Assembly (NCBI RefSeq): GCF_023520795.1
Contig: NZ_CP046605.1
Span: 2,215,438 to 2,279,437 of the forward strand
DNA: 64,000 bases
DNA from: Corynebacterium accolens
GTDB taxonomy: Bacteria; Actinomycetota; Actinomycetes; Mycobacteriales; Mycobacteriaceae
Direction of reading: 5' to 3'
The notes under the pieces were generated by a model. It saw nothing but the letters and a program-made list of their open reading frames with translations, was not told the DNA's origin and ran no database searches. Of the stretch, positions 1 to 64,000 are shown in pieces. The position numbers and the translations under genes were made by a program. Position 1 is the first letter of the stretch; each line of letters opens with the position of its first letter.

Positions 1-54
1 AGGGGGTTTAACTGTTTTAGCACCCTATTTCTCAGATATGCGTTTGTATTTACA

Positions 55-90
55 CTAGACGCGCACGTCAACCTTCACCCCAGCGTCTAG
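55..90. promoter_or_regulatory. Inverted repeat upstream of the histidine kinase gene
   Basis: CTAGACGC at 55-62 is repeated in inverse as GCGTCTAG at 83-90, with a 20-nt spacer, ending 17 nt before the GTG start of the kinase gene. A TACACT hexamer at 51-56 could be a -10 element overlapping the left arm. The repeat could be an operator or a 5'-leader hairpin. The half-sites resemble the McbR half-site TAGAC/GTCTA, but the spacing is wrong for that regulator. Confidence 0.35.
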
Positions 91-107
91 AAAGCGAACT
101 TCTCGCC

Positions 108-1286
108 GTGACCCACGCCCCTCGCCCACCGCTGTATCACCGCCTCCGCTCGGCGATGACCCTCCAGCGCACCGCAGCATTAATCGCCGCACTGTGCGTA
201 GCGCTTACCCTGCTCGCAGCGTTTCTCACCCCAACTGAGCATCAGCTATCCGCGGCCATCATCGGGCTCATCCTCACGGCGATCACCGCCTCTGTGTACC
301 GCTACCCCAAGACCATGACGGTGGCGTTCCTGGGCATCTGGGTCGCTGCCATCCTCACGGTGGGCATCCCCTATGCCAGTTGCGTATTCCTCGCCCCGGT
401 CTTCCTCGCCGTCTTCGCGTTTCATGGCACTAAATGGCAGACCTTCTTCCTGCTCTTGGCATTTTGGGGTGTCGGCCTTATCGATCCTGGCACGCACCGG
501 CTGGTTTTCCTCCCGGCGCCCGCGCTGGTCTGGGGCATGCTTTTGGGCGTCAGCGCCCTTATCGGCAGCACGCTGGCGCATTCCGCCAAGCGCTACAAGA
601 AGGCGATGGTGGAATGGAATAACGACGTCAAGCGCCGCCAGACCGACTTGGCCGAAACCCTCCACAATTCCGTGGTCTCCAGCCTGACGGTCAATACCAT
701 GCAATTAGAGGCCCTGAGCTTGGAATACGCCAACGATCCTGGCCTTAGCCGACGCCTTACTGAGCTTAGCGATGCCATGCGTGCATCCATGTCCGAGGTC
801 CGCGCGCTCACCAAAGTACTACGCACCAATATTGAGGGCGCCACTGAGGCCACCAGTCTTGGGACGCTGGCCCCACCCACCAGCTTTGCCCAGCTGCTTA
901 GCCGCGAGGAAGAGCGGCTCTCCAAGCTCAATCGCCGCCCAGTGGTCAACATTAGAGGGCACGATTTCTGCCCCGAATTTCCTCCCACGGTGCTCGAATC
1001 CATCGCCGCTATTACCACCGAGGCGTGCCTGAACGCCGTGAAGTACTCGCCTCCCGGCGCCGAGATTGCCATTTCGGCGCGTCCGCACATGGGCTGGACG
1101 CAGCTTAGGCTGAGCAATCCCATTGCGAAGCCCACGAGCACGTCGGCGGAGACATCGTCAGGCATTGGGCTTTCATCCATGCAGCGCATCGCAGCAACTA
1201 TCGATGCCAGGTTGGATGCGAGGGGCACCGACAAGCGCTGGGAGCTCACCCTATCTCTGCCGCCTTCGGCGCATAAGGAGCGTTAA
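108..1286 (+). CDS. Membrane sensor histidine kinase, NarL/DesK-type (HisKA_3)
   Basis: This is the sensor half of a two-component system. About six hydrophobic segments lie between residues 20 and 157 with almost no extracytoplasmic loop, followed by a cytoplasmic kinase. The phosphoacceptor is His186 in an ETLHNSV motif, a HisKA_3 dimerisation sequence. The HATPase shows the N box (Glu305, Asn309, Lys312) and a G box (GIG at 352-354). The input region matches no sensor domain I recognise. The GTG start at 108 is chosen because it gives a full-length protein; ATG at 156 is an alternative and would trim 16 residues. A small peptide gene and the response regulator follow on the same strand, so the three probably form one unit. 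Confidence 0.9.
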   Translation: MTHAPRPPLYHRLRSAMTLQRTAALIAALCVALTLLAAFLTPTEHQLSAAIIGLILTAITASVYRYPKTMTVAFLGIWVAAILTVGIPYASCVFLAPVFLAVFAFHGTKWQTFFLLLAFWGVGLIDPGTHRLVFLPAPALVWGMLLGVSALIGSTLAHSAKRYKKAMVEWNNDVKRRQTDLAETLHNSVVSSLTVNTMQLEALSLEYANDPGLSRRLTELSDAMRASMSEVRALTKVLRTNIEGATEATSLGTLAPPTSFAQLLSREEERLSKLNRRPVVNIRGHDFCPEFPPTVLESIAAITTEACLNAVKYSPPGAEIAISARPHMGWTQLRLSNPIAKPTSTSAETSSGIGLSSMQRIAATIDARLDARGTDKRWELTLSLPPSAHKER

Positions 1287-1377
1287 TTATGCCACGCCGC
1301 ATGGCAGGGTCGCGCCCCCTTCTATTAAGCTATGCCTTGCTTATTTTGACGTAGATTTTATGACAAGGAGATTGGTC

Positions 1378-1533
1378 ATGCAGACCGCGCTCGCTAGTAT
1401 CCTCACGCCCTTAATGATGTCCACCTCCCTGTTCGGCGCGGATCTCACGCCCGGCGATCTGCCCCAGAACACCAAGTACGAGTCCTCCGTAGAACTCGTC
1501 TTCGGCTGCCCGGCCCCATGGTGCTTCGAGTAA
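1378..1533 (+). CDS. Small peptide (51 aa) between kinase and regulator genes
   Basis: ATG at 1378 is preceded by AAGGAG at 1364-1369 with 8-nt spacing, a good ribosome-binding site; ATG at 1360 in the same frame is less likely because it lies upstream of that site. The peptide has a hydrophobic N-terminal half (residues 2-20), a polar middle, and ends in FGCPAPWCFE with two cysteines three residues apart. The stop lies 16 nt inside the response-regulator gene, which itself lacks a clear ribosome-binding site, so the two look translationally coupled. No family is recognised. Leader-plus-short-tail layout beside a kinase is what a secreted signalling peptide or a small membrane accessory would look like, but no dedicated export or maturation gene is adjacent. 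The function is inference. Confidence 0.55.
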   Translation: MQTALASILTPLMMSTSLFGADLTPGDLPQNTKYESSVELVFGCPAPWCFE

Positions 1534-2198
1534 AAACGGCGCTGCTGCTTGTCGATGACGACCCCCTCGTCCTCGAGGCCCTAGGCCACTACTTTGCCAC
1601 CGCCGAGGACATGGAGGTCAGCGCCACCGCAGAAAACGGCAAGGACGCCCTGGAGCAGCTAAAGACCAACGACATCGATGCGGTTATCGCCGATATTCAC
1701 ATGCCAGAAATGGATGGCACCGTATTATTGCGCGAGATCAACAAGCTGGAGGATCCCCCAGTTTTCATCGCGATGACGGCGATGGATAACGATGACACCC
1801 TCAAAGAGGTCATGTCCCACAAGGCCGCAGCCTATATCCTCAAAAGCTCCAAGCCCGCCTATATCCAAGACACGGTCCGGGAGGCGGTGCGCGGCGGCAC
1901 GGTCGTAGCCCCGCAATCCTTAACGCGCCTCTTCCAGCAGATGCCGGAGCTGCAGACCGACGATGACGACGCGGCCGCCGCGCCGGCCCACGCACCGGAA
2001 ACGCCCAATATCTCCCCGGCACAAGAGCGCATCCTCGACCTGGTCTGCGAGGGCAAATCCAATGAGGAAATTGCCACCAGCACCCACTATGCCGCCGGCA
2101 CCGTCAAGAAGTACGTCTCCAGCCTGCTCAGCGAATTCCACGCAAAATCTCGCCTCGAACTCGCCGTTAAAGCACTGAAAGCCGGTTACGGAAAATAG
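1518..2198 (+). CDS. Response regulator, NarL/FixJ family
   Basis: 226 residues. The receiver domain has the acidic cluster Asp13-Asp15 and phosphoacceptor Asp59 in IADIHMPEMDG. After a linker of about 20 acidic and Ala/Pro-rich residues comes a LuxR-type helix-turn-helix at about 160-226, with the family pattern EGKSNEEIA...GTVKKYVSSLL. It is the cognate partner of the kinase at 108-1286. The ATG at 1518 overlaps the end of the small peptide gene; GTG at 1521 is an alternative. A 14-bp terminator hairpin follows the gene. The target genes are unknown; the convergent surface-protein gene at 2337-4355 is a candidate by position only. Confidence 0.92.
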   Translation: MVLRVKTALLLVDDDPLVLEALGHYFATAEDMEVSATAENGKDALEQLKTNDIDAVIADIHMPEMDGTVLLREINKLEDPPVFIAMTAMDNDDTLKEVMSHKAAAYILKSSKPAYIQDTVREAVRGGTVVAPQSLTRLFQQMPELQTDDDDAAAAPAHAPETPNISPAQERILDLVCEGKSNEEIATSTHYAAGTVKKYVSSLLSEFHAKSRLELAVKALKAGYGK

Positions 2199-2233
2199 GG
2201 GCTTCCCTTAAGAACGCACCTGCACAGCACAAT

Positions 2234-2270
2234 GCGCCCCCGCAACGTTTCGTACGCGTTGCGAGGGCGC
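2234..2270 (+). terminator. Terminator hairpin after the response regulator gene
   Basis: GCGCCCCCGCAACG at 2234-2247 pairs with CGTTGCGAGGGCGC at 2257-2270 with one mismatch and a 9-nt loop. It sits between the convergent response-regulator and surface-protein genes. No long T-run follows on the plus strand, so efficiency is uncertain. Confidence 0.6.
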
Positions 2271-2336
2271 TGCTTTGACCGCTTCTAAGTCAGCTTCTCA
2301 GAAGCCGGCAGTGCTGGGTAACTGCCACTAGCTTTC

Positions 2337-4355
2337 TTAAGCGTTGCGGTTCCTACGCACCAGGAAGAGACCGCCTGCAATAGCCATGATTCCGGCAATA
2401 ACCAGTCCAATGACAGACGCGCCGGTATTGGCAAGGCCAGTGGTTCGCTGCGAGTGGTCACCCTTGGCAGGGGCTGCAGCCGTCGTGCTGGTGGCGGCAT
2501 GAGACTGCGAACCGTTCTGCGGCTGGGTGGTCTCCTGCTGCGTGCCGGGTTCCCGCGGCTCAGTTCCCTGAGGCTCGCTCGACTTCGGCTTGTCCGGCGT
2601 CGTGCTCGGTTCCTTATCCTTGTTCTTTCCCAACGGCAGCAATGGCACTGGGAGCAATGGCTGCGGCAACGTCGGCGTCGTGGTGGACGAAGGCGTAGGC
2701 TCAGGGCTTCCCGAAGGCTCGCAGTCCGGGTCCTCGGACTCAGGCTCCGTAGAAGGAACTGTGGTCTTGCCACTCTCGCTAGGCGTTGGCTCCGAAGGCT
2801 CGGACGGCTCCGACGGATCCGATGGCTTAGGGGACTCAGACTCCGATGGCTTACACGTCGGCGTAGTCGTCTTGGTCGTCTCCGTAGTCGAAGAAGCAGG
2901 AGTCTCCGAGGTAGTCGTCACCTCCGTAGATGTAGTAGACGAAGGAGAAGATGGCTCAGGATCCTCTTCGGGCTCTGGCTCAGGGTCTTCGGTCTCTGGT
3001 TCCGTGGTCGTTACCGTGGTCTCGCCATCTTCATTGGGCGTAGTCTCCGAAGGCTCTGACGGTTCCGATGGCTCCGTTGGCTCCGACGGTTCAGGAGAAT
3101 CCGAGGTAGTCGTCGCCTCCGTAGACGGAGTAGAAGAGGTAGAAGACGGCTCCGACTCCTTTTCCGTATCCGGCTTGGGTTCGGTCTCGCTTGGAGTAGG
3201 CGCCTCAGGGTTTTCATCGACGGTCAGCGCGGCACTCGCAACATCTTGTTTAAATAGATGCGCATTTCGGCTTTCGACCTTGACACCGAAGTGGTCCTTG
3301 CTGGGATTGAATGAGCAATTAGTAGACCTCACCCGTTGTTTAACGTGGATGGTAGAGCCTTCAGGTATCCATACATCGCCGGCGGAGCCCTTTTCATTGA
3401 ACTTCCATTCATAGCGGCTGAGCCAACGATAGTTTGTCAGATCCGTACCGTCGGCACCCGTATAAATGGTCGGCTTAGCCTGCGGGTTCAGGGTACGCTT
3501 TGGATAAGCGTCACTTGGGAAAACCTTATCGGTGAGATTCTCTCCATTGGGGCCCGTCACCGTAAATTCTGGTTTACCGTTCAATTCGAAGTGGTCAGCA
3601 GTAGTCCCGAGCCACAAATCGGCCATCCAAGTTCCGTAGCGGCCTGGGTTTTCAAAGGTAAGCGTACCTTCCGCATCCCGGTAGCAGGCAGCATTGTCCA
3701 CCTCGCGACCGTTTACCTCGTTCATTTCCCATTTCCCGTACGTCCAGTCCAACGTCGGGCGGATATCGATTTCGGTCGCTACCGTCACACCGAGTTCTTC
3801 TCCATCTTTGACAGTCTCGTTAACCGTGACAGGAATATCGACGCTTAGAGAAGTGTCGGCGCCAAAGGGAGTGGTCGATTTAAACCCAGGGCGAAGCTCG
3901 CCGGTTGCAAATTCAAAAGCAATAGTGTTGTGCTCGTCCACCGTCGGAGCTTGGGTAAGCTCCCGCTTCTTACCGTCGCTCCACTTGAAGTCCAACTTAT
4001 CTACCGATTTGACGGTCAGTTTCGGATTAACATTCAGTTCAAACAAAACTGCGGTGATATCAGACTCGCCATATTTCCATTTTCCCGACTTTGGATAAGG
4101 TGCCGTACCGTCAATTTCGATGTGGGCATTGACGGTTTCACCAGGCTTTACTTTGGTTTTATCCGTGTCCAAAGTAATCCTGGCCGTTTTGGGGCCGTGC
4201 CCCAGGTCGTCACCGTGAGACGGTCCCTCTAGCGACGCGTCAGGAATGAAGGCATTAGCAGACGTAGGGGTTACTACCGCAGCCCCCGCTACCGTCAGGA
4301 GCGAAGCAGTAAGCAACGCCATTACTTTCGTGGAAGCTTTTCTGGAAGTCCTCAT
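2337..4355 (-). CDS. LPXTG-type cell-wall-anchored surface protein (LANTG)
   Basis: 672 residues from the ATG at 4355, which has AGAGG 5 nt upstream; an in-frame TTG at 4370 is less likely. A signal peptide of about 40 residues ends near SANA. An ordered ectodomain of about 340 residues with several Trp and Cys follows. A stalk of about 200 residues rich in Ser, Pro, Glu and Thr comes next, built from two imperfect copies of an EPSEPSEPSE / TTV..TEPE unit. The sorting signal is LANTG, a hydrophobic span and a VRRNRNA tail. A housekeeping sortase elsewhere would attach it to peptidoglycan. The ectodomain family is not recognised; an adhesin role is inference from the architecture. Confidence 0.88.
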   Translation of the reverse strand: MRTSRKASTKVMALLTASLLTVAGAAVVTPTSANAFIPDASLEGPSHGDDLGHGPKTARITLDTDKTKVKPGETVNAHIEIDGTAPYPKSGKWKYGESDITAVLFELNVNPKLTVKSVDKLDFKWSDGKKRELTQAPTVDEHNTIAFEFATGELRPGFKSTTPFGADTSLSVDIPVTVNETVKDGEELGVTVATEIDIRPTLDWTYGKWEMNEVNGREVDNAACYRDAEGTLTFENPGRYGTWMADLWLGTTADHFELNGKPEFTVTGPNGENLTDKVFPSDAYPKRTLNPQAKPTIYTGADGTDLTNYRWLSRYEWKFNEKGSAGDVWIPEGSTIHVKQRVRSTNCSFNPSKDHFGVKVESRNAHLFKQDVASAALTVDENPEAPTPSETEPKPDTEKESEPSSTSSTPSTEATTTSDSPEPSEPTEPSEPSEPSETTPNEDGETTVTTTEPETEDPEPEPEEDPEPSSPSSTTSTEVTTTSETPASSTTETTKTTTPTCKPSESESPKPSDPSEPSEPSEPTPSESGKTTVPSTEPESEDPDCEPSGSPEPTPSSTTTPTLPQPLLPVPLLPLGKNKDKEPSTTPDKPKSSEPQGTEPREPGTQQETTQPQNGSQSHAATSTTAAAPAKGDHSQRTTGLANTGASVIGLVIAGIMAIAGGLFLVRRNRNA

Positions 4356-4484
4356 GGAAACCTCTGGCAAGTAGATGAATAGGGGCTAGAGAATGCTTAA
4401 AATTCAGCCGTGAACATTAACATGAGCTGTGAAAAGCGTGTACCTCATGTACAAGGTTGGACACATATCAACTTCGCATGAGTG

Positions 4485-4529
4485 GCGATCTGGGTGAAAT
4501 ACAGTCTTGGCCCATTTACCCCAGATCGC
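4485..4529. promoter_or_regulatory. Long imperfect dyad upstream of the surface protein gene
   Basis: The left arm at 4485-4500 (beginning GCGATCTGGG) pairs with the right arm at 4514-4529 (ending CCCAGATCGC). The outer 10 bp are perfect, there are two mismatches in the inner 6, and the loop is 13 nt. It lies 130 bp upstream of the LANTG protein's ATG. No T-run follows on either strand, so an operator or leader structure is likelier than a terminator. Confidence 0.45.
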
Positions 4530-5105
4530 TGCACGGCCCTGACCTCGCCAGACAGTCTTTAACACGGTTAATCTCGGAGAAAGCGCACCTTTAACACTAG
4601 GCAGCGACTACCCCCTAAAACTCTGTACCCAGCACGTTAAGCTTTCTGTTTTTACCCCCGAGTGTGATTTTGCAAACGAGACTAGCGTCACGTTCCTTCC
4701 ACCCCTATAATCAGGTTAACAGCAAAGGGGTAAAAATCCTTGCGTACCAGCGGATTTATGCCGTTCCCGGTACTTATATCCCGTTCTGGAACATAAAGGG
4801 CATTGCACTTTTACTACAGAGAGTGCTCACCCTTTTTTAATATCGTCACTTCGTAGAAAGCAGGTGAGTGTTGAACACCAACTTGGCACGCGTCCGCCGC
4901 CATAGCGACAGGCCCCCGGTCACTAATACCGTCAGCACTATGGCTTGTTGATTCGCTTGGTGTAAACCACCGAGCAGCGGCGCGCGCATTCCGCGTGTTC
5001 CACTCATTGCCACGTGTGCGGCGTATAACGCCCCGCATGCTTTCTCATTTCCATAGACTTACCAGCCACTTTCTGCCACCGGCGCTAAAAGTCACAGCAT
5101 AAAGG

Positions 5106-5121
5106 CCACACCGCGGTGTGG
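5106..5121. promoter_or_regulatory. Perfect 16-bp palindrome upstream of putA
   Basis: CCACACCGCGGTGTGG is its own reverse complement and lies 51 bp before the chosen putA start. A CATAAA hexamer at 5097-5102 just upstream could be a -10 element, which would put the palindrome at the transcription start, as expected for a repressor operator. The regulator is not identified. Confidence 0.45.
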
Positions 5122-5172
5122 GTTGGCCACCAACCTGGAAGTACACGTTTCGAAAAAGAGGTTGAATTTCAC

Positions 5173-8100
5173 ATGACTTCTCCCGCATACACCCGCACGC
5201 CACTATCTGATGATGTTGAGGCCGTACTGCCCGCCGCCATTAAGCGCGCGCAAGGCTGGCTCGATTCCACCGCAGATGAAAAGGACAAGGCCACCGAGCA
5301 GCTCGCGGAGCTGCTGCGTGATGACAATGGTGTGCGGTTCACCATGGACTTCGTGGACCGCGTCATGCGCCCGGAGGATGACAAGGTCGCGGCCAAGGCG
5401 CTGAAGGACATTTCCTCCCAGTACGATCCTTCCTTCCTGGGCAGCATCAATGGCGCGCTCGTTGGCGCCGGCGGCTTCTTCGGCCCCATCCTGCCTAACC
5501 TGGTCATGCCGGTAGCCCGCATATACATGCGCAAGATGGTCGGCCACCTGGTGCTGGATGCGGAATCGGATGCGCTCAATGACACCCTGGAAAAGGCCGC
5601 AGCCTCTGGCGAGCAGTTGAACCTTAACCTCCTGGGTGAAGCCGTGCTCGGTGAAGAGGAAGCAAAGTCCCGCGCGCGCCGCACCCTGGAGCTCATTAAA
5701 AACCCGCGCGTGACCTACGTATCCGTCAAAGCGTCCTCAATGGTGGCGCAGCTGAATAACTGGGACATCGGCAGTTCCGTAGAGCGCTTGAAGGACCGCC
5801 TGCGCCCGCTCTACCAGGAGGCCGCACGCCGCAACCCGCAGGTCTTTATCAACATGGACATGGAGGAATACCACGACCTCCACCTGACGCTGCGCCTGTT
5901 CAAGAGCCTGATGAGCGAGCCGGAGTTCAAGAACCTGGAATCCGGCATCGTGCTGCAGGCCTACCTGCCCGATACCTTCGATGCCCTCCAGGACATCGCG
6001 GAATTTGCCAAGCAGCGCGTGGCAGAAGGCGGCGCCAAGGTCAAGGTGCGCATTGTAAAGGGCGCCAACCTGTCCATGGAGACCGCCGAAAGCGAAGTCC
6101 ACGACTGGCCGCTGGCTACCTACACCAACAAGCTGGACGTTGACGCTAACTACTACCGCCTGCTGGATTACATCCTGCAGGAGGAATTCGCGGACTGCAT
6201 CCGCATCGGTGTGGCCAGCCACAACCTGTACACCGCCGCTATGGCCTACGAGCTGGGCGTCAAGCGCGGGGTGCTGCACATGCTGGATTCTGAGATGCTG
6301 CAGGGCATGTCCCCGGCGCAGCAGGCAGCCGTGCGCAAGGTCTACGAGGGCCGCCAGATCCTCTACACCCCAGTAGTGCACGCGGATGACTTTGACGTCG
6401 CCGTGTCCTACCTGGTGCGCCGCTTGGAGGAGAACTCCGCGCCGCAGAACTTCCTCTACGCCCTCTTCGCCCCGGGCGAGGAACCGCTGGCAAGCCAGGA
6501 AGAGACCTTCCGCAAGGCCGTGGCCAAGCGCTGGGATACCTTCGCTGGATCGCGCCGCACCCAGAACCGCCTCGAGGATTCCGGGCGCCAGGCACCGGAT
6601 TCCGGCCGCTTCAGGAACGAGCCCGATACGGACCCGGCAATTACCCCGAACCGCACCTGGGCCAAGCGCGCGCTTGCAAATGACCCTGGTGAGCACGGCG
6701 TCCAAGAGGTCACCGACCCCTCCGCCGTGGAAAGCTACGTCGCTCGCGCCAAGGAACTGGGCACCGAATGGGGCAAGCGCCCCGCCGCAGAGCGCGCCGC
6801 GGCCCTGGACGCCGTCGCGGATCAGCTGGCCGCCAAGCGCGGAGACTTCATCTCCGTGGCAGCCTACGAGGCCAATAAGACGGTCACCCAGACTGACCCT
6901 GAGGTCTCGGAAGCCATTGACTTCTGCACCTACTACGGCCAGTCCGCTCGCTTCTTGGAAGAGGCGCACTCCGAGTTCCACCCGCACACCGTCACCGTGG
7001 TGACCCCGCCGTGGAACTTCCCCATCGCCATTCCTACTGGCGGCATTGCGGCCTCCTTGGCGGCGGGCTCGGCGGTCATCGTCAAGCCTGCTCCCCAGGT
7101 AGTCCACTGCGGCAAGATGGTGGTTGAAGCCTTCCGCACCGCACTCGAAGCCGAAGGCCTGGACCCGGATCTGGTGCAGCTGGTGCTGACTGATGAAGGC
7201 GATGCCGGCAAGGCCCTGCTCTCCCACGATGACGTGGACAACATCATCTTGACCGGTGCCTCCGATACCGGCGCGCTCTTCCGCTCCTGGAAGCCCAAGA
7301 TGAACCTCATGGCAGAGACCTCCGGTAAGAACGCGCTGGTCATCACCCCAGCCGCCGACCCGGACCTGGCCATCCAGGACCTGTACAACTCCGCCTTTGG
7401 CCACTCCGGCCAGAAGTGTTCGGCCGCTTCGCTGGTGATTTTCGTTGGCGCTGCGGGCAAGTCCAAGCGCCTGCGCGAGCAGCTGCTGGATTCCGTCAAG
7501 ACCCTGAAGCCTGGCCCGGGCTATGACATCACCACCACGATGAACGGCCTGGCTGAAAAGCCGAGCGAGAAGCTGCTGCGCGGCCTGACCCAGCTGGAGC
7601 CGGGCGAGAAGTGGCTGCTGAAGCCGGAGAAGCTCAACGAAGAGGGCACCCTGTGGTCCCCAGGCATTCGCGATAATGTCCAGCCGGGTTCTTGGTACCA
7701 CAAGAATGAGTGCTTCGGCCCCATCCTCGGCATCATGTACGCCGATACCTTGGAAGAGGCCATCGCTTGGCAAAACAGCACCGGCTATGGCCTGACCGGC
7801 GGCATCCACTCCCTGGATGACAAGGAAATCGAGTACTGGATCGACAACGTTGAGGTGGGCAACGCCTACGTCAACCGCGGCATTACCGGCGCGATTGTCC
7901 AGCGCCAGTCCTTCGGCGGCTGGAAGAAGTCCGTCATGGGACCGGGTGCGAAGGCCGGCGGCCCGAACTACGTGGCCCAGATGGGTACCTGGACCGATGG
8001 CGAGCTCAAGCCGCGCGACGTAGACATCGCCCCGGCCAGCGTGAAGATCCTGGAGCGCCTGCGCGATGAGCTTTCTGATGAGCTCAGCAAGGACGATCTG

Positions 8101-8613
8101 GAATGGCTCTGGCGCTCCGCCGAGCTGGACCGGATTGCGTGGCTCGAGGAATTCGGCCGCACCCACGACCGCACCGCGCTGGTTTCTGAGGCCAACCGCT
8201 TCCGCTACCGCCCGCTGCTGACCAAGCTGCGCATCCGCGTGGGCGAGGACTACAAGCTGCGCGATGTCGCCCGCCAGGTGCTGGCCTCCGGCATTACCGG
8301 CACCGAGACGGAAATCTCCGCCGCCCCAGAGGTTGCCGCCCAGCTGCAGGAGCTCGGCTTCGACGTGAAGTCCATTTCTGATGGTTCCTTCGCCGCCGCC
8401 GTGGCCAATGACGAGTCCTCCCGCGTGCGTGCCCTGGGCACCGTGCCGGATTCCGTCTACGAGGCAGCGGTGCGCTCCAACTCCGTGGTGCTGGATCAGC
8501 CCGTGCTTGCCGATGGCCGCCGTGAGCTCATGCCTTACCTCCTCGAGCAGGCAGTCTCCGTGACCATGCACCGCTTCGGCATCATCCGCAACGTGGGCAA
8601 CCTGCGCGACTAA
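5173..8613 (+). CDS. putA: Bifunctional proline dehydrogenase / P5C dehydrogenase
   Basis: 1146 residues. It oxidises proline to 1-pyrroline-5-carboxylate with FAD and then to glutamate with NAD. The N-terminal half carries the proline dehydrogenase barrel (KVRIVKGANL near residue 295). The C-terminal half is an aldehyde dehydrogenase with a Glu in AETSGKN near 715 and catalytic Cys749 in SGQKCSA. About 130 extra C-terminal residues follow. There is no N-terminal ribbon-helix-helix domain, so it should not act as its own repressor like E. coli PutA. ATG at 5173 is preferred (AAGAGG 11 nt upstream); the frame stays open upstream to a GTG at 5116. The gene is monocistronic, closed by the terminator at 8648. 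Confidence 0.95.
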   Translation: MTSPAYTRTPLSDDVEAVLPAAIKRAQGWLDSTADEKDKATEQLAELLRDDNGVRFTMDFVDRVMRPEDDKVAAKALKDISSQYDPSFLGSINGALVGAGGFFGPILPNLVMPVARIYMRKMVGHLVLDAESDALNDTLEKAAASGEQLNLNLLGEAVLGEEEAKSRARRTLELIKNPRVTYVSVKASSMVAQLNNWDIGSSVERLKDRLRPLYQEAARRNPQVFINMDMEEYHDLHLTLRLFKSLMSEPEFKNLESGIVLQAYLPDTFDALQDIAEFAKQRVAEGGAKVKVRIVKGANLSMETAESEVHDWPLATYTNKLDVDANYYRLLDYILQEEFADCIRIGVASHNLYTAAMAYELGVKRGVLHMLDSEMLQGMSPAQQAAVRKVYEGRQILYTPVVHADDFDVAVSYLVRRLEENSAPQNFLYALFAPGEEPLASQEETFRKAVAKRWDTFAGSRRTQNRLEDSGRQAPDSGRFRNEPDTDPAITPNRTWAKRALANDPGEHGVQEVTDPSAVESYVARAKELGTEWGKRPAAERAAALDAVADQLAAKRGDFISVAAYEANKTVTQTDPEVSEAIDFCTYYGQSARFLEEAHSEFHPHTVTVVTPPWNFPIAIPTGGIAASLAAGSAVIVKPAPQVVHCGKMVVEAFRTALEAEGLDPDLVQLVLTDEGDAGKALLSHDDVDNIILTGASDTGALFRSWKPKMNLMAETSGKNALVITPAADPDLAIQDLYNSAFGHSGQKCSAASLVIFVGAAGKSKRLREQLLDSVKTLKPGPGYDITTTMNGLAEKPSEKLLRGLTQLEPGEKWLLKPEKLNEEGTLWSPGIRDNVQPGSWYHKNECFGPILGIMYADTLEEAIAWQNSTGYGLTGGIHSLDDKEIEYWIDNVEVGNAYVNRGITGAIVQRQSFGGWKKSVMGPGAKAGGPNYVAQMGTWTDGELKPRDVDIAPASVKILERLRDELSDELSKDDLEWLWRSAELDRIAWLEEFGRTHDRTALVSEANRFRYRPLLTKLRIRVGEDYKLRDVARQVLASGITGTETEISAAPEVAAQLQELGFDVKSISDGSFAAAVANDESSRVRALGTVPDSVYEAAVRSNSVVLDQPVLADGRRELMPYLLEQAVSVTMHRFGIIRNVGNLRD

Positions 8614-8647
8614 TACGCCAGTTGCCGTCCTCACGGTATACCGACTA

Positions 8648-8702
8648 AGCGCCCCGCCTTCTCCCCTTCCTGCTGGGAGTTGGGTGGGGCGCTACCTTTT
8701 TC
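8648..8702 (+). terminator. Intrinsic terminator of putA
   Basis: AGCGCCCCGCC at 8648-8658 pairs with GGTGGGGCGCT at 8683-8693 (one G-T wobble) and is followed by ACC and a run of T. This is a strong rho-independent terminator 35 bp after the putA stop. Confidence 0.88.
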
Positions 8703-8753
8703 TCCGCTTTTCCGGCGCTATCTCTAGGTGGTTTCCTGTGGCATAGTAGATGA

Positions 8754-10187
8754 ATGACTACGCCAGAAAACCATTCCCCTCACGGCGCGGGGCAGCACTC
8801 GGGCCAGGACGCGGCGCAGCGCGCGCAGTACCCCTCGGCGCTTGAGGACAACGCCGTCAACCGCAAGGCCGATGCGAAAAACCCCTACGCCGCGCCGCTG
8901 GTCTCCCCCGATGAATCCCAGCTGGGCGCTGAGGTAGCCACCGCCGATCCCGCCGATCGCGATAATAAATCCGCCGTGCTGGCGAAAGACTTCCGCAGCA
9001 TGGCCAAGATTTCGGTGTGCTTTATCCTCATCGCGGCAGGACTTGGCCTGGCGGGCTTCCTGCTGCGCTTTATTTGGGTGGGCCTACTGCCGGTTATCCT
9101 GGCCATCCTGGTATCCACGGTGCTGTATCCGGTCACCGCCTGGCTGCGGTCCGTAGGCTTTCCCCGCACCCTGGCAGCGGTCACGACGCTGTTGGGCTTA
9201 GTGGTTATTTTCGGCGGCATCTTTGCTGCCATGGCTCCGATGGTCACCGCGCAGTCCAAGGTGCTTATTAATGAGGCCGAAGCCGGCATTATGCAGCTGA
9301 CCAAGATGGTCAATGATTCCCCGCTGGATATTGAGGTGGACCAGCTGCAATCGGTCTTCCAAGACATCGTGAGCTTTGCCAAGGGCCAGGCCTCCACGAT
9401 TGCCACCGGCGTGCTTTCTGGGGTCTCCATGGCCAGCTCCATTGCGGTAGCCACCGTCATCATGCTCTTTATCACCTTCTTCATCATCAAAGATGGCGAT
9501 AGGTTCTTGCCCTGGCTGCGCAAATACACCGGCAACTCCGCCGCCTGGCACATCACGGAATTGACCTCCCGCATGTGGAAGACGCTGTCTGGATTCATTC
9601 AGGCCCAAGCAGTAGTCGCGCTTGTCGATGCCGTCTTTATCGGCCTCGGCCTCTGGGCCCTCCAGGTCCCACTGGCGCTAGTCATCGCCGTCATCACCTT
9701 CTTCGCGGGCTTTATCCCCATCATCGGTGCGGTCACCGCCGGCGCCCTGGCCGTCATCATCGCCCTGGTATCCAATGGCCTCACCAATGCGCTGCTCGCG
9801 CTGGCGCTTATCATCATTGTCCAGCAGGTAGAAAGCAACGTCCTCCAGCCCATCCTGCAGTCCAGGGCCATGGGCCTGCACGCGGCTATCGTCCTGCTTT
9901 CTATCACCGTGGGTTCCACCTTGGCCGGCATCGTCGGCGCTTTCCTCGCCGTGCCGGTCGCCGCAACCATCGCCGTTGTCCTGCGCTACCACGCAGAAAT
10001 GGCTGCCCTGCGCGCCGGCGAGGTCTCCCCCGATGACATCGAGGTCGTCACCGGTTCCAAGGCCGCGTCCAAGGACAACAAAGATGACGAAGATTCCGAA
10101 GGCGACGACAACAGCAACAGCCCCCGCGAGGAGACTCCTCGCGAGAAGGTAAAGCAGCTTTTCGCGGCCATGAGCCCGCTCACCTAA
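8754..10187 (+). CDS. AI-2E family transporter
   Basis: 477 residues. An 85-residue polar N-terminus precedes about eight membrane segments in the pattern of the AI-2E transporter family (PF01594, TqsA/YdiK-like). The typical GFIPIIGA-like segment lies near residue 320, followed by an LQPILQSRAMGLH stretch. The last 50 residues are highly acidic and cytoplasmic. Members export small molecules or ions; the AI-2 role applies to few of them, so the substrate is unknown. It stands alone, between the putA terminator and its own terminator at 10204. Confidence 0.88.
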   Translation: MTTPENHSPHGAGQHSGQDAAQRAQYPSALEDNAVNRKADAKNPYAAPLVSPDESQLGAEVATADPADRDNKSAVLAKDFRSMAKISVCFILIAAGLGLAGFLLRFIWVGLLPVILAILVSTVLYPVTAWLRSVGFPRTLAAVTTLLGLVVIFGGIFAAMAPMVTAQSKVLINEAEAGIMQLTKMVNDSPLDIEVDQLQSVFQDIVSFAKGQASTIATGVLSGVSMASSIAVATVIMLFITFFIIKDGDRFLPWLRKYTGNSAAWHITELTSRMWKTLSGFIQAQAVVALVDAVFIGLGLWALQVPLALVIAVITFFAGFIPIIGAVTAGALAVIIALVSNGLTNALLALALIIIVQQVESNVLQPILQSRAMGLHAAIVLLSITVGSTLAGIVGAFLAVPVAATIAVVLRYHAEMAALRAGEVSPDDIEVVTGSKAASKDNKDDEDSEGDDNSNSPREETPREKVKQLFAAMSPLT

Positions 10188-10203
10188 AGACCCTTTTACA
10201 CAA

Positions 10204-10245
10204 CGCGGTGCACCTACCGGAGTATTCCCTCCGAGGTGCACCGCG
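10204..10245 (+). terminator. Terminator hairpin after the AI-2E transporter gene
   Basis: CGCGGTGCACCT at 10204-10215 pairs perfectly with AGGTGCACCGCG at 10234-10245. CCTTATTT follows. It separates the transporter gene from the pilus operon leader. Confidence 0.85.
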
Positions 10246-10276
10246 CCTTATTTAAATGCAAAGAGTCTTCCCATTT

Positions 10277-10286
10277 GGGGGGGGGG
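10277..10286. repeat. Ten-G homopolymer in the pilus operon leader
   Basis: An uninterrupted run of ten G lies about 205 bp upstream of the major pilin start, in otherwise AT-rich sequence. Such tracts change length by slipped-strand mispairing. Between a promoter and gene, or beside promoter elements, this can switch expression on or off. No confident promoter can be placed around it, so its effect is inference. Confidence 0.7.
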
Positions 10287-10490
10287 CATCTACATCACAA
10301 AACCAATACATGCAGGATATTTACAGGTAACGACAATCACACTCCAATCAATTTGTACAGAAAATATTAGTCTTCTTACCGTGTGTACAGGGTAAACGAG
10401 ATCTACGTTTCCTGGATGTCGTCATTAACACCTGGCCTAAAGATTCCCTCTCTACACGTTGGGTGTTAAGCAAAGAAAGGCTTTTCACGC

Positions 10491-12017
10491 ATGAAGAAAA
10501 CTGCATTAATCCGGTCCGCAAGTGCTGCGGCCGTCTTCGGACTTACGCTCTCCATGGGCGGAGTAACCGCCGTGGCCCAAGATGGTGCTCCGGCTGCCCC
10601 AGCCCCCGCTGCTGTCATCGATGAGAATGCGCCGGTGACCCTGACCATCGATAAGCGCCTCAATCCCACCAGCATCGGCGACCCCGGTTCCGGTAAGGAA
10701 GACTCCAATGTAACTGGTCACTCCCTAAAAGGTGCGACCTTCACTGGTACCCTCCTTGACGTCAGCAAAGTAGATCCGAAGAACTTGGGTGATTTGAACG
10801 CAAGCAACTACAAAAGGCTTGGCGCAGAGCTAACAGAAATTACAGTGACCGACAAGACAGGAGAAGATGGTCGACTGACGTTTAATTCTACGAATTCCAA
10901 CATCAAGCAAGGCATCTGGCTGTTCACAGAAACTATCGAGGACGAAGTTCAGGACGTCGAGACCGGTGATACCTATCAAGCCTCCGAGGTAGCCCCCTCC
11001 ACGCCATTTATCGTTTCGCTACCCTATACCAATACTGACGGAAATGGGTGGAACTACGATGTTGTAGTTCAGCCGAAGAACACCACCGCAGGTGTTACCA
11101 AGGAAGTCAAAGACAAAGACAAGAACGTCAGCGACACAATAGACTACGTCGTCCACGGCAACGTACCAGTGATCCCGAAAAACGAAAAGCTCAACGGCTT
11201 CCGTCTTACGGATACCATCGATACCCAGAATCTTGAACTCGTTGATGCCAACGTAGAGCTGTCAGATCAAAGCCAGCTGACTAAAGATGCCGACTACTCC
11301 CTGAATATCAATAAAAACGACGGCACAGTCGAAGTTGAGTTCACTGAGGAGGGGTTGGCAAAGCTTTCGAAATTGAATGCTGGAACCACCGTCGACCTCA
11401 CCATTACCGCCAAGGTTAAGGAACTGGCAGGCACCGATGGCATCGCCGTCAACAAGGCCCAGCAATTCGTGCACTACCCTAACCAGGATGAAGAAACCAA
11501 AACTGAGTCCAATGAGGTCAAATCCTACTGGGGCCAGGTCAAGGTAGTAAAGACCGAGAAAGACAAAGATACCCCACTGAAGGGTGCTGAATTTGAGCTC
11601 TACCGCTGCACCGGCAACGAGCAGCAAGCTGATCAGCTGGAAGACAAGATTTCCATCAACGGTAATTCTACGTGGACGACCGATGACCAGGGCAATGTAA
11701 TTATCGATGGTATTCACGTCACCGACATTGAAAATGGGGCAGAGCAGATCAATAAGTCCTACTGCCTCGTAGAAACCAAGGCCCCGCGCGGCTTTGTTGC
11801 TACCGGTGAGGTCTACCCGTTCAAGCTGACTTCCGACCAAGCCACGCTCGGCGCTGTTTCTCCTGCACAGGTAGAGAAAAGGATCGAAAACGAGCGCTCC
11901 GATATGCCGCAGCTCCCGCTTACCGGTGGCATGGGTATTGGCGTCCTAGGCGCACTCGCCGTACTGGTAGCAGGCGGTGCACTCTGGTTCGCTCGCCGCG
12001 CGAACAAAGAAAGCTAA
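10491..12017 (+). CDS. Major pilin shaft subunit, SpaA type
   Basis: 508 residues. The Sec signal ends near residue 29 (AVA/QDG). The pilin motif is WNYDVVVQPK at 187-196, giving Lys196 as the likely inter-subunit acceptor; the usual Tyr before Pro-Lys is replaced by Gln. The E box is YCLVETKAPRGF with Glu428. CnaB-type isopeptide domains fill the region between. LPLTG at 475-479 is followed by a hydrophobic span and an ARRANKES tail. The pilus sortase encoded next polymerises it into a fibre. It is first in the operon and followed by a hairpin that may leave more shaft mRNA than downstream mRNA. Confidence 0.93.
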   Translation: MKKTALIRSASAAAVFGLTLSMGGVTAVAQDGAPAAPAPAAVIDENAPVTLTIDKRLNPTSIGDPGSGKEDSNVTGHSLKGATFTGTLLDVSKVDPKNLGDLNASNYKRLGAELTEITVTDKTGEDGRLTFNSTNSNIKQGIWLFTETIEDEVQDVETGDTYQASEVAPSTPFIVSLPYTNTDGNGWNYDVVVQPKNTTAGVTKEVKDKDKNVSDTIDYVVHGNVPVIPKNEKLNGFRLTDTIDTQNLELVDANVELSDQSQLTKDADYSLNINKNDGTVEVEFTEEGLAKLSKLNAGTTVDLTITAKVKELAGTDGIAVNKAQQFVHYPNQDEETKTESNEVKSYWGQVKVVKTEKDKDTPLKGAEFELYRCTGNEQQADQLEDKISINGNSTWTTDDQGNVIIDGIHVTDIENGAEQINKSYCLVETKAPRGFVATGEVYPFKLTSDQATLGAVSPAQVEKRIENERSDMPQLPLTGGMGIGVLGALAVLVAGGALWFARRANKES

Positions 12018-12088
12018 ACCGAACCATCGGTTGAGCACCCGGGAGTTAATTCGACTGCATACAGGCACGTAACTCCCTGATACGTGGA

Positions 12089-12132
12089 CTGTTCCCTCGC
12101 TTCGGCGAGGGAACAGATTCCACGAGTTTTTA
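12089..12132 (+). terminator. Hairpin between major pilin and sortase genes
   Basis: CTGTTCCCTCGC at 12089-12100 pairs perfectly with GCGAGGGAACAG at 12105-12116 around a TTCG tetraloop. Five T follow at 12128-12132, 11 nt past the stem. It looks like a partial terminator or mRNA-stabilising hairpin in the leader of the sortase gene. Confidence 0.65.
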
Positions 12133-12179
12133 CACCACCACAAAGGACATGCCGAGCCTGGCGAGTGAGGAAATTTTAT

Positions 12180-13100
12180 ATGGTACTGCGTACTTCTGGT
12201 TCCGCGGTCAAAGCGAAGCATAGGGACACATCGAAGACACTGCCGCAAAAGGCAGTTCCCGTCATTGTCCTCGCGCTGCTTGCCATCGGGCTCTTGCTTT
12301 ATCCAGTGGCGGTAACACAACTCAATAACTGGGAACAGCTCCGCGCAGCTGATTCTTATAGCAGCGACATCGATAATGCGGATAAGGAACTACTCGCCCA
12401 GCAATTCGCCGCAGCCCAGGAATACAACAAGACTCATTCGGCTGGTCCGATCCTCGATCCCTGGCTGACGCGTATTTCTGAGGATAACGCTGACTACCAA
12501 GCATACTTATCCGAATTAGATGCCCATGACGTTATGGCTCGACTCGTTGTGCCTTCGGCTGACGTCGATCTTCCCGTTTATCACGGCACCAGTGAGGACG
12601 TCCTTCAGAAGGGTGTTGGGCACTTGTACGGCTCTGATCTTCCTGTTGGCGGAGAAGGAACGCACTCGGTCTTAACTGCCCACACCGGACTGGTAAACGC
12701 CACGCTCTTTGACAATCTCAACAAGGTCAAAGAAGGAGACCCAATCTATGTTGGTGTCTCCGGTGAAAAAATGAAGTACCAGGTCAATGACATCCGTGTG
12801 GTGCTTCCGCACGAGACGGATTCTCTCCGGCCAGAAGCCGGCAAGGACCAAGTCACCCTCATTACCTGCACGCCGTATGGCGTCAATTCCCATCGCTTGC
12901 TGGTTACTGCTGAGCGCGTGCCTTTCGATGAGGAAGCAGAACAGGCCTTTACCCCTCGTGGCCTCCACTGGACGTGGTGGATGTGGGCTTTTATGGCTGG
13001 AGCATTGCTTATCGCCATTGCGGCCGCTTTCTGGCTGTACAAATTGAACAAAAAGCAAAAGCCAAAATTCGGTCAGTCAGTATCACTAGAGGAAGCATAA
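12180..13100 (+). CDS. Class C (pilus-specific) sortase
   Basis: 306 residues from the ATG at 12180, which follows a GAGG ribosome-binding site. It joins pilin subunits by transpeptidation at the outer face of the membrane. There is one N-terminal membrane anchor (residues 23-42) and one C-terminal anchor (about 260-280). The class C lid motif DPW is at 93-95. Catalytic residues are His168 (LTAHTG), Cys230 (TLITCTPYG) and Arg239. It lies between the shaft and basal pilin genes, as in the C. diphtheriae spaA-srtA-spaB-spaC order, and its stop directly abuts the next start. Confidence 0.93.
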   Translation: MVLRTSGSAVKAKHRDTSKTLPQKAVPVIVLALLAIGLLLYPVAVTQLNNWEQLRAADSYSSDIDNADKELLAQQFAAAQEYNKTHSAGPILDPWLTRISEDNADYQAYLSELDAHDVMARLVVPSADVDLPVYHGTSEDVLQKGVGHLYGSDLPVGGEGTHSVLTAHTGLVNATLFDNLNKVKEGDPIYVGVSGEKMKYQVNDIRVVLPHETDSLRPEAGKDQVTLITCTPYGVNSHRLLVTAERVPFDEEAEQAFTPRGLHWTWWMWAFMAGALLIAIAAAFWLYKLNKKQKPKFGQSVSLEEA

Positions 13101-13961
13101 ATGTTTAAGCAACGTAGACTAGCTCGGGCAACAGCAGCCCTGTGCGCAGGATGTCTCGTGACAATGACTGCCCCTGCAACACCGGCTGATGCCAAAGTCA
13201 TTTCAGGGTATGCCCCAGCATCCACCCAGGTTGACCCCAGTTCCATTGGTCAAGAGCTCAATTCCCTTACCATTTCTCTGCCCACCGGTAATCCATTTGA
13301 TGAAGTTAAAGAGGGCGAGCTACCGCCAGGGGCATTAAGCGGTTATACCTTCGAATTGGCGCAGGTAGCGGGCCTTGATATTCGTACGCACCAGGGATAT
13401 ACGGATGCTCTCAACCTCACTCCGCAAAAAGCAGGTGATCTGGGGTTTACCGAGGTAAAGAGGAAGGAGACCAGCGATGATTCTGGCAAGGTTCGCTTCG
13501 ATAATCTCCCGGCGGGCGCATACCTAATCGAGATAACCCCTCCCCAACGCAGCGGGGAGAAGCATAAGGACATCCAGCCCATGATCGTTGTGCTTCCTGC
13601 CACCGACAAGGAGGGAAATTGGCTACACGATCTCAAGGTAGTAGCCAAAACCGACGACGGCGGTGGCGATGTCCCTCCACCAACGGATATCCCCGATCCA
13701 CGACCGACCCCCACTCCGACTCCATCGAAGCCTAGTCCGACCCCACCACCTGAGGACACCACGCCTCCGGGGCCGGGACCGGATGGCTCCGAAACAACAG
13801 AAACTACGCCTGCTGATACCCCACCAGAAGGTCCTGAGAAACCAAAGCCCAGCCAATTAGCACGAACAGGCGCTTCCGTACTCGGAATCCTTGTTCTGGC
13901 TGCTGGCCTCATCGCGGCCGGAATGCTGCTTATCCGTCGAAATAACAAAGGTGACCAATGA
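13101..13961 (+). CDS. Minor (basal) pilin, SpaB type
   Basis: 286 residues. A signal peptide of about 31 residues (ending ADA/K) is followed by one CnaB-like domain with a W174-L-V-Lys183 segment resembling a pilin motif. A Pro/Thr-rich stalk of about 55 residues comes next, then LARTG at 253-257, a hydrophobic span and an RRNNKGDQ tail. In SpaABC pili the short subunit ends polymerisation and is the one the housekeeping sortase links to the wall. The gene starts immediately after the sortase stop and overlaps the next start by 4 bp (ATGA), so it is translationally coupled. Confidence 0.9.
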   Translation: MFKQRRLARATAALCAGCLVTMTAPATPADAKVISGYAPASTQVDPSSIGQELNSLTISLPTGNPFDEVKEGELPPGALSGYTFELAQVAGLDIRTHQGYTDALNLTPQKAGDLGFTEVKRKETSDDSGKVRFDNLPAGAYLIEITPPQRSGEKHKDIQPMIVVLPATDKEGNWLHDLKVVAKTDDGGGDVPPPTDIPDPRPTPTPTPSKPSPTPPPEDTTPPGPGPDGSETTETTPADTPPEGPEKPKPSQLARTGASVLGILVLAAGLIAAGMLLIRRNNKGDQ

Positions 13962-16804
13962 TGAAAGGGACGACAACAATGCACAGCTTCTCCCGCAAAA
14001 TGCGGACAAGCGCAGTAGCTGCCTTTACCCTCATGTTGACAGCTGGGGCTGTTCCAGCGGTCACCCCAACCCAATCGGAACACTCCGTCACACCGACTGC
14101 TCATGCTCAATCTGCAGTGCGAGCTCCGGTGACAATCAATAACGTTCGCACTGTATACAGCAACGTTTTTTCGGTTCACATGTCGGCCACCCAAGCGATG
14201 TCGATGAAGAAGCTGACTCTTAACACCACAGAGAAGTTCTCTACGTATCCAGCTGATACAGACAAGGCTCTCACCATCAATGGTACCTCGTATCCTGTGT
14301 CCTGGATTTCCCCTAACGGAAGATCTACGAATACGCTTACCGTAATTCTTCCGACTGCCATAGACGTACAGCCTGGGACTCCAATTGTTGTCCAATGGCG
14401 GGCAGGACAGAGAAATGTCCCTAAGTTGTCTAGTATGACGGCGACCATGGAAGGCACCGAGTTAGCACCACCAGAGCCCCCAGCAGTTGGAAATCCTACA
14501 GAGGCGAAAAATTACCGTGCGCTTCCAAACAAGAGAACGTGGGATGCTTGCACCTCAAACGATGGCCTTCTGTATGCAAAGACTTGGTGGGACAATTCAG
14601 AAAACACGCGGAAGCATGGCGGCAAAGATGTAAGCGTAGTCGAGGTGGCTCTTAACGGAGGCGGGGACCTCACTAATGCCATCAATACCGCAGATCCACG
14701 GCTGCAACTCCGCTTCGGCTCCGGGGCGGCCGGTTGGACAGAGCTTAAAAAAGACGTTGATTACACGCTAACGGTAAGTGGAAACCGAATCTTTTTTGAG
14801 CTCAATCAAAAGATGCAACGAGCTCCTTCAAACATCGACTCCTTCGATGTCGAAGCCCGGATCCCACTAAATGTGACACAATCCAATTGCCAGATGACGC
14901 TGTGGCACAAGGCTCCCGAGTGGTTCAACCGCGACGCAACAGATATCGATATCAACGCACCAGAAACGCCACGTCACGAGTTAGACTGGCTGCCAGCATC
15001 TTCCCCAAACCCCGCTTTGCCTAAGCGCTGTGGGGGAAAGATTGCCCTAGTTTTCGATACCTCCGATTCCATCGCACGAAATAATGGTGCCGGTGTTGCT
15101 GCTAGCCGCGATGCCGGCTTAAGCGTTATTAACGCGTTACAGGGAACAGGAAGCCAGATGGCGGTCTATAACTTTGCTTCAAGCGCAAAGTCAGTCCCCG
15201 GCATGTCAACAGATACGTTAAGCCTCAACGACAATGGTGATGTGCAAAAGCTGCGCAGCGCTGTTAATGCCATCGCAGAACCTTTTTACCGCGATGGTCG
15301 TGGTGGCACCAATTATGAAGCCGGCCTTAACCAGATCCCCTCGGGAGAGTTCGACGTAGTCTACTTCATCTCCGATGGGCTTCCAACCACAAGCGGGCGA
15401 GACTATCCTTACGGCTTTGATATCGGTACCCTGATCAATCAAAGTGATCTATCCGCCGCAGTTCGCGCGGCTAACCGGATCAAAGAATCCGGCACACGCA
15501 TCGAAACCGTTATGGTAGGCGTAGAACCATTTAACGAGCACATTCTGAAAGATGATTACTTCGGTTTGGGGGCAGTTAAAAATCAGAAGACGCCAAACGT
15601 ACCCAATGTGACAGATGGTATATCAAAACCCTGGCCTCACCAGGACGGCTATGGATACCCGAGCTACTACGGACAAGCGGATTTCGTGCGGGATATTGTC
15701 GAGAATGGCAAGGTCTTGATGTGGGATACCACTGATGCGAGTACCGTCACGGAATACGATATTACGAACCAGCCAGAAGTTTGGCGTGCGGGCGTTCGTA
15801 ATACTAAGTCCATCGGTGCAGATATCTCCAGCGAGGATGCTGTCACTACCGTAGATAACTTCAATAATTTGGTGAATAGACTCAATGACCTAGTCCTCAG
15901 TGACTGCTTTGGTTCCATTAACGTGACTAAGCTTGTCCATGGCGAAGATGGCTCGGTCTCACCTGGACAGGATTGGACCTTTGATACCTCCGTTGACGGT
16001 GGTCAAGAAGCCATCATCGACGGCGAGGATGGAACTGAGCGTAAGGCACAGGTCACTGATAAAACCGATGAAGACGGACGCTACGGGCGGTCCTTGAATC
16101 AAGAAAATAGGAAGGGCCAGTCCGTCACCGTAGTTGAGCATCAGCAGTCTGGCTATAGGCTCCACAAGCAGAACGGCAAGAATGCTGTATGCACGACTCG
16201 TGTACAAGACGGTAACTCCTGGAAGACTACGAACGCCAAGGTGCGCAATATTGATCATGCCGAAAGACCAGGATTCGGCGTGGATGTTCCATTCCGGGGC
16301 ATCGTCAATTGCACGATTGAAAATGATACCGTTCCCGTAAAAATTGATCTTTCCGTGCAGAAAGTCAGTTTCGAAGATACCCCGCAACCACTAGCAGGTT
16401 CCGAATTTACGCTTAATAAAGTAGATGGGGATAACCGCGAACAAGTAGGGGTTCTGCGCGATGGCGCAACGAGGATTTTCGACCTTCAACCGGGCAATCG
16501 CTACGAGCTTGTAGAAACACAAGCACCTACTGGCTACCAGCTGCTTAGCCATCCCATCTACTTCAACATCGCCGTTGGAGAATCTGGGAAACCAGAGATT
16601 CAGATTGAGGGAGGAGCTGAACAGTACCCGGAGATTTCTATCCAGAAAGATAAAAAGGAACCGAACCACTCCGTAATGCAAGTAGCCGATATCCGCAAAG
16701 GCGATCTGCCCTATACCGGCGGTCGCGGCATAGGAGGACTCGCCCTGTTGGCCAGTGTTGTAGCGGCAGCAGCTGTGTTTATTGGACGGCGTGCCTTGAA
16801 CTAA
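13958..16804 (+). CDS. Pilus tip subunit with VWA domain, SpaC type
   Basis: 948 residues from the ATG at 13958; ATG at 13979, with AAAGG upstream, is an alternative giving the more usual signal peptide. A von Willebrand A domain begins near residue 358 with a metal-site motif DTSDS at 367-371. C-terminal CnaB-like repeats carry E boxes (VVEHQQSGY, LVETQAPTGY). LPYTG is at 917-921. Subunits of this kind sit at the fibre tip and bind host surfaces. It is the last gene of the operon; a long hairpin follows. Confidence 0.92.
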   Translation: MMKGTTTMHSFSRKMRTSAVAAFTLMLTAGAVPAVTPTQSEHSVTPTAHAQSAVRAPVTINNVRTVYSNVFSVHMSATQAMSMKKLTLNTTEKFSTYPADTDKALTINGTSYPVSWISPNGRSTNTLTVILPTAIDVQPGTPIVVQWRAGQRNVPKLSSMTATMEGTELAPPEPPAVGNPTEAKNYRALPNKRTWDACTSNDGLLYAKTWWDNSENTRKHGGKDVSVVEVALNGGGDLTNAINTADPRLQLRFGSGAAGWTELKKDVDYTLTVSGNRIFFELNQKMQRAPSNIDSFDVEARIPLNVTQSNCQMTLWHKAPEWFNRDATDIDINAPETPRHELDWLPASSPNPALPKRCGGKIALVFDTSDSIARNNGAGVAASRDAGLSVINALQGTGSQMAVYNFASSAKSVPGMSTDTLSLNDNGDVQKLRSAVNAIAEPFYRDGRGGTNYEAGLNQIPSGEFDVVYFISDGLPTTSGRDYPYGFDIGTLINQSDLSAAVRAANRIKESGTRIETVMVGVEPFNEHILKDDYFGLGAVKNQKTPNVPNVTDGISKPWPHQDGYGYPSYYGQADFVRDIVENGKVLMWDTTDASTVTEYDITNQPEVWRAGVRNTKSIGADISSEDAVTTVDNFNNLVNRLNDLVLSDCFGSINVTKLVHGEDGSVSPGQDWTFDTSVDGGQEAIIDGEDGTERKAQVTDKTDEDGRYGRSLNQENRKGQSVTVVEHQQSGYRLHKQNGKNAVCTTRVQDGNSWKTTNAKVRNIDHAERPGFGVDVPFRGIVNCTIENDTVPVKIDLSVQKVSFEDTPQPLAGSEFTLNKVDGDNREQVGVLRDGATRIFDLQPGNRYELVETQAPTGYQLLSHPIYFNIAVGESGKPEIQIEGGAEQYPEISIQKDKKEPNHSVMQVADIRKGDLPYTGGRGIGGLALLASVVAAAAVFIGRRALN

Positions 16805-16839
16805 TCACGGGACTACACCGGAAAGCTGCTCCTTAGCCA

Positions 16840-16885
16840 AGAGGCCCACTCATCGTCTTGCAAAAATGACGTTGAGCGGGCCTCT
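16840..16885 (+). terminator. Long hairpin ending the pilus operon
   Basis: The arms at 16840-16857 (AGAGGCCC...) and 16868-16885 (...GGGCCTCT) pair over 18 bp with two mismatches around a 10-nt loop. It lies 35 bp after the tip pilin stop, between convergent transcription units. The T-run is weak. Confidence 0.7.
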
Positions 16886-16940
16886 CTTGATCTACATCCA
16901 GTTCGTTCGACTCACGGCGGGTGGATAACTGAAAAGATTG

Positions 16941-17531
16941 TTAGCGCAAGAAGCCTAATTCGGCTGCGGCTGCGGCAAGCTGGCGGGCGCTGCGATCTAA
17001 GACACCAGCCCAGGTGCCCATCGATTCCTCGTTCGCGGAATCAGAAACCTGCTTGAGCAGCGTGCAGGGCACGCCGAAGCGCTGGCAGGTGGCCGCGACG
17101 GAATAGCCCTCCATATCGCATAGCTGGGATTTTTTGACCAATTCGTTGCGCAGGGCGGTAGTGGAGACAAACATGTCGCCGGTGGCCAGCCCCCGTGCCG
17201 GAAGTTCACCAGAAGTCTCCAACTCGATGAATTCTGGCAGGAGGTAACGGCTGATATCGGTCAGTACGTCTAGCTTGAAATCGTGCTTGGTTACTTTATT
17301 GATCTCAAAGACGCCATCCATGCCATCGACAAGCGCGCCTGCCGTACCAATATTGACCACGCGCTCGGGCAAAGCGTCGTGCGCGCGAGCCTCTGCCAAT
17401 ACCTCGGTCAGGGATATCGCGGCCGGAACCGTGCCGATGCCGGTAATAAGCAGCGCTTCACCGTCCGGAATGTGTGCAGCTTCGGCGTCCACGGCCGCTA
17501 CAAAGAGGGTTCGTCCAGATAAATTTTCCAT
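16941..17531 (-). CDS. mtnN: 5'-Methylthioadenosine/S-adenosylhomocysteine nucleosidase-like protein
   Basis: 196 residues from the ATG at 17531; ATG at 17564 adds 11 residues. It is expected to cleave adenine from MTA or SAH, clearing SAM by-products. The family's Glu/Asp pair is present: Glu in DMEGYSVA and Asp in QVSDSANEES. The NIGTAGAL segment is the conserved purine-nucleosidase glycine stretch. It is somewhat short for the family (about 230). It lies downstream of cysN on the same strand. SAH is the effector of McbR in C. glutamicum, so an SAH-removing enzyme next to McbR-type control is suggestive. Confidence 0.75.
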   Translation of the reverse strand: MENLSGRTLFVAAVDAEAAHIPDGEALLITGIGTVPAAISLTEVLAEARAHDALPERVVNIGTAGALVDGMDGVFEINKVTKHDFKLDVLTDISRYLLPEFIELETSGELPARGLATGDMFVSTTALRNELVKKSQLCDMEGYSVAATCQRFGVPCTLLKQVSDSANEESMGTWAGVLDRSARQLAAAAAELGFLR

Positions 17532-17606
17532 GCCTGCGACAATACCTGCACCTCGCGTGGTCATCGGCGAGGGGCGGTTTCGCGGCGCGCTCGTCAACAA
17601 TCCACA

Positions 17607-17661
17607 AAGCAACCGCGTTTGGCTAAAAATAGGGGCGAAATTTACAAGAACGCGGTTGCTT
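17607..17661. terminator. Perfect 13-bp inverted repeat between cysN and the nucleosidase gene
   Basis: AAGCAACCGCGTT at 17607-17619 pairs perfectly with AACGCGGTTGCTT at 17649-17661. The loop is 29 nt, unusually long. On the minus strand GCTTTG follows. It may terminate the cys operon, or act as a leader element of the nucleosidase gene. Confidence 0.5.
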
Positions 17662-17738
17662 TTAGGAGCCGTGGCGGTCACGAAGAGTGACCGGGCACCG
17701 CCTGGAGGAGTACCCGTGGAGTCACCGTGCTCGCATTG

Positions 17739-19022
17739 CTAACGCAAACGGTGCCCCACGAAGCCGGCGGCCAAGGTATTGCCGGAAGATTGGTCAATGA
17801 GCAGGAAGTTGCCCACGGCACCACGGGCGGCGTAGTCCTCCACGGGCAGTTCGGCCTGGGTCTGGATGGTGATGTGGGCGATGTCGTTCATGACCACGGC
17901 CTCGGGGGCTTCTACGTCGGCCACACCATCGAGATCCAAGGTGCGAGCAATGGTGGCGATGCGGGCTTTGACCAGGGAGGAGCCGTAGCGCAGCTTGAGC
18001 ATCTGGCCAGGTTTCAGGTCCTTTTCGGTAAGGCCTACCACCGTGGCATCGAATTCCCGGGTGGCCGGGGGACACTGGGCACCGGCGAGGAGATCGCCGC
18101 GGGTGAGATCGATGGCATCGGCAAGCAGAAGCGTCACCGAATCGCCGACGGCGGCGGAGGGGGCGGGGCCATCGGCGGTGTCGATCTGGGTGACGGTGCT
18201 GGTGCGGCCTTCGGGCAGGTGCACCGTATCGCCCACGGCGATGGACCCGGCCTTCACGCGGCCGGCATAGCCGCGGTAATCGGTGGCGTGCTCGCGGATG
18301 GCGTACTGGATGGGAAAGCGAAAGTCCAGCTCATCGGCGCGTCCGATGGCAACGGGGATGGTCTCGAGCACCTCGAGGACGGTGGGGCCGGTGTACCAAT
18401 CCATGGTGGTAGAGCGCTCAACCACGTTATCGCCCTTGAGCGCGGAAATGGGCACGCCGGTGGTATCGGTAATGTCCAGGCGCTGGGCAATCTTATGGAA
18501 TTCGGCCTCGATATCGCGGAAGATCTGCTCATCGTAGTCCACGAGGTCGATCTTATTCACTGCGAGGACGACGTGGCGCACGCCCAGGAGCGCGGCCACG
18601 TTGAGGTGGCGGCGGGTTTGTTCGACAACGCCGTGGCGGGCATCGATAAGCAGCACCACCACCTGCGAGGTGGACATGCCGGTGACCGTATTGCGGGTGT
18701 ACTGCACGTGGCCGGGGGTATCGGCGAGGATGAAGGTGCGCTTATCGGTAGCGAAGTAGCGGTAAGCCACGTCGATGGTAATGCCTTGCTCGCGCTCGGC
18801 ACGCAGGCCATCGACAAGCAGGGAAAGGTCCATGCCGTCGAAGCCGCGATCGGAGGAGGAACGCTCCATGGACTCGACCTGGTCCGCGAGCACGGACTTG
18901 GTGTCATAGAGCAGGCGGCCGACGAAGGTGGATTTGCCGTCATCAACGGAGCCGGCGGTGCACAGGCGCAGGGTATCGCGCTGTTTGAGGGCGCCGACAT
19001 TCGGCGCGAGGGTAGTCGTCAT
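17739..19022 (-). CDS. cysN: Sulfate adenylyltransferase subunit 1 (GTPase)
   Basis: 427 residues. It couples GTP hydrolysis to formation of APS from sulfate and ATP by CysD. G motifs are visible: P loop GSVDDGKS near residue 23, DTPGH, and NKID. The EF-Tu-like domains follow. The protein ends after these, with no fused APS kinase (CysC) domain, so any PAPS would need a separate kinase. It overlaps cysD by one base (TGATG), indicating coupled translation. Confidence 0.96.
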   Translation of the reverse strand: MTTTLAPNVGALKQRDTLRLCTAGSVDDGKSTFVGRLLYDTKSVLADQVESMERSSSDRGFDGMDLSLLVDGLRAEREQGITIDVAYRYFATDKRTFILADTPGHVQYTRNTVTGMSTSQVVVLLIDARHGVVEQTRRHLNVAALLGVRHVVLAVNKIDLVDYDEQIFRDIEAEFHKIAQRLDITDTTGVPISALKGDNVVERSTTMDWYTGPTVLEVLETIPVAIGRADELDFRFPIQYAIREHATDYRGYAGRVKAGSIAVGDTVHLPEGRTSTVTQIDTADGPAPSAAVGDSVTLLLADAIDLTRGDLLAGAQCPPATREFDATVVGLTEKDLKPGQMLKLRYGSSLVKARIATIARTLDLDGVADVEAPEAVVMNDIAHITIQTQAELPVEDYAARGAVGNFLLIDQSSGNTLAAGFVGHRLR

Positions 19023-19921
19023 CAGAAGTAGCCTTCCTTCTTGCGGTCTTCCATGGCGGATTCAGAAAGTTTGTCATCGGCGCGGGTGGCGCCGCGCTCA
19101 GACAGGGTGGAAATGGAGATTTCCGCGAGCACCTCATCGGGGCTGGAGGCGGTGGAGTCGACGGCACCGGTGCAGGACATATCGCCGACGGTGCGGTAGC
19201 GCACGGTGCGGGTTTCTAGCTGCTCATCGCCTTTCGGCCCACCCCATTCGCCCGGGGAAAGCCACATGCCGCCGCGGTTGAAGACCTCGCGCTGGTGGGA
19301 ATAATAAATGGGCGGCAGCTTTAAATCGCGCGCGCCGATGTATTCCCAAATATCGGATTCGGTCCAGTTGGAGATGGGGAACACGCGCACGTTTTCGCCG
19401 GCCATCTTGCCGCCGTTGTACAGATCCCACAGCTCGGGGCGCTGGCGGCGCGGATCCCAGCCGCCGAAAGAATCGCGGATGGAAAATATGCGTTCCTTGG
19501 CGCGGGCGCGCTCCTCATCGCGGCGGGCACCACCAAGGACGGCGTCGTACTCGCGCTTGGCAATGCTCTCTACCAGCGGCACCGACTGCAGCGGGTTGCG
19601 GGTGCCATCGGGTCGTTCCTGCAGCTCGCCGCTGTCGATCCAGTCTTGGACGTGGGCGACGTGGAGGCGGGCACCGGATTCCGCAACCAGGTCATCGCGG
19701 AATTTGATGACCTCGGGGAAGTTATGGCCGGTATCCACGTGGAGCAATTCAAAAGGCACCGTGGCCGGGGCGAAGGCGCGGCGGGCCAGCTCGAATACGA
19801 CGACGGAGTCCTTGCCGCCGGAAAAGAGGATGCCTACCTTATCGAATTGCCCGGCCACCTCGCGCAGGATGTGGATGGATTCATTTTCTAGGTCTTGTAG
19901 GTGTGGGGAAAGTATGCTCAT
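19022..19921 (-). CDS. cysD: Sulfate adenylyltransferase subunit 2
   Basis: 299 residues. This is the catalytic subunit that adenylylates sulfate. The PP-loop SGGKDSVV is near residue 35, and the family's C-terminal segment is intact. The start is set at ATG 19921 because it overlaps the cysH stop as TAATG; an upstream in-frame ATG at 19939 would lie inside cysH. It acts as a heterodimer with CysN. Confidence 0.95.
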   Translation of the reverse strand: MSILSPHLQDLENESIHILREVAGQFDKVGILFSGGKDSVVVFELARRAFAPATVPFELLHVDTGHNFPEVIKFRDDLVAESGARLHVAHVQDWIDSGELQERPDGTRNPLQSVPLVESIAKREYDAVLGGARRDEERARAKERIFSIRDSFGGWDPRRQRPELWDLYNGGKMAGENVRVFPISNWTESDIWEYIGARDLKLPPIYYSHQREVFNRGGMWLSPGEWGGPKGDEQLETRTVRYRTVGDMSCTGAVDSTASSPDEVLAEISISTLSERGATRADDKLSESAMEDRKKEGYF

Positions 19922-20706
19922 TATTCGTGTAACCCGCATTCTGTCTTGCCATCTGCAAATACTCGCCCGGAGCGGGCGTCCTCACCGTCGCCGACCGGGA
20001 AGGTCAACGGCGCATCGCCGATGGACCGGTATCCCTGCAGGGTCAGCGGGTGGATGATGAGGTCATTATCTGCGATGTATTTATCGGTATCGTCCAAGTC
20101 CCAGGTAATGATCGGCGAAATCTTTAACCGCCCAGTGCGGTCCAGGCTGAGCGCTGGGGCATTGGCGCGGTGCTCGGAATCGGCCCGGCGCAGGCCGGTC
20201 ACCCACCCTGCATAAGGATCCATGGCCATGTTCAGCGGCTCCACCTTGCGCATGCGGTTATAGGCGGCTGTATCGCGCGCGTACAGGCGCGGGCCGTAGA
20301 CCTCGTCTTGCTCTTCGGGGCTCAGCAGCGGCAGCACGCGGACTAGGGGGAGATCCGGGTAGCGCTTATCCACCTCTTCGGCCACCTGGAGGGTCTCCGG
20401 GAAGTGCCAGCCGGTATCGATGAAAAGCAGGTCAGCAGCGAGCCCGGCGCGGTGGGAGAGCTCTGCCAGCACGGTGTTTTCCATGGACATCGTCACCGCT
20501 AACCGGCCGGGGGCGTGCTCGGCGGCCCACTCGGTGATGCTTTCTGCGGATTCGGCGTAGAGCTTATCCGCCCACGTGTCCACTAGCTGTTCATTGCGCG
20601 CGGCCACCTCGGCGGGAAGCGGCGCGGTATCGCGCGTGCCTTCGGGCGAGATATGGGGATCGCGGAAGGAGTGTCCACCATCCAGCAGGTTCGTCGTTGG
20701 GTTCAT
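19921..20706 (-). CDS. cysH: Phosphoadenylyl/adenylyl-sulfate reductase family protein
   Basis: 261 residues from the ATG at 20706; an in-frame GTG at 20739 is possible and neither has a clear ribosome-binding site. It reduces activated sulfate to sulfite with thioredoxin or a similar donor. The catalytic Cys is in the terminal KTECGLHE. The two cysteine pairs that bind the [4Fe-4S] cluster in APS-specific enzymes are absent: the segment before KVEPL reads AAYNRM, and the C-terminal segment reads SIGDAPLT. From this start the only cysteine is the catalytic one. By family rules that predicts PAPS specificity, yet no APS kinase is nearby. First gene of cysHDN. Confidence 0.9.
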   Translation of the reverse strand: MNPTTNLLDGGHSFRDPHISPEGTRDTAPLPAEVAARNEQLVDTWADKLYAESAESITEWAAEHAPGRLAVTMSMENTVLAELSHRAGLAADLLFIDTGWHFPETLQVAEEVDKRYPDLPLVRVLPLLSPEEQDEVYGPRLYARDTAAYNRMRKVEPLNMAMDPYAGWVTGLRRADSEHRANAPALSLDRTGRLKISPIITWDLDDTDKYIADNDLIIHPLTLQGYRSIGDAPLTFPVGDGEDARSGRVFADGKTECGLHE

Positions 20707-20783
20707 GAGCTCACACACTAGGCAACCGCGGTAGCTCACGCAGCACGTTTTTCTGGAAAGGGCGCTGAGCTTGGCCGAAGGGA

Positions 20784-20811
20784 AGAATAAAATGTTTTAT
20801 TTCTGAACCAA
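20784..20811 (-). promoter_or_regulatory. Probable cysH promoter and AT-rich dyad
   Basis: On the minus strand TTGGTT (20811-20806) and TATTCT (20789-20784) are separated by 16 nt, a plausible sigma-70-type pair about 78 bp upstream of the cysH ATG. The same stretch holds a perfect dyad, AATAAAA-TG-TTTTATT at 20786-20801, which could be a further regulator site. Confidence 0.5.
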
Positions 20812-20825
20812 GCTGACTAGATTTA

Positions 20826-20841
20826 TAGACAATGTAGTCTA
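20826..20841. promoter_or_regulatory. McbR-type operator TAGAC-N6-GTCTA
   Basis: TAGACAATGTAGTCTA matches exactly the C. glutamicum McbR consensus TAGAC-N6-GTCTA. McbR is the TetR-type repressor of sulfur and methionine genes and releases DNA on binding SAH. The site lies between divergent cysH and the shortened reductase gene, 15 bp upstream of the proposed cysH -35 element and 37 bp upstream of the other start. Confidence 0.85.
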
Positions 20842-20878
20842 TTGCGGGCCGGCCGAACTCGCCCGAGGAGGAACTTTT

Positions 20879-21295
20879 ATGCAGCGTGTCGCCATCATTG
20901 GGGAAGGTCCTGCCGCCTTATCCGCCGTGGAAAGACTCCTGAGCGCCGGCATGTGCGTAGACCTCATCTCAGAAAAAACTGCACCGTTCGGTCTACTTCG
21001 CCGCTTTGCGGGGCTTGTTGGCGTGCTTGATGAGGCCGTGCCGCACGAGTGTGCACCGGGTACTACCCCGCGGCTGCGCCTATTAGGAAACGTGCGCGTG
21101 GGAGTAGGCGGCGATATCACCCATAACGAGGTCCACCAGCTGGCCGCCCACGGGGACCGCGAGCTCATCGTCATGGAATTAAAGGCCCGCGGTATTCCCG
21201 TCACCACGTGGGAGGGACTGTGCACGCCGATCACGGATTTTGAGGACTGGACCAGCGTCATCGCCAGGGCGCAATTGGCGCACGTCTTGGTCTAG
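20879..21295 (+). pseudogene. Shortened ferredoxin-NADP reductase (FprA-like) remnant
   Basis: 138 residues, with GAGGAGGAA just before the ATG. The N-terminus has the dinucleotide-binding motif GEGPAAL and the FprA-like segment VDLISEKTAPFGLLR. The C-terminus has ELKARGIPVTTWEGL, which resembles the end of FprA proteins. Intact FprA is about 450 residues, so about 300 residues containing most of the FAD and NADP domains are missing while the frame stays open. In C. glutamicum the comparable gene (fpr2) is divergent from cysIXHDN. It is probably a non-functional internal-deletion product, though expression is possible given the good start signals. Confidence 0.65.
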
Positions 21296-21404
21296 GTTCA
21301 GCTACGAGGCTGGTAACAAAATATAAGGATCGTTCGCCCCATCTGCGCCCACCAGATATGCTTGCAGGTTAATCCCTATTCTCCCTCGAAAGAAGCGCAG
21401 GTTT

Positions 21405-23147
21405 ATGGATCTAGTCCGACTCCTCTTCACCCGCTCGGCACCGTATACGCCCTATGTCATAGCGGTACTTATCCTGCAGGCGCTGTCCACCGCGGCGACC
21501 CTGTATCTGCCATCCTTGAACGCCAAGATCATTGATGAAGGCGTGTCCAAGGGCGATATCGACTATATCTGGCACACCGGCGCGATCATGCTCATCGTGG
21601 CCTTTGTCCAGGTCATTACCGCCATCGGCGCGGTGTGGTGCGGCAGCCGCACCGCCATGGGCGTGGGCCGGGATCTGCGCAGCGAGGTCTTCCGCAAGGT
21701 CACCACGTTTTCTGCAGAAGATATGAGCGAGTTCGGCACGCCCACCCTTATTACCCGCGGCACGAATGACGTGCAGCAGGTGCAGATGGTCTACATGATG
21801 ATGCTGAACTTCATGGTCACAGCGCCCATTATGTCCATCGGCGGCATCATCATGGCCATCCGGGAGGACGCCGGATTGTCCTGGTTGGTGTGGGTTTCTG
21901 TCGCGGTGCTGCTCGGCACCATCTCCGTCCTCATCGCGCGGCTCATGCCGCTTTTTCGTGCCATGCAGGACAAGCTGGATACCATCAACGGCACCCTGCG
22001 CGAGCAGATCACCGGCATCCGCGTCGTGCGCGCCTTTGTGCGCGAGGCCTATGAAACTGAACGCTTTACCAAGGCCAATAAGGACATTACCCAGCTTTCG
22101 CTGAAAATCGGCCAGCTCTTTGTCCTCATGTTCCCGCTTATCACCGTCATCTTGAACGTGGCCACGGGCGCAGTGCTGTGGTTTGGTGGCCAGCGCGTGG
22201 ATGCCGGGCTTGTCGATGTCGGCGGGCTCACCGCGTTCCTGCAATACCTGCTGCAAATCCTCGCCGCCGTCATGATGGGCACGTTTATGGCGATGATGCT
22301 CCCGCGCGCCCTCGTGTGCGCCCGCCGCATCACCGGGGTTATAAGCCACGAGCCGTCCATTACCCCGCCGCAAGATACCGTCACCCCGGAAACCATGTCC
22401 GGCACCGTTGAATTTCGCAATGTCAGCTTCTCCTATGCCGGCGCGGATGCCCCGGTGCTAGAGGATATTTCCTTTACCGCCACTCCCGGCACCACCACCG
22501 CGATCATCGGTTCTACCGGCGCGGGCAAAACCACGCTGCTTTCCCTCATCCCGCGCCTGTACGTTCCGAGCGAGGGCGAGGTGCTTATCGATGCCACCCC
22601 CACAACCTCCCTCTCCCGCCCCGACATCGTCAGCCGCGTCTCGCTGGTGCCACAAAAGGCCTACCTGTTTAGCGGCACGGTGGCCTCCAACCTGCAGTTG
22701 GGCCGCCCCGAGGCCACCGACGATGAGCTATGGGAGGCGCTGCGCGTGGCACAGGCGGACTTCGTCGATGACTTAGGTATGCCCATCGCGCAAGGCGGTA
22801 CCAATGTATCGGGCGGGCAGCGCCAACGCCTCTCCATCGCCCGCATGCTCGTGGCTCAGCCGCGCATTTATCTCTTCGATGATTCCTTCTCCGCGCTGGA
22901 TGTGGTTACGGATGCCAATGTGCACACCGCCATGCACCAGTCCTTTGCCCAGCGCGGCGAGGCCGTCACCACCATCATCGTGGCCCAGCGCGTGGCCTCC
23001 ATCCAGGATGCCGATCAGATTTTGGTCATCGATAAAGGACGGATTGTCGCCCGCGGCACCCACACGGAGCTGCTGAATTCCTCGGATGTGTACCAGGAAA
23101 TCGTTAAATCCCAAGAAACCGCTGGAGTAGCTGGAGGCGAGCACTAA
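21405..23147 (+). CDS. ABC exporter half-transporter, degenerate-site subunit
   Basis: 580 residues: six membrane segments then a nucleotide-binding domain. Walker A GSTGAGKT starts at 369, and the signature VSGGQRQ is canonical. The Walker B reads IYLFDDSFS, with Asp in place of catalytic Glu, and the switch reads VAQRV with Gln for His. That makes its own ATP site non-catalytic, as in heterodimeric exporters such as TmrAB or LmrCD. Its stop overlaps the next start by one base (TAATG). Substrate unknown; drug, lipid or peptide export are all possible. Confidence 0.9.
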   Translation: MDLVRLLFTRSAPYTPYVIAVLILQALSTAATLYLPSLNAKIIDEGVSKGDIDYIWHTGAIMLIVAFVQVITAIGAVWCGSRTAMGVGRDLRSEVFRKVTTFSAEDMSEFGTPTLITRGTNDVQQVQMVYMMMLNFMVTAPIMSIGGIIMAIREDAGLSWLVWVSVAVLLGTISVLIARLMPLFRAMQDKLDTINGTLREQITGIRVVRAFVREAYETERFTKANKDITQLSLKIGQLFVLMFPLITVILNVATGAVLWFGGQRVDAGLVDVGGLTAFLQYLLQILAAVMMGTFMAMMLPRALVCARRITGVISHEPSITPPQDTVTPETMSGTVEFRNVSFSYAGADAPVLEDISFTATPGTTTAIIGSTGAGKTTLLSLIPRLYVPSEGEVLIDATPTTSLSRPDIVSRVSLVPQKAYLFSGTVASNLQLGRPEATDDELWEALRVAQADFVDDLGMPIAQGGTNVSGGQRQRLSIARMLVAQPRIYLFDDSFSALDVVTDANVHTAMHQSFAQRGEAVTTIIVAQRVASIQDADQILVIDKGRIVARGTHTELLNSSDVYQEIVKSQETAGVAGGEH

Positions 23148-25111
23148 TGGCTAAAGACACCACCCACCACTCCTCCGCTGAGGAAGCTGAGCTCCAAGAA
23201 CTTGAGGCCAAGGTTGCCGCCGATGAATGGTCCGGTTCCGCACCGCGCCAGGCCAAGAATTTCTGGCCTTCTGCTAAACGCTTGTTACTACTGCTCATGC
23301 CCTATAAACGCATGCTGGCGGTAGTGGCGGCAATGAATATCGTCTGCGTTTTCCTGGCGGTCTTTGCGCCCAAGATCTTGGGCGATGCCATGGACGTCAT
23401 CTTTTCCGGAGTCATCTCCCGCGAGCTGCCATCTGGCATTTCGGCGCAGCAGGCCATCGACGGCATGCGCGCCCAGGGCCAAGATCAGGTGGCCGATATG
23501 GCCTCCGGCATGGATTTCACTCCCGGCGAGGGCATCGACTTTACCCGCTTGGGCACGCTTATCATCGCGGTGATCGCGATGTACATCGTCTCTGCCGCCT
23601 TCGAGCTCTGGCAGGGGCTCATCTTAAACCGCCTGACCGTCGACACGGTCTACGAGCTGCGCCAGCGCGTAGAAGCCAAGGTGCATGCCCTGCCGTTAAA
23701 TTACTTCGATTCCCGCCAGCGCGGCGATATCCTCTCGCGCACCACCAATGACATCGACAATGTGCAACAAGCCCTCCAACAGGCGCTGTCCCAGCTGTTC
23801 TATAACATCCTGATGATCCTGGGCATCACCGTGATGATGCTGAGCATCTCTTGGCAGCTCGCCTTGGTGGCGCTCTTGGCGCTGCCGCTGACCGCACTTA
23901 TCATCGGAGTCATCGGCGGGCGCTCGCAGCGCCAATTCAAAACCCAGTGGCGCGCTACCGGCCAGCTCAATGGCCAGGTAGAAGAGTCCTTCTCCGGCCA
24001 CGACTTAGGCATCGTCTTTGGCCGCACGGAGGATATGACGCGCCAATTTGATGAGCGCAATGACGAGCTCTTCCGCGCTTCCGCGCTGGCGCAATTCCTC
24101 TCCGGCATCATGATGCCCATCATGCAGTTCGTGTCCTACCTGTCTTATGTGGCCATCGCCGTGCTTGGCGGCCTGCGCGTGGCCAACGGGCAGATGACCC
24201 TGGGCCAGGCCACCGCCTTTATCCAGTATTCCCGCGAATTTAACCAGCCGCTGGGCCAATTGGGCGGCATGATGCAACAGGTGCAATCCGGCGTGGCCTC
24301 AGCCGAGCGCGTCTTCGAATTCCTCGATGCGGAAGAACAATCGCTGGAGACCACAAGCGATGAGTTGGTGGGCCGTGCCCGCGGCCGCGTGGAGTTCCAG
24401 GACGTTGCCTTTTCCTATTCGCCGGAGAAGGAGCTTATCACCGGGCTCAACCTGCGCGTAGAGCCGGGGCAAACCGCGGCGATCGTCGGCCCCACCGGCG
24501 CCGGAAAGACCACCATGGTCAATCTGCTCATGCGCTTTTATGACATCGATTCAGGCCGCATTCTTATCGATGGCCACGATACCGCCCACATGCCCCGCAC
24601 CGCCCTGCGCTCCCAGGTGGGCATGGTGCTACAAGATGCCGTCCTCTTTGAGGGCACCATCATGGACAATATCCGCTACGGCCGGCTTGATGCCACGGAC
24701 GATGAGGTCATCGCCGCGGCCAAAGCTACCTACGTGGATCGCTTCGTGCACTCCCTGCCGGAAGGCTATGACACCGTCATCGACCAAGATGGCGGTGCCA
24801 TCTCCGCCGGCGAGCGCCAGTTGATTACCATTGCCCGCGCCTTTTTGGCCCAGCCCGCACTGCTCATCTTGGATGAGGCGACCTCGTCCGTGGATACCCG
24901 CACCGAGGTGCTCGTCCAAGAGGCTATGAATGCCCTGCGCGCCGAGCGCACTTCCTTCGTCATCGCCCACCGCTTGTCCACCATCCGGGACGCTGATTTG
25001 ATCTTGGTGATGGAAAACGGGGGCATCGTCGAGCAAGGCTCCCACGAAGAGCTGCTGCGCGCCCAGAGCACTTATTGGCGCCTGCACCAATCGCAGTTCA
25101 ACGATTCTTAA
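23147..25111 (+). CDS. ABC exporter half-transporter, catalytic subunit
   Basis: 654 residues. A polar N-terminus of about 40 residues precedes six membrane segments with a large first extracellular loop (about 85-130). Walker A is GPTGAGKT at 448, Walker B LLILDEATS keeps the catalytic Glu, and the switch IAHRLST keeps His. Its signature is ISAGERQ instead of LSGGQ. The defects are complementary to those of the partner encoded immediately upstream, so one hydrolytic site forms per heterodimer. The downstream gene is convergent. Confidence 0.92.
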   Translation: MAKDTTHHSSAEEAELQELEAKVAADEWSGSAPRQAKNFWPSAKRLLLLLMPYKRMLAVVAAMNIVCVFLAVFAPKILGDAMDVIFSGVISRELPSGISAQQAIDGMRAQGQDQVADMASGMDFTPGEGIDFTRLGTLIIAVIAMYIVSAAFELWQGLILNRLTVDTVYELRQRVEAKVHALPLNYFDSRQRGDILSRTTNDIDNVQQALQQALSQLFYNILMILGITVMMLSISWQLALVALLALPLTALIIGVIGGRSQRQFKTQWRATGQLNGQVEESFSGHDLGIVFGRTEDMTRQFDERNDELFRASALAQFLSGIMMPIMQFVSYLSYVAIAVLGGLRVANGQMTLGQATAFIQYSREFNQPLGQLGGMMQQVQSGVASAERVFEFLDAEEQSLETTSDELVGRARGRVEFQDVAFSYSPEKELITGLNLRVEPGQTAAIVGPTGAGKTTMVNLLMRFYDIDSGRILIDGHDTAHMPRTALRSQVGMVLQDAVLFEGTIMDNIRYGRLDATDDEVIAAAKATYVDRFVHSLPEGYDTVIDQDGGAISAGERQLITIARAFLAQPALLILDEATSSVDTRTEVLVQEAMNALRAERTSFVIAHRLSTIRDADLILVMENGGIVEQGSHEELLRAQSTYWRLHQSQFNDS

Positions 25112-25129
25112 GGGAGCGCTGCTGCATGA

Positions 25130-25759
25130 TTACCTCACTGTGAGTTGGACTTGCGGGGCGTGCAGATTCGCGCCTTGCAGGTTAACCAGCTCCATGGTGA
25201 CGTCTTGCAGCGAAATGCGCTCCATCAGGGGATTGGGAATAGGGGCATCGGGGACTGCGTGCGGAGCAGGAACGCCCAACTGATCAAGTACGGCATTGAT
25301 ATCCTCGTTGTCCAAATCCACGTTCACCGGAATGGTGGGATGGTCTACCACCGCGGGGGTTGTCTGCAGCCCGGTCGCCAGCACGGTTACTGGTCCATCA
25401 GTAACGGTGGTTTCCACATCACCGGTAGTCAGTTTTCCCTGTCCCACAACACTAGGAAGGGTAAGGGCGAGATTTCGCGCAGCAAGTTTATCACCCACCA
25501 GCTTGAGCGCTCGCTGCTCGCCCTGTGCCGTTTGCACCGTAACAAGCGAGGCTGTCACGTTTCCGGTCAGCGTGACATTATCAGCGGTGACAGTACTAAG
25601 TTCAGACTGTGCCAAGGCCAAATCTTCCTGCGCGCGGGTTTTCTCAGGATGGTTGACCACGCACACTGCCATAAAAACGCAGAGCACCGCGAGCGCACTT
25701 GCTTTTAACGCGCGAGGGGAAGGGCCTTGCGATAGCGAGACTAGTCTGAATAGCCTCAT
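25130..25759 (-). CDS. Uncharacterised membrane-anchored protein, third gene of DUF6230/DUF6114 cluster
   Basis: 209 residues. One N-terminal membrane segment (about 18-36) is followed by an extracytoplasmic domain that is rich in Val, Thr and Leu, predicted beta, and free of Cys after residue 33. No family is recognised with confidence; the extended beta character recalls lipid-binding LmeA-like proteins, but key matches cannot be seen. Its ATG overlaps the upstream gene's stop by 4 bp, so it is made together with the DUF6114-like protein. It overlaps no neighbour at its 3' end, 18 bp from the convergent ABC gene. Confidence 0.75.
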   Translation of the reverse strand: MRLFRLVSLSQGPSPRALKASALAVLCVFMAVCVVNHPEKTRAQEDLALAQSELSTVTADNVTLTGNVTASLVTVQTAQGEQRALKLVGDKLAARNLALTLPSVVGQGKLTTGDVETTVTDGPVTVLATGLQTTPAVVDHPTIPVNVDLDNEDINAVLDQLGVPAPHAVPDAPIPNPLMERISLQDVTMELVNLQGANLHAPQVQLTVR

Positions 25760-26400
25760 GCGGAAACCGCCACCTCTTTCGCCTCGGACTTTTTCTTATT
25801 CGACACCTTCTGCCGATCCTGCGGCTGCCAAGCAAAGGCGAGTGCACCGCCGATAATGCCCAACAGGCTACCGATGAGAAAGCCGCCAAGGTTTGAGGTG
25901 GGCAGCGCGATAATGGCTACAAGTATGCTCAAAACACCCAAGTAAGTCGAGGTCTCTTGCCTAAACCAGGAGCCTAAACCAAACATGATAAGTGCCGCGC
26001 CAATGAGCAACGTCGAAACACCAGAAACCGTAGAAATCATCACCAAAAGATCAGAAATACGCACAGTAATATAGGCGGGCGCGGCGATGGCGATTCCAGA
26101 CAGGATAAGTAGCAGTCCACCGGCAAAGGGGCGGCGCTTGCGCCAGTGCTTAAACCGCTTCCACCGGCTCTGCTTGGTTGCTACTTGGGCAATAGCTTCG
26201 TCGTTCGCCATAGAAGCATGAGCCTCATTGGCACTTTTGACTGCGTCCGCCACCGACTGCGAAGGCTCTTTTGCCGCGTTGCCCGCCGCACTTGCAATCC
26301 CAGCAGTTCCTTCCATAGATTCAGCGGTTTCGGCACCATTATCGGGGTCAGTCACCGCAGGCATGCGCAAAGTCTCATCATCAGAGGACTTAGCAGGCAT
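25756..26400 (-). CDS. DUF6114-like membrane protein
   Basis: 214 residues. The first 90 are polar, acidic and Ala/Ser-rich. Then come four membrane segments between about 95 and 190 starting RPFAGGLLLILSGIAI, the pattern of actinobacterial DUF6114 proteins, and a Lys-rich tail. Function unknown. The start overlaps the upstream DUF6230-like gene by 11 bp and the stop overlaps the next start by 4 bp. Confidence 0.75.
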   Translation of the reverse strand: MPAKSSDDETLRMPAVTDPDNGAETAESMEGTAGIASAAGNAAKEPSQSVADAVKSANEAHASMANDEAIAQVATKQSRWKRFKHWRKRRPFAGGLLLILSGIAIAAPAYITVRISDLLVMISTVSGVSTLLIGAALIMFGLGSWFRQETSTYLGVLSILVAIIALPTSNLGGFLIGSLLGIIGGALAFAWQPQDRQKVSNKKKSEAKEVAVSA

Positions 26401-26968
26401 TGTTATTGCTTCCCCTCTTCACTGTCACGGTCACTCCGGAAGCAGCGAGCTTTTCCGCTCCGACCGAGGTCGTTCGAATATCATCTGCGCTCAAGGTCAC
26501 CTTCTGCGCATACAGGCCCCATGAGCCTGGATCTGCTTTGTCATTAACCTGACTTGCATCGACTCCCACGTTGGCGTTGGTCAGATCCAGCTCTCCCTTA
26601 ATGTCGGTCGCACCGACCAATAGGTTTCTGACCTCCACGCTGTCATCTCCGTTCGCACGGAGAGCAAAGGTGGTCTCGCCCACACCAGGAACATCCGGAA
26701 GATTGGCGGATAAGCATAGGTTAGAAGCCACGGCATGTTCGAACTTCAAGCGTGCGGCCGGAATGGTTTCCTCTCCCATTTGATCTCTATCAACAAAGAT
26801 CGACAGGCCTTCACCTTCAAGGTGGCTCATATTTACCTTAAAAAAGGTTCCCGATAGGGCAATATTGGCAGTTAAACCACCCTGGGCTACCGCAAAACCT
26901 GTAACGCCGAATGCCGCGAGACCTGCAGCCAGAGCGGCCGCAAACTTTGGAATGCTTATTCTGCCCAT
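26390..26968 (-). CDS. DUF6230-like secreted protein
   Basis: 192 residues. An N-terminal hydrophobic segment (about 8-28) ends in a signal-like VAQGG. The rest is a predicted beta-rich ectodomain with one internal Cys and a terminal Cys. It resembles actinobacterial DUF6230 proteins, usually encoded beside DUF6114 proteins. Function unknown; exposure at the cell surface is inferred. First gene of a three-gene overlapping operon, with GAAAGAAAGGTGCC before its ATG. Confidence 0.75.
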   Translation of the reverse strand: MGRISIPKFAAALAAGLAAFGVTGFAVAQGGLTANIALSGTFFKVNMSHLEGEGLSIFVDRDQMGEETIPAARLKFEHAVASNLCLSANLPDVPGVGETTFALRANGDDSVEVRNLLVGATDIKGELDLTNANVGVDASQVNDKADPGSWGLYAQKVTLSADDIRTTSVGAEKLAASGVTVTVKRGSNNNAC

Positions 26969-27368
26969 GAAGGCACCTTTCTTTGAAAGATTACAAAGCG
27001 AAGAAACACGCCTAAAGACATCGTTTCTTCCCTGTCACCGGTGACCCATTTAAATAGGTCCCCAGTTTCCGTCTCATCCAATGCGAAAGCATCTCCGAAG
27101 GAAACATAAATCCTTGTGAGCTCTTCCAAACGACAGCACTAAATGAGATACAGAACACAAAGACTAAGGGGTTATTGCCAAGATCGCAATCCTCGACCCT
27201 AGGTTTGCCGTACAAAATCTTGGAACTCTAAGCGGTTCAAGCCAGTACACTGGTCATATTTAACCCACCTCACTACACCCCCAAATTTGTGGTTTAGACA
27301 ACAGTACAAATGTGGCATGTGTTACGCTACCCAGCATTCAATATCAGTCGAAACTAGGGAGGACTAAA
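26969..27368. other. 400-bp divergent intergenic region
   Basis: It separates the DUF6230 operon from the oxygenase cluster and is AT-richer than its flanks. A 67-codon minus-strand reading frame at 27012-27215 has no ribosome-binding site or recognisable content and is not called. GGAGG at 27358-27362 serves the oxygenase start at 27369. Confidence 0.55.
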
Positions 27369-28424
27369 ATGTCCAACTCGCTTAATACCAGTGCATACCA
27401 AGCTCCAGAGGACAACGACCAGAACAACTCCGCTGCCCCGAGCAAGGAAAAGGAGTCGAAGCGCGAACTCCGGCGCGCCCCCTTAGGTCCAGATTCCCTG
27501 CTGTGGAAGTGGGGATCGGATAACCGCCTGCAGCTGCTGCGCGGATATACCGGCATTTTGCAGAATATGCACCCGGCCATCGGGCAATCCCTGCTGGATC
27601 ACTCGAAGTTCTTCGACGAGCCATTCGCCCGCCTGCAGCGCTCCACGCCACAGATTATTCAGTCCATCTATGACGACGGGGACATCGGCGAGCGCATCCG
27701 CGATTATCACGTCACCATTAAGGGCACACTGAAAAATGGCGAGCGCTACCACTCTCTAAATCCAGAGACCTACTACTGGGCACATGCGACCTTTGTCTAC
27801 CGTGTCATCTACGCACAAGACCTTTTCGGCACCCCCTTCACCAAGGAAGAGCGCGACCAAATCGTCCGCGAAGGCGTGACGTGGTGGGATAAGTACGGCA
27901 TGTCTGAGCGTCCGGTCATCGATAACTACGATGACTTAATCAAATACATGGACGAGATGGCAGATACCGTCCTCGAACGCAATGAGACCGTTGACTTCGC
28001 ACTACGTACTGCACGCGTAGAACCAGTCAAGGCTCCGGAAGGTGTTCCAGAGGCCGTGTGGAAAGTTATCTGGAAGCCGATTATGCGCAGCGCCATCTGG
28101 TTGACGGTGGCCACCTTGCCCCAGAAGTACCGCGATATCTTGGATCTCAAGTGGTCCAAGCGCGATCAAAAGCGCTTCGACCGCATTGCCAAGTCCGTCC
28201 GCTTCATCATGGATCACCTGCCAGAGGACAAGCGCTACATGGAGCCGGGTCGCTCCCTGATGATCAAAAACGGCATGATCGAGGGCAAGTACAAGGAGCC
28301 GAAGAAGATTCAAGGCTACAACGCCGCCCAGGCTAAGGACTCTGCGGCCACCGCAGAATCTACCGACAAGCCGGATTCCGATGATGCAGTAGCCGCACGC
28401 CGTGCAGCCGGCTGTCCATTCTAA
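27369..28424 (+). CDS. MpaB/DUF2236 family oxygenase, paralogue 1
   Basis: 351 residues from ATG 27369, which has GGAGG 6 nt upstream. The fold family includes latex-clearing protein (Lcp) and the MpaB oxygenase of mycophenolic acid synthesis, haem proteins that cleave C=C bonds of isoprenoid chains. The family core is present: PDSLLWKWGSDNR, then an IRDYH...KG stretch and LNPETYYWAHAT with the candidate haem-ligand His. No signal peptide is visible, so it is probably cytoplasmic. A paralogue lies at 31060-31962, with an aldehyde dehydrogenase and an FAD protein between them. A terminator-like hairpin follows this gene. The substrate is unknown; an unsaturated lipid is inference. Confidence 0.85.
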   Translation: MSNSLNTSAYQAPEDNDQNNSAAPSKEKESKRELRRAPLGPDSLLWKWGSDNRLQLLRGYTGILQNMHPAIGQSLLDHSKFFDEPFARLQRSTPQIIQSIYDDGDIGERIRDYHVTIKGTLKNGERYHSLNPETYYWAHATFVYRVIYAQDLFGTPFTKEERDQIVREGVTWWDKYGMSERPVIDNYDDLIKYMDEMADTVLERNETVDFALRTARVEPVKAPEGVPEAVWKVIWKPIMRSAIWLTVATLPQKYRDILDLKWSKRDQKRFDRIAKSVRFIMDHLPEDKRYMEPGRSLMIKNGMIEGKYKEPKKIQGYNAAQAKDSAATAESTDKPDSDDAVAARRAAGCPF

Positions 28425-28444
28425 AACACACCGGCTTCCTCATT

Positions 28445-28474
28445 GTTCGTGGGCTTTAAGCTCACGAACCTTTT
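28445..28474 (+). terminator. Terminator hairpin between oxygenase 1 and aldehyde dehydrogenase genes
   Basis: GTTCGTGGGCT at 28445-28455 pairs with AGCTCACGAAC at 28459-28469 (one G-T pair, 3-nt loop), followed by CTTTTC. It would reduce readthrough into the next gene, whose ATG is 28 bp downstream. Confidence 0.7.
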
Positions 28475-28501
28475 CATTAATCTCCCTGGAGCGTGCATTA
28501 C

Positions 28502-30088
28502 ATGTCTTTACCCCGCCGACTACAAGAACGGCCTTTGCCACAGCATTTACTGACCGAACTGCAACATCTCACCACCAACTACTCCACCGGTTCGCTGGAT
28601 AAAGGCGAACACCAAGCGGTCCATTCCCCTCTCTTCGAAGAAGAATTGGGGTGGGTTGGAGTAGGTTCCGAAGAAGACGTAGATGAAGCTTTCCGTCGTT
28701 CACGCCAAGCCCAAATGCTCTGGGCTGACACTGACGTTAAGCAACGCGTAAAGGTAATGAAGCGCTTCCATCACCTCGTGGCCAAGAACCGCGAGCTGCT
28801 GGCGGATTTCATCCAGCTGGAGACCGGTAAGGACCGCACGGCCGCCTTTGATGAAGTACTCGATGTACTGAACAACGCGCGTTATTATTCAAATAATGCG
28901 CCAAAGCTACTTGCTACACAGAAACAGCCAGGTGCATTTCCATTCATTACTAAGACTCGCCTACAGCGGGTTCCTAAGGGTGTTGTAGGGCAAATCAGCC
29001 CGTGGAACTATCCATTAGCGCTGGGCATTTCCGATGCCGTTGCGGCACTGCTTGCAGGCAACGGCATCGTGGCCAAGCCCGACGGCTCCACGCCGTTTTC
29101 TAACCTGATTTCCCTCTATCTCTTAAAGGAAGCAGGACTGCCGAAGGATCTGCTACAGATCGTCACCGGTTCCGGCCGAGTCGTCGGTTCCGCCATCGCT
29201 GAACGCTGCGATTACCTGATGTTTACCGGCTCTACCAAGACCGGCAAGATTTTGGGTACCACCGTAGGCGAGCGCCTTGTTGGATACTCCGCAGAGCTGG
29301 GCGGAAAGAACCCGATGATCATCGCGCCGGATGCAGACATCGATAAGCATATTGACACCATCGCTACCGCCTGTTTCTCAAATTCGGGCCAGCTGTGCGT
29401 TTCGATCGAACGCATCTACGTTCCCGAAGCCATCTTCGATCAATTCATTACCGCATTCCGCCGAGCAACCGAATCCATCAAACTTGGCTCTGGTTTGAAC
29501 TGGGACTACACGATGGGTTCGCTCATCAGCCAAGATCAATTGGATGTAGTGCAGCACTTTGTCGATGACGCAGTAAACAAGGGTGCAACCGTTATTACCG
29601 GAGGCAAGCCCCGCCCGGATATCGGCCCCTCTCACTTTGAACCCACGGTACTCACTGATTTGGGCGATGGCACCGAGCTTGCAGAGCAAGAGGTCTTTGG
29701 TCCAGTGGTATATGTGCAACGCGTGCGCGATGTCGAAGAGGCAATCGAACAGGCAAATAAATTGCCCTATGGTCTAAACTCCTCCGTATTTGGCCAGCCA
29801 GAGACCGCTCAGGCCATCGCTGAGAAAATCGATGCAGGAAGTGTGACTATCAATGATGGCTACGCTTCAACGTGGGCCTCGATTTCTACCCCACTGGGTG
29901 GCGTCAAGGAATCTGGCGTTGGTCGCCGCCACGGCCACGAGGGCCTGACTAAGTACACGGAAGCAAAAAATATCTCTTCCCAAAGGATCATGCCGATGCG
30001 CGGGCCAAGCTGGCTACCCAATAAGTATTACGGCACCCTGCTGAGCTCCGCATTGCGTTTAGGAAAAGCCCTGCACTTCCTACCTTAA
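28502..30088 (+). CDS. NAD(P)-dependent aldehyde dehydrogenase, GabD2-like
   Basis: 528 residues from ATG 28502 (GGAG 10 nt upstream); GTG at 28493 is an alternative. It oxidises an aldehyde to the acid. Catalytic Glu265 is in AELGGKN and Cys299 in SGQLCVS, 34 residues apart as usual. Length and N-terminus resemble the actinobacterial succinic-semialdehyde dehydrogenase GabD2 group. There is no GABA transaminase nearby. Placed between two C=C-cleaving oxygenase paralogues, it may instead oxidise the aldehydes they release; that assignment is inference. Confidence 0.9.
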   Translation: MSLPRRLQERPLPQHLLTELQHLTTNYSTGSLDKGEHQAVHSPLFEEELGWVGVGSEEDVDEAFRRSRQAQMLWADTDVKQRVKVMKRFHHLVAKNRELLADFIQLETGKDRTAAFDEVLDVLNNARYYSNNAPKLLATQKQPGAFPFITKTRLQRVPKGVVGQISPWNYPLALGISDAVAALLAGNGIVAKPDGSTPFSNLISLYLLKEAGLPKDLLQIVTGSGRVVGSAIAERCDYLMFTGSTKTGKILGTTVGERLVGYSAELGGKNPMIIAPDADIDKHIDTIATACFSNSGQLCVSIERIYVPEAIFDQFITAFRRATESIKLGSGLNWDYTMGSLISQDQLDVVQHFVDDAVNKGATVITGGKPRPDIGPSHFEPTVLTDLGDGTELAEQEVFGPVVYVQRVRDVEEAIEQANKLPYGLNSSVFGQPETAQAIAEKIDAGSVTINDGYASTWASISTPLGGVKESGVGRRHGHEGLTKYTEAKNISSQRIMPMRGPSWLPNKYYGTLLSSALRLGKALHFLP

Positions 30089-30256
30089 GCGCTCGCCATA
30101 GCACCCAGGAACCACTCAACCCTCAGTAACGTACTTCACATTCCATAGCTTTGTGTGTACTATCGCAACTTATTCACGAAATGTGACCTACTGACTACAT
30201 AAAATTCACACCATACAGCGGCCAGTAAGCGCCCTGCGAAACTCGAAAGGAACAGC
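30089..30256. promoter_or_regulatory. Intergenic region likely holding a promoter
   Basis: 168 AT-rich bases between the aldehyde dehydrogenase and FAD-protein genes, too long for simple operon spacing. A second promoter for the last two genes probably lies here, but I cannot fix its -35 and -10 elements. GAAAGGAA precedes the ATG at 30257. Confidence 0.4.
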
Positions 30257-31063
30257 ATGTTCAAGCCATACCGTCGGCCGACTGTCGCAGTGGTTGGCGC
30301 CGGAGTAGCTGGATGCGCCGCGGCTTCTGAATGCGCATTCTCAGGATTCGACACCGTTCTTTTTGAACAAGAACCACATATCGGTGGTCATTTCAATTCT
30401 GCTCTAGCCACTGAGGTATCCCGGAAATACCACTTCCGTACGCCGTACCTCCGCCTCACTAGGACTGACGGCTCACCGGCTTCTGTCATTCGCCACCTTG
30501 AAAAGGCTGTCGAGGCCAGTGGCGCCGAGTTCCGTGGTTCCACCGAAGTTACCGGAGCTGAATTCGACCGCGCAGAAGGACAATGGGAAATTTCCTACCT
30601 CAGTGATTCCGGCCAGGAAACCCAAGCATTCGATGTCCTGATCCGCGCCACCGGTGAGGCGTCCCCGTGGATTTCCGTTCCGGGACGTTCGAAGGCAAAT
30701 GTCGACGATATGTACCTCCACCACGGTGTCGAGGTCTTTGGACTTCCTAATGCCCTCTTCGTCGACGGCCCTACCCCGCGTGATTCCTACCTCAAACGCC
30801 GCCCATTGGCTGTTATCGAGGCCCGTGCGGATCACTGCCGCCGTTACGTTCGCCAACTCGAAATTCGTGGACCCGGAGAACTAACGGTCAAGCATGATAA
30901 GTGGTTGGTCCAACCCGGAACTGTACGCGGAATCCGCGAAGTGCTCGCGGGGTTCGATGCACCAGCCCATAATTTCAAGAGAGCATCCAACTACGCCTCT
31001 GAATCCGCCTCATCAGAACGCCAGACTCAACAAAAGTCCGCTACTGCCCTTAAGGAGGCATGA
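30257..31063 (+). CDS. Shortened FAD-binding monooxygenase-like protein
   Basis: 268 residues. The N-terminus has a clean dinucleotide fold motif GAGVAG at about 14-19, then LFEQEPHIGGHF, as in flavin monooxygenases of the FMO/Baeyer-Villiger type. The C-terminal half carries the other end of that family (RATGEASPW, then VEVFGLPNALFVDGPTP). The NADPH-binding middle domain of about 200 residues is missing. It may be a specialised FAD subunit or a decaying gene; the open frame and tight coupling (4-bp ATGA overlap with oxygenase 2) favour use. Substrate unknown. Confidence 0.75.
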   Translation: MFKPYRRPTVAVVGAGVAGCAAASECAFSGFDTVLFEQEPHIGGHFNSALATEVSRKYHFRTPYLRLTRTDGSPASVIRHLEKAVEASGAEFRGSTEVTGAEFDRAEGQWEISYLSDSGQETQAFDVLIRATGEASPWISVPGRSKANVDDMYLHHGVEVFGLPNALFVDGPTPRDSYLKRRPLAVIEARADHCRRYVRQLEIRGPGELTVKHDKWLVQPGTVRGIREVLAGFDAPAHNFKRASNYASESASSERQTQQKSATALKEA

Positions 31064-31962
31064 TGACCACTCTGAGCAATCCTGAAAGCACTGTAAACGA
31101 TCAGATGACCCAAGCGTCCGATACCAATACGGAAAACCTGCCTGAGTTGGGTCCAGATTCCATCCTGTGGCAGCGCTTTGGTGACTGGCGCTCGGCATTC
31201 GTTGCCCTGTCCGCTGGTCTATTACAGATTACCCAGCGCGACGTCAGCCGTTCCTTGGTGCAGCACTCCAACGTCTTCGATAACGAGGTTGCACGCCTTG
31301 TCCGCTCCGCCTTCCCGATCATCCGCACGATCTATGAAGGACCCGAAGTCGGCATAATGATTCGTGATTTCCACAAGGACATCAAGGGAACCCATCCAGA
31401 TGGAAGCCGCTACCACCCACTGAATCCGGATGTTTACTACTGGGCACACGCCACCTTCGCTGCTATGCCGTACCAGCTGGCCGGCAACTTCATGGATCCC
31501 TTAAGCCCAGAGGAACGCGAACAGCTCTTCCAGGAAACCCGTACTTGGTATACCTTCTACGGAGTTGCAGAGCCGGATGATGCACCAAAGACGTACGCAG
31601 AATTTGAAGAGTACTTGGACCGCATGATCGATACCCTCGATATCAGCGAGACCATCGAGCGCTCCCGCATTATCAACGGCCTTACCCTTGACCCCCCAGA
31701 CCCTAAGGTGCCCAACTGGCTGTGGAAACCCATCGCACCCTACGCATCCCGACTGCTGCTGTGGGTTGCTATCGGTATGATTCCAGACAAGTTGTGCAGT
31801 AAACTTGGCTGGGAGTGGACTAAAAAGGACGAGCGCAAGCTGAAGATTTTCTCCCGTACTGTACGTGGTATCTTCTCTGTCCTCCCACGCAAAGCACGCA
31901 TGGTTCCTATTGCTACCCGCGCATTTGAAAAGGCTGAAGCCGAAGGCGGCTTCCACTATTAA
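31060..31962 (+). CDS. MpaB/DUF2236 family oxygenase, paralogue 2
   Basis: 300 residues with GGAGG just before overlapping ATG codons. It shares the core of paralogue 1: PDSILWQRFGDWR, an IRDFH...KG stretch, and LNPDVYYWAHAT with the candidate haem-ligand His. It lacks paralogue 1's extra N-terminal 30 residues and C-terminal tail. Two diverged copies in one cluster suggest two successive cleavages, two substrates or a heteromer; none can be decided from sequence. Confidence 0.85.
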   Translation: MMTTLSNPESTVNDQMTQASDTNTENLPELGPDSILWQRFGDWRSAFVALSAGLLQITQRDVSRSLVQHSNVFDNEVARLVRSAFPIIRTIYEGPEVGIMIRDFHKDIKGTHPDGSRYHPLNPDVYYWAHATFAAMPYQLAGNFMDPLSPEEREQLFQETRTWYTFYGVAEPDDAPKTYAEFEEYLDRMIDTLDISETIERSRIINGLTLDPPDPKVPNWLWKPIAPYASRLLLWVAIGMIPDKLCSKLGWEWTKKDERKLKIFSRTVRGIFSVLPRKARMVPIATRAFEKAEAEGGFHY

Positions 31963-32067
31963 AACCATTCCCCTTCACTCATTGGTATTGAATACTGACT
32001 CCCAGATTCACGGCTTTAGGCCTTAAGGTAGATAACAACGTGGAGTATCAGTAGTGAAGGAGCACGA

Positions 32068-35000
32068 ATGACCACCGTGTTCGGTTGGATTGCTATAGCC
32101 GCATCGATTCCGGTGTGGCTATACTTTTTCGCCCGCGTCGGGGCGCTCATTAAGTTCATCCGCTCGGGCGGGCCCACCCAACTAGAGCGCACCAATAGCC
32201 CCGTAAAACGCCTCGGGCGCGTAGTGGTAGAGGTCTTCGGCCACACCCACTTCAAGGGCAAACCACTGGTCAACGCTGCCCACTGGTTAGTCATGGTGGG
32301 CTTCTTATTCGGCATCCTGGTCTGGTTTGAGGCCTATATCCAAACCTTCGCCCCGGATAAAGGGTGGCCGGTCTTAAGCACCTGGCCGGTCTATCACTTC
32401 GTGGAAGAAGTGCTCGGCATCGGCACGGTGCTAGGCATCTGCTTCCTCATCGGCGTGCGCCTGAAATTAGGCGATACCGAGCGCGGCAGCCGCTTTTTCA
32501 ACTCCCAAACGGCGGCCGCCCGCTGGGTGGAGGCCATCGTCTTCATCGAGGGTCTCAGCATGCTCCTGGTCAAAGCCTCCAAGATCGCGGCCTTTGGTCA
32601 CGGTTCCGCAGTCGCGGATTTCTTCACCCTTCACCTGGCCAAAGCACTGCCTGAATCCCCGGCACTGGTTAGCTTCTTTGCCCTGGTCAAGCTACTTTCC
32701 GGGCTCCTATTCATCTTCTTTATTGCCCGCAAATTCCAGTGGGGTGTCATGTGGCACCGCTTCATGGCGTTTTTCAATATCTTTTTCCAGCGCAATACTT
32801 CTGGAGAAAAGGCGCTCAAATCCCTGCCTACCCCGGACTTGGAAGAAGAGATCACCCCTGGCAGCTGGAAGATGCTGCTGGATTCGACCGCCTGCACCGA
32901 GTGCGGCCGCTGTCAGGAGCTGTGCCCAGCCTGGAATACCGATAAACCGCTTAGCCCCAAAAAGGTCATGATGGACCTGCGCCAGGCCGCGCTGGATAAT
33001 TACAACCCGCACGAGGGCCTCGATGTGCTCTCGATGGCGGGCGTCATCGACGATGATGTCCTGTGGTCTTGCACCAACTGCGGTGCCTGCGTGGACCAGT
33101 GCCCCACCGATATCGAGCACATTGACCATATTGCGGACCTGCGCCGCTTCAAGGTCTTGGCGGAATCCGATTTCCCATCGGAGCTCACCGGCCTATTTAA
33201 GAACATGGAGACCAAGGGCAACCCTTGGGGCCGTAATAATTCCGAGCGCCGCGCCTGGATCGATGAAGCGCGTGCCGATGGCATCGAGGTACCCATCATT
33301 GGCGAGGACGCCACCGATTTCTCCGATATGGAATACCTCCTCTGGGTAGGCTGCGCCGGTGCCTATGACGACAATGGCCGCCGCACCACCCGCGCCGTCG
33401 TGGATCTGCTGCACACCGCTGGCGTGAAGTTCGGCGTGCTTTCTACCGGCGAGACCTGCACCGGCGATCCCGCCCGCCGCGCCGGCAACGAGTTCTTGTT
33501 CCAAATGATGGCGCAACAAAACGTTGAAACACTCAACAACGCTTTCGAGGGCGTGCCGGAAGGCCAGCGGAAAATCATCACGACCTGCCCGCACTGCTTT
33601 AATACCATCCGCAATGAATACCCGGACTTTGACGGGCATTTCGATGTCTTCCACCACACGCAGCTGCTCAACCGCCTGGTGCGCGAGAAACTGCTGCAGC
33701 CGATTCCGCGCACCCCGGAAAACCGCAAGCCCATCACCTATCACGATCCGTGCTTCTTAGGCCGGCACAATAAGGTCTTCGATCCCCCGCGCGAGCTTCT
33801 CCAGGCCACGGGCGTGGAGCTGCGCGAGATGGACAAGTCCCGCGATGAAGCCTTCTGCTGCGGCGCCGGTGGCACGCGCATGTTCATGGAAGAAAAGCTG
33901 GGGTCTCGCATCAATGAGTTCCGCACGGAGCAGGCACTGGAGACCGGCGCCGAGGAAATCGCCACCGGCTGCCCGTTCTGCAATGTCATGATGACCGGCG
34001 GTGTAAAGTCTTTGGCCACCGAATCCACCCCCACCACCCAGGTCAACGACGTGGCCACCATGCTGCGTAACTCCATTTCCCTGGATGACAAGGGCACCCT
34101 TCCAGAACCCCGCCCCAAGGCTTTCTTGGGCACCCCAGTACGCCACCGCGCGGCTTCAACCACCACCCCCGATGCCCCCAAGGCGCCCGCGCCTGCCGAT
34201 GCCCCCTCCTCTACCAACACCCCCACTGCCGCGACGCCACCTGCTGCGCCCGCCGCTCCAGCAGCCCCATCCGCGCCTTCGGCACCGGCAGCTCCAAGCG
34301 CGCCCTCTGCCCCAGGCGCTCCCTCCGCTAAAGCGGCTCCTCCAGCCCCCGGTGCTGCTGCGCCATCGGCACCATCGGCGCCAAAGGCTCCTTCTACCCC
34401 GGCTGCTCCCAAGGCTCCTTCGGCTCCCAACGCACCCAGTGCACCAACCGCCCCCAGCGCGCCGCAGCCCACTAATACCTCGGCGGTGCCCACTCCACCT
34501 GCCGCACCGGGTGCCCCCTCTGCGCCCAGCGCGCCAACCCCACCGAGCGCTCCCACACCGCCTGCGGCTCCTAAGACCCCTGCTGCTCCTGCCGCCCCAG
34601 GTTCTTCTTCGGCATCTAGCGCCCCTGCAGCTCCGAACGCTCCAGCAGCGCCAAGTGCTCCAACGGCTCCGAATGCCCCAACTCCGCCGGCTGCTCCAAG
34701 TGCGAAGGCACCCGCGGCACCCCAACCGCCTCGTACCCCGCAGCCACCGGCTGCACCGGAAGCGCCAGCTGCGCCGAAACCACCTGCAGCTCCACAGCCG
34801 CTGGAGGCTCCACACGCTTCCAAGGCACCACAAGCTCCGGCAGCACCAAAGCCACCGCGCGCTGACAAGAACCCCGAAGCAGCAGCGCCACCCGCACCGC
34901 CTGCACCCCCTGCCCCGCCAGCCCCGTCGGGTCCACCGGCTCCACCGGCATCGTCCACGCCGCCTGCTCCGCCTGCGCCACCGGCATCGTCGACGCCGCC

Positions 35001-35112
35001 TGCGCGACCGGCACCACCGGGGACGTCGGCAAGCGCAGAGCCTCCCAAGGCCCCCAAGCCACCTAAACCGCCGGAGCCACCCACACCACCGAAAGACGCG
35101 AATACCGAGTAG
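32068..35112 (+). CDS. Membrane Fe-S oxidoreductase with long Ala/Pro tail
   Basis: 1014 residues, similar in layout to M. tuberculosis Rv0338c. About five or six membrane segments occupy residues 1-230. Two [4Fe-4S] motifs follow: Cys276/279/282/286 and Cys335/338/341/345. Two CCG-type cysteine-rich domains (TCPHCFNTI; FCCGAGG) complete a heterodisulfide-reductase-like body to about residue 690. The last 320 residues are almost wholly Ala-Pro-Ser repeats ending in Pro/Lys-rich sequence, probably a stalk or wall-spanning segment. It is likely an electron-transfer protein; donor and acceptor are unknown. Confidence 0.87.
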   Translation: MTTVFGWIAIAASIPVWLYFFARVGALIKFIRSGGPTQLERTNSPVKRLGRVVVEVFGHTHFKGKPLVNAAHWLVMVGFLFGILVWFEAYIQTFAPDKGWPVLSTWPVYHFVEEVLGIGTVLGICFLIGVRLKLGDTERGSRFFNSQTAAARWVEAIVFIEGLSMLLVKASKIAAFGHGSAVADFFTLHLAKALPESPALVSFFALVKLLSGLLFIFFIARKFQWGVMWHRFMAFFNIFFQRNTSGEKALKSLPTPDLEEEITPGSWKMLLDSTACTECGRCQELCPAWNTDKPLSPKKVMMDLRQAALDNYNPHEGLDVLSMAGVIDDDVLWSCTNCGACVDQCPTDIEHIDHIADLRRFKVLAESDFPSELTGLFKNMETKGNPWGRNNSERRAWIDEARADGIEVPIIGEDATDFSDMEYLLWVGCAGAYDDNGRRTTRAVVDLLHTAGVKFGVLSTGETCTGDPARRAGNEFLFQMMAQQNVETLNNAFEGVPEGQRKIITTCPHCFNTIRNEYPDFDGHFDVFHHTQLLNRLVREKLLQPIPRTPENRKPITYHDPCFLGRHNKVFDPPRELLQATGVELREMDKSRDEAFCCGAGGTRMFMEEKLGSRINEFRTEQALETGAEEIATGCPFCNVMMTGGVKSLATESTPTTQVNDVATMLRNSISLDDKGTLPEPRPKAFLGTPVRHRAASTTTPDAPKAPAPADAPSSTNTPTAATPPAAPAAPAAPSAPSAPAAPSAPSAPGAPSAKAAPPAPGAAAPSAPSAPKAPSTPAAPKAPSAPNAPSAPTAPSAPQPTNTSAVPTPPAAPGAPSAPSAPTPPSAPTPPAAPKTPAAPAAPGSSSASSAPAAPNAPAAPSAPTAPNAPTPPAAPSAKAPAAPQPPRTPQPPAAPEAPAAPKPPAAPQPLEAPHASKAPQAPAAPKPPRADKNPEAAAPPAPPAPPAPPAPSGPPAPPASSTPPAPPAPPASSTPPARPAPPGTSASAEPPKAPKPPKPPEPPTPPKDANTE
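34156..35109 (+). repeat. Ala/Pro/Ser repeat-coding tract
   Basis: About 950 bp encoding APSAPSAP-type repeats at the 3' end of the Fe-S oxidoreductase gene. Codons for Ala and Pro vary, so the DNA is not a simple microsatellite, but its internal similarity makes length change by recombination likely. Long spurious open frames occur on both strands here because of base composition. Confidence 0.8.
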
Positions 35113-35146
35113 GCATGTGCAGGGGTGAGTGCGTACGCTGTGATCC

Positions 35147-36454
35147 ATGCATTTAGATGTGGGATGGGCTGCGGATACTGTTGTTCTCGCAGCAGGTGCG
35201 ACGGAAAACACCACTAGCCTCGTTTCCTTTGCCTGGATCATGCTTGCGGCGCTACTGGCGCCGATAGTGTCGTTCATGTTGGGCAACCGGCTGCCGGCCG
35301 TTGCCCTTTTGATCATCTTTGGCATGGTCATCGGCCCATCGCTTTTGGATGTCGCCCATGAGGATGCTGGCATCAGCATGCTGAAAGAGCTGGGTGTTGG
35401 TGCGCTCTTCTTGCTCGCAGGTTTTGAGATCGAGATTTCTACGCTCAAGACCAAAGAGGCGGGAACTGCGCTATCCACCTGGCTTATCTGCCTAGTGGCC
35501 TGTGGCGTTGGTGCATACTTCTTGGTCGATAATGTCCCTGGCGCCATCGTGGTAGCACTCGCGCTGACGTCCACAGCACTGGGAACGCTGCAACCAATGT
35601 TGAAACAGGACCGCGTGCTCGAGACCAAGGTGGGCAAATCGGTCATGATTCACGGCGCTATTGGTGAGGTCGCCCCCATTACCGCGATGGCGCTTTTGCT
35701 CAGCACGCGCTCCACGTGGACCACGCTGCTGATTATGCTCGCGTTCATCGGCATCGCCGTGGCTGTTGCCATCATGCCGGCAGCCATTGCCACGACGATT
35801 CCGTGGGTTAAAGCGGCGTTTATCTCCGGTGCAGGGTCCACCAACCAGACCATTTTGCGTCTGATCATCCTGATCCTTGCCACCCTCATGGCCGTCACGG
35901 CGGTCTTTGAGCTCGACATCGTGCTTGGTGCCTTCGCCGCCGGCATCATCTTGAACCGCATCATTCCGGATGAGTTCCATCGCCGGCTGGAACACCGCCT
36001 CGATGTGGTCTTCCACTCCATGCTCATCCCGGTTTTCTTCGTGGTCTCTGGCATGACGATTAGCTGGGATACCATCGCCAATAATCCGGGGAAGGTGCTG
36101 GGCATCCCGGCGCTTATTCTCGTTACCCGCGGCCTGCCGGTATTCCTGCGCGAGAATGTGGGCCACACCGGCTCCGAAATTGAAACGGTGCGCGAGCGCC
36201 TCCAAGTCAGTTTGTACACGGCGACCGGCCTGCCGATCATCGTTGCCGTAACCTCGCTGGCGGTTAATTCGGAATTGATGAAGCAAGAAACCGCTTCGAT
36301 CTTCGTCGCCGGTGGCGCATTGACCGTTGCTATCTTCCCGTTCCTGGCCAACTTGGTGGGAAGGAAAGACTCCAAGACGGTTGATGAATCCGATCCACAG
36401 AAGAAGTCCGATTCTAACGAGGACGATAAGGAAGAAGAGTCGCAAGAGCTCTAA
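35147..36454 (+). CDS. Cation:proton antiporter, CPA2 family
   Basis: 435 residues with about 12 membrane segments in the Na+/H+ exchanger-domain pattern (PF00999). A LFLLAGFEIE stretch near residue 90 and ALTSTALGT near 145 are family features. The last 40 residues are acidic and Lys-rich, cytoplasmic, with no TrkA-N domain. It should exchange K+ or Na+ for protons. It lies 34 bp after the Fe-S oxidoreductase stop and ends in a terminator, so the two may be co-transcribed. Confidence 0.9.
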   Translation: MHLDVGWAADTVVLAAGATENTTSLVSFAWIMLAALLAPIVSFMLGNRLPAVALLIIFGMVIGPSLLDVAHEDAGISMLKELGVGALFLLAGFEIEISTLKTKEAGTALSTWLICLVACGVGAYFLVDNVPGAIVVALALTSTALGTLQPMLKQDRVLETKVGKSVMIHGAIGEVAPITAMALLLSTRSTWTTLLIMLAFIGIAVAVAIMPAAIATTIPWVKAAFISGAGSTNQTILRLIILILATLMAVTAVFELDIVLGAFAAGIILNRIIPDEFHRRLEHRLDVVFHSMLIPVFFVVSGMTISWDTIANNPGKVLGIPALILVTRGLPVFLRENVGHTGSEIETVRERLQVSLYTATGLPIIVAVTSLAVNSELMKQETASIFVAGGALTVAIFPFLANLVGRKDSKTVDESDPQKKSDSNEDDKEEESQEL

Positions 36455-36478
36455 TCTGTGCACTCCACGCTAGAAACC

Positions 36479-36512
36479 ATGCCCTGCCACCGCGGCAGGG
36501 CATATTCTTTTT
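36479..36512 (+). terminator. Intrinsic terminator after the antiporter gene
   Basis: ATGCCCTGCC at 36479-36488 pairs perfectly with GGCAGGGCAT at 36494-36503 around a 5-nt loop and is followed by ATTCTTTTT. Confidence 0.9.
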
Positions 36513-36529
36513 GAATTAGCTTGTCTATT

Positions 36530-37180
36530 ATGGTGGCTGTGACTAATAGCTACGGATCCTCCCCCTATGACCGGACACTGCGTCTATCTGATTCAGAGCG
36601 CAACGATGCCCTGACCGATTTAGCCCGCGCAGTGGGCGAAGGCCGCCTATCGATGACCGAGTTTGAGGAGCGCTCCGATAGCGTCATGCAGGCCGTCACC
36701 CAGAAAGACTTGGCACCGATCTTTAGCGATATTCCTGCGACCGGCTCGCAAGAGGTAAAGATCTACTCCCAAGGCGATGTAGACCGCGCCTATACTGCCG
36801 CGAAGAAGCCCCGCATCGCTACGGCGCTGACCAGCTCGGTGGTGCTGCTCACGGCATCGCCCACTCTTGTCATGCTCAGCGCCACCATGAATAGCCCCTG
36901 GTTGCTGGCGGGCGGCGCGGTAGCCGCAGCGCTCATCCCCATCGTGTGGATCCTGTTGTACGTGGCCAAGGTGGGCCCGCAATCCTGGCATGCCCCCTCG
37001 GTGCGGCAAATTGAGCGCCAACAGCAGCGCGAAATCCGTGCGCTGACGGCACACGAGCGAGCGCACCAAAAAGAATTAGAGAAGAAAATGTGGGCCCAAC
37101 GCCGCCAGCAGGCCGGAGAAATTACCGGTCAGGCTATGGAAATGGCGAAGAAACAAATCAGCAAGTGGAATAATAAATAG
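36530..37180 (+). CDS. DUF1707 domain membrane protein
   Basis: 216 residues from ATG 36530; GTG at 36539 is also possible and no ribosome-binding site is clear. The N-terminal 50 residues are a DUF1707 (SHOCT-like) module with LRLSDSERNDAL and GRLSMTEFEER. Two membrane segments follow at about 100-145, then a strongly charged Lys/Gln-rich helical tail. Such proteins are often cell-envelope or signalling accessories; the specific role is unknown. Confidence 0.85.
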   Translation: MVAVTNSYGSSPYDRTLRLSDSERNDALTDLARAVGEGRLSMTEFEERSDSVMQAVTQKDLAPIFSDIPATGSQEVKIYSQGDVDRAYTAAKKPRIATALTSSVVLLTASPTLVMLSATMNSPWLLAGGAVAAALIPIVWILLYVAKVGPQSWHAPSVRQIERQQQREIRALTAHERAHQKELEKKMWAQRRQQAGEITGQAMEMAKKQISKWNNK

Positions 37181-37229
37181 CGCTGAGGTGCGCTGCAATA
37201 TTTCTTAGCGCTGTGAAAGATGGCACAAT

Positions 37230-38465
37230 ATGGCCATGACTTCTCCCAAACCCCGCATCTTTGACCAGTCCGAAAAATTAAAGGGCATCGCTTACGATAT
37301 TCGCGGTGAGGTCTCAGCGGAAGCGGAGAGAATGGAACTGGACGGCCACACCATCCTCAAGCTCAATACCGGCAACCCCGCCGTCTTTGGCTTCGATGCA
37401 CCCGATGTCATCATGCGCGATATGATCAGCGCCTTGCCCACCTCCCAGGGCTATTCCACCTCTAAAGGCATTACCTCGGCCCGGCGGTCCATCGTCACGC
37501 GCTATGAGCTCGAGGACTTCCCGCATTTTGATATCAACGATGTCTTCTTGGGCAATGGTGTATCAGAACTTATTACCATGACCACCCAGGCGCTGCTCAA
37601 TAACGGCGATGAGATCCTTATCCCGGCGCCCGATTACCCGCTGTGGACCGCAGCAACCTCGCTGGCCGGAGGCACCCCGGTGCACTACCTGTGCGATGAA
37701 GAAGACGACTGGAACCCATCCATCGAGGATATTCGGTCCAAGGTCACCGAAAAGACCAAGGCCATCGTGGTCATCAACCCCAATAACCCAACGGGTGCGG
37801 TGTATTCGCGCGAGGTCCTGCAGCAAATCGTGGACATCGCCAGGGAGCACAACCTGCTGATTTTGGCCGATGAGATTTATGACCGCATCCTGTATGACGA
37901 TGCGAAGCATATCTCCATCGCCTCGCTGGCCCCTGATCTCTTGACCTTTACCTTTAATGGCCTATCCAAGGCCTACCGCGTCTGCGGTTACCGCGCAGGC
38001 TGGATGGTCATTACGGGCCCGAAGCACCATGCGCATGGGCTTATCGAGGGCCTCGAATTGCTGGCCGGTACCCGCCTATGCCCGAATGTTCCCGCACAAC
38101 ACGCCATCCAGGTGGCGCTGGGCGGGCGCCAATCCATCTACGAGCTCACCGGGGCTGGGGGACGATTGCTGCGCCAGCGCGATATCGCCTACGACAAGAT
38201 CAATGAGATCCCCGGGGTGTCCGCGGTAAAGCCCAAGGGCGCGCTGTACCTCTTCCCGCGCCTGGATCCCAATGTCTATGAGATTCACGATGATTCCAAG
38301 CTCATGTTGGACATCCTCAAGGCCGAAAAGATCCTCATGGTCCAAGGCACCGGCTTCAACTGGCCGCACCCGGATCACTTCCGCGTGGTCACGCTGCCCT
38401 GGGCTTCCCAGCTGGAAAACGCCATCGAGCGCTTGGGCAATTTCTTGGTAAGCTACCGCCAATAG
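37230..38465 (+). CDS. alaT: PLP-dependent aminotransferase, AlaT-type
   Basis: 411 residues. It likely converts pyruvate and glutamate to alanine and 2-oxoglutarate. This is a class I aminotransferase: VINPNNPTGAV near residue 185, DEIYDRI near 215, and the PLP lysine in FNGLSKAYR near 250. It matches the C. glutamicum AlaT / M. tuberculosis Rv0337c group, and the nearby Fe-S reductase corresponds to Rv0338c, supporting orthology. ATG at 37236 is an equally possible start. Confidence 0.9.
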   Translation: MAMTSPKPRIFDQSEKLKGIAYDIRGEVSAEAERMELDGHTILKLNTGNPAVFGFDAPDVIMRDMISALPTSQGYSTSKGITSARRSIVTRYELEDFPHFDINDVFLGNGVSELITMTTQALLNNGDEILIPAPDYPLWTAATSLAGGTPVHYLCDEEDDWNPSIEDIRSKVTEKTKAIVVINPNNPTGAVYSREVLQQIVDIAREHNLLILADEIYDRILYDDAKHISIASLAPDLLTFTFNGLSKAYRVCGYRAGWMVITGPKHHAHGLIEGLELLAGTRLCPNVPAQHAIQVALGGRQSIYELTGAGGRLLRQRDIAYDKINEIPGVSAVKPKGALYLFPRLDPNVYEIHDDSKLMLDILKAEKILMVQGTGFNWPHPDHFRVVTLPWASQLENAIERLGNFLVSYRQ

Positions 38466-38517
38466 CACCCCAGCAGGCGATTGGTAATTGCAGTAATAAT
38501 CGTTCACAATACACCGT

Positions 38518-39849
38518 ATGGGACGGCATTCCTCGGTTTCTAATTCCGCATCGGACTCGGCTTCGCGGCATCGGCAAGCGCAGCGTCGATCTGGGTCCAG
38601 CGGGCACGCGCCAGGCCAGTCGGCGTTGGAACGCCTAAATCCACGTCAGCTGACGCAGGAGGTATCCGGCCACCCGTGGCGCGTTGGCCTGGTCACTGCC
38701 ATCGGTACGGCCCTTGTCGCCATGCTGATTGGCCTCGTCCTGCTGTGGCCCTCTAGTGCTACCTCAGAGCACACTTCGGAGGAGTTCGAGTCCACCTACG
38801 CGCTGAACCACCCGCAGGTTGAGGCAACAGTGGAAAAGACCGACCATTCCGCGTGCCAATCGGAGCAGACCGGCCTGGCCTTCGATACCCCGCCGCTGAT
38901 TCCGGAAAAGGAAGAGGTGGACTGTGACCGGGCGCTGGTGAAGATCACCTCCGGCGAGGACGAGGGAAAGATGACCCAATTGGTCACCTACGGCAACGCG
39001 GGCGACCCAGAATTGCAGCCGGGCGATAATATCGTGCTCTCTAAGGCCACCGATCCCACCGGATCCGTCTCGTATGCCTTTGCCGATTATCAGCGCAGCA
39101 ATAGCCTCCTGCTGTGGGGAGTGGTCATCGCTATTGTCATCATCGCTTTTGCGGCCTGGCATGGGGTGCGCGCGATCATCGGCTTGGGGTTGAGCCTTGG
39201 CATCGTCTTTAGCTTCCTCATCCCAGCGCTCATCGCAGGCACCAATCCCTTGTGGGTGGCGCTCGCTGCCTGTACCGCCATCATTCTCCTTGCCGTTCCC
39301 CTCGTCCACGGCGTGAATTGGAAATCCGCCTCCGCAGTGGGCGGTTCCCTGACCGCGCTCGCCATCGCCGCGTTCCTTGCGTGGGCGGCCATCGATAGTT
39401 CGCAGCTGCAAGGCTATAGCTCCGAAGACAACCTCAAGCTGCTGCTGTATATGCCCAATGTGTCCATCCTGGGCGTGCTGCTGTGTGGCTTCGTCGTCGG
39501 CGCATTGGGCAGCCTTGCCGATGTCGCCATCGCCCAAGCCTCCACCATCACCGAGCTGCACGAATCCGATCCCGCGGCCTCACCGCTCGAGCTTTTCCTA
39601 TCCGCCATGCGGGTCGGCCGCGACCACATTGCCTCGATGGTCTATACCCTCATTTTGACCTATACCGGCGCCGCATTGCCCCTACTCCTGCTCATCACCG
39701 CCGCCGAACGCCCCGCGGGGCAAATTCTCAGCAGCGATCTCGTCGCCACCGAGCTCCTGCGCTCCGGCGTCGGCGCCATGGCGCTGACCCTCGCGGTACC
39801 GATTACCACGCTGATTGCCGCGTTTACCGTCCCGTCACACCGCCGTTAG
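38518..39849 (+). CDS. YibE/F family membrane protein
   Basis: 443 residues. The first 60 are Ser/Arg/Gln-rich and cytoplasmic. One membrane segment (about 62-82) is followed by an extracellular domain of about 110 residues containing three cysteines. Then come about seven membrane segments with the YibE/F pattern (LGSLADVAIAQAS..ELHE). Function unknown in the family. Its stop overlaps the convergent UDP-glucose dehydrogenase stop by 3 bp. Confidence 0.88.
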   Translation: MGRHSSVSNSASDSASRHRQAQRRSGSSGHAPGQSALERLNPRQLTQEVSGHPWRVGLVTAIGTALVAMLIGLVLLWPSSATSEHTSEEFESTYALNHPQVEATVEKTDHSACQSEQTGLAFDTPPLIPEKEEVDCDRALVKITSGEDEGKMTQLVTYGNAGDPELQPGDNIVLSKATDPTGSVSYAFADYQRSNSLLLWGVVIAIVIIAFAAWHGVRAIIGLGLSLGIVFSFLIPALIAGTNPLWVALAACTAIILLAVPLVHGVNWKSASAVGGSLTALAIAAFLAWAAIDSSQLQGYSSEDNLKLLLYMPNVSILGVLLCGFVVGALGSLADVAIAQASTITELHESDPAASPLELFLSAMRVGRDHIASMVYTLILTYTGAALPLLLLITAAERPAGQILSSDLVATELLRSGVGAMALTLAVPITTLIAAFTVPSHRR

Positions 39850-41168
39850 AGCGTGCGGCCCAGCGCCTGAATCTTCCAACCGGCGTTGGACCAAGCCGCA
39901 ACGTCGAGCACATTGCGGCCATCGATAATGTGCCTATTATCCACGAGCTCGCCAGCCTCGTTCGGATCCAGCTCCTTAAACTGCTGCCACTCGGTGGCCA
40001 GGATGACCAATTCCGCCTCCCGCAGGGCGGATTCCGTATCGGCGGCATAGTCCAAGGTGGGGAAAACCTTCTTGGCGTTGTCCATACCCTCGGGGTCATA
40101 GACGGTCACCGCGGCACCCGCCAAGGACAAGGACCCAGCAACCGAGAGCGCCGGCGAATCGCGCACATCATCCGAATTGGGCTTAAAAGCACAGCCCAGC
40201 ACGGTAACGCGGTGACCCAATAGGGAGCCATGGAAGGCTTCTTTAGACAGGTCCACCATGCGGTCGCGCCGGCGCATATTAATCGCGTCCACCTCGCGCA
40301 AGAAGGTCAGGGCCTGATCGGCGCCGAGCTCACCGGCGCGCGCCATAAAGGCGCGAATATCCTTAGGCAGGCAACCACCGCCAAAACCCAGGCCCGCGCC
40401 GAGGAACTTGCGACCAATGCGCTTGTCTATGCCAATGGCATCCGCCAGCGCCACCACATCTGCCCCCGCGATCTCACAAATCTCAGAGACCGCATTGATG
40501 AAGGAAATCTTGGTGGCCAAAAAGGCGTTGGCGGAGACTTTTACTAACTCTGCGGTCTGCAGGTCGGTCACGATGAAGGGCGTATCCTGCGCTAACGGCT
40601 GCGCGTAGATCTCGCGGGCAAGCTCCTCCACACGAGATTCCGATTCACGGGTTCCAATCACGATGCGGTCCGGGGTGATGGTGTCGTGCACCGCATAACC
40701 CTCGCGCAAGAATTCCGGATTCCACGCGATCTCCACGCGAGTTCCCTCGGACGCTAAACCGTCCGCAAGTTCCTGGAGTTCCGCCGCCGTGCCTACCGGA
40801 ACGGTGGATTTGCCGAAGATAACGTGTTCCCCGCGCAGCTTGGGTACCAAGTCCGTGATGACAGCCTTGACATAGGTCATGTCTGCCGCATAGGAACCGC
40901 GGCGCTGCGGGGTTCCCACGCCGAGAAAGTGCACGTCGGCAAACTGTGCGGCCTCCTCATAATCCGTGCTAAATCCTAAGCGCCCAGCAGTGATATTGCG
41001 CTCGAGCACCTCCGGCAGCCCCGGCTCGAAGAACGGAACCTTGCCCGATTGCAAGACGGAGATTTTATCTTCGTCTACATCGACACCTAAAACTTCATGC
41101 CCCAACTCCGCCATGCAGGCGGCGTGGGTAGCACCCAAGTAACCGGTGCCAATAACAGTCATCCGCAT
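39846..41168 (-). CDS. udg: UDP-glucose 6-dehydrogenase
   Basis: 440 residues. It oxidises UDP-glucose to UDP-glucuronate with two NAD. The NAD motif GTGYLGATHA is at 7-16. The catalytic Cys is in GFGGGCLPKD near 266, and the three-domain layout (NAD domain, helical linker with ISFINAVSEICE, UDP domain with GCAFKPNSDDVRDSPAL) is complete. Next to dcd, as udgA is in M. tuberculosis. The product may feed capsule or glycolipid synthesis. Confidence 0.95.
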   Translation of the reverse strand: MRMTVIGTGYLGATHAACMAELGHEVLGVDVDEDKISVLQSGKVPFFEPGLPEVLERNITAGRLGFSTDYEEAAQFADVHFLGVGTPQRRGSYAADMTYVKAVITDLVPKLRGEHVIFGKSTVPVGTAAELQELADGLASEGTRVEIAWNPEFLREGYAVHDTITPDRIVIGTRESESRVEELAREIYAQPLAQDTPFIVTDLQTAELVKVSANAFLATKISFINAVSEICEIAGADVVALADAIGIDKRIGRKFLGAGLGFGGGCLPKDIRAFMARAGELGADQALTFLREVDAINMRRRDRMVDLSKEAFHGSLLGHRVTVLGCAFKPNSDDVRDSPALSVAGSLSLAGAAVTVYDPEGMDNAKKVFPTLDYAADTESALREAELVILATEWQQFKELDPNEAGELVDNRHIIDGRNVLDVAAWSNAGWKIQALGRTL

Positions 41169-41204
41169 AAAACCTCATCCTAGGGATTTTATGTAAATAC
41201 CAGA

Positions 41205-41774
41205 TTAATCCCTGCGGAAGTTCAGGTAAGACTTTGATGGCGTTGGCCCGCGCTGGCCCTGGTATTTCGATCCCAAGGCACCCGTACCGTACGGACTTTC
41301 CGCCGGCGAGGTCATCTTAAAGATAGCAAGCTGGCCCACCTTCATCCCCGGCCACAGCGCAATGGGCAAGTTCGCGGTATTGGAGAGCTCTAAAGTAATG
41401 TGCCCGGAAAAGCCGGGATCGATAAAGCCCGCGGTGGAGTGGGTCAGCAGACCCAGCCGCCCCAGCGACGACTTTCCCTCCAGCCGTCCAGCCAGGTCAG
41501 CCGGGAGGGTGAATTTCTCCAGCGTGGCACCAAGGACAAACTCGCCGGGGTGGAGAATAAAAGATTGCCCCTCTTCTACCTCCACCAAGGTGGTCAGTTC
41601 CGGCATCTCCGCCTTGGGGTCAATGTGCGTATAGCGGGAGTTATTGAATACCCGGAAGTACTTATCCAAGCGCACGTCAACGGAAGAAGGCTGGATAAGC
41701 TCACTATCAAAGGGCTCGATGCCCAGCTCTCCGGAATCAACGGCGGAACGAATATCACGATCTGAAAGAAGCAC
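41205..41774 (-). CDS. dcd: dCTP deaminase
   Basis: 189 residues from GTG 41774, giving the standard N-terminus (M/V)LLSDRDIR. It deaminates dCTP to dUTP, or directly to dUMP in the bifunctional actinobacterial type. The conserved substrate segments [11 protein letters not shown] and [19 protein letters not shown] are intact. The same frame stays open further upstream through the antisense of tRNA-Gly, but that extension is an artefact. Confidence 0.95.
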
Positions 41775-41837
41775 GGACCCAATTCTACTCAATCCCCTAC
41801 CTAAGGTGTATAGTAGGGAAAGCGCATTTAGCGCAGT

Positions 41838-41911
41838 GCCGACGTAGTTTAATGGTAGAACTGCAGCTTCCCAAGCTGCTGGCGCGGGTTCGATTCCCGT
41901 CGTCGGCTCCA
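41838..41911 (+). tRNA. tRNA-Gly (anticodon CCC)
   Basis: 74 nt. The 7-bp acceptor stem GCCGACG/CGTCGGC is perfect, with a D arm containing AATGGTAGA, an anticodon stem GCAGC/GCTGC around TTCCCAA, a T arm GGTTCGATTCC, and an encoded CCA end. It borders the mobile island that follows. Confidence 0.96.
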
Positions 41912-42099
41912 CTATAACCTCGCATTTGATGAGGCTGGGGTTGCGTTTGGCGAGTATCCCCTTGGGGGTCTAAATTTCGGCGAGCGTTGGCGAGTTTACG
42001 TTTTACCTAGTCAGAGCGGTGGCGGGTTGAGCAACAGCTAACTATGGACATGAAAATGCCCGCCCTCATATGAGGCGGGCTCGGCTACCCGGAATAGTT
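41912..42099. other. Junction between tRNA-Gly and the mobile island
   Basis: No gene seen. A TTGGCGAGT motif occurs twice, ending near 41951 and 41993, which might mark an integration junction, but no matching copy is visible at the far end of the island. The recombinase terminator lies at 42053-42080. Confidence 0.35.
42053..42080 (-). terminator. Terminator of the serine recombinase gene
   Basis: On the minus strand a GCCCGC..GCGGGC stem with an internal CTCATATGAG palindrome (42058-42080, one bulged base) is followed by ATTTTC. It lies 20 bp after the recombinase stop. Confidence 0.7.
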
Positions 42100-43669
42100 C
42101 TATAGGTCGACGCTAATAGCGCGCCCGTCACGGAAGAAAAACTTGATGGCCTCTTCCCTGACGGTGGTTTGGTCGATGAGGGCTGTCCACTGGGTTGGCT
42201 GGAATGTGCTGACCGGCGCTCTTGAGAGTTGGTCGTACGCGGCAAGCAGCGCGTTGTGTTTGACTTGGCGCTCGTTGCTCTGCGTCTCCAGGTTCTTCAA
42301 TCGATCGGTGGCGTGGTTGTAGTCGGTCTCGATGCGTTTGATCTGCTTGGTGTACTCGTCTTGGTCGGTCGCAACATGCTGGTTGTGTGCCACCATCGCA
42401 GTGAACGCGGCTTCTAGTTCAGCCTGCCGTTCGGCCAGGTCCTCCCGCTCGGCTTCGAGTTGCTTGGTGTCGAATACCGCTGCGAGGTCTTCACGAAGGC
42501 TCGGCGCCTCGAGGGCGGGGCCAAGTTGTGACAGCGCGGTCAGGAAGGCGGTCTTGATCTGGTGGTCACGTAGCGTGGGAGTAGCGCAGACCTGGTCGCC
42601 TGCGTGTTTGTTGTTACAGTGCCACACGGTGTGTTTGTTCGTGGTCGATGACCAGGTTTTACGTCCGTACCAGCCGCCACAGTCGGCGCATTTCAGGCGG
42701 GAAGAGAACAGGTGGAGTTTCGAGCCGCTTCCTTCCCCGTGACGGGTGGCTAGTTCGTATTGAACTTGATCCCGCACCTCAGGGCCGATGATTGGTGCGT
42801 GGTTTCCGGTGACGTAGTACTGGGCAACCTCACCATCGTTACGCTTGATGGTCTTAGTCAAGAAATCAGCAGTGTACGTCTTCTGTAAGAGGGCGTCGCC
42901 TTTGTATTTCTCGTTCGACAGGATCGAACGGGTCGTGGTGACGTGCCATGTGGTTTTTCCGCGTGGCGTCAAGTGTCCTTCTGTTTCGAGGGTGTCTTTG
43001 ATTTCGCGGATGGATTTGCCTGCCAGGAATAGGCCGTAGATTTCACGCACCACAGGGGCTCGTTCTTCGTCGATGGCAAGGTTGCCGTCCGCTCCTTTCT
43101 TGTAGCCAAGCAAGGATTTGTAGGGCACCATGACTTTCCCGTCCACGAAGCGCTTACGGTGCCCCCAGGTGACGTTTTCGGAGATGGAGCGGGATTCTTC
43201 CTGCGCGAGGCTGGACATGATGGTGATGAGTAGTTCGCCTTTGGAGTCCAGCGTCCAAATGTTTTCTTTCTCGAAGTAGACCTCCACTCCCCGGTCTTTG
43301 AGCAGGCGAACGTGAGTGAGCGTATCAACAGTGTTACGGGCGAACCGGGAGACGGATTTGGTGATGATGAGATCAATCTTGCCGTCCAGGGCATCGGTGA
43401 TCATCTGTTTGAAGCCTTCACGGTGTTTCGTTGAGGTTCCGGTAATGCCTTCATCGGTGTAGATACCGACGAGTTGCCAGCCTGCATGCTCGTTGATGTA
43501 TCTGGTGTAGTAGTCGACCTGGGCGTGGTAAGAGGATTGTTGCTCTTCCAGGTCTGTGGAAACCCGAGCGGTAGGCGGCGACACGCTTAATAGCCTGCAG
43601 CGCCTCACCCTCGGATGCGCCACCGCCAAGCGGTCTGGTGGCGGGGATGGTTGTGACGGTGCGGGTCAT
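42100..43669 (-). pseudogene. Large serine recombinase, frameshifted near the N-terminus
   Basis: The gene begins at ATG 43669 and reads QAIKRVAAY, then needs a one-base correction at the GG of 43570-43571 to continue as ARVSTDLEEQ, which contains the catalytic Ser. Removing one base gives the uninterrupted family sequence KRVAAYARVSTD. The rest is intact: resolvase domain (SRFARNT, SSLAQEES), recombinase domain, zinc ribbon (CADCGGW...WHC), and a coiled coil, to 42100. Without correction the downstream frame could start only at an unusual codon near 43629 and would lack the first beta strand. It would catalyse integration or excision of the island. The start overlaps the preceding recombinase stop (ATGA). 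Confidence 0.8.
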
Positions 43670-44075
43670 CGTAGGTGTCCTTTCTCGTCCAGGCCGGTGG
43701 TGATGGTGGTGCCATCCTTCAGCGTGATGTCGAGCCGATCGGGATACGCGTGGATGACGTCGAGGTGCTCTGCGACGGCGCTCTCATCGAAACGCTCGAG
43801 ATCGAGGATGTCTGTCATGAGGTTTTCGCGCATGGTTTCGCGCAAGTTGTGGCTCCCGCACGAGTTGCCGTGTCCTTTGCAGGCGTTCCAGCAGCGCCAG
43901 AATTTGTAGTCGGGCATGGTGGCACGTGTGCGGGTTTTGCGTTGATAGTTCCACCCGCAGGCTGGGCAGGTGATCTTGCCAGTGAAGCACCCGGTGTTTT
44001 TCGATGGGGTTGCTGCCAGGCCGTTTTCTCGACGGCGGGAGATCTCGGCTTGCACCGCGTCAAACGAAGCCGTAA
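43666..44075 (-). pseudogene. 3' remnant of a second serine recombinase
   Basis: From about 44075 the minus strand encodes a recombinase C-terminus: SFDAVQAEISRRREN, then a zinc ribbon (CPACGW...CWNACKGHGNSC) and a beta segment to the stop at 43666. The resolvase and recombinase domains are missing; the frame continues only into antisense of the neighbouring gene. The stop is coupled to the next recombinase start, the layout of tandem recombinase pairs in actinobacterial elements. Confidence 0.7.
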
Positions 44076-44288
44076 GATCTCTTTTATGGGGAAGAAAGAC
44101 GACACGCAAGAACTCCCCAACCTCAAATCTGAGAAGGTTGAGGGATTCAGCTTCGTCGAGTCCGGAACGATCTCCGCGTATCAGATGACGTATGACCGAA
44201 TCTTCTGGGATCTCGATCATGCGCTGTCTGAGCTTGCCGGTCCGCAGATCGATTTTGCGAACCTTATTCACGCTGCTGCTCACCTTCG

Positions 44289-44296
44289 ACTCGTAT
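44289..44296. repeat. Left 8-bp target-site duplication (ACTCGTAT)
   Basis: ACTCGTAT directly precedes the left inverted repeat of the IS and is repeated at 45732-45739 just after the right end. The 8-bp length is typical of IS256-family insertion. Confidence 0.92.
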
Positions 44297-45731
44297 GAGA
44301 GTGTCTAATGGTTTGTGTGTGGGAACCTAACCCGCCTGAGGAGATGAACCAGAATGACTACTATGGCGAGACGAGATCCGGCTGATAAGGCCAAGATTGA
44401 TGCGATTGAAAAGAAGCTGCTTGCTAACCCAGAAATCGCGAAACTGATTGATGAGCTAGGCACGTCCACCACGGATGCCAACGACCTAGTTCGGGGCATG
44501 TTGCAAGCCTCAATTACCCGGGGTTTGAATGCTGAAATGGATGCCCACCTAGGCTATGAGCCCGGCGATAGAGCAGCTAAAGCTACTGCTGAAACAGACA
44601 ATCACCGCAACGGCACCTACCCGAAAACCGTGGATTCTAACTACGGGCCAGTAAACATTGATGTTCCACGAGACAGAAACGGCACGTTTGTTCCTACTAT
44701 GGTGCCCAAAGGCTCCAGGCGGCTAACAGATGTTGACGATATGATTGTCAGCTTATATGCCGGCGGAATGACCATTCGGGATATCCAGCACCATATGGCT
44801 ACTGCGATGCGGGTTGATATCTCCCATGAGACGATTTCGGCGGTTACAGACGCAGTCTTGGATGAGGTCATGATCTGGCAAAACCGCCAGTTAGACGAGT
44901 TCTACCCCGTGATATTCCTGGATGCGTTGCGCATTAAAGTCCGCGACGGCGGCCGGGTAGTTAACAAGTCTGCGTACATGGCAATCGGGGTGGACCTCGA
45001 CGGGATCAAGCACATCCTGGGATTGTGGATCGCCAAAGAAGAAGGCGTCTCCTTTTGGGCACACGTGTGCGCCAACTTATCTAACCGTGGGGTCAAAGAC
45101 GTCTTTATCGTCTGCTGTGACGGGCTGAAAGGCCTACCAGAAGCAGTGGAGGCAACCTGGCCGAACTCTATGGTACAAACCTGTATCGTGCACCTGATTC
45201 GCGCCGCGAATCGGTGGGTGTCTTACGGGGATCGCCGGGCTGTATCAGCCGCGTTGAAGAAGGTTTATACGGCTACTGATGAATCCACGGCAGAAGCAGC
45301 GTTGAAGGAATTTTCCGATTCTGAACTGGGTGTGAAGTATCCTCAGTCGGTCAAGGTCTGGCAGGATGCATGGGATAGATTCGTGCCATTTTTGCAGTTC
45401 CCACCAGCAGCAAGAAAGGTCATCTATACGACGAATTCCATTGAGTCGTTTAACAACCAATTGCGTAAAGCCACCCGCAACAGGGTGCAGTTCACCAACG
45501 ATGAATCCGCGCTCAAGACGCTGTGGTTGATGATCTGCAATATTGAAGACAAACGAGCCGCAAAGAGAGCAAAGCAGGGCAAACGAGTCTCCGCGACAGC
45601 CGGCAGACTCATGGAAGGAGCCCGAGTTTCCGGCTGGAAACAAGCCATCAACCAAATGGCCGTGGCCTTTCCCGACCGCTTCGACAAATACCTATAAACC
45701 TAGCCCCACACACAAACAACTTGACACGCTC
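44297..45731 (+). mobile_element. IS256-family insertion sequence, complete
   Basis: 1435 bp. The 27-bp terminal inverted repeats are 44297-44323 and 45705-45731, sharing GTTTGTGTGTGGG inward and GAG(A/C)GTGTC at the tips. It is flanked by perfect 8-bp direct repeats and carries one intact transposase. The clean duplication and intact ORF suggest a recent insertion. Confidence 0.95.
44354..45697 (+). CDS. IS256-family transposase
   Basis: 447 residues, with GAGGAGATG ahead of the ATG. It is a mutator-type DDE enzyme: Asp in VIFLDALRIKV near 196, Asp in VCCDGLKG near 257, and Glu in NSIESFNNQLRKATRNR near 363. The full length and intact triad suggest activity. Confidence 0.95.
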   Translation: MTTMARRDPADKAKIDAIEKKLLANPEIAKLIDELGTSTTDANDLVRGMLQASITRGLNAEMDAHLGYEPGDRAAKATAETDNHRNGTYPKTVDSNYGPVNIDVPRDRNGTFVPTMVPKGSRRLTDVDDMIVSLYAGGMTIRDIQHHMATAMRVDISHETISAVTDAVLDEVMIWQNRQLDEFYPVIFLDALRIKVRDGGRVVNKSAYMAIGVDLDGIKHILGLWIAKEEGVSFWAHVCANLSNRGVKDVFIVCCDGLKGLPEAVEATWPNSMVQTCIVHLIRAANRWVSYGDRRAVSAALKKVYTATDESTAEAALKEFSDSELGVKYPQSVKVWQDAWDRFVPFLQFPPAARKVIYTTNSIESFNNQLRKATRNRVQFTNDESALKTLWLMICNIEDKRAAKRAKQGKRVSATAGRLMEGARVSGWKQAINQMAVAFPDRFDKYL

Positions 45732-45739
45732 ACTCGTAT
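45732..45739. repeat. Right 8-bp target-site duplication (ACTCGTAT)
   Basis: Second copy of the target duplication, joining the right end of the IS to the 3' part of the split gene. Confidence 0.92.
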
Positions 45740-46194
45740 TAGAACGAGTCACCACAGCGTCATTCATCGCCGCATACAACATCTTTCTGGAAGCTCAGGA
45801 GAACGTCACCAAGGCAAAGGACTTTGGAGAAGTCCGCAAGAAGTTGAAGAAACTGAATAGTAACTACTGGCCTGTAGCTTTTGGCCAGGTCACACACGAT
45901 GGGAATACAGGACTTGGCGTGCTGCCAAACGTGGGTGTTCAGGAAACCGATGTCGGACGAATCTGGGGAAACCTCAGTGGAATCCTCCACGCACCAAACC
46001 CGTTCAAAGAGAAGACATCTACTCCAGACCTAGACTTCACAATGCTCAAAGATCTCGCGTCTGATCTAGAAGATTTGCTTCGCTCTCACATAGTTCAGCT
46101 CGCGGATTCCAGTGAGGTGTTCTATCTGCGACGCCTTCCGGACGGTGAAATCGCAGTCCAAGCATTCAAAACAGGGGCACCGCTTCTCTGAGGT

Positions 46195-46330
46195 CATAAA
46201 ACCAGGAGTCCGCGCTCGTCTACCACCCCGGATAGCCCGGTCAAGGGCCATGATGGTGGCGACGACACCGTCGATCTTCTCGGTGGACTTTTGCTTGTCG
46301 GGCTTGATGCTTGGTCTCTAGTGATTCCTC
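46195..46330 (-). pseudogene. Phage terminase large-subunit C-terminal scrap
   Basis: On the minus strand, from about 46318, one frame reads RPSIKPDKQKSTEK followed by IDGVVATIMALDRAIR, a typical C-terminal end of phage terminase large subunits, then an Arg/Gly tail. Nothing upstream continues it in frame. It is a leftover of a prophage in the island. Confidence 0.55.
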
Positions 46331-46456
46331 CACGTCGATAAACCTGTCGAGGCCGCGGCGGGATGCCTTGGTGAATCATTCTCATTGTCGCCGAGACTAC
46401 CGCGCACGACGTCTTCCACCCCACGGCTAACCCATGCCCTGAGGCGTAGCCGCTAG

Positions 46457-48145
46457 CTAGCTACACCGCACGATGGGCTGGGGGTCGTAGACCGTGGTCT
46501 TGGTCTCGCGGGAAAGCTCCTTGCCGCTGAGATCCTTGATGATGCGGGTATCGGACGTCGTAAAGCCCGGGGCACCGGATGATGGCGAACAGTCGCTGCC
46601 TGGCACGGACCTCGGTTGTGGCTCGGTCTTGGCCCAACGGCCGTTATTGATGGATTCCACCTCTACCGTCTTGGTGCCTTTCAAGCGGACGGTGATATTG
46701 CCGCCGCCAAAGCTGGTCTCAATCTGCACTGGAGTATTGAAGGTATTGGTAAATTGCAGGTCAATGGCACCCTCGTACACGGTGGCCTCGCGGCCGGCCG
46801 GGTAGCGGGAAATGTAATACGAGTGCGGGGTGTGCGCGGTATCTTGCATGCCGGCGAAGTAGGCGGCGTTATACAGGGTAGTGGCGAATTGGGAGATGCC
46901 ACCGCCCACTGCGGAGCCGGAGTGGCCGTTGATGATGATGCCGGATTCCACATAACCCTGCGCGGTGCCGCGGGGGCCGGTGTAACCGTTGAGGGAGAAA
47001 GTCTCACCGGGGTTGACAACGGCGCCGTTAACCTCTTGGGCAACGAGCTGGATATTGCGCCCAGAGGCGGAGGAAAAGCCGCCGGTAGTGAACTCACCCA
47101 CGGTATCGTTAAACGTCGCGTTTTCGGCGTCCTCTGTGGTGAACTCGGCCGGGTCAGGCTTGTAGGTAGCGTCCCACTCGCGGTCATCGCCAGTCACGCG
47201 CTTATCAAAGCCCTCCATGGTGGGCTTCCAGTCAATGATTTCACCGTCCTGGGAGGGGGTGACCTGCCGGGAGCCACCGGCGAATTTCACCTTGGCGTTC
47301 ACGCCAGGCACGTCTGCGCCATCGGCGCGCTCTTGCAGCAATTGCTGCGCGCGGTTGCTATCCACCACCAGGTGCAACTGGCCGTCCTTTTTCTCAATGC
47401 TGGTGAACTGGGAGATCTCCGGCTTATTCAGCGTGGCGGTGACGTTATTTTTCGCCTTCAAGGTCAACGGATTATCCAGGGCCTTGGCGGCATCGCCGGT
47501 GCGCATCTTTTCAATGGCCGCCTCATTAATGGCCGGCTCGATTTCTTCCGGTTCCACCTGCACGCCGTCTTTGTCCAACCAATTCGCTGCCACCGCATCG
47601 TGCAATTCGGTGCCGTCTACGGACTGGCCCAACGTGGGATCGGTGACCTTGAGCTCGCCATTATTAAGCTCCAGCATGCCATCGACCGGATCAGTAGAAA
47701 GCTCGTCTTTGACGCGGTCAAGGGTGGGCTGCAGCTTGCTATCGTCCACATCGGTTTCTACCGGGATATCTTCGGTGGAGCGAAAGAAACTGGCCAGGCG
47801 GGTAATGGGGTTGAGGGAAGGTTCCTCGATGCCATCGACGGCGGCCTGATTATCCAGGGCCAGGCCGGATTCGGCAGGGGTAAATTTAGACTGCAGATCT
47901 CCTGCGGTCACGGTCACGGGCTGGGTCTCAACGCCCTTGAGCTCGTCCTCGAGCTTGGCCACGGCGGCGGTGCGCTCCATGGCGGAAATATCCACGCCGC
48001 CCACGGAGACGCTGCGCGGGATCTTGTCCTGGTTTGCTATGACATCCCAGGCATAAGCGATGCCAGCAATGAGGACGAAGCCAACGATCACGCCAAGCGT
48101 GATAAGCCAGCCCTTTGCACCGTTTTTTCCTTCTGCCTTCTTCAC
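46457..48145 (-). CDS. VanW family envelope protein
   Basis: 562 residues. A basic N-terminus and one membrane anchor (about 13-34) are followed by an extracytoplasmic region with two peptidoglycan-binding-like (PG_binding_4) repeats at about 60-310. The VanW domain (about 345-480) contains FSLNGYTGPRGTAQGY and GGGISQFATTLYNAAY. The tail has two Cys. VanW proteins occur in vancomycin clusters but most are general wall proteins of unknown activity; no resistance genes accompany it. Confidence 0.92.
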   Translation of the reverse strand: MKKAEGKNGAKGWLITLGVIVGFVLIAGIAYAWDVIANQDKIPRSVSVGGVDISAMERTAAVAKLEDELKGVETQPVTVTAGDLQSKFTPAESGLALDNQAAVDGIEEPSLNPITRLASFFRSTEDIPVETDVDDSKLQPTLDRVKDELSTDPVDGMLELNNGELKVTDPTLGQSVDGTELHDAVAANWLDKDGVQVEPEEIEPAINEAAIEKMRTGDAAKALDNPLTLKAKNNVTATLNKPEISQFTSIEKKDGQLHLVVDSNRAQQLLQERADGADVPGVNAKVKFAGGSRQVTPSQDGEIIDWKPTMEGFDKRVTGDDREWDATYKPDPAEFTTEDAENATFNDTVGEFTTGGFSSASGRNIQLVAQEVNGAVVNPGETFSLNGYTGPRGTAQGYVESGIIINGHSGSAVGGGISQFATTLYNAAYFAGMQDTAHTPHSYYISRYPAGREATVYEGAIDLQFTNTFNTPVQIETSFGGGNITVRLKGTKTVEVESINNGRWAKTEPQPRSVPGSDCSPSSGAPGFTTSDTRIIKDLSGKELSRETKTTVYDPQPIVRCS

Positions 48146-48179
48146 GCCTTAAAGGTTAACGGGTAAAGGGGCGTTTTTC

Positions 48180-49319
48180 CTAGTCGCTGTCGCCATCGTG
48201 CACATGGCGGGCGGCATCGCCGAGGCGCTCAGGGGCCAATCTGCCCTCATCCACGGCGCCCACGACGGCATCGATCACCGCATTGATATCCGCCTCGGTG
48301 GACCACAAGGGCATGTCTGCACCGGCGGCGAGGGAGGTAATGACGGCATCGGCAAGCGGCAGCGAATCCGAAATGGCCGCCATGCCGCCAATGTCATCGG
48401 TATAGATGGTGCCGTCATACTGCAAGGCCTCGCGGGCAAGGCCGTAAGCCTCCGGCAGGATGGAAGCAGGGGTCTGGCCATCGCCCAGGCCCGGGACCGC
48501 GAGGTGCCCCATCATCAGCGCCGCATTCGGCGCGGCGGGAATGGCGTTTTGGAAGGGAATGAACTCGTGGTTTTCGAGCTCTTCCAGCGGCGGGGTAATG
48601 GCTTCCGCCAGGTGGGTATCGCCCGAGGCGCGGCCGTGGCCTGGGAAGTGCTTGAATACGGCCTTGACCCCGGCGGCATCCAGCCCGCGGGCAAAGGCGG
48701 CGCCATAATCGCCGGCCTGGGCGGGGTCGGTGGAAAAGGCGCGGTCGCCCACGACCTCGAGGCCATCACCATCGACATCAAGCACCGGCGCGAAGTCCAC
48801 GTTGATGCCGTAGTCCATGAGCCGCTTGCCGATGTCCCCCGCCAGCTGTTCCACCTGCTCCGGCGAGTTTTCCGCCGCCATCTGCTGCGCGGAGGGGTAT
48901 TCGCCCAAGATTTCAGAAAAACGCTGCACGCGCCCGCCCTCAAAGTCGATGGCAACCTCAAAATCGCGACCTAGTTCCGCGCGCAGGGCGTTAATATTGC
49001 GGCCATCTTCCTCCAGCAAGCCAGGATCCGCCCAGCTCGGGATGAAGATGCCTCCCACGCCGGCCTCCAGCTTGGCCTTGGCGTCCTCATAGCTGGTCGC
49101 CGGCGGCATAAGCACCGAGGCGGCGGTGGCGCGAATATCTTCCGGCGCCGGCGCTGGTGCCGGCGCTGGCGCCGCCTCGGTGGCGGGCGCGGAGGTACCG
49201 GGTGACGAGGGCGCGGGAGCCGCGGATTCGCGCGCCTTGTCCTCGTCCGAGGCGGAATTAGAGCAGGCGCTAAGCACCGCCACGAGGCCCAAACTGACAA
49301 TGATGCGGGAATATGTCAT
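48180..49319 (-). CDS. nagZ: Glycoside hydrolase family 3 lipoprotein, NagZ/LpqI-type
   Basis: 379 residues from ATG 49319 with GGAAGG upstream. The lipoprotein signal ends in LSAC (Cys near residue 19), then a 40-residue Ala/Pro/Ser linker. The GH3 barrel has the diagnostic KHFPGHGRASGDTH and the nucleophile region YTDDIGGMAA. It should remove N-acetylglucosamine from wall fragments outside the membrane. In M. tuberculosis the equivalent lpqI (Rv0237) lies in the same position next to the aftD locus, supporting orthology. Confidence 0.92.
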   Translation of the reverse strand: MTYSRIIVSLGLVAVLSACSNSASDEDKARESAAPAPSSPGTSAPATEAAPAPAPAPAPEDIRATAASVLMPPATSYEDAKAKLEAGVGGIFIPSWADPGLLEEDGRNINALRAELGRDFEVAIDFEGGRVQRFSEILGEYPSAQQMAAENSPEQVEQLAGDIGKRLMDYGINVDFAPVLDVDGDGLEVVGDRAFSTDPAQAGDYGAAFARGLDAAGVKAVFKHFPGHGRASGDTHLAEAITPPLEELENHEFIPFQNAIPAAPNAALMMGHLAVPGLGDGQTPASILPEAYGLAREALQYDGTIYTDDIGGMAAISDSLPLADAVITSLAAGADMPLWSTEADINAVIDAVVGAVDEGRLAPERLGDAARHVHDGDSD

Positions 49320-49377
49320 GCCTTCCAGTGTGCAGCATTCCTCGCGAACTGTCCCAAGCGGTGGGTAGACTAGTGAC

Positions 49378-49884
49378 ATGAGTAACGGCAAAACAATGTT
49401 AATTGCCTATGATGGCACCGAACGCGCCGACCGCGCCTTGGAGTACGCCGCCCAGCTTTTGCGCCCCTCCACGGTGGAAATCCTCACCGCGTGGGAGCCG
49501 GTGGCCCGCCAAACCGCGCGCGCCGTCAGCCGCACGGGCATGCACCAGTCCACCGTGTCCCCCGATAGCGTGGAAGACGATCCGGCTTACGAAGAGGCGC
49601 TGAAGATCTGCCGTCAGGGCACCCAATTGGCAGAGAACCTCGGCCTGGCCGGCCGCGCGCACCTCGTGGAATCCGCCACCACCATCTCTTCGGCCATCGT
49701 GGATGCCGCGCACGAGCTCGACGTGGATGTCATCGTGACCGGCACCCGCGCGCTCACCGGCTTCCGCGCCTGGTGGACCAACTCCACGGCGGATCAGATC
49801 GTGCGCAATGCGGGCCTGCCCGTCTTTATCGTCCCGCAAGAAAACGACGAAGACGCGGACGAGGACGATCCGGAATACTTCTAA
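49378..49884 (+). CDS. Universal stress protein family protein
   Basis: 168 residues, a single UspA domain. IAYDGTERADRALEYA near residue 9 and VIVTGTRALTGFRAWWTNSTADQIVRNAGLPVFIV near 120-155 follow the family, although the usual ATP motif G-2x-G-9x-G-S/T is altered (GTRALTG). An acidic tail follows. It is divergent from the glycosidase gene; 58 bp separate the two starts. Confidence 0.9.
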   Translation: MSNGKTMLIAYDGTERADRALEYAAQLLRPSTVEILTAWEPVARQTARAVSRTGMHQSTVSPDSVEDDPAYEEALKICRQGTQLAENLGLAGRAHLVESATTISSAIVDAAHELDVDVIVTGTRALTGFRAWWTNSTADQIVRNAGLPVFIVPQENDEDADEDDPEYF

Positions 49885-49906
49885 GTAACTGCTAATATCT
49901 TTAGCC

Positions 49907-50104
49907 ATGGCTCTGGAATCCGATTCTTTAAACAAGCGCACCCTCGGCCCCGCCGTGGGTAGCGCTGTTGTGGGCATCGCCCTGGGCATTATCACCATCA
50001 TCGGCATCGCCCAGTTCTCCGGCAGCGATACCGTGCCGGAAGGCAATGCGGTCTCCCCCGATGATGCGGTGCTGGGCGGGCCTGAATACGGTTCCCGTAC
50101 TTAG
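49907..50104 (+). CDS. DUF2613 small membrane protein
   Basis: 65 residues with one membrane segment at about 15-37 and a short extracytoplasmic tail. It matches the small secreted/membrane DUF2613 proteins always found beside aftD (M. tuberculosis Rv0236A). Role unknown; a link with AftD is suggested by the conserved pairing. Confidence 0.88.
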   Translation: MALESDSLNKRTLGPAVGSAVVGIALGIITIIGIAQFSGSDTVPEGNAVSPDDAVLGGPEYGSRT

Positions 50105-50118
50105 ATGGGCGCACCGGC

Positions 50119-53100
50119 GTGCATGACCGGACCGATCAGCTCCCCCGCGGCCCACATAGCGGTTCCTATGTACACCGCTACCGCGCACTAGCCCGCGCCC
50201 TGCGCCACCGCTGCGCGCGCCTTGCCCGGCCCTACCCGCTCGGCATTATTGCCTTGGCGCTCATCCTCGCGGTGCAGCCGTGGGGGCTGACCGCCGCCGA
50301 TACCAAACACGATCTGGCCGCCAACCCGCGGCACTTCCTGCGCGGCGCGCTTGATGCCTATACCGATATCTTTACCCTGGGCCAGCTGCAGAACCAGGCC
50401 TACGGTTATCTCTTCCCGCAGGGCCCCTTTTTTGTTTTAACCGAGCCCCTGCCGGATTGGATAGCCCAACGCCTGTGGTGGCTGCTGGTCTTAAGCGTGG
50501 GCTTTATCGGCTTTCATAAACTGGCCACCCGGATAGGCCTGCGCGGCCGGTGGGTCTGGGTGGCGGCGATGCTCTATGCGCTCTCCCCGCGCTCGCTCTC
50601 CACGTTGACGGCCATTTCTTCTGAAACCTGGCCCGTCATGTTAGCCCCGTGGGTCATCCTGCCCTTCCTCCGGGAAAAACTCACCTGGCGCGATGCTGCC
50701 GCCGCCACGATTCCCGTGGCGCTGATGGGCGCGGTCAATGCCACCGCCACGCTCGCGGCGTGCACCCCGGCGCTTGTCATCGTGGTCTACCGCCGCGCCT
50801 TTAAGCCCGGCGCGGCCTGGCTGCTTGGCTGCCTGTGCGTATCCGCATGGTGGATTGGCCCGCTTTTAATCTTGGGCCGCTACGCCCCGCCGTTTACGGA
50901 ATTTATCGAATCCTCCCGCGTGACCACCCGCTGGCTGAACCTGCCGGAAATCCTGCGCGGGACAACGAGCTGGTCACCCTTTGCTGATGCCGAGCGCATC
51001 GCTGGCAACGAGCTCGCGACCTCAGCCTTCTTTGTGCTTATCACCATGGCTGTGGCCGCGATAAGCATTTATGGCCTGTGCCGGCTGCCCCGCGTGTGGT
51101 CCATCATGCTCATTACCGGTGTGGCAATTTTGGGCTGCCAGGCGGCGTGGTACCTCGATGCACTCGATGGGGCGCTGGCGCCCCTGCGCAACCTGCACAA
51201 ATTCGATCCGCTGGTGCGCATCCCGCTGCTGTTGGGCTTTGCCCGCGCCTGTCAACGCCTGCCGCTGCCCACGGGGCTTCGCCCCACCAAGAAGCAGACG
51301 GTAGGCGCGCTGGTGTTACTCGTATGCATCAGCGCGCTCTCCCCGGCGTGGTCGCAGCGGCTGCTGCCCTTAGGGGCCTACGACGAGGTGCCGGGCTATT
51401 GGCATGAAGCCACGGATTACATCAACGAGCATGCGGAAAATACCCGCACCCTGATTTACCCCGAGGCCTCCTTCGCCCGCCAAGAGTGGGGTTGGACCCG
51501 CGATGAGCCGGCGCAGCCGCTTCTTGATGTCCCCTGGGCCGTCCGCGATGCCATTCCCCTCGTGCCGCCGGAGGCCATCCGTGGCCTGGACGGCGTGATG
51601 GCAGCGCTAGACGAGGACCCGGCCAGCGGCGTGCGCGCCTTGCAGCGCTTGGGCATCGGGGCGGTGATGGTACGCCACGATCTCTTCGCCGCCGATAATG
51701 ACACCTTGAGCAGTAAATTTGGCGGTGAGGTGCATACTTTTGGTGAGGTCGATGTAATCATGCTCGAGCAGCATTCCATGGCTTTGACCTCAGCCGATCC
51801 CGTCCGCGTGGCCGGTGGCGGCGAGGCGCTGGCCTTCCTCGATGCCCACAATGGCCCCGCTGCCCGCGAGTTAGTGGACAGTGATGCCGATATCGTCACC
51901 GATACCCCCACGCTGGTGGATCGCAACTACGGCACGCTCCACGGCGCCGCCTCGGCGCCGCTATCCACAGACGATCCCAGCCACGTTTATAATCGTCTGC
52001 GCGATTATCCCTCCGCCGGCCCACTGACCGCCGTGGAGACCCACGGCGGCGATGTCGAAGTCTCTTCTTCTGCCGCCGATGCCACCGCCTTTGGCGGCGC
52101 CCAGCCGGAAAAGTCCGCCACCGCGGCGGTCGATGGGGAAAATTCCACCGCCTGGTGGCCCGCGCCCGGCGATGATGAGGGCTGGATCGAGCTGCGCGGT
52201 GACTTTAGCCAACCGAGCCTGAAGCTCATGGCCACCAGCTCCACCACGGTAACGGTGCGCTCGGGTGGCGCTGCAGTAGAAGTGGATCTACCGGCTTTCC
52301 GCTCCAAGACGGTGCGCGTGCCCGGCGGGGATTCGCAGGCCATCCGCGTGGAGCTATCCCACCGCACCGGCATCGCGGAACTGGAGGTAGAAGGCCACCC
52401 CATCGAGCGCGTGGTGACCGTACCGGATACCTCGCCGAATGTGCACCAATTCTTCTTCCAGCAGATGGTGCACGATACCGGTGTGCTCATTCGCGATGTC
52501 ACCGTGCCGCGCCGCATGGAGGTCACCGTGGATTCCACCAAGCCGGTGCTCATCGATTCCCACCGGTACTCCCCCGGCAGCACCCTGAGCCTCGAGCCCG
52601 GCGTCCACCGCGTGCGCACCACCGGCGCGTGGGTGTCCATGACGGAGAAGGGCTGGACCCCGCCGAGCGATTATCGCCTCACCGATTTTTCTATCGCTGC
52701 TGCAGAGGATGAGCGTCTGCTCATTACCGGCCGCGCCTTTAATAAGGGCCTGCGCGGGTTTATAGGCGATACCGAGCTCGCCCCGTACGAGATCGATGCC
52801 GCCACCCAGGCATTTATCGTCCCTGCGGGCACGCATGGGGAATTCCGCATGACCTTTAAGGCGCAGCCTGCCTACCGCGCCGCCTTGCTCTTTGGGGGCG
52901 CGCTCGGCCTGGCCGCGCTGGGATTTTGCCTGCTTTTCGCCGCGCGCCGTAGCCCGCAGCCCACCTGGCACCCGCATCCTGGCGGCATGGCCTCTGCGAT
53001 GTATTCGCTGACCTGCCTGGCACTGGTGGGGTGGCCGGCGGCACTTGCGGGCATGGCAGCCTGGCTCATCGTGCGCTGGACCACCATTCCGCGGGCTTAT

Positions 53101-53295
53101 TTGGCCAGCGGCGTGGTAGCGGCTGCCGGGGCCATCCTCGCCCGGGCCCCGTGGACCTCAGGGGCCTATGCAGGCGATTCCGTGCTGCTCATGTGCTTAT
53201 GTGCCGCGGGGCTGGCCTGCCTTTTCGCCGCCGACGGCCCTGGCCCCGGCCCCGGACCCGGCCCATCAGGAGGTCGCGGCCCGGGCGCTCGATAA
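50119..53295 (+). CDS. aftD: Alpha-(1->3)-arabinofuranosyltransferase family (AftD)
   Basis: 1058 residues from GTG 50119. It is a GT-C type integral membrane enzyme of arabinan synthesis in arabinogalactan/lipoarabinomannan, using a decaprenyl-phosphate donor. About ten membrane segments lie in the first 400 residues, including the acidic loop ADTKHDLAANP near 60. A large extracytoplasmic region (about 430-900) with carbohydrate-binding character follows, then C-terminal membrane segments. It is shorter than the about 1400-residue mycobacterial enzyme. The end is a Gly/Pro-rich GPGPGPGP stretch whose last 107 bp overlap the convergent acyltransferase gene. Confidence 0.88.
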   Translation: MHDRTDQLPRGPHSGSYVHRYRALARALRHRCARLARPYPLGIIALALILAVQPWGLTAADTKHDLAANPRHFLRGALDAYTDIFTLGQLQNQAYGYLFPQGPFFVLTEPLPDWIAQRLWWLLVLSVGFIGFHKLATRIGLRGRWVWVAAMLYALSPRSLSTLTAISSETWPVMLAPWVILPFLREKLTWRDAAAATIPVALMGAVNATATLAACTPALVIVVYRRAFKPGAAWLLGCLCVSAWWIGPLLILGRYAPPFTEFIESSRVTTRWLNLPEILRGTTSWSPFADAERIAGNELATSAFFVLITMAVAAISIYGLCRLPRVWSIMLITGVAILGCQAAWYLDALDGALAPLRNLHKFDPLVRIPLLLGFARACQRLPLPTGLRPTKKQTVGALVLLVCISALSPAWSQRLLPLGAYDEVPGYWHEATDYINEHAENTRTLIYPEASFARQEWGWTRDEPAQPLLDVPWAVRDAIPLVPPEAIRGLDGVMAALDEDPASGVRALQRLGIGAVMVRHDLFAADNDTLSSKFGGEVHTFGEVDVIMLEQHSMALTSADPVRVAGGGEALAFLDAHNGPAARELVDSDADIVTDTPTLVDRNYGTLHGAASAPLSTDDPSHVYNRLRDYPSAGPLTAVETHGGDVEVSSSAADATAFGGAQPEKSATAAVDGENSTAWWPAPGDDEGWIELRGDFSQPSLKLMATSSTTVTVRSGGAAVEVDLPAFRSKTVRVPGGDSQAIRVELSHRTGIAELEVEGHPIERVVTVPDTSPNVHQFFFQQMVHDTGVLIRDVTVPRRMEVTVDSTKPVLIDSHRYSPGSTLSLEPGVHRVRTTGAWVSMTEKGWTPPSDYRLTDFSIAAAEDERLLITGRAFNKGLRGFIGDTELAPYEIDAATQAFIVPAGTHGEFRMTFKAQPAYRAALLFGGALGLAALGFCLLFAARRSPQPTWHPHPGGMASAMYSLTCLALVGWPAALAGMAAWLIVRWTTIPRAYLASGVVAAAGAILARAPWTSGAYAGDSVLLMCLCAAGLACLFAADGPGPGPGPGPSGGRGPGAR

Positions 53296-54334
53296 GCGTA
53301 TAGCTCGCCGCAGAGACCACAACGGTGCCCACCACCGTGACGGCAAGGATCACCCAAAAATCCAGCGGTTTCCCGCTAAACAGCGCCACCCCGGTCAGCG
53401 GAAAGGCCACGGCGAGCACCGCCACGTGCCACAGGAAAATGGAATAGGACCACGCGCCCAGCGCCTGCATCAGCGGCGAGTTAAGCCACGAGGTTCCACG
53501 TGGAACTAGGGCCACCGGCACCACCACGCACCCCGCGAATACCGCCCCGGCGATGATGCGGCGGGCAAATTCCGCCGGCTCCGGGTGCACCAGCCCGGCC
53601 GGCCCAAACCAATCCCGGCTCGCCGCCCACAGCACGAGCCCCGCCAGCACAACCCAGGCCCAGCGCACCTGCAGAATGCGCGCCGTGCGCTTGCCGATGC
53701 CCCTTTCTTCCACCTCCGCCGCCAGCATGCCCACCGCGAACCACGAGGCATAGGCCGGTGGCCAGATTTGCGAGTTGACCTGGTCCTCACCGTAGTCCGC
53801 GACAAAGGGGATAAATCCCCAGCCCCAGCTCAGTACGGCAGCGCCGGCGATAACGCCCATGCGCCAGCGCTGCGGCAGGCCGCCAATGGCCCACACGAGG
53901 AGCGGTAGTACCAGGTAAAAGAAGAACTCTACGCACAGCGACCACAGGTGGGTAAGGCCCGGGGCAAGGCCATCGACCACATAGATCTGCGTGGAGGTCA
54001 GGTTGGCGAGGATCTGGGTGGGGGTGATGGAGTGGGCATCGGGAAGCAGCAGCAATACCGATACCACGCAGGCATAATAGGCCGGTGCCAAGCGCGCGAT
54101 GCGGGAGTGGGCATAGCCGCGCACCGTGTGCAGCCCGCGCCGGCGCCACAGGAGGAAGGCGCTGAGGGCGAAGAAGACGGCGACGAAGAAATCGAAGCGC
54201 CCGGCAAATCCCCACCCGGTGCCGGTTTGGAAGGATACGTGGGTGACAATGATCCCTAATGCGGCAACCGCGCGTAGGCCGTCTAGCTCCGGCAGGTGCT
54301 GGGGTAGTCTTTTCACAGATGCCTGCGTGCGCAC
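53189..54334 (-). CDS. Acyltransferase family 3 membrane protein
   Basis: 381 residues from GTG 54334, chosen for its AAAGGAG 6 nt upstream. About ten membrane segments. The family start LPELDGLRAVAALGIIVTH with the catalytic His is near residue 25, and FFVAVFFALSAFLLWRR follows. It should transfer an acyl group to a periplasmic glycan or lipid. It corresponds by position to M. tuberculosis Rv0228. The last 35 residues are an Arg/Gly-rich tail encoded by DNA shared with the end of aftD. Confidence 0.9.
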   Translation of the reverse strand: MRTQASVKRLPQHLPELDGLRAVAALGIIVTHVSFQTGTGWGFAGRFDFFVAVFFALSAFLLWRRRGLHTVRGYAHSRIARLAPAYYACVVSVLLLLPDAHSITPTQILANLTSTQIYVVDGLAPGLTHLWSLCVEFFFYLVLPLLVWAIGGLPQRWRMGVIAGAAVLSWGWGFIPFVADYGEDQVNSQIWPPAYASWFAVGMLAAEVEERGIGKRTARILQVRWAWVVLAGLVLWAASRDWFGPAGLVHPEPAEFARRIIAGAVFAGCVVVPVALVPRGTSWLNSPLMQALGAWSYSIFLWHVAVLAVAFPLTGVALFSGKPLDFWVILAVTVVGTVVVSAASYTLIERPGRDLLMGRVRGRGQGRRRRKGRPAPRHIST

Positions 54335-54371
54335 GCTTGCTCCTTTACCCCGGAAACCTGAAACTGATTGG

Positions 54372-54387
54372 ATATAGTACTGCAATG
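54372..54387 (+). promoter_or_regulatory. TATAGT -10 element giving a leaderless DUF3068 transcript
   Basis: TATAGT at 54372-54377 lies 7 nt before the ATG at 54385, and no ribosome-binding site precedes that ATG. This spacing puts the transcription start at or next to the A of ATG, as in leaderless corynebacterial mRNAs. No good -35 is visible. Confidence 0.5.
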
Positions 54388-55578
54388 AGCCGCTACCTTT
54401 GGCCACGCTCGCCACGGGCGTGGGTTGTCATTGCCGCAATCATTTTCCTCCTCATTGGTACCCTCGCGCCAACGCTCTACAATAATCGGACCCGCCCGCT
54501 GGGCTTGGATAAGGATTTTTCCACCTCAAGCGGGCCCACCGACGCAGTGTGGATGGACGTGCGCGCCCTCATGGCCGGCGAGGCCCCTTCTGATACCGCA
54601 TCCAGCGATGACCCGCGCTGCGCCGAGAAATCCGCCCCGGTGTGGTGCTACCAGCACCACGAGCCGCTGACCTTGGAGCGCACCATTGCCACCGGCGAGG
54701 TCGACGATGATGACACCATCGCCACCACCGATTCCGTGACCAGCCTACTTGCCGGAAAAGCTGGGGACTCCCAAGAGGAAATCGCCACCATTGATCAACA
54801 CTCCGTGCTCAACCGCGAATCCACGTTCCCGGTAGCCGATCCTGTCAATAAATGGGTCCTCGCCTTGCCCGAATTCAACGCTGATCTGACCCGCGCGGAT
54901 TTCGAGCGAGACGGCCTGACCTATTTCTTCCCCTCCGGCACGGAGCAGCGCTCCTATGCATTTTTTGATGTCCTGGCCCAGGAATCCACGCCGATAGACT
55001 TTACCGGTGACTCAAAAGTAGATGGCATCCCCATCTATTCCTATCACCAGGACGTACAGCCGCTGCCGCTGAAGAATATCTTTAGCAATATCAGCGCGGG
55101 GCTAGACAGCACCACCAAAACGGATGAGCTGAAATCCGGCGACTTCCAGTTAAATGGCCCCGCCAGCCGTTTTTATGACCGCCAGTCGCGCGAGCTTTTG
55201 GACTTGGATGCCGATGCCACCGTCATTGTCGAGCCCTTTTATACCGTGGGCCGCGATATTTCGGTCGAGCCCACCACCGGCACCATCGTGGATGTCCGGG
55301 AAAACGTCAAGGTCTTTTTCGCCACCGATATCCAGCAGGCGGGAACCCTCATCGCAGAGGATGACACCGAGGATCGCTCCGTGCTGGCCGCGGATTTCCG
55401 GTGGTCAGAGGATACCCGTGCGGAGCGCCTTGCCGAGGTCCGCCCGGTAATCTATGCCATGCGGGGGCTTATGGCAGTCGGCTGGCTGGGCAAGGCCATT
55501 GGTGTTTCCCTGCTCATTTTCGCCGCCTACCAGTACATGCGCCGCCACCGTGACGCCCATGATGCCGCACACGCCTAG
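54385..55578 (+). CDS. DUF3068 (PorA-family-like) membrane protein
   Basis: 397 residues. One N-terminal membrane segment (about 13-33), a 320-residue acidic extracytoplasmic domain and one C-terminal segment (about 360-385), the DUF3068 layout. Two cysteines near residues 76 and 88 could form a disulfide. It corresponds to M. tuberculosis Rv0227c in the aftD region. Function not established. The gene overlaps the next by 20 bp. Confidence 0.87.
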   Translation: MSRYLWPRSPRAWVVIAAIIFLLIGTLAPTLYNNRTRPLGLDKDFSTSSGPTDAVWMDVRALMAGEAPSDTASSDDPRCAEKSAPVWCYQHHEPLTLERTIATGEVDDDDTIATTDSVTSLLAGKAGDSQEEIATIDQHSVLNRESTFPVADPVNKWVLALPEFNADLTRADFERDGLTYFFPSGTEQRSYAFFDVLAQESTPIDFTGDSKVDGIPIYSYHQDVQPLPLKNIFSNISAGLDSTTKTDELKSGDFQLNGPASRFYDRQSRELLDLDADATVIVEPFYTVGRDISVEPTTGTIVDVRENVKVFFATDIQQAGTLIAEDDTEDRSVLAADFRWSEDTRAERLAEVRPVIYAMRGLMAVGWLGKAIGVSLLIFAAYQYMRRHRDAHDAAHA

Positions 55579-57040
55579 GCGCATCCTCCTCGGGCTATGG
55601 GGAATTATCCTCGTGGCCGCGGTGTGCTGGCCCTTCGCGCTGCCCGGCGAATTCCTCTGGCGCGATATGGTGCTCCTAAACAATCCGGGGCTTACCCCAT
55701 CCGCGCTAGGCGCAGGAAGCCTGCCCGCCCGCAACGCACCACAAGATGGGTTTTTGGCCTTACTCGGCGGCGCGTGGGCCGCCCGGGTGCTCATCTTTAC
55801 CGCTGCCGGAGCCGCCGCGCTCACCGCCGCGCTGTGGTCTCGTACCACGGTAGCCGCGCTGGCCGCGATGACCATCGCGGTGGCCAATCCCTTTGTCATC
55901 GAACGCCTCTTACAAGGCCAGTGGTCCCTGGCCATTGCCGCTTGGTTGCTCCCGGTCATCGCCTGGGCGGGGCGCCGCCACAGCTGGCTGGCCTGGCTGG
56001 CCATGTGGGGAGCATCGCTTACCCCCACCGGCGGGTTATTTGCGGTGTTCACCGCACTTTTTACCTGCCGGAAGCGCGTGGCCCTGGCGGGCTGCCTCTT
56101 GTGGCTGCCGTGGCTGGTTCCAGGCCTTTTCCACCCCAGCGTGCCCGGCGATGCCGCATCCGCCGTCGCGGCCTTTTCACCGCGGGCCGAAGAACACGTG
56201 GGCACGGTAGGCGCGCTGTTGCGCCTGGGCGGAATCTGGAATGGCGAGGCCGCCCTTGGCCTGGCAGTGTTCGGCCTCTTCGTCGCAGTTCTCGCGCTGG
56301 CAGGCGCGCACCGCGTCCCGGCGCGCTTGACCGTCCTGGCCGCGCTGGGCATAGGTGGGGCGCTAGCGTGTTGGCTATTGCCCGGCCTGCTGGAATGGGC
56401 CATCGATAACGTTCCGGGGTCCGGCCTTTTGCGCGATAGCCACAAGCTCACGATGCTCGCGCTGCCGCTATACGTCGCTTCCATCGGCGCGCTGCCGCAG
56501 ATTCCGGCCGCGCTGGCGCTGGTAGCGGCCACCATTCAGGTTGTGCCCGCCCCGTCCCGCCTTGCCGTGCTTTCTCCCCGCGATACGGGGGTGGACGAGC
56601 GGTTGGTCCGCGATATCGACGGCCGCCTAGCGTTCTTTCCTGAACGGCCCAATTTGGTGGAGGTTCCCCCACCTGATGGCCGCGCGCATGGAGACGCCAC
56701 CCCGGGAGTCGCGGTTGATCCCTATTCCAAGGCCGTACCGATGGTGGAATCCGGCGAGCTTAGCGTGGACGGTGAAGTCATCGATCAGGCCTCGCCGCAG
56801 TACCGCGCGGCCCTGCGCGCCTGGCAAGACCGCGATATGGCAGGCCTCGAGGAGCTCGGGATCGGCGTCGTCGTAGTCGATGGTGTAATCGTCGCAGAAA
56901 CCAATGCCCCGCGCCCCGAGCTACCGTGGGCGCTTACCGCCCTGTGGATGGCTGCCCCGCTACTAAGTTTTCTAGCAGTTGCGCAAAGGCGGCACCGGTC
57001 TTCTCCCACGAAAAGCGCGCGGCAAACTCCCGGGCATTAG
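55559..57040 (+). CDS. Polytopic membrane protein of the aftD locus (Rv0226c-like)
   Basis: 493 residues from ATG 55559 (a second ATG follows at once). About ten membrane segments over the first 350 residues, then a soluble extracytoplasmic domain of about 120 residues and a last segment near 465. GT-C-like features are suggested by FLWRDMVLLNNPGL in the first loop, but no catalytic motif can be assigned. The position matches Rv0226c. Its last 107 bp overlap the convergent glycosyltransferase gene. Confidence 0.8.
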   Translation: MMPHTPRRILLGLWGIILVAAVCWPFALPGEFLWRDMVLLNNPGLTPSALGAGSLPARNAPQDGFLALLGGAWAARVLIFTAAGAAALTAALWSRTTVAALAAMTIAVANPFVIERLLQGQWSLAIAAWLLPVIAWAGRRHSWLAWLAMWGASLTPTGGLFAVFTALFTCRKRVALAGCLLWLPWLVPGLFHPSVPGDAASAVAAFSPRAEEHVGTVGALLRLGGIWNGEAALGLAVFGLFVAVLALAGAHRVPARLTVLAALGIGGALACWLLPGLLEWAIDNVPGSGLLRDSHKLTMLALPLYVASIGALPQIPAALALVAATIQVVPAPSRLAVLSPRDTGVDERLVRDIDGRLAFFPERPNLVEVPPPDGRAHGDATPGVAVDPYSKAVPMVESGELSVDGEVIDQASPQYRAALRAWQDRDMAGLEELGIGVVVVDGVIVAETNAPRPELPWALTALWMAAPLLSFLAVAQRRHRSSPTKSARQTPGH

Positions 57041-58043
57041 ACCCTAGGCGCCGTCGCAACTCCGCGTTCTCCAATAGCTCTTGGGTGGCCGCCACGAAGT
57101 CACCCTCTTCTTCTACAAGGATCCCGGTCTCACCATCGATTACGCTATCGCGCAGACCAAATGCATAACCTACTGTGGGCACCCCATGTTGGGCGGCCTC
57201 CATGACGGCAAGGCCCCAGCCCTCTTTGTGGGAGGGCATGAGGTGGGCATCGGCACGCGCGAGCAAGGCGTGCTTATAGTCTTCCGTAACCTGGCCGCGA
57301 AAACGCACGCGATCCGTCACGCCGAGCTTTTCGGCATAATCGCGCAGGTTCGATTCCCACCAGCCCGAGCCAATCACGTCCAAAACCGCGCCCGGCGTGC
57401 GCGCCACCGTATCCATGGCGTGCTCGATCTGCTTGTGCGGGACTAGCCGCGAGAGGGTCACCAGGTGCTTATCCGCCTCGCGCTCGAGGGAAGGCACGTG
57501 CGCCGGAATGGGGTCTAAGCCATTGGCGATGATCCGCGCGCCGTCAATGCCGAGCGCCTCCAAATCCTCGCGCGAGGCCTGCGAGACCGTGACGTAGGTC
57601 GAATCCCGATATACCCGCGGTGCCACGCGCGATTCCAAAAACCAGCCCAGCCGCCCGAGCACCGGACCGGCCACGGGCCATTGCTCACGGTGGCAATGGT
57701 GCGTAAGCAGCACCGTCGGCGCGCCGGAAATCAACCGCGCGAAGAAGGGAATGCCGTTTTGGGTATCGATGACCACGTCAATGCCGCGCAGGTCCCCCAG
57801 GCCCATTCTCCCGGCCACAATGGCCACCCACGCGCGCGGGTACACGCCAAACTTGGCACCACCGCGGCTATAGCGCACGCCATCCCGAACCTCCCGGCGC
57901 GCCGCATTCATGTGCTTAGAGGTGCGAAAGACCACCTCGTGGCCCTGCGCCGCTAGGTACTCCCCCACGCGTTCGAGGTAACGCTCGGAGCCACCGCCCT
58001 GCGGGTGGGTGGAATCGCGCCAGCATAGTAAAAGAATTTTCAT
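56934..58043 (-). CDS. GT4 family glycosyltransferase
   Basis: 369 residues. The N-terminus reads LLLCWRDSTHPQGGGSERYLERVGEYLA, with the GGGSE donor loop. The C-terminal half has the GT-B donor-site pattern with SHKEGWGLAVMEAAQHGVP near 285, including the conserved Glu pair. It is a retaining, cytoplasmic enzyme, corresponding to M. tuberculosis Rv0225. Donor and acceptor are unknown, but the neighbourhood indicates envelope glycan or glycolipid synthesis. Confidence 0.92.
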   Translation of the reverse strand: MKILLLCWRDSTHPQGGGSERYLERVGEYLAAQGHEVVFRTSKHMNAARREVRDGVRYSRGGAKFGVYPRAWVAIVAGRMGLGDLRGIDVVIDTQNGIPFFARLISGAPTVLLTHHCHREQWPVAGPVLGRLGWFLESRVAPRVYRDSTYVTVSQASREDLEALGIDGARIIANGLDPIPAHVPSLEREADKHLVTLSRLVPHKQIEHAMDTVARTPGAVLDVIGSGWWESNLRDYAEKLGVTDRVRFRGQVTEDYKHALLARADAHLMPSHKEGWGLAVMEAAQHGVPTVGYAFGLRDSVIDGETGILVEEEGDFVAATQELLENAELRRRLGSNAREFAARFSWEKTGAAFAQLLENLVAGQPSTGR

Positions 58044-58067
58044 CGTGGGGTATTAGCCTAGTGGTTT

Positions 58068-58814
58068 ATGAAACACACCCGCGACATGGCCACGCTCTCC
58101 CGCTCCTGGGCGCTGCTGCGCTCGTTCCGCTTCGAGCAAACCCGCCCCGATATTTTCTACGGCGGCCTGGCAGAAGATACGGCCACGCTGGTAGAAAACT
58201 TGGGCCGCGATTTGGGCGTGCCGCTTGCCGATGCCCTCGTGCTCGACGTAGGCGGCGGCCCCGGCTATTTTGCCGCCGCCTTCGCGGACCGCGGTGCGTC
58301 CTACGTTGGCCTTGAGCCCGATGCAGGGGAAATGTCCGCGGCCAATATCCGCCTCAGCAATTCCGTGCGCGGCGATGGCACGCGCCTGCCCTTCGCGGAC
58401 AATTCCTTCGACGTGGTCTATTCCTCTAATGTCGCCGAACACATCCCCCGCCCGTGGGATATGGGCAAAGAAATGCTGCGCGTTACCCGCCCCGGCGGCC
58501 TGTGCATCATGAGCTATACCGTCTGGCTGGGCCCCTTCGGCGGCCACGAAACCGGGTTATGGGAGCACTACATAGGCGGCGCCTTCGCCCGCGACCGCTA
58601 TACCCGCCGCCACGGGCACCCGCCCAAGAATGTCTTTGGCACCTCGCTATTTAATGTCCCCTGCTCCACCGGCCTTACCTGGGCCGAGTCCACCGGCGCG
58701 CTAAAGCTCGCCTTTCCGCGCTACCACCCCAGCTGGGCGTGGTGGCTGACCAAGGTTCCTGGTCTGCGCGAATTCGCCGTGTCCAACCTGACGCTGGTAC
58801 TGCAGCCCGACTAA
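58068..58814 (+). CDS. Class I SAM-dependent methyltransferase
   Basis: 248 residues. SAM motif I LDVGGGPGYF is near residue 64, with an acidic residue after the next strand (GLEPD) and FDVVYSSNVAEHI near 115. It corresponds to M. tuberculosis Rv0224c. It is divergent from the glycosyltransferase gene with only 24 bp between starts, so the two promoters overlap. Substrate unknown. Confidence 0.9.
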   Translation: MKHTRDMATLSRSWALLRSFRFEQTRPDIFYGGLAEDTATLVENLGRDLGVPLADALVLDVGGGPGYFAAAFADRGASYVGLEPDAGEMSAANIRLSNSVRGDGTRLPFADNSFDVVYSSNVAEHIPRPWDMGKEMLRVTRPGGLCIMSYTVWLGPFGGHETGLWEHYIGGAFARDRYTRRHGHPPKNVFGTSLFNVPCSTGLTWAESTGALKLAFPRYHPSWAWWLTKVPGLREFAVSNLTLVLQPD

Positions 58815-58860
58815 GCCACGCCACAGCTCGCGCCGAGGTTGACCTGCTATGCTGCCCAGC

Positions 58861-59562
58861 ATGCCGGACCAACTACAGCGCTCACAGCTCTCTCCCGCCG
58901 TTCGCGCAGCTCACCTGGGGTGGGCCGTAGCCAGCGTCGTCGCCACATTTGCCGGTGCGGCACTCATTGGCATCGCCTGTGGCCTCATTACAAAGAGCGG
59001 TTCCTGGGTCGCCTTTGGCATCGCCATCGGCGGCGCCTTCTTCGGCTTGGGAACAGTCTGGTACGGATTTTCCCGCCGCTTGGGCTGGTCGTGGCGCGAT
59101 GCCGGGTTTGTGAAATCCGAGCATTCCTTATGGCACCTGCTGTGGTGGATTCCCCTCGCCATCCTGAGCTCTGGTGCGGCCACGGGCGCCGTCAATGCAC
59201 TCCTGGGCAGCGAACCAGCCGGCAATAACCTTTCCGCCGGCCTAAAGATCAGCCCCGCCGCCACCATCATGGTGGTACTCAGCACCGCGCTTGTCATTCC
59301 CCTCGTAGAAGAGGTGGCCTTTCGCCGCGTCCTATTGGATTGGCTGCAAAATTCCATGCCCACCTGGGCAGCAGCGCTTATCACCACCGCCGTCTTCGCC
59401 CTCGCACACGGCATCCCCGCAGTAATGCTCTACATTGCATTCTTTGGCACCTGCCTGATGCTAGCGCGCCTCTGGTTCAAGACCCTTACCGCTCCCCTAT
59501 GCATTCACATTGCAAATAACACGGTCGTGGCAATCACTGCTATGGCGGGACTATCGGGCTAA
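58861..59562 (+). CDS. CPBP family intramembrane metalloprotease
   Basis: 233 residues from ATG 58861; TATGCT at 58848-58853 would make a leaderless transcript, and ATG 58849 is then inside the promoter. About six or seven membrane segments. The metal motifs of PF02517 are present: EEVAFRRVLL near 150, FALAHG near 180, and a final HIANN. Members process membrane proteins or prenylated substrates; the substrate here is unknown. Confidence 0.88.
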   Translation: MPDQLQRSQLSPAVRAAHLGWAVASVVATFAGAALIGIACGLITKSGSWVAFGIAIGGAFFGLGTVWYGFSRRLGWSWRDAGFVKSEHSLWHLLWWIPLAILSSGAATGAVNALLGSEPAGNNLSAGLKISPAATIMVVLSTALVIPLVEEVAFRRVLLDWLQNSMPTWAAALITTAVFALAHGIPAVMLYIAFFGTCLMLARLWFKTLTAPLCIHIANNTVVAITAMAGLSG

Positions 59563-59617
59563 GCAGTCCCTGCGCAGCGGAAAAAGGAAGCGCTAGTTCA
59601 GTAGCCTAGGTGGAAAA

Positions 59618-59928
59618 CACGCCCAGAACGCTTCTGTGCGCCAGTCCATGGGAGCAGTAGGAACGAGCGCAGATAACGCCCTAGCAGAATCCTTTAACGC
59701 CACGCTCAAGCGGGAAGTACTGCGAGAGCGGAAAGTCTTTGACAATCCGATCACCTGCCGGCAGGAAGTCTTTCGATGGTGCATGCGCTACAACACACGC
59801 CGACGGCACTCATGGTGCAATCTTGTAGCCCCTGATGTCTTTGAAGCCGAGACTTCAGCTACTCAGCTACACTGACCAAAGCAGCATAGCTAACCCCCCG
59901 ACGTGTCCACTGTCCGGGGGTCAGGCCC
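59618..59928 (+). mobile_element. 3' remnant of an IS3-family element
   Basis: The frame to 59875 encodes only the last 80 residues of an IS3 orfB transposase: VRQSMGAVGTSADNALAES with the final catalytic Glu, then the typical YNTRRRHSWCN end. The 5' part of the transposase and the left end are missing. TGTCCACTGTCCGGGGGTC at 59904-59922 is probably the right terminal repeat. It truncates the cation transporter gene that follows. Confidence 0.75.
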
Positions 59929-59929
59929 G

Positions 59930-60053
59930 GTGGTTTAGCCCCTGGCCAGACATCGTGGTGGGCCTCGTCGTTGCCGTCATCAACCTCGGCGCAGCAAAAG
60001 AGGTCCTCGAGGCCGCACAGGCCGAGGACCCCGAATTGGAGCTGGACGAGTAA
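59930..60053 (+). pseudogene. C-terminal scrap of a CDF-type cation transporter
   Basis: One frame reads PWPDIVVGLVVAVINLGA, then AAKEVLEAAQAE and an acidic end to the stop at 60053. This resembles the last membrane segment and tail of cation-diffusion-facilitator proteins (WPD at the start of the helix). The rest is lost at the IS3 junction. Confidence 0.5.
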
Positions 60054-60103
60054 CTGCCAGGAAGACTCAAGGTTTCGTTAATCGATATGCCAGTACGAAG
60101 CCG

Positions 60104-60178
60104 CATAATAGCCTCATGCCTTTGAGAGAGCGCATGAGAGAGATAGAGACAACTTCAGCGCCCTGCGGCCCCATGTGA
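60104..60178 (+). CDS. Possible leaderless 20-residue leader peptide
   Basis: CATAAT at 60104-60109 is followed 6 nt later by ATG 60116, so a transcript would begin at or near the start codon. The frame MPLRERMREIETTSAPCGPM ends at TGA 60176-60178, inside the loop of the terminator at 60149-60203. Three of its first eight codons are Arg (AGA, CGC, AGA). The arrangement promoter / tiny frame / terminator is that of an attenuator, or of a small RNA of about 90 nt. Feature span includes the -10 element. Confidence 0.4.
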   Translation, partial: HNSLMPLRERMREIETTSAPCGPM

Positions 60179-60203
60179 GGCCCGGGCGCTGAAGTTGTTT
60201 TTG
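60149..60203 (+). terminator. Strong terminator with 15-bp perfect stem
   Basis: ACAACTTCAGCGCCC at 60149-60163 pairs perfectly with GGGCGCTGAAGTTGT at 60184-60198 and runs into TTTTT. A second small GGCC/GGCC pairing is possible in the loop. No full-length gene ends just upstream other than the transporter scrap. Confidence 0.9.
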
Positions 60204-60358
60204 CGCCTCTCGACCCCAGCCAATTGGTATCACCCAGGCGCGAGGGAACACTCCCCGCTTTCCGTCACCTCACCCCACCGCTAGGCCACACTCCTTTCTA
60301 GACATTGATTTCTCTCCGGAGCCCAAAGCTCCTTCCTCCGCCAGAAAGGACCAAGCCC

Positions 60359-60661
60359 GTGCCTACTGCCTATCTCCTGCCTGACACCGCCACCGAAGCC
60401 GAAAAGAAGCACGCCCGCGCTGCGGCCCTGGCCGATATCCGTCATCGTCGCGAGCAAGCCGCAATCATGGCCGCCAAGGCCCGCGAGGCAGAAAAGGCTG
60501 CACAGCAGGCTACGCTCCTCGACGGCTTCGATCTGGCGTTCCTCGGCACGCTTGTTGCCATGCTGCTCATCGGCGCACTCGCGATCCAGATGTGGCCGCT
60601 GGCCATCGGCATCGTCTCTGTCGTCTTCGTTCTATTCGCACTAGGAGCTTTCCGCGACTAA
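60359..60661 (+). CDS. Small membrane protein of unknown function
   Basis: 100 residues from GTG 60359, with AAAGGA upstream. The first 60 residues are Ala/Arg/Glu/Lys-rich and helical (coiled-coil-like). Two adjacent membrane segments follow at about 58-98, ending FRD. No family is recognised. It stands alone between a terminator and the broken arcA copy. Confidence 0.7.
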   Translation: MPTAYLLPDTATEAEKKHARAAALADIRHRREQAAIMAAKAREAEKAAQQATLLDGFDLAFLGTLVAMLLIGALAIQMWPLAIGIVSVVFVLFALGAFRD

Positions 60662-60732
60662 GGGCCTCCGGGGCTGCAAATAGTTGGCGTTTAGGCCACA
60701 TCTAACAAGCATTGGTGGTCTTGCCAACTCCA

Positions 60733-60896
60733 CGTCTGGGCGCATGGTCCGAAGTGGGCAAGCTACATCAAGTTATGGTCTGCCGCCCCGGCTTGGCCCA
60801 CGAGCGCCTCACCCCAGCCAATTGCAAGGAACTGCTTTTCGACGACGTGCTGTGAGTCGAGGTTCTTAACATGCGCGCCATCCTCGAAGAGACGCT
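60733..60896 (+). pseudogene. Partial, broken copy of arcA
   Basis: The segment parallels arcA codons from GAWSEVGKL to ILEETL (arcA 61526-61738), with about 85% similar bases by eye. A TGG codon has become TGA at the VL-stop position near 60853. About 50 bp present in arcA between its two GTCGAG sequences are absent here, where a single GTCGAG remains. No start codon or 3' part of arcA accompanies it. Confidence 0.75.
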
Positions 60897-61340
60897 AGTT
60901 ATTGGAAATCACCGACGCCGACACCGCCAATGAGGCACTGCAGACCATCGACGAGTTCGACTTGCTTCCCTCGCAACGAGCCAACGCTCAGTGAAGCAAC
61001 CTAGTCCGCGAAACGAATGACCTCGCGAGCAACCGCTTCCACAACGATTGGGATTCCGTAGGACTTTGTCTTCTTAGCACAACCAACTTGAGCCCCGATC
61101 TTTCTAATCGACATACCCTGCGGGCGCGGTACCGCCTACCTGTTAGCCGTGCTGTGCGCCTTGGTAGGTATCAGCATCTTCATCAAGTTTTGGCCGTGGA
61201 TGTTGGTTTCTGCGCAGTCGTCATCACGACGATTATCGTCGTCGCCCTTTTCCCCGCCTCCTGTGACGAGTCCTACCCCCAGACGGGTGCGACGCGAAAT
61301 TCCTGAATCTTTTGCAAATTATGCAAATCTTATTCACTAC
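60897..61340. other. Degenerate sequence between arcA copies
   Basis: After the arcA fragment a frame ends IDEFDLLPSQRANAQ at 60991, of unknown origin. Between 61122 and 61250 two frames alternate through a hydrophobic stretch (YLLAVLCALVGISIFIKFW, then VVITTIIVVALFP), as if a membrane protein gene had been frameshifted. No intact gene is seen. Confidence 0.5.
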
Positions 61341-61348
61341 CAGCAGCA

Positions 61349-61368
61349 TGAATGATATGTATGATTCA
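61349..61368. promoter_or_regulatory. TGAAT-N10-ATTCA dyad upstream of arcA
   Basis: TGAAT at 61349-61353 and ATTCA at 61364-61368 form a perfect inverted repeat in an AT-rich region 98 bp before the arcA ATG. The half-sites resemble ArgR boxes (TGAAT/ATTCA), though the spacing is wider than the classic ARG box. Candidate arginine-responsive site. Confidence 0.35.
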
Positions 61369-61465
61369 CATTACTATTCATTTCGACATGTGACCCATAA
61401 CTCATAAGCCTTTAGTTACTGTTGTCTCCAGCGCCAAATACCTAAAAAGGAAGGCACAGATTTAC

Positions 61466-62752
61466 ATGATGGACTCTGTTGAAACCACCTCCGGCAACGG
61501 AGACAAGGGCGGCCAGCAACTCGGCGCTTGGTCCGAGGTGGGCAAGCTCCGCCAGGTAATGGTCTGCCGTCCCGGCTTGGCACACGAGAGGCTCACTCCG
61601 AACAACTGCAAGGAGCTGCTTTTCGACGACGTCCTGTGGGTCGAGGAAGCACAGCGCCACCACGATGAGTTCGTAGCCCGCATGGAAGAGCGCGGCGTCG
61701 AGGTGCTACACATGCGAATTCTGCTGGAAGAAACGCTGGCGACCAAGGAAGGCCGCGAGTTCATCCTCGGCAACAAGCTATTGGATAAGAACGTCGGCGT
61801 GGGCGTGGGCAGCGAATTGCGCGAGTGGTTTAGCGAGCTGGACAACAAGACTCTGGCCCAACTTCTCATCGGCGGCGTGCCTTTCAACGAAATCCCCAGA
61901 GGCCTCGGCCACGGCGTCATCGACACCATGCGCAACGTGTACGCGCCCGATGAGTTCGCGCTGCGGCCCCTGCCCAATAGCCAGTTCTCCCGCGACAACT
62001 CCGCCTGGATTTATGGCGGCGTCTCCCTTAACCCGATGCGTCTTCCTGCCCGCCACCAGGAGACGATGCTCACGCGCGCTATCTACCGCTACCATCCGCG
62101 CTTTGTCAACGCATCCTTTGAGTTTTGGTACGGCGACACCGACGAGGACCCAGGCCTTGCCGCCCTCGAGGGCGGCGACATCATGCCGGTGGGCAATGGC
62201 GCAGTCTTGGTAGGCATGGGCGAGCGCACCACCTGGCAGGGCGTTAGCCGCTTGGCTAGCAACCTGTTCAAGGCCGGTGCGGCTGAGAAAGTCATCATCG
62301 CGGCAATGGCTCCGGAGCGCGCCTCGATGCACCTGGATACCGTATTCACCTTCCTCGACGCGGACAAAGCCACCGCGTATCCGCGCGTGGTGGATACCAT
62401 CCGTCCGCTGATTCTGCACCCCTCGGAGGATCACACGAAGCTGGAACTGGAAAGCCCGGACAAGCACTTCGCCACGGTGGTCGAAGAAGCGCTCGGCCTG
62501 GATAAGCTCCACATCGTCGAAACTGGCGGCAATTCTTATGCCGCCGCGCGTGAGCAGTGGGATGACGCCAACAACGTGGTTGCCTTGGAGCCCGGTGTGG
62601 TCGTGGCTTACGATCGCAACAAACACACCAATGCCAAGCTTCGCGACGCCGGCGTCGAAGTCATCGAGATCGGTTCCGCCGAACTGGGCCGTGGTCGCGG
62701 TGGCGGACACTGCATGACCTGCCCCATCGTGCGCGATGCAGTGGACTACTAA
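61466..62752 (+). CDS. arcA: Arginine deiminase
   Basis: 428 residues; ATG at 61466 or 61469, with AAAAAGGAAGG upstream. It hydrolyses arginine to citrulline and ammonia. The family landmarks are intact: [15 protein letters not shown] near the start, [10 protein letters not shown] near 172, EGGDIMPVG near 230, and the catalytic Cys in GGGHCMTCP near the C-terminus. A permease gene follows 15 bp later. The catabolic carbamoyltransferase and carbamate kinase genes are not in the window but may lie beyond its end. Ammonia release would raise pH and support ATP synthesis. Confidence 0.96.
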
Positions 62753-62767
62753 GGGGAACACTAGCCG

Positions 62768-64000
62768 ATGACAACATATGACGCTGCCGCGCCCGCCGCG
62801 GACGAGACCGCATCTACTGCCTCCCCAGTAGGCCGCGAGGGCAAGAAGACCGAAGGTACCGCGCTGGGCTGGGTGCTCGCGCTCTTCGGCACCGCAATAG
62901 GCGCAGGTATCCTCTTCCTTCCGCTACAGGCGGGCACCTTTGGCTTCTGGCCACTGGCCTTTGCCACGGCGATCATCTTCCCGGTGGTTTACTTCTCCCA
63001 CCGCACCTACGCGCGCATCGTCTCGGGCGCTCCCGTCGAAGACCACGGACTCGACGTCCTCGAGCTAGTACGCAAGTACTTGGGGCGGCACACCGGCCTC
63101 TTCGTGGCATTGATGTACTCGCTGGCGAATATCCCCACGGTGTTCATCTATGCCATCTCTTTGACCAACGCCATCGACAGTTTCATCGTTAATCAGCTGC
63201 ACGGCCCATCCATTAACCGTTGGGTTCTTTCGGTCCTATGCGTGGGAATTCTAACCGGCATCGTCGCCATCGGCCGCAAACCCATGCTATGGCTGGCCCA
63301 AGCGCTGGTTTATCCGCTCATCATCTCGCTGGCTGCGACCTCGATTTACCTAATTCCGCAGTGGGATCTGCGTTCCTTCATGGAAGTGGAATACCAGGAT
63401 GGCAGCTGGCCGTATATCCTGCTGGGCTCCGTGCTGATTCTGCCGGTGCTTGCTTTCTCCTTCTCGCACATGGCCGGCCTCTCCCAATTCTCCGTGGATA
63501 TGCAGCCCACCTACGGCGAGCAGACGGAAAAGCGCGTTACCCGCATTGAGCTCTACACCGCAGCACTGCTGGTCATCTTCACGATGTTCTTCGTGTGGTC
63601 CTGCGTGCTCGCCCTCGGTGCCGACGGCATGAAGGAAGCAACTGAGCAGAACCTGCCAGTGCTCTCCTACTTCGCTAACGTCACCGGCGTACCGCTGCTT
63701 GCCTGGCTGGCCCCGATGGTCGTTATCTTCGCGATTATTACCTCTTACTTCGGCACCATGCTCGGCGCTGAGGAGGGCACCTCTTATGTGGTGCGCCTCA
63801 TCGCGCCGCGTACTGCGAACCGTTTGAACCGCCGCGGCCTGCTCACCATCGTCTACACGTTCATCTTTGTCACCGGCACGCTGGTTTCGGTGTTCAACCC
63901 GCCAATTCTCAACCTCATCTACTTGGTTGGTGGCGTCTTCGATGCGGTGCTTATCTTCCTGCTTCCGGTCTACATGTTCCACCGGGTCAAGGAGTACAAG
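62768..64000 (+). CDS. Amino acid permease, HAAAP (SdaC/TdcC) family, partial
   Basis: 411 codons without a stop; the gene runs off the window. After a 35-residue polar N-terminus, membrane segments begin with GWVLALFGTAIGAGILFLPLQA, the signature of the hydroxy/aromatic amino acid permease family (SdaC, TdcC). About ten segments are present. It is spaced 15 bp after arcA and likely co-transcribed, so arginine, citrulline or ornithine transport is inferred; classic ADI operons use an APC-family ArcD instead, and serine or threonine remains possible. Confidence 0.85.
   Translation, partial: MTTYDAAAPAADETASTASPVGREGKKTEGTALGWVLALFGTAIGAGILFLPLQAGTFGFWPLAFATAIIFPVVYFSHRTYARIVSGAPVEDHGLDVLELVRKYLGRHTGLFVALMYSLANIPTVFIYAISLTNAIDSFIVNQLHGPSINRWVLSVLCVGILTGIVAIGRKPMLWLAQALVYPLIISLAATSIYLIPQWDLRSFMEVEYQDGSWPYILLGSVLILPVLAFSFSHMAGLSQFSVDMQPTYGEQTEKRVTRIELYTAALLVIFTMFFVWSCVLALGADGMKEATEQNLPVLSYFANVTGVPLLAWLAPMVVIFAIITSYFGTMLGAEEGTSYVVRLIAPRTANRLNRRGLLTIVYTFIFVTGTLVSVFNPPILNLIYLVGGVFDAVLIFLLPVYMFHRVKEYK

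Follow-up and report, generated by a model that had tools for sequence, protein, structure and literature searches.

A 64,000-nt stretch of Corynebacterium accolens DNA (hereafter the window), part of a complete 2.47-Mb genome, contains a sensor histidine kinase gene, a small ORF and a response regulator gene lying head to tail at positions 108-2198, as revealed by ORF calls and domain searches (Table 1). A first-pass annotation of the same DNA had proposed this order, with a 51-residue ORF preceded by AAGGAG and overlapping the regulator by 16 nt, and each of these elements was confirmed at the positions listed in the table. By domain content, the two larger genes form a two-component system of the HisKA_3 kinase and NarL/LuxR regulator class, the HATPase_c match of the kinase (17.5 bits) being below the cut-off of 26.4 bits. 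The ATG of the regulator falls within the Pro-Trp codons of the small ORF, and the two genes share positions 1518-1533. A second in-frame ATG is present at 1360; in close relatives the gene starts at the equivalent of 1378, preceded by an AAGGAG-like site. The encoded peptide has a hydrophobic leader without basic residues, a net-acidic middle part and the C-terminal sequence FGCPAPWC-FE.

Table 1. Features of the kinase-peptide-regulator locus, in window positions
Feature	Position	Strand	Details
Sensor histidine kinase	108..1286	+	GTG start, 392 aa; HisKA_3 30.5 bits; HATPase_c 17.5 bits (below cut-off)
Kinase architecture			N-terminal polytopic membrane domain (about residues 20-160) without ectodomain, then HisKA_3 and HATPase_c; from hydropathy and alignment
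Codon of presumed phospho-acceptor His186	663..665	+	H-box LHNSVVSSLT
Counterpart of the relatives' conserved element CTAAGC-TWTC-GYTTGTT	1324..1343	.	Core 49 nt 5' of the peptide ATG; candidate operator/promoter
Ribosome-binding site of the peptide gene	1365..1370	+	AAGGAG, 7 nt 5' of the ATG; similar sites in relatives
51-codon peptide gene	1378..1533	+	ATG 1378, TAA 1531-1533
FGCPAPWC codons	1501..1524	+	Amino acids unchanged, synonymous changes present, in nine distinct clade sequences
NarL/LuxR-type response regulator	1518..2198	+	ATG 1518, 226 aa; Response_reg 84.4 bits, GerE 34.2 bits

Judging from its pattern of substitutions, the small ORF is a real gene, conserved as a protein. Among the nine distinct 51-codon sequences of the window clade, pN/pS is 0.22 in the peptide frame and 1.37 and 2.08 in the two other frames, while comparisons of the window peptide with eight relatives give dN/dS values of 0.05-0.12. 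The first-pass annotation had regarded a frame not conserved in related genomes as grounds for abandoning the gene; the frame is conserved. That the signal is an artefact of the overlap with the regulator start is ruled out, as codons 1-46, which lie 5' of the overlap, alone give pN/pS of 0.21. Over the FGCPAPWC codons, the 36 pairs of clade sequences sum to 81 synonymous differences and not a single amino-acid difference. In a sister group (G072, G200 and G208), the regulator start is TTG and Trp is replaced by Phe; G-C-P-S-P-F-C is still kept. The ORF is short and belongs to no family in Pfam, NCBIfam or PHROGs, which would suit a chance ORF without a product. Purifying selection contradicts such a reading, as does the recurrence of the ORF at regulator loci set against nearly empty control windows (see below); we consider it negligibly probable and have rejected it.

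A genus-wide search with the regulator matched 117 of 242 genomes at E <= 1e-40, genomes with weaker matches being outside this set. Peptides that likewise end in a Cys pair (for example, ...IFSCRKNPTLPWCS and ...LLTCREQSRIPWCK) stand in front of regulators with as little as 36% identity to that of the window. Our rule for a peptide was an ORF on the same strand, ending between -500 and +60 of the regulator start, at least 38 aa long with a start codon, and terminating in C.{3,9}[WYF]C.{0,11}. Such an ORF was detected at 102 of 127 regulator loci; the same rule returned 1 of 127 on the antisense strand, 2 of 126 downstream and 2 of 104 at about 1.5-0.9 kb upstream, mostly inside the kinase. 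Five loci duplicate others, and their removal left 122 loci in 113 genomes, with the peptide ORF just upstream of the regulator and on the same strand at 100 loci (96 genomes). The conservation across Corynebacterium in synteny with the kinase and regulator, which the first-pass annotation had proposed to look for, is therefore extensive. Loci L055-L063, excluded from the 122-locus set, contribute three more genomes with a peptide (G023, G041 and G219). Two cassettes each are present in four genomes. A scan of named genomes with the regulator gave at least five Corynebacterium loci, and named carriers of the peptide are C. lowii, C. aurimucosum, C. amycolatum SK46 and C. vitaeruminis 1285. It thus appears that the tiny gene, coding for a probably exported peptide with a two-Cys loop, represents a genus-wide family tied to this kinase and regulator.

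The 22 negative loci are heterogeneous. In five (L236, L238, L243, L247 and L249; for the last two it is seen in their duplicates L137 and L136) the peptide gene follows the regulator, and in one, L068, it is on the opposite strand. An early stop interrupts the leader in L082 (C. lipophiloflavum, the same as L135), the peptide of L214 ends in PWSK with the last Cys missing, and that of L220 is atypical. L245 and L246 are of the amycolatum type, their sequence segments being too short to show the position of the peptide. At the other eleven (L074, L089, L090, L096, the second regulator of L103, L242, L250, L255, L263, L269 and L270) no peptide was found; in L089, L090 and L096 the kinase is beside the regulator, yet without a peptide. 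We also looked for the family in other genera. With a whole-peptide profile run against 401 family genomes, the 18 strongest matches listed (E <= 1e-7) all belong to Corynebacterium; the best listed match from another genus has E 2e-5, and almost every listed match outside Corynebacterium is confined to the signal-peptide side. Two weak ones (G366 and G404, E ~0.002) extend to the end of the peptide but have an internal stop. Since the window's own genome was missed by this profile among the matches listed, absence outside the genus is weakly supported by it. A profile of the kinase membrane domain, run against 301 family genomes, produced matches at E < 1e-6 only in Corynebacterium. Nine weaker matches in other genera were accompanied by no such peptide gene, apart from L305, where a leaderless 46-aa ORF with the motif lies at the kinase start.

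To describe the peptides we used the 94 that are paired with an aligned kinase, minus L243 (a chance ORF), that is, 93. The end part of every one has exactly two Cys, which are separated by 8 residues in 65 peptides, 4 in 20, 7 in 6 and 5 in 2; the last Cys is preceded by Trp in 89, Phe in three and Tyr in one, and is followed by a tail of 0-7 residues. An alignment of 33 peptides shows both Cys as invariant and Trp as more than 90% conserved, and the loop between the Cys differs strongly from species to species. A crude leader test was applied to the 91 peptides with distinct upstream DNA. It found a hydrophobic stretch in all 91, a basic residue before it in 72, an A-x-A-like site in 82 and all three features, resembling a Sec leader, in 70. 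The window clade accounts for 16 of the 19 leaders without a basic residue, which makes export less sure in that clade. These features differ from those of a double-glycine leader, and no ABC exporter with a peptidase domain is common to the neighbourhoods. Searches of the peptide against Pfam, NCBIfam, PHROGs and PDB returned only weak matches on the signal-peptide side or single chance rows.

The kinase itself is compact outside its catalytic part. In its N-terminal 160 residues or so, hydrophobic segments are joined by short loops and an ectodomain is absent, and Pro67 and Gly153 within this part are 98% conserved; hydropathy and alignment thus bear out an early remark that this kinase has membrane segments and no sensor loop. 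The N-box Asn and one Gly of the G-box do not vary among 94 aligned kinases, while the residue after the H-box His does (LHD in 62, LHN in 20, LHG in 11 and LHR in one), Asn being that of the window clade. We compared distances between peptide ends with those between kinase membrane domains, kinase cores and regulators over 58 non-redundant loci, using partial rank correlation. The peptide correlates with the membrane domain at 0.22 (permutation p 0.002) once core and regulator are removed, with the kinase core at 0.11 (p 0.02) and with the regulator at -0.03 (p 0.71). Relatedness was handled by clustered permutation only: when permuted within clusters of related regulators at three cuts, the membrane domain retained p values of 0.047, 0.013 and 0.003, weak at the tightest cut, and the kinase core gave 0.35, 0.50 and 0.02, its signal being lost at the two tighter cuts. 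If the chance ORF of L243 is included, the three correlations are 0.23, 0.11 and -0.05; without it the result stands, slightly weaker. Of the three, the kinase membrane domain is the one whose divergence the peptide follows most closely. Within 16 neighbourhoods of 16-18 kb, compared through ORFs of at least 90 aa, the kinase was found in 16 and the regulator in 15, no processing gene was common to them, and no third family occurred in more than five. An HSP70-like gene is found in five, namely L283 and four window-clade neighbourhoods, and two other families in four. The first-pass annotation had likewise seen no AgrB-like or radical-SAM maturation gene adjacent to the cassette.

Upstream of the peptide genes the commonest 8-mer is ACGAAAGT (19 of 91), the core of the palindrome GGWAC-TTTC-GTWCC. 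With up to three mismatches the palindrome is found in 25 of 91 peptide upstreams, compared with a mean of 2.9 and a maximum of 6 in shuffles. Twelve genomes, chosen for having the palindrome or a form close to it, contain 13 exact sites, where base counting would expect about one or fewer in all twelve: five precede a peptide gene, six precede a gene that we call S3, and two lie elsewhere. Allowing up to one mismatch gives 50 matches versus 33 for a reversed control pattern, and one-mismatch sites are thus mostly background. Looking from the other side, 18 of 54 S3 loci (13 of 44 genomes) have the palindrome upstream at up to two mismatches, against a shuffled mean of 0.18 and maximum of 2. 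These promoter sequences indicate that in one lineage the same palindrome stands before the peptide gene and before an operon for exported proteins. Of 33 genomes, eight have a word common to the peptide and S3 promoters beyond all shuffles; the window genome is not among them. The window clade has an element of its own, CTAAGC-TWTC-GYTTGTT, which 8 of 11 genomes contain at one mismatch or fewer, solely at the cassette. Its copy in the window is degenerate (ATTAAGCTATGCCTTGCTTA) and goes unmatched at two mismatches, and a regulon search of the clade at two mismatches gave three other matches versus eight for the reversed control, thus no further target.

S3 is a 417-aa protein with a leader, and S2 and S1 are smaller relatives, also with leaders. 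Searches of S1-S3 against PDB found no relative beyond three S3 rows at chance level (E >= 0.09); in Pfam and NCBIfam no match passed the cut-off, the best being DUF6060 (E 0.0019) and, for one S3, lactococcin 972 (E 0.047). Matches to S3 were found in 81 of 242 genomes, of which 14 have only half-length relatives with 28-37% identity; S3 of the window genome has 67% identity, and its S3-S2-S1 genes lie together, apart from the cassette (G000:C1:603679-606124). S3 accompanies the peptide in 60 of 96 peptide genomes versus 21 of the other 146 (Fisher 8e-15, kinship ignored). At least three (G041, G219 and G033) of the 18 S3 genomes without a peptide in the set do have one. In several species S3, S2 and S1 adjoin the cassette; all three are resolved in L408, L409, L413 and L414 and rearranged in L411, these loci having been picked for S3 proximity with the exception of L418, which has no S3. 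In amycolatum-type loci (L416 and L417), the displaced peptide gene is separated from the regulator by three half-length relatives; it stands beside the S genes and is divergent from them.

What might such a cassette do? We lean, with a little over even confidence, towards a three-gene signalling cassette in which the peptide would be an exported loop ligand of its own kinase, perhaps a pheromone. The pre-peptide would be exported through Sec, and in the window clade the leader, having no basic start, may remain as a membrane anchor. The two C-terminal Cys would close a loop through a disulfide, with Trp ahead of the last Cys. Outside the membrane this loop may contact the short loops or helices of the adjacent ectodomain-less kinase and thereby raise or lower its activity. 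The phosphorylated regulator could then bind the promoter ahead of the peptide and regulator genes, creating feedback, and in at least one lineage could also act, through the palindrome, on the operon S3-S2-S1. The first-pass annotation had imagined a signal or kinase accessory in a new arrangement. Its core idea has gained from conservation as a protein, linkage to the kinase and regulator, mostly Sec-like leaders and co-variation with the kinase membrane domain; the one-off leader-core peptide of that proposal has given way to a genus-wide family with a Sec-like leader and a C-terminal two-Cys loop.

Peptide signalling via two-component systems is well known in Firmicutes. The Corynebacterium cassette suggests an unrecognised signalling system, through which bacteria may sense a peptide that they themselves release, possibly as a report of cell density. 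A bolder proposal, which we make tentatively and rate at somewhat under even confidence, is cell-cell signalling throughout the genus that has so far escaped recognition. Sec-exported pre-peptides would become disulfide-looped pheromones (Cys, 3-7 residues, Trp, Cys) without any dedicated processing or export gene, be sensed by ectodomain-less kinases, and diverge in step with the kinase membrane domain into species 'dialects'. Their control would extend to their own promoter and, in some of the genus, to three uncharacterised exported proteins encoded in one operon. Were this true, a large genus would have its own peptide language, carried by no fewer than 96 of the 242 genomes covered, with a concrete ligand and receptor and, in one lineage, an output; the conserved operon of exported proteins, which match no known family, would also become approachable for the first time. 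Such a short ligand could be synthesised easily, and the claim is therefore directly testable.

The sequences fit both a peptide that acts between cells as a pheromone and one that serves as a kinase subunit in the cell that makes it. As a subunit, the exported peptide would stay at its own cell as a regulatory part or lid of the kinase, reporting envelope redox, metal or damage through the Cys pair. The absence of a kinase ectodomain, the tight linkage, the co-variation with the membrane domain and a leader that in the window clade could serve as an anchor all speak for such an accessory; its loop, however, varies strongly between species, and a chemical sensor might be expected to remain constant. 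On balance we find it unlikely, if worth serious attention. The Cys pair is rarely lost (L214 and L220), which fits an accessory and a ligand equally.

It is also possible that the peptide is an effector. Many bacteriocins are small Cys peptides, and the peptide might have antimicrobial activity or work together with the exported S1-S3, its production being controlled by the kinase and regulator, as the palindrome common to the peptide and S3 promoters in one lineage and the divergent neighbours in the amycolatum type would allow. Set against this, 37 of 100 peptide genomes (the four displaced peptides added) have no S3 match, no immunity or transport gene is common to the neighbourhoods, and the peptide usually sits between kinase and regulator and co-varies with the membrane domain of the former; a role as output thus seems improbable. 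A different thought is that the small ORF merely couples or attenuates translation of the regulator, which in the window clade starts inside the last codons of the peptide gene and has no clear ribosome-binding site of its own outside it. Counted from the nearest start codon, the two genes overlap by 4-19 nt at 41 of 100 loci (16 nt is the overlap at most window-clade loci and recurs in another lineage), making translational coupling plausible as an added feature. As the sole role it is very improbable: 59 loci have no overlap, the leaders are Sec-like, the amino acids are under purifying selection, and the gene has been relocated downstream of the regulator in five loci and to the opposite strand in L068. 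The relocated copies exclude a leader-only role for the family, and together with amino-acid selection led us to reject it.

The preferred reading, a loop ligand of the kinase, can be set beside known peptide systems. Agr combines a small pre-peptide bearing a Cys-based ring, a polytopic kinase as sensor, AgrB and a LytTR regulator. The cassette resembles it in the small, putatively Cys-ringed pre-peptide and the polytopic kinase as presumed sensor, but has no shared AgrB-like gene, a GerE (LuxR-type) instead of a LytTR regulator, and two conserved Cys near the C-terminus. Three-component bacteriocin-inducing systems consist of a peptide with a Gly-Gly leader, a kinase and a regulator, with exported proteins as output. 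Here too peptide, kinase and regulator are clustered and exported proteins are a candidate output, but the leader is Sec-like and no dedicated ABC exporter is common to the neighbourhoods. In ComQXPA of Bacillus, a polytopic HisKA_3-type kinase and a NarL/LuxR-type regulator go with a short pre-peptide, in which a Trp close to the C-terminus is important and becomes isoprenylated in the mature form. The cassette shares the kinase and regulator types and the Trp near the peptide end; unlike ComQXPA, it has no ComQ-like isoprenyl-transferase gene common to the neighbourhoods (no third family in more than 5 of 16, ORFs of at least 90 aa), its peptide gene is placed between the kinase and regulator genes or behind the latter, and its peptide has a Sec-like leader and two Cys.

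In the literature searched, mostly at the level of listings, we recognised no description of a kinase-peptide-regulator cassette. A lantibiotic-resistance paper, in the part available, concerns ABC transporters and peptidases (PMC8003753), and a review on actinobacterial quorum sensing, in its available part, lists Corynebacterium for LuxR-type domains alone (PMC4748050). The accessible portion of a review of corynebacterial two-component systems counts five LuxR-type regulators in C. glutamicum and mentions a peptide zero times (PMC3353115). It describes HrrSA and ChrSA (CgtSR8) as the heme two-component systems of Corynebacterium, with HisKA_3 kinases having several membrane helices and LuxR-type regulators (PMC3353115). 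Compared by that partial description, their kinase and regulator classes are like those of the cassette, and a peptide is absent from it (PMC3353115). The cassette does not belong to the LiaFSR/CgtSR7 type, recognisable by a PspC domain or a LiaF-like partner: a domain search found no PspC in the window kinase, no partner gene is shared, and CgtS7, according to the portion of the review at hand, does have a PspC domain. CgtSR7 of C. glutamicum otherwise resembles the cassette, being described there as a HisKA_3 kinase and a LuxR-type regulator of 230 aa, with one locus tag skipped between them (Cg0707 and Cg0709) (PMC3353115).

The residue that follows the presumed phospho-acceptor histidine of the kinase (window 663-668) is Asn in the window clade, and the resulting LHN occurs in 20 of the 94 aligned kinases. 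Among the others, the same H-box position is occupied by Asp (62/94) or Gly (11/94). Judging from sequence, it is possible that Asn or Gly instead of Asp at this position changes the balance between kinase and phosphatase activity.

Kinase genes of the cassette family are interrupted at L298 (genome G147), by an internal stop, and at L303/L314 (G032), where the gene is split into two pieces; neither site has a clear peptide gene. At L298, a leaderless ORF of 40 residues with the C-terminus ICWNWCR lies downstream of the kinase on the same strand. The C. lipophiloflavum peptide gene (L135:3776-3967) carries an in-frame stop early in the leader, and the peptide at another locus, L214, has lost its last cysteine; as read from their sequences, both are decaying copies. 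Orphan regulators of a sister lineage (L250, L255, L263 and L269), with VDNDPLA or ADNDPLA near the N-terminus, have neither a kinase match nor a peptide; the large gene upstream of them is, by eye, presumably HypF-like.

Neighboring and associated genes
Feature	Location	Strand	Description
677-aa surface protein gene	window 2337-4370	(-), convergent	long Ser/Pro/Glu-rich stretch and LPXTG-type anchor
S3/S2/S1 gene set	L419:6680-9125 = G000:C1:603679-606124 (window genome); further loci L408, L413, L414, L420, L425

At L286, a PutA-like gene takes the place of the surface protein gene. The three proteins of the S set are related to one another and all have leaders; S3 measures about 420 aa, the other two (S1, S2) about 190 aa each, and none matches a known family above the cut-off. 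In amycolatum-type species there are three versions of half the length, and G092 has several broken S3 fragments near a contig start (G092:C1:6005-10849) together with one open S3 copy elsewhere.

Further copies of the palindrome GGWAC-TTTC-GTWCC were found at L316 (G203:C1:103132, exact) and L338 (G066:C1:2149242, one mismatch), and by eye the gene behind each looks like an amino-acid permease gene.
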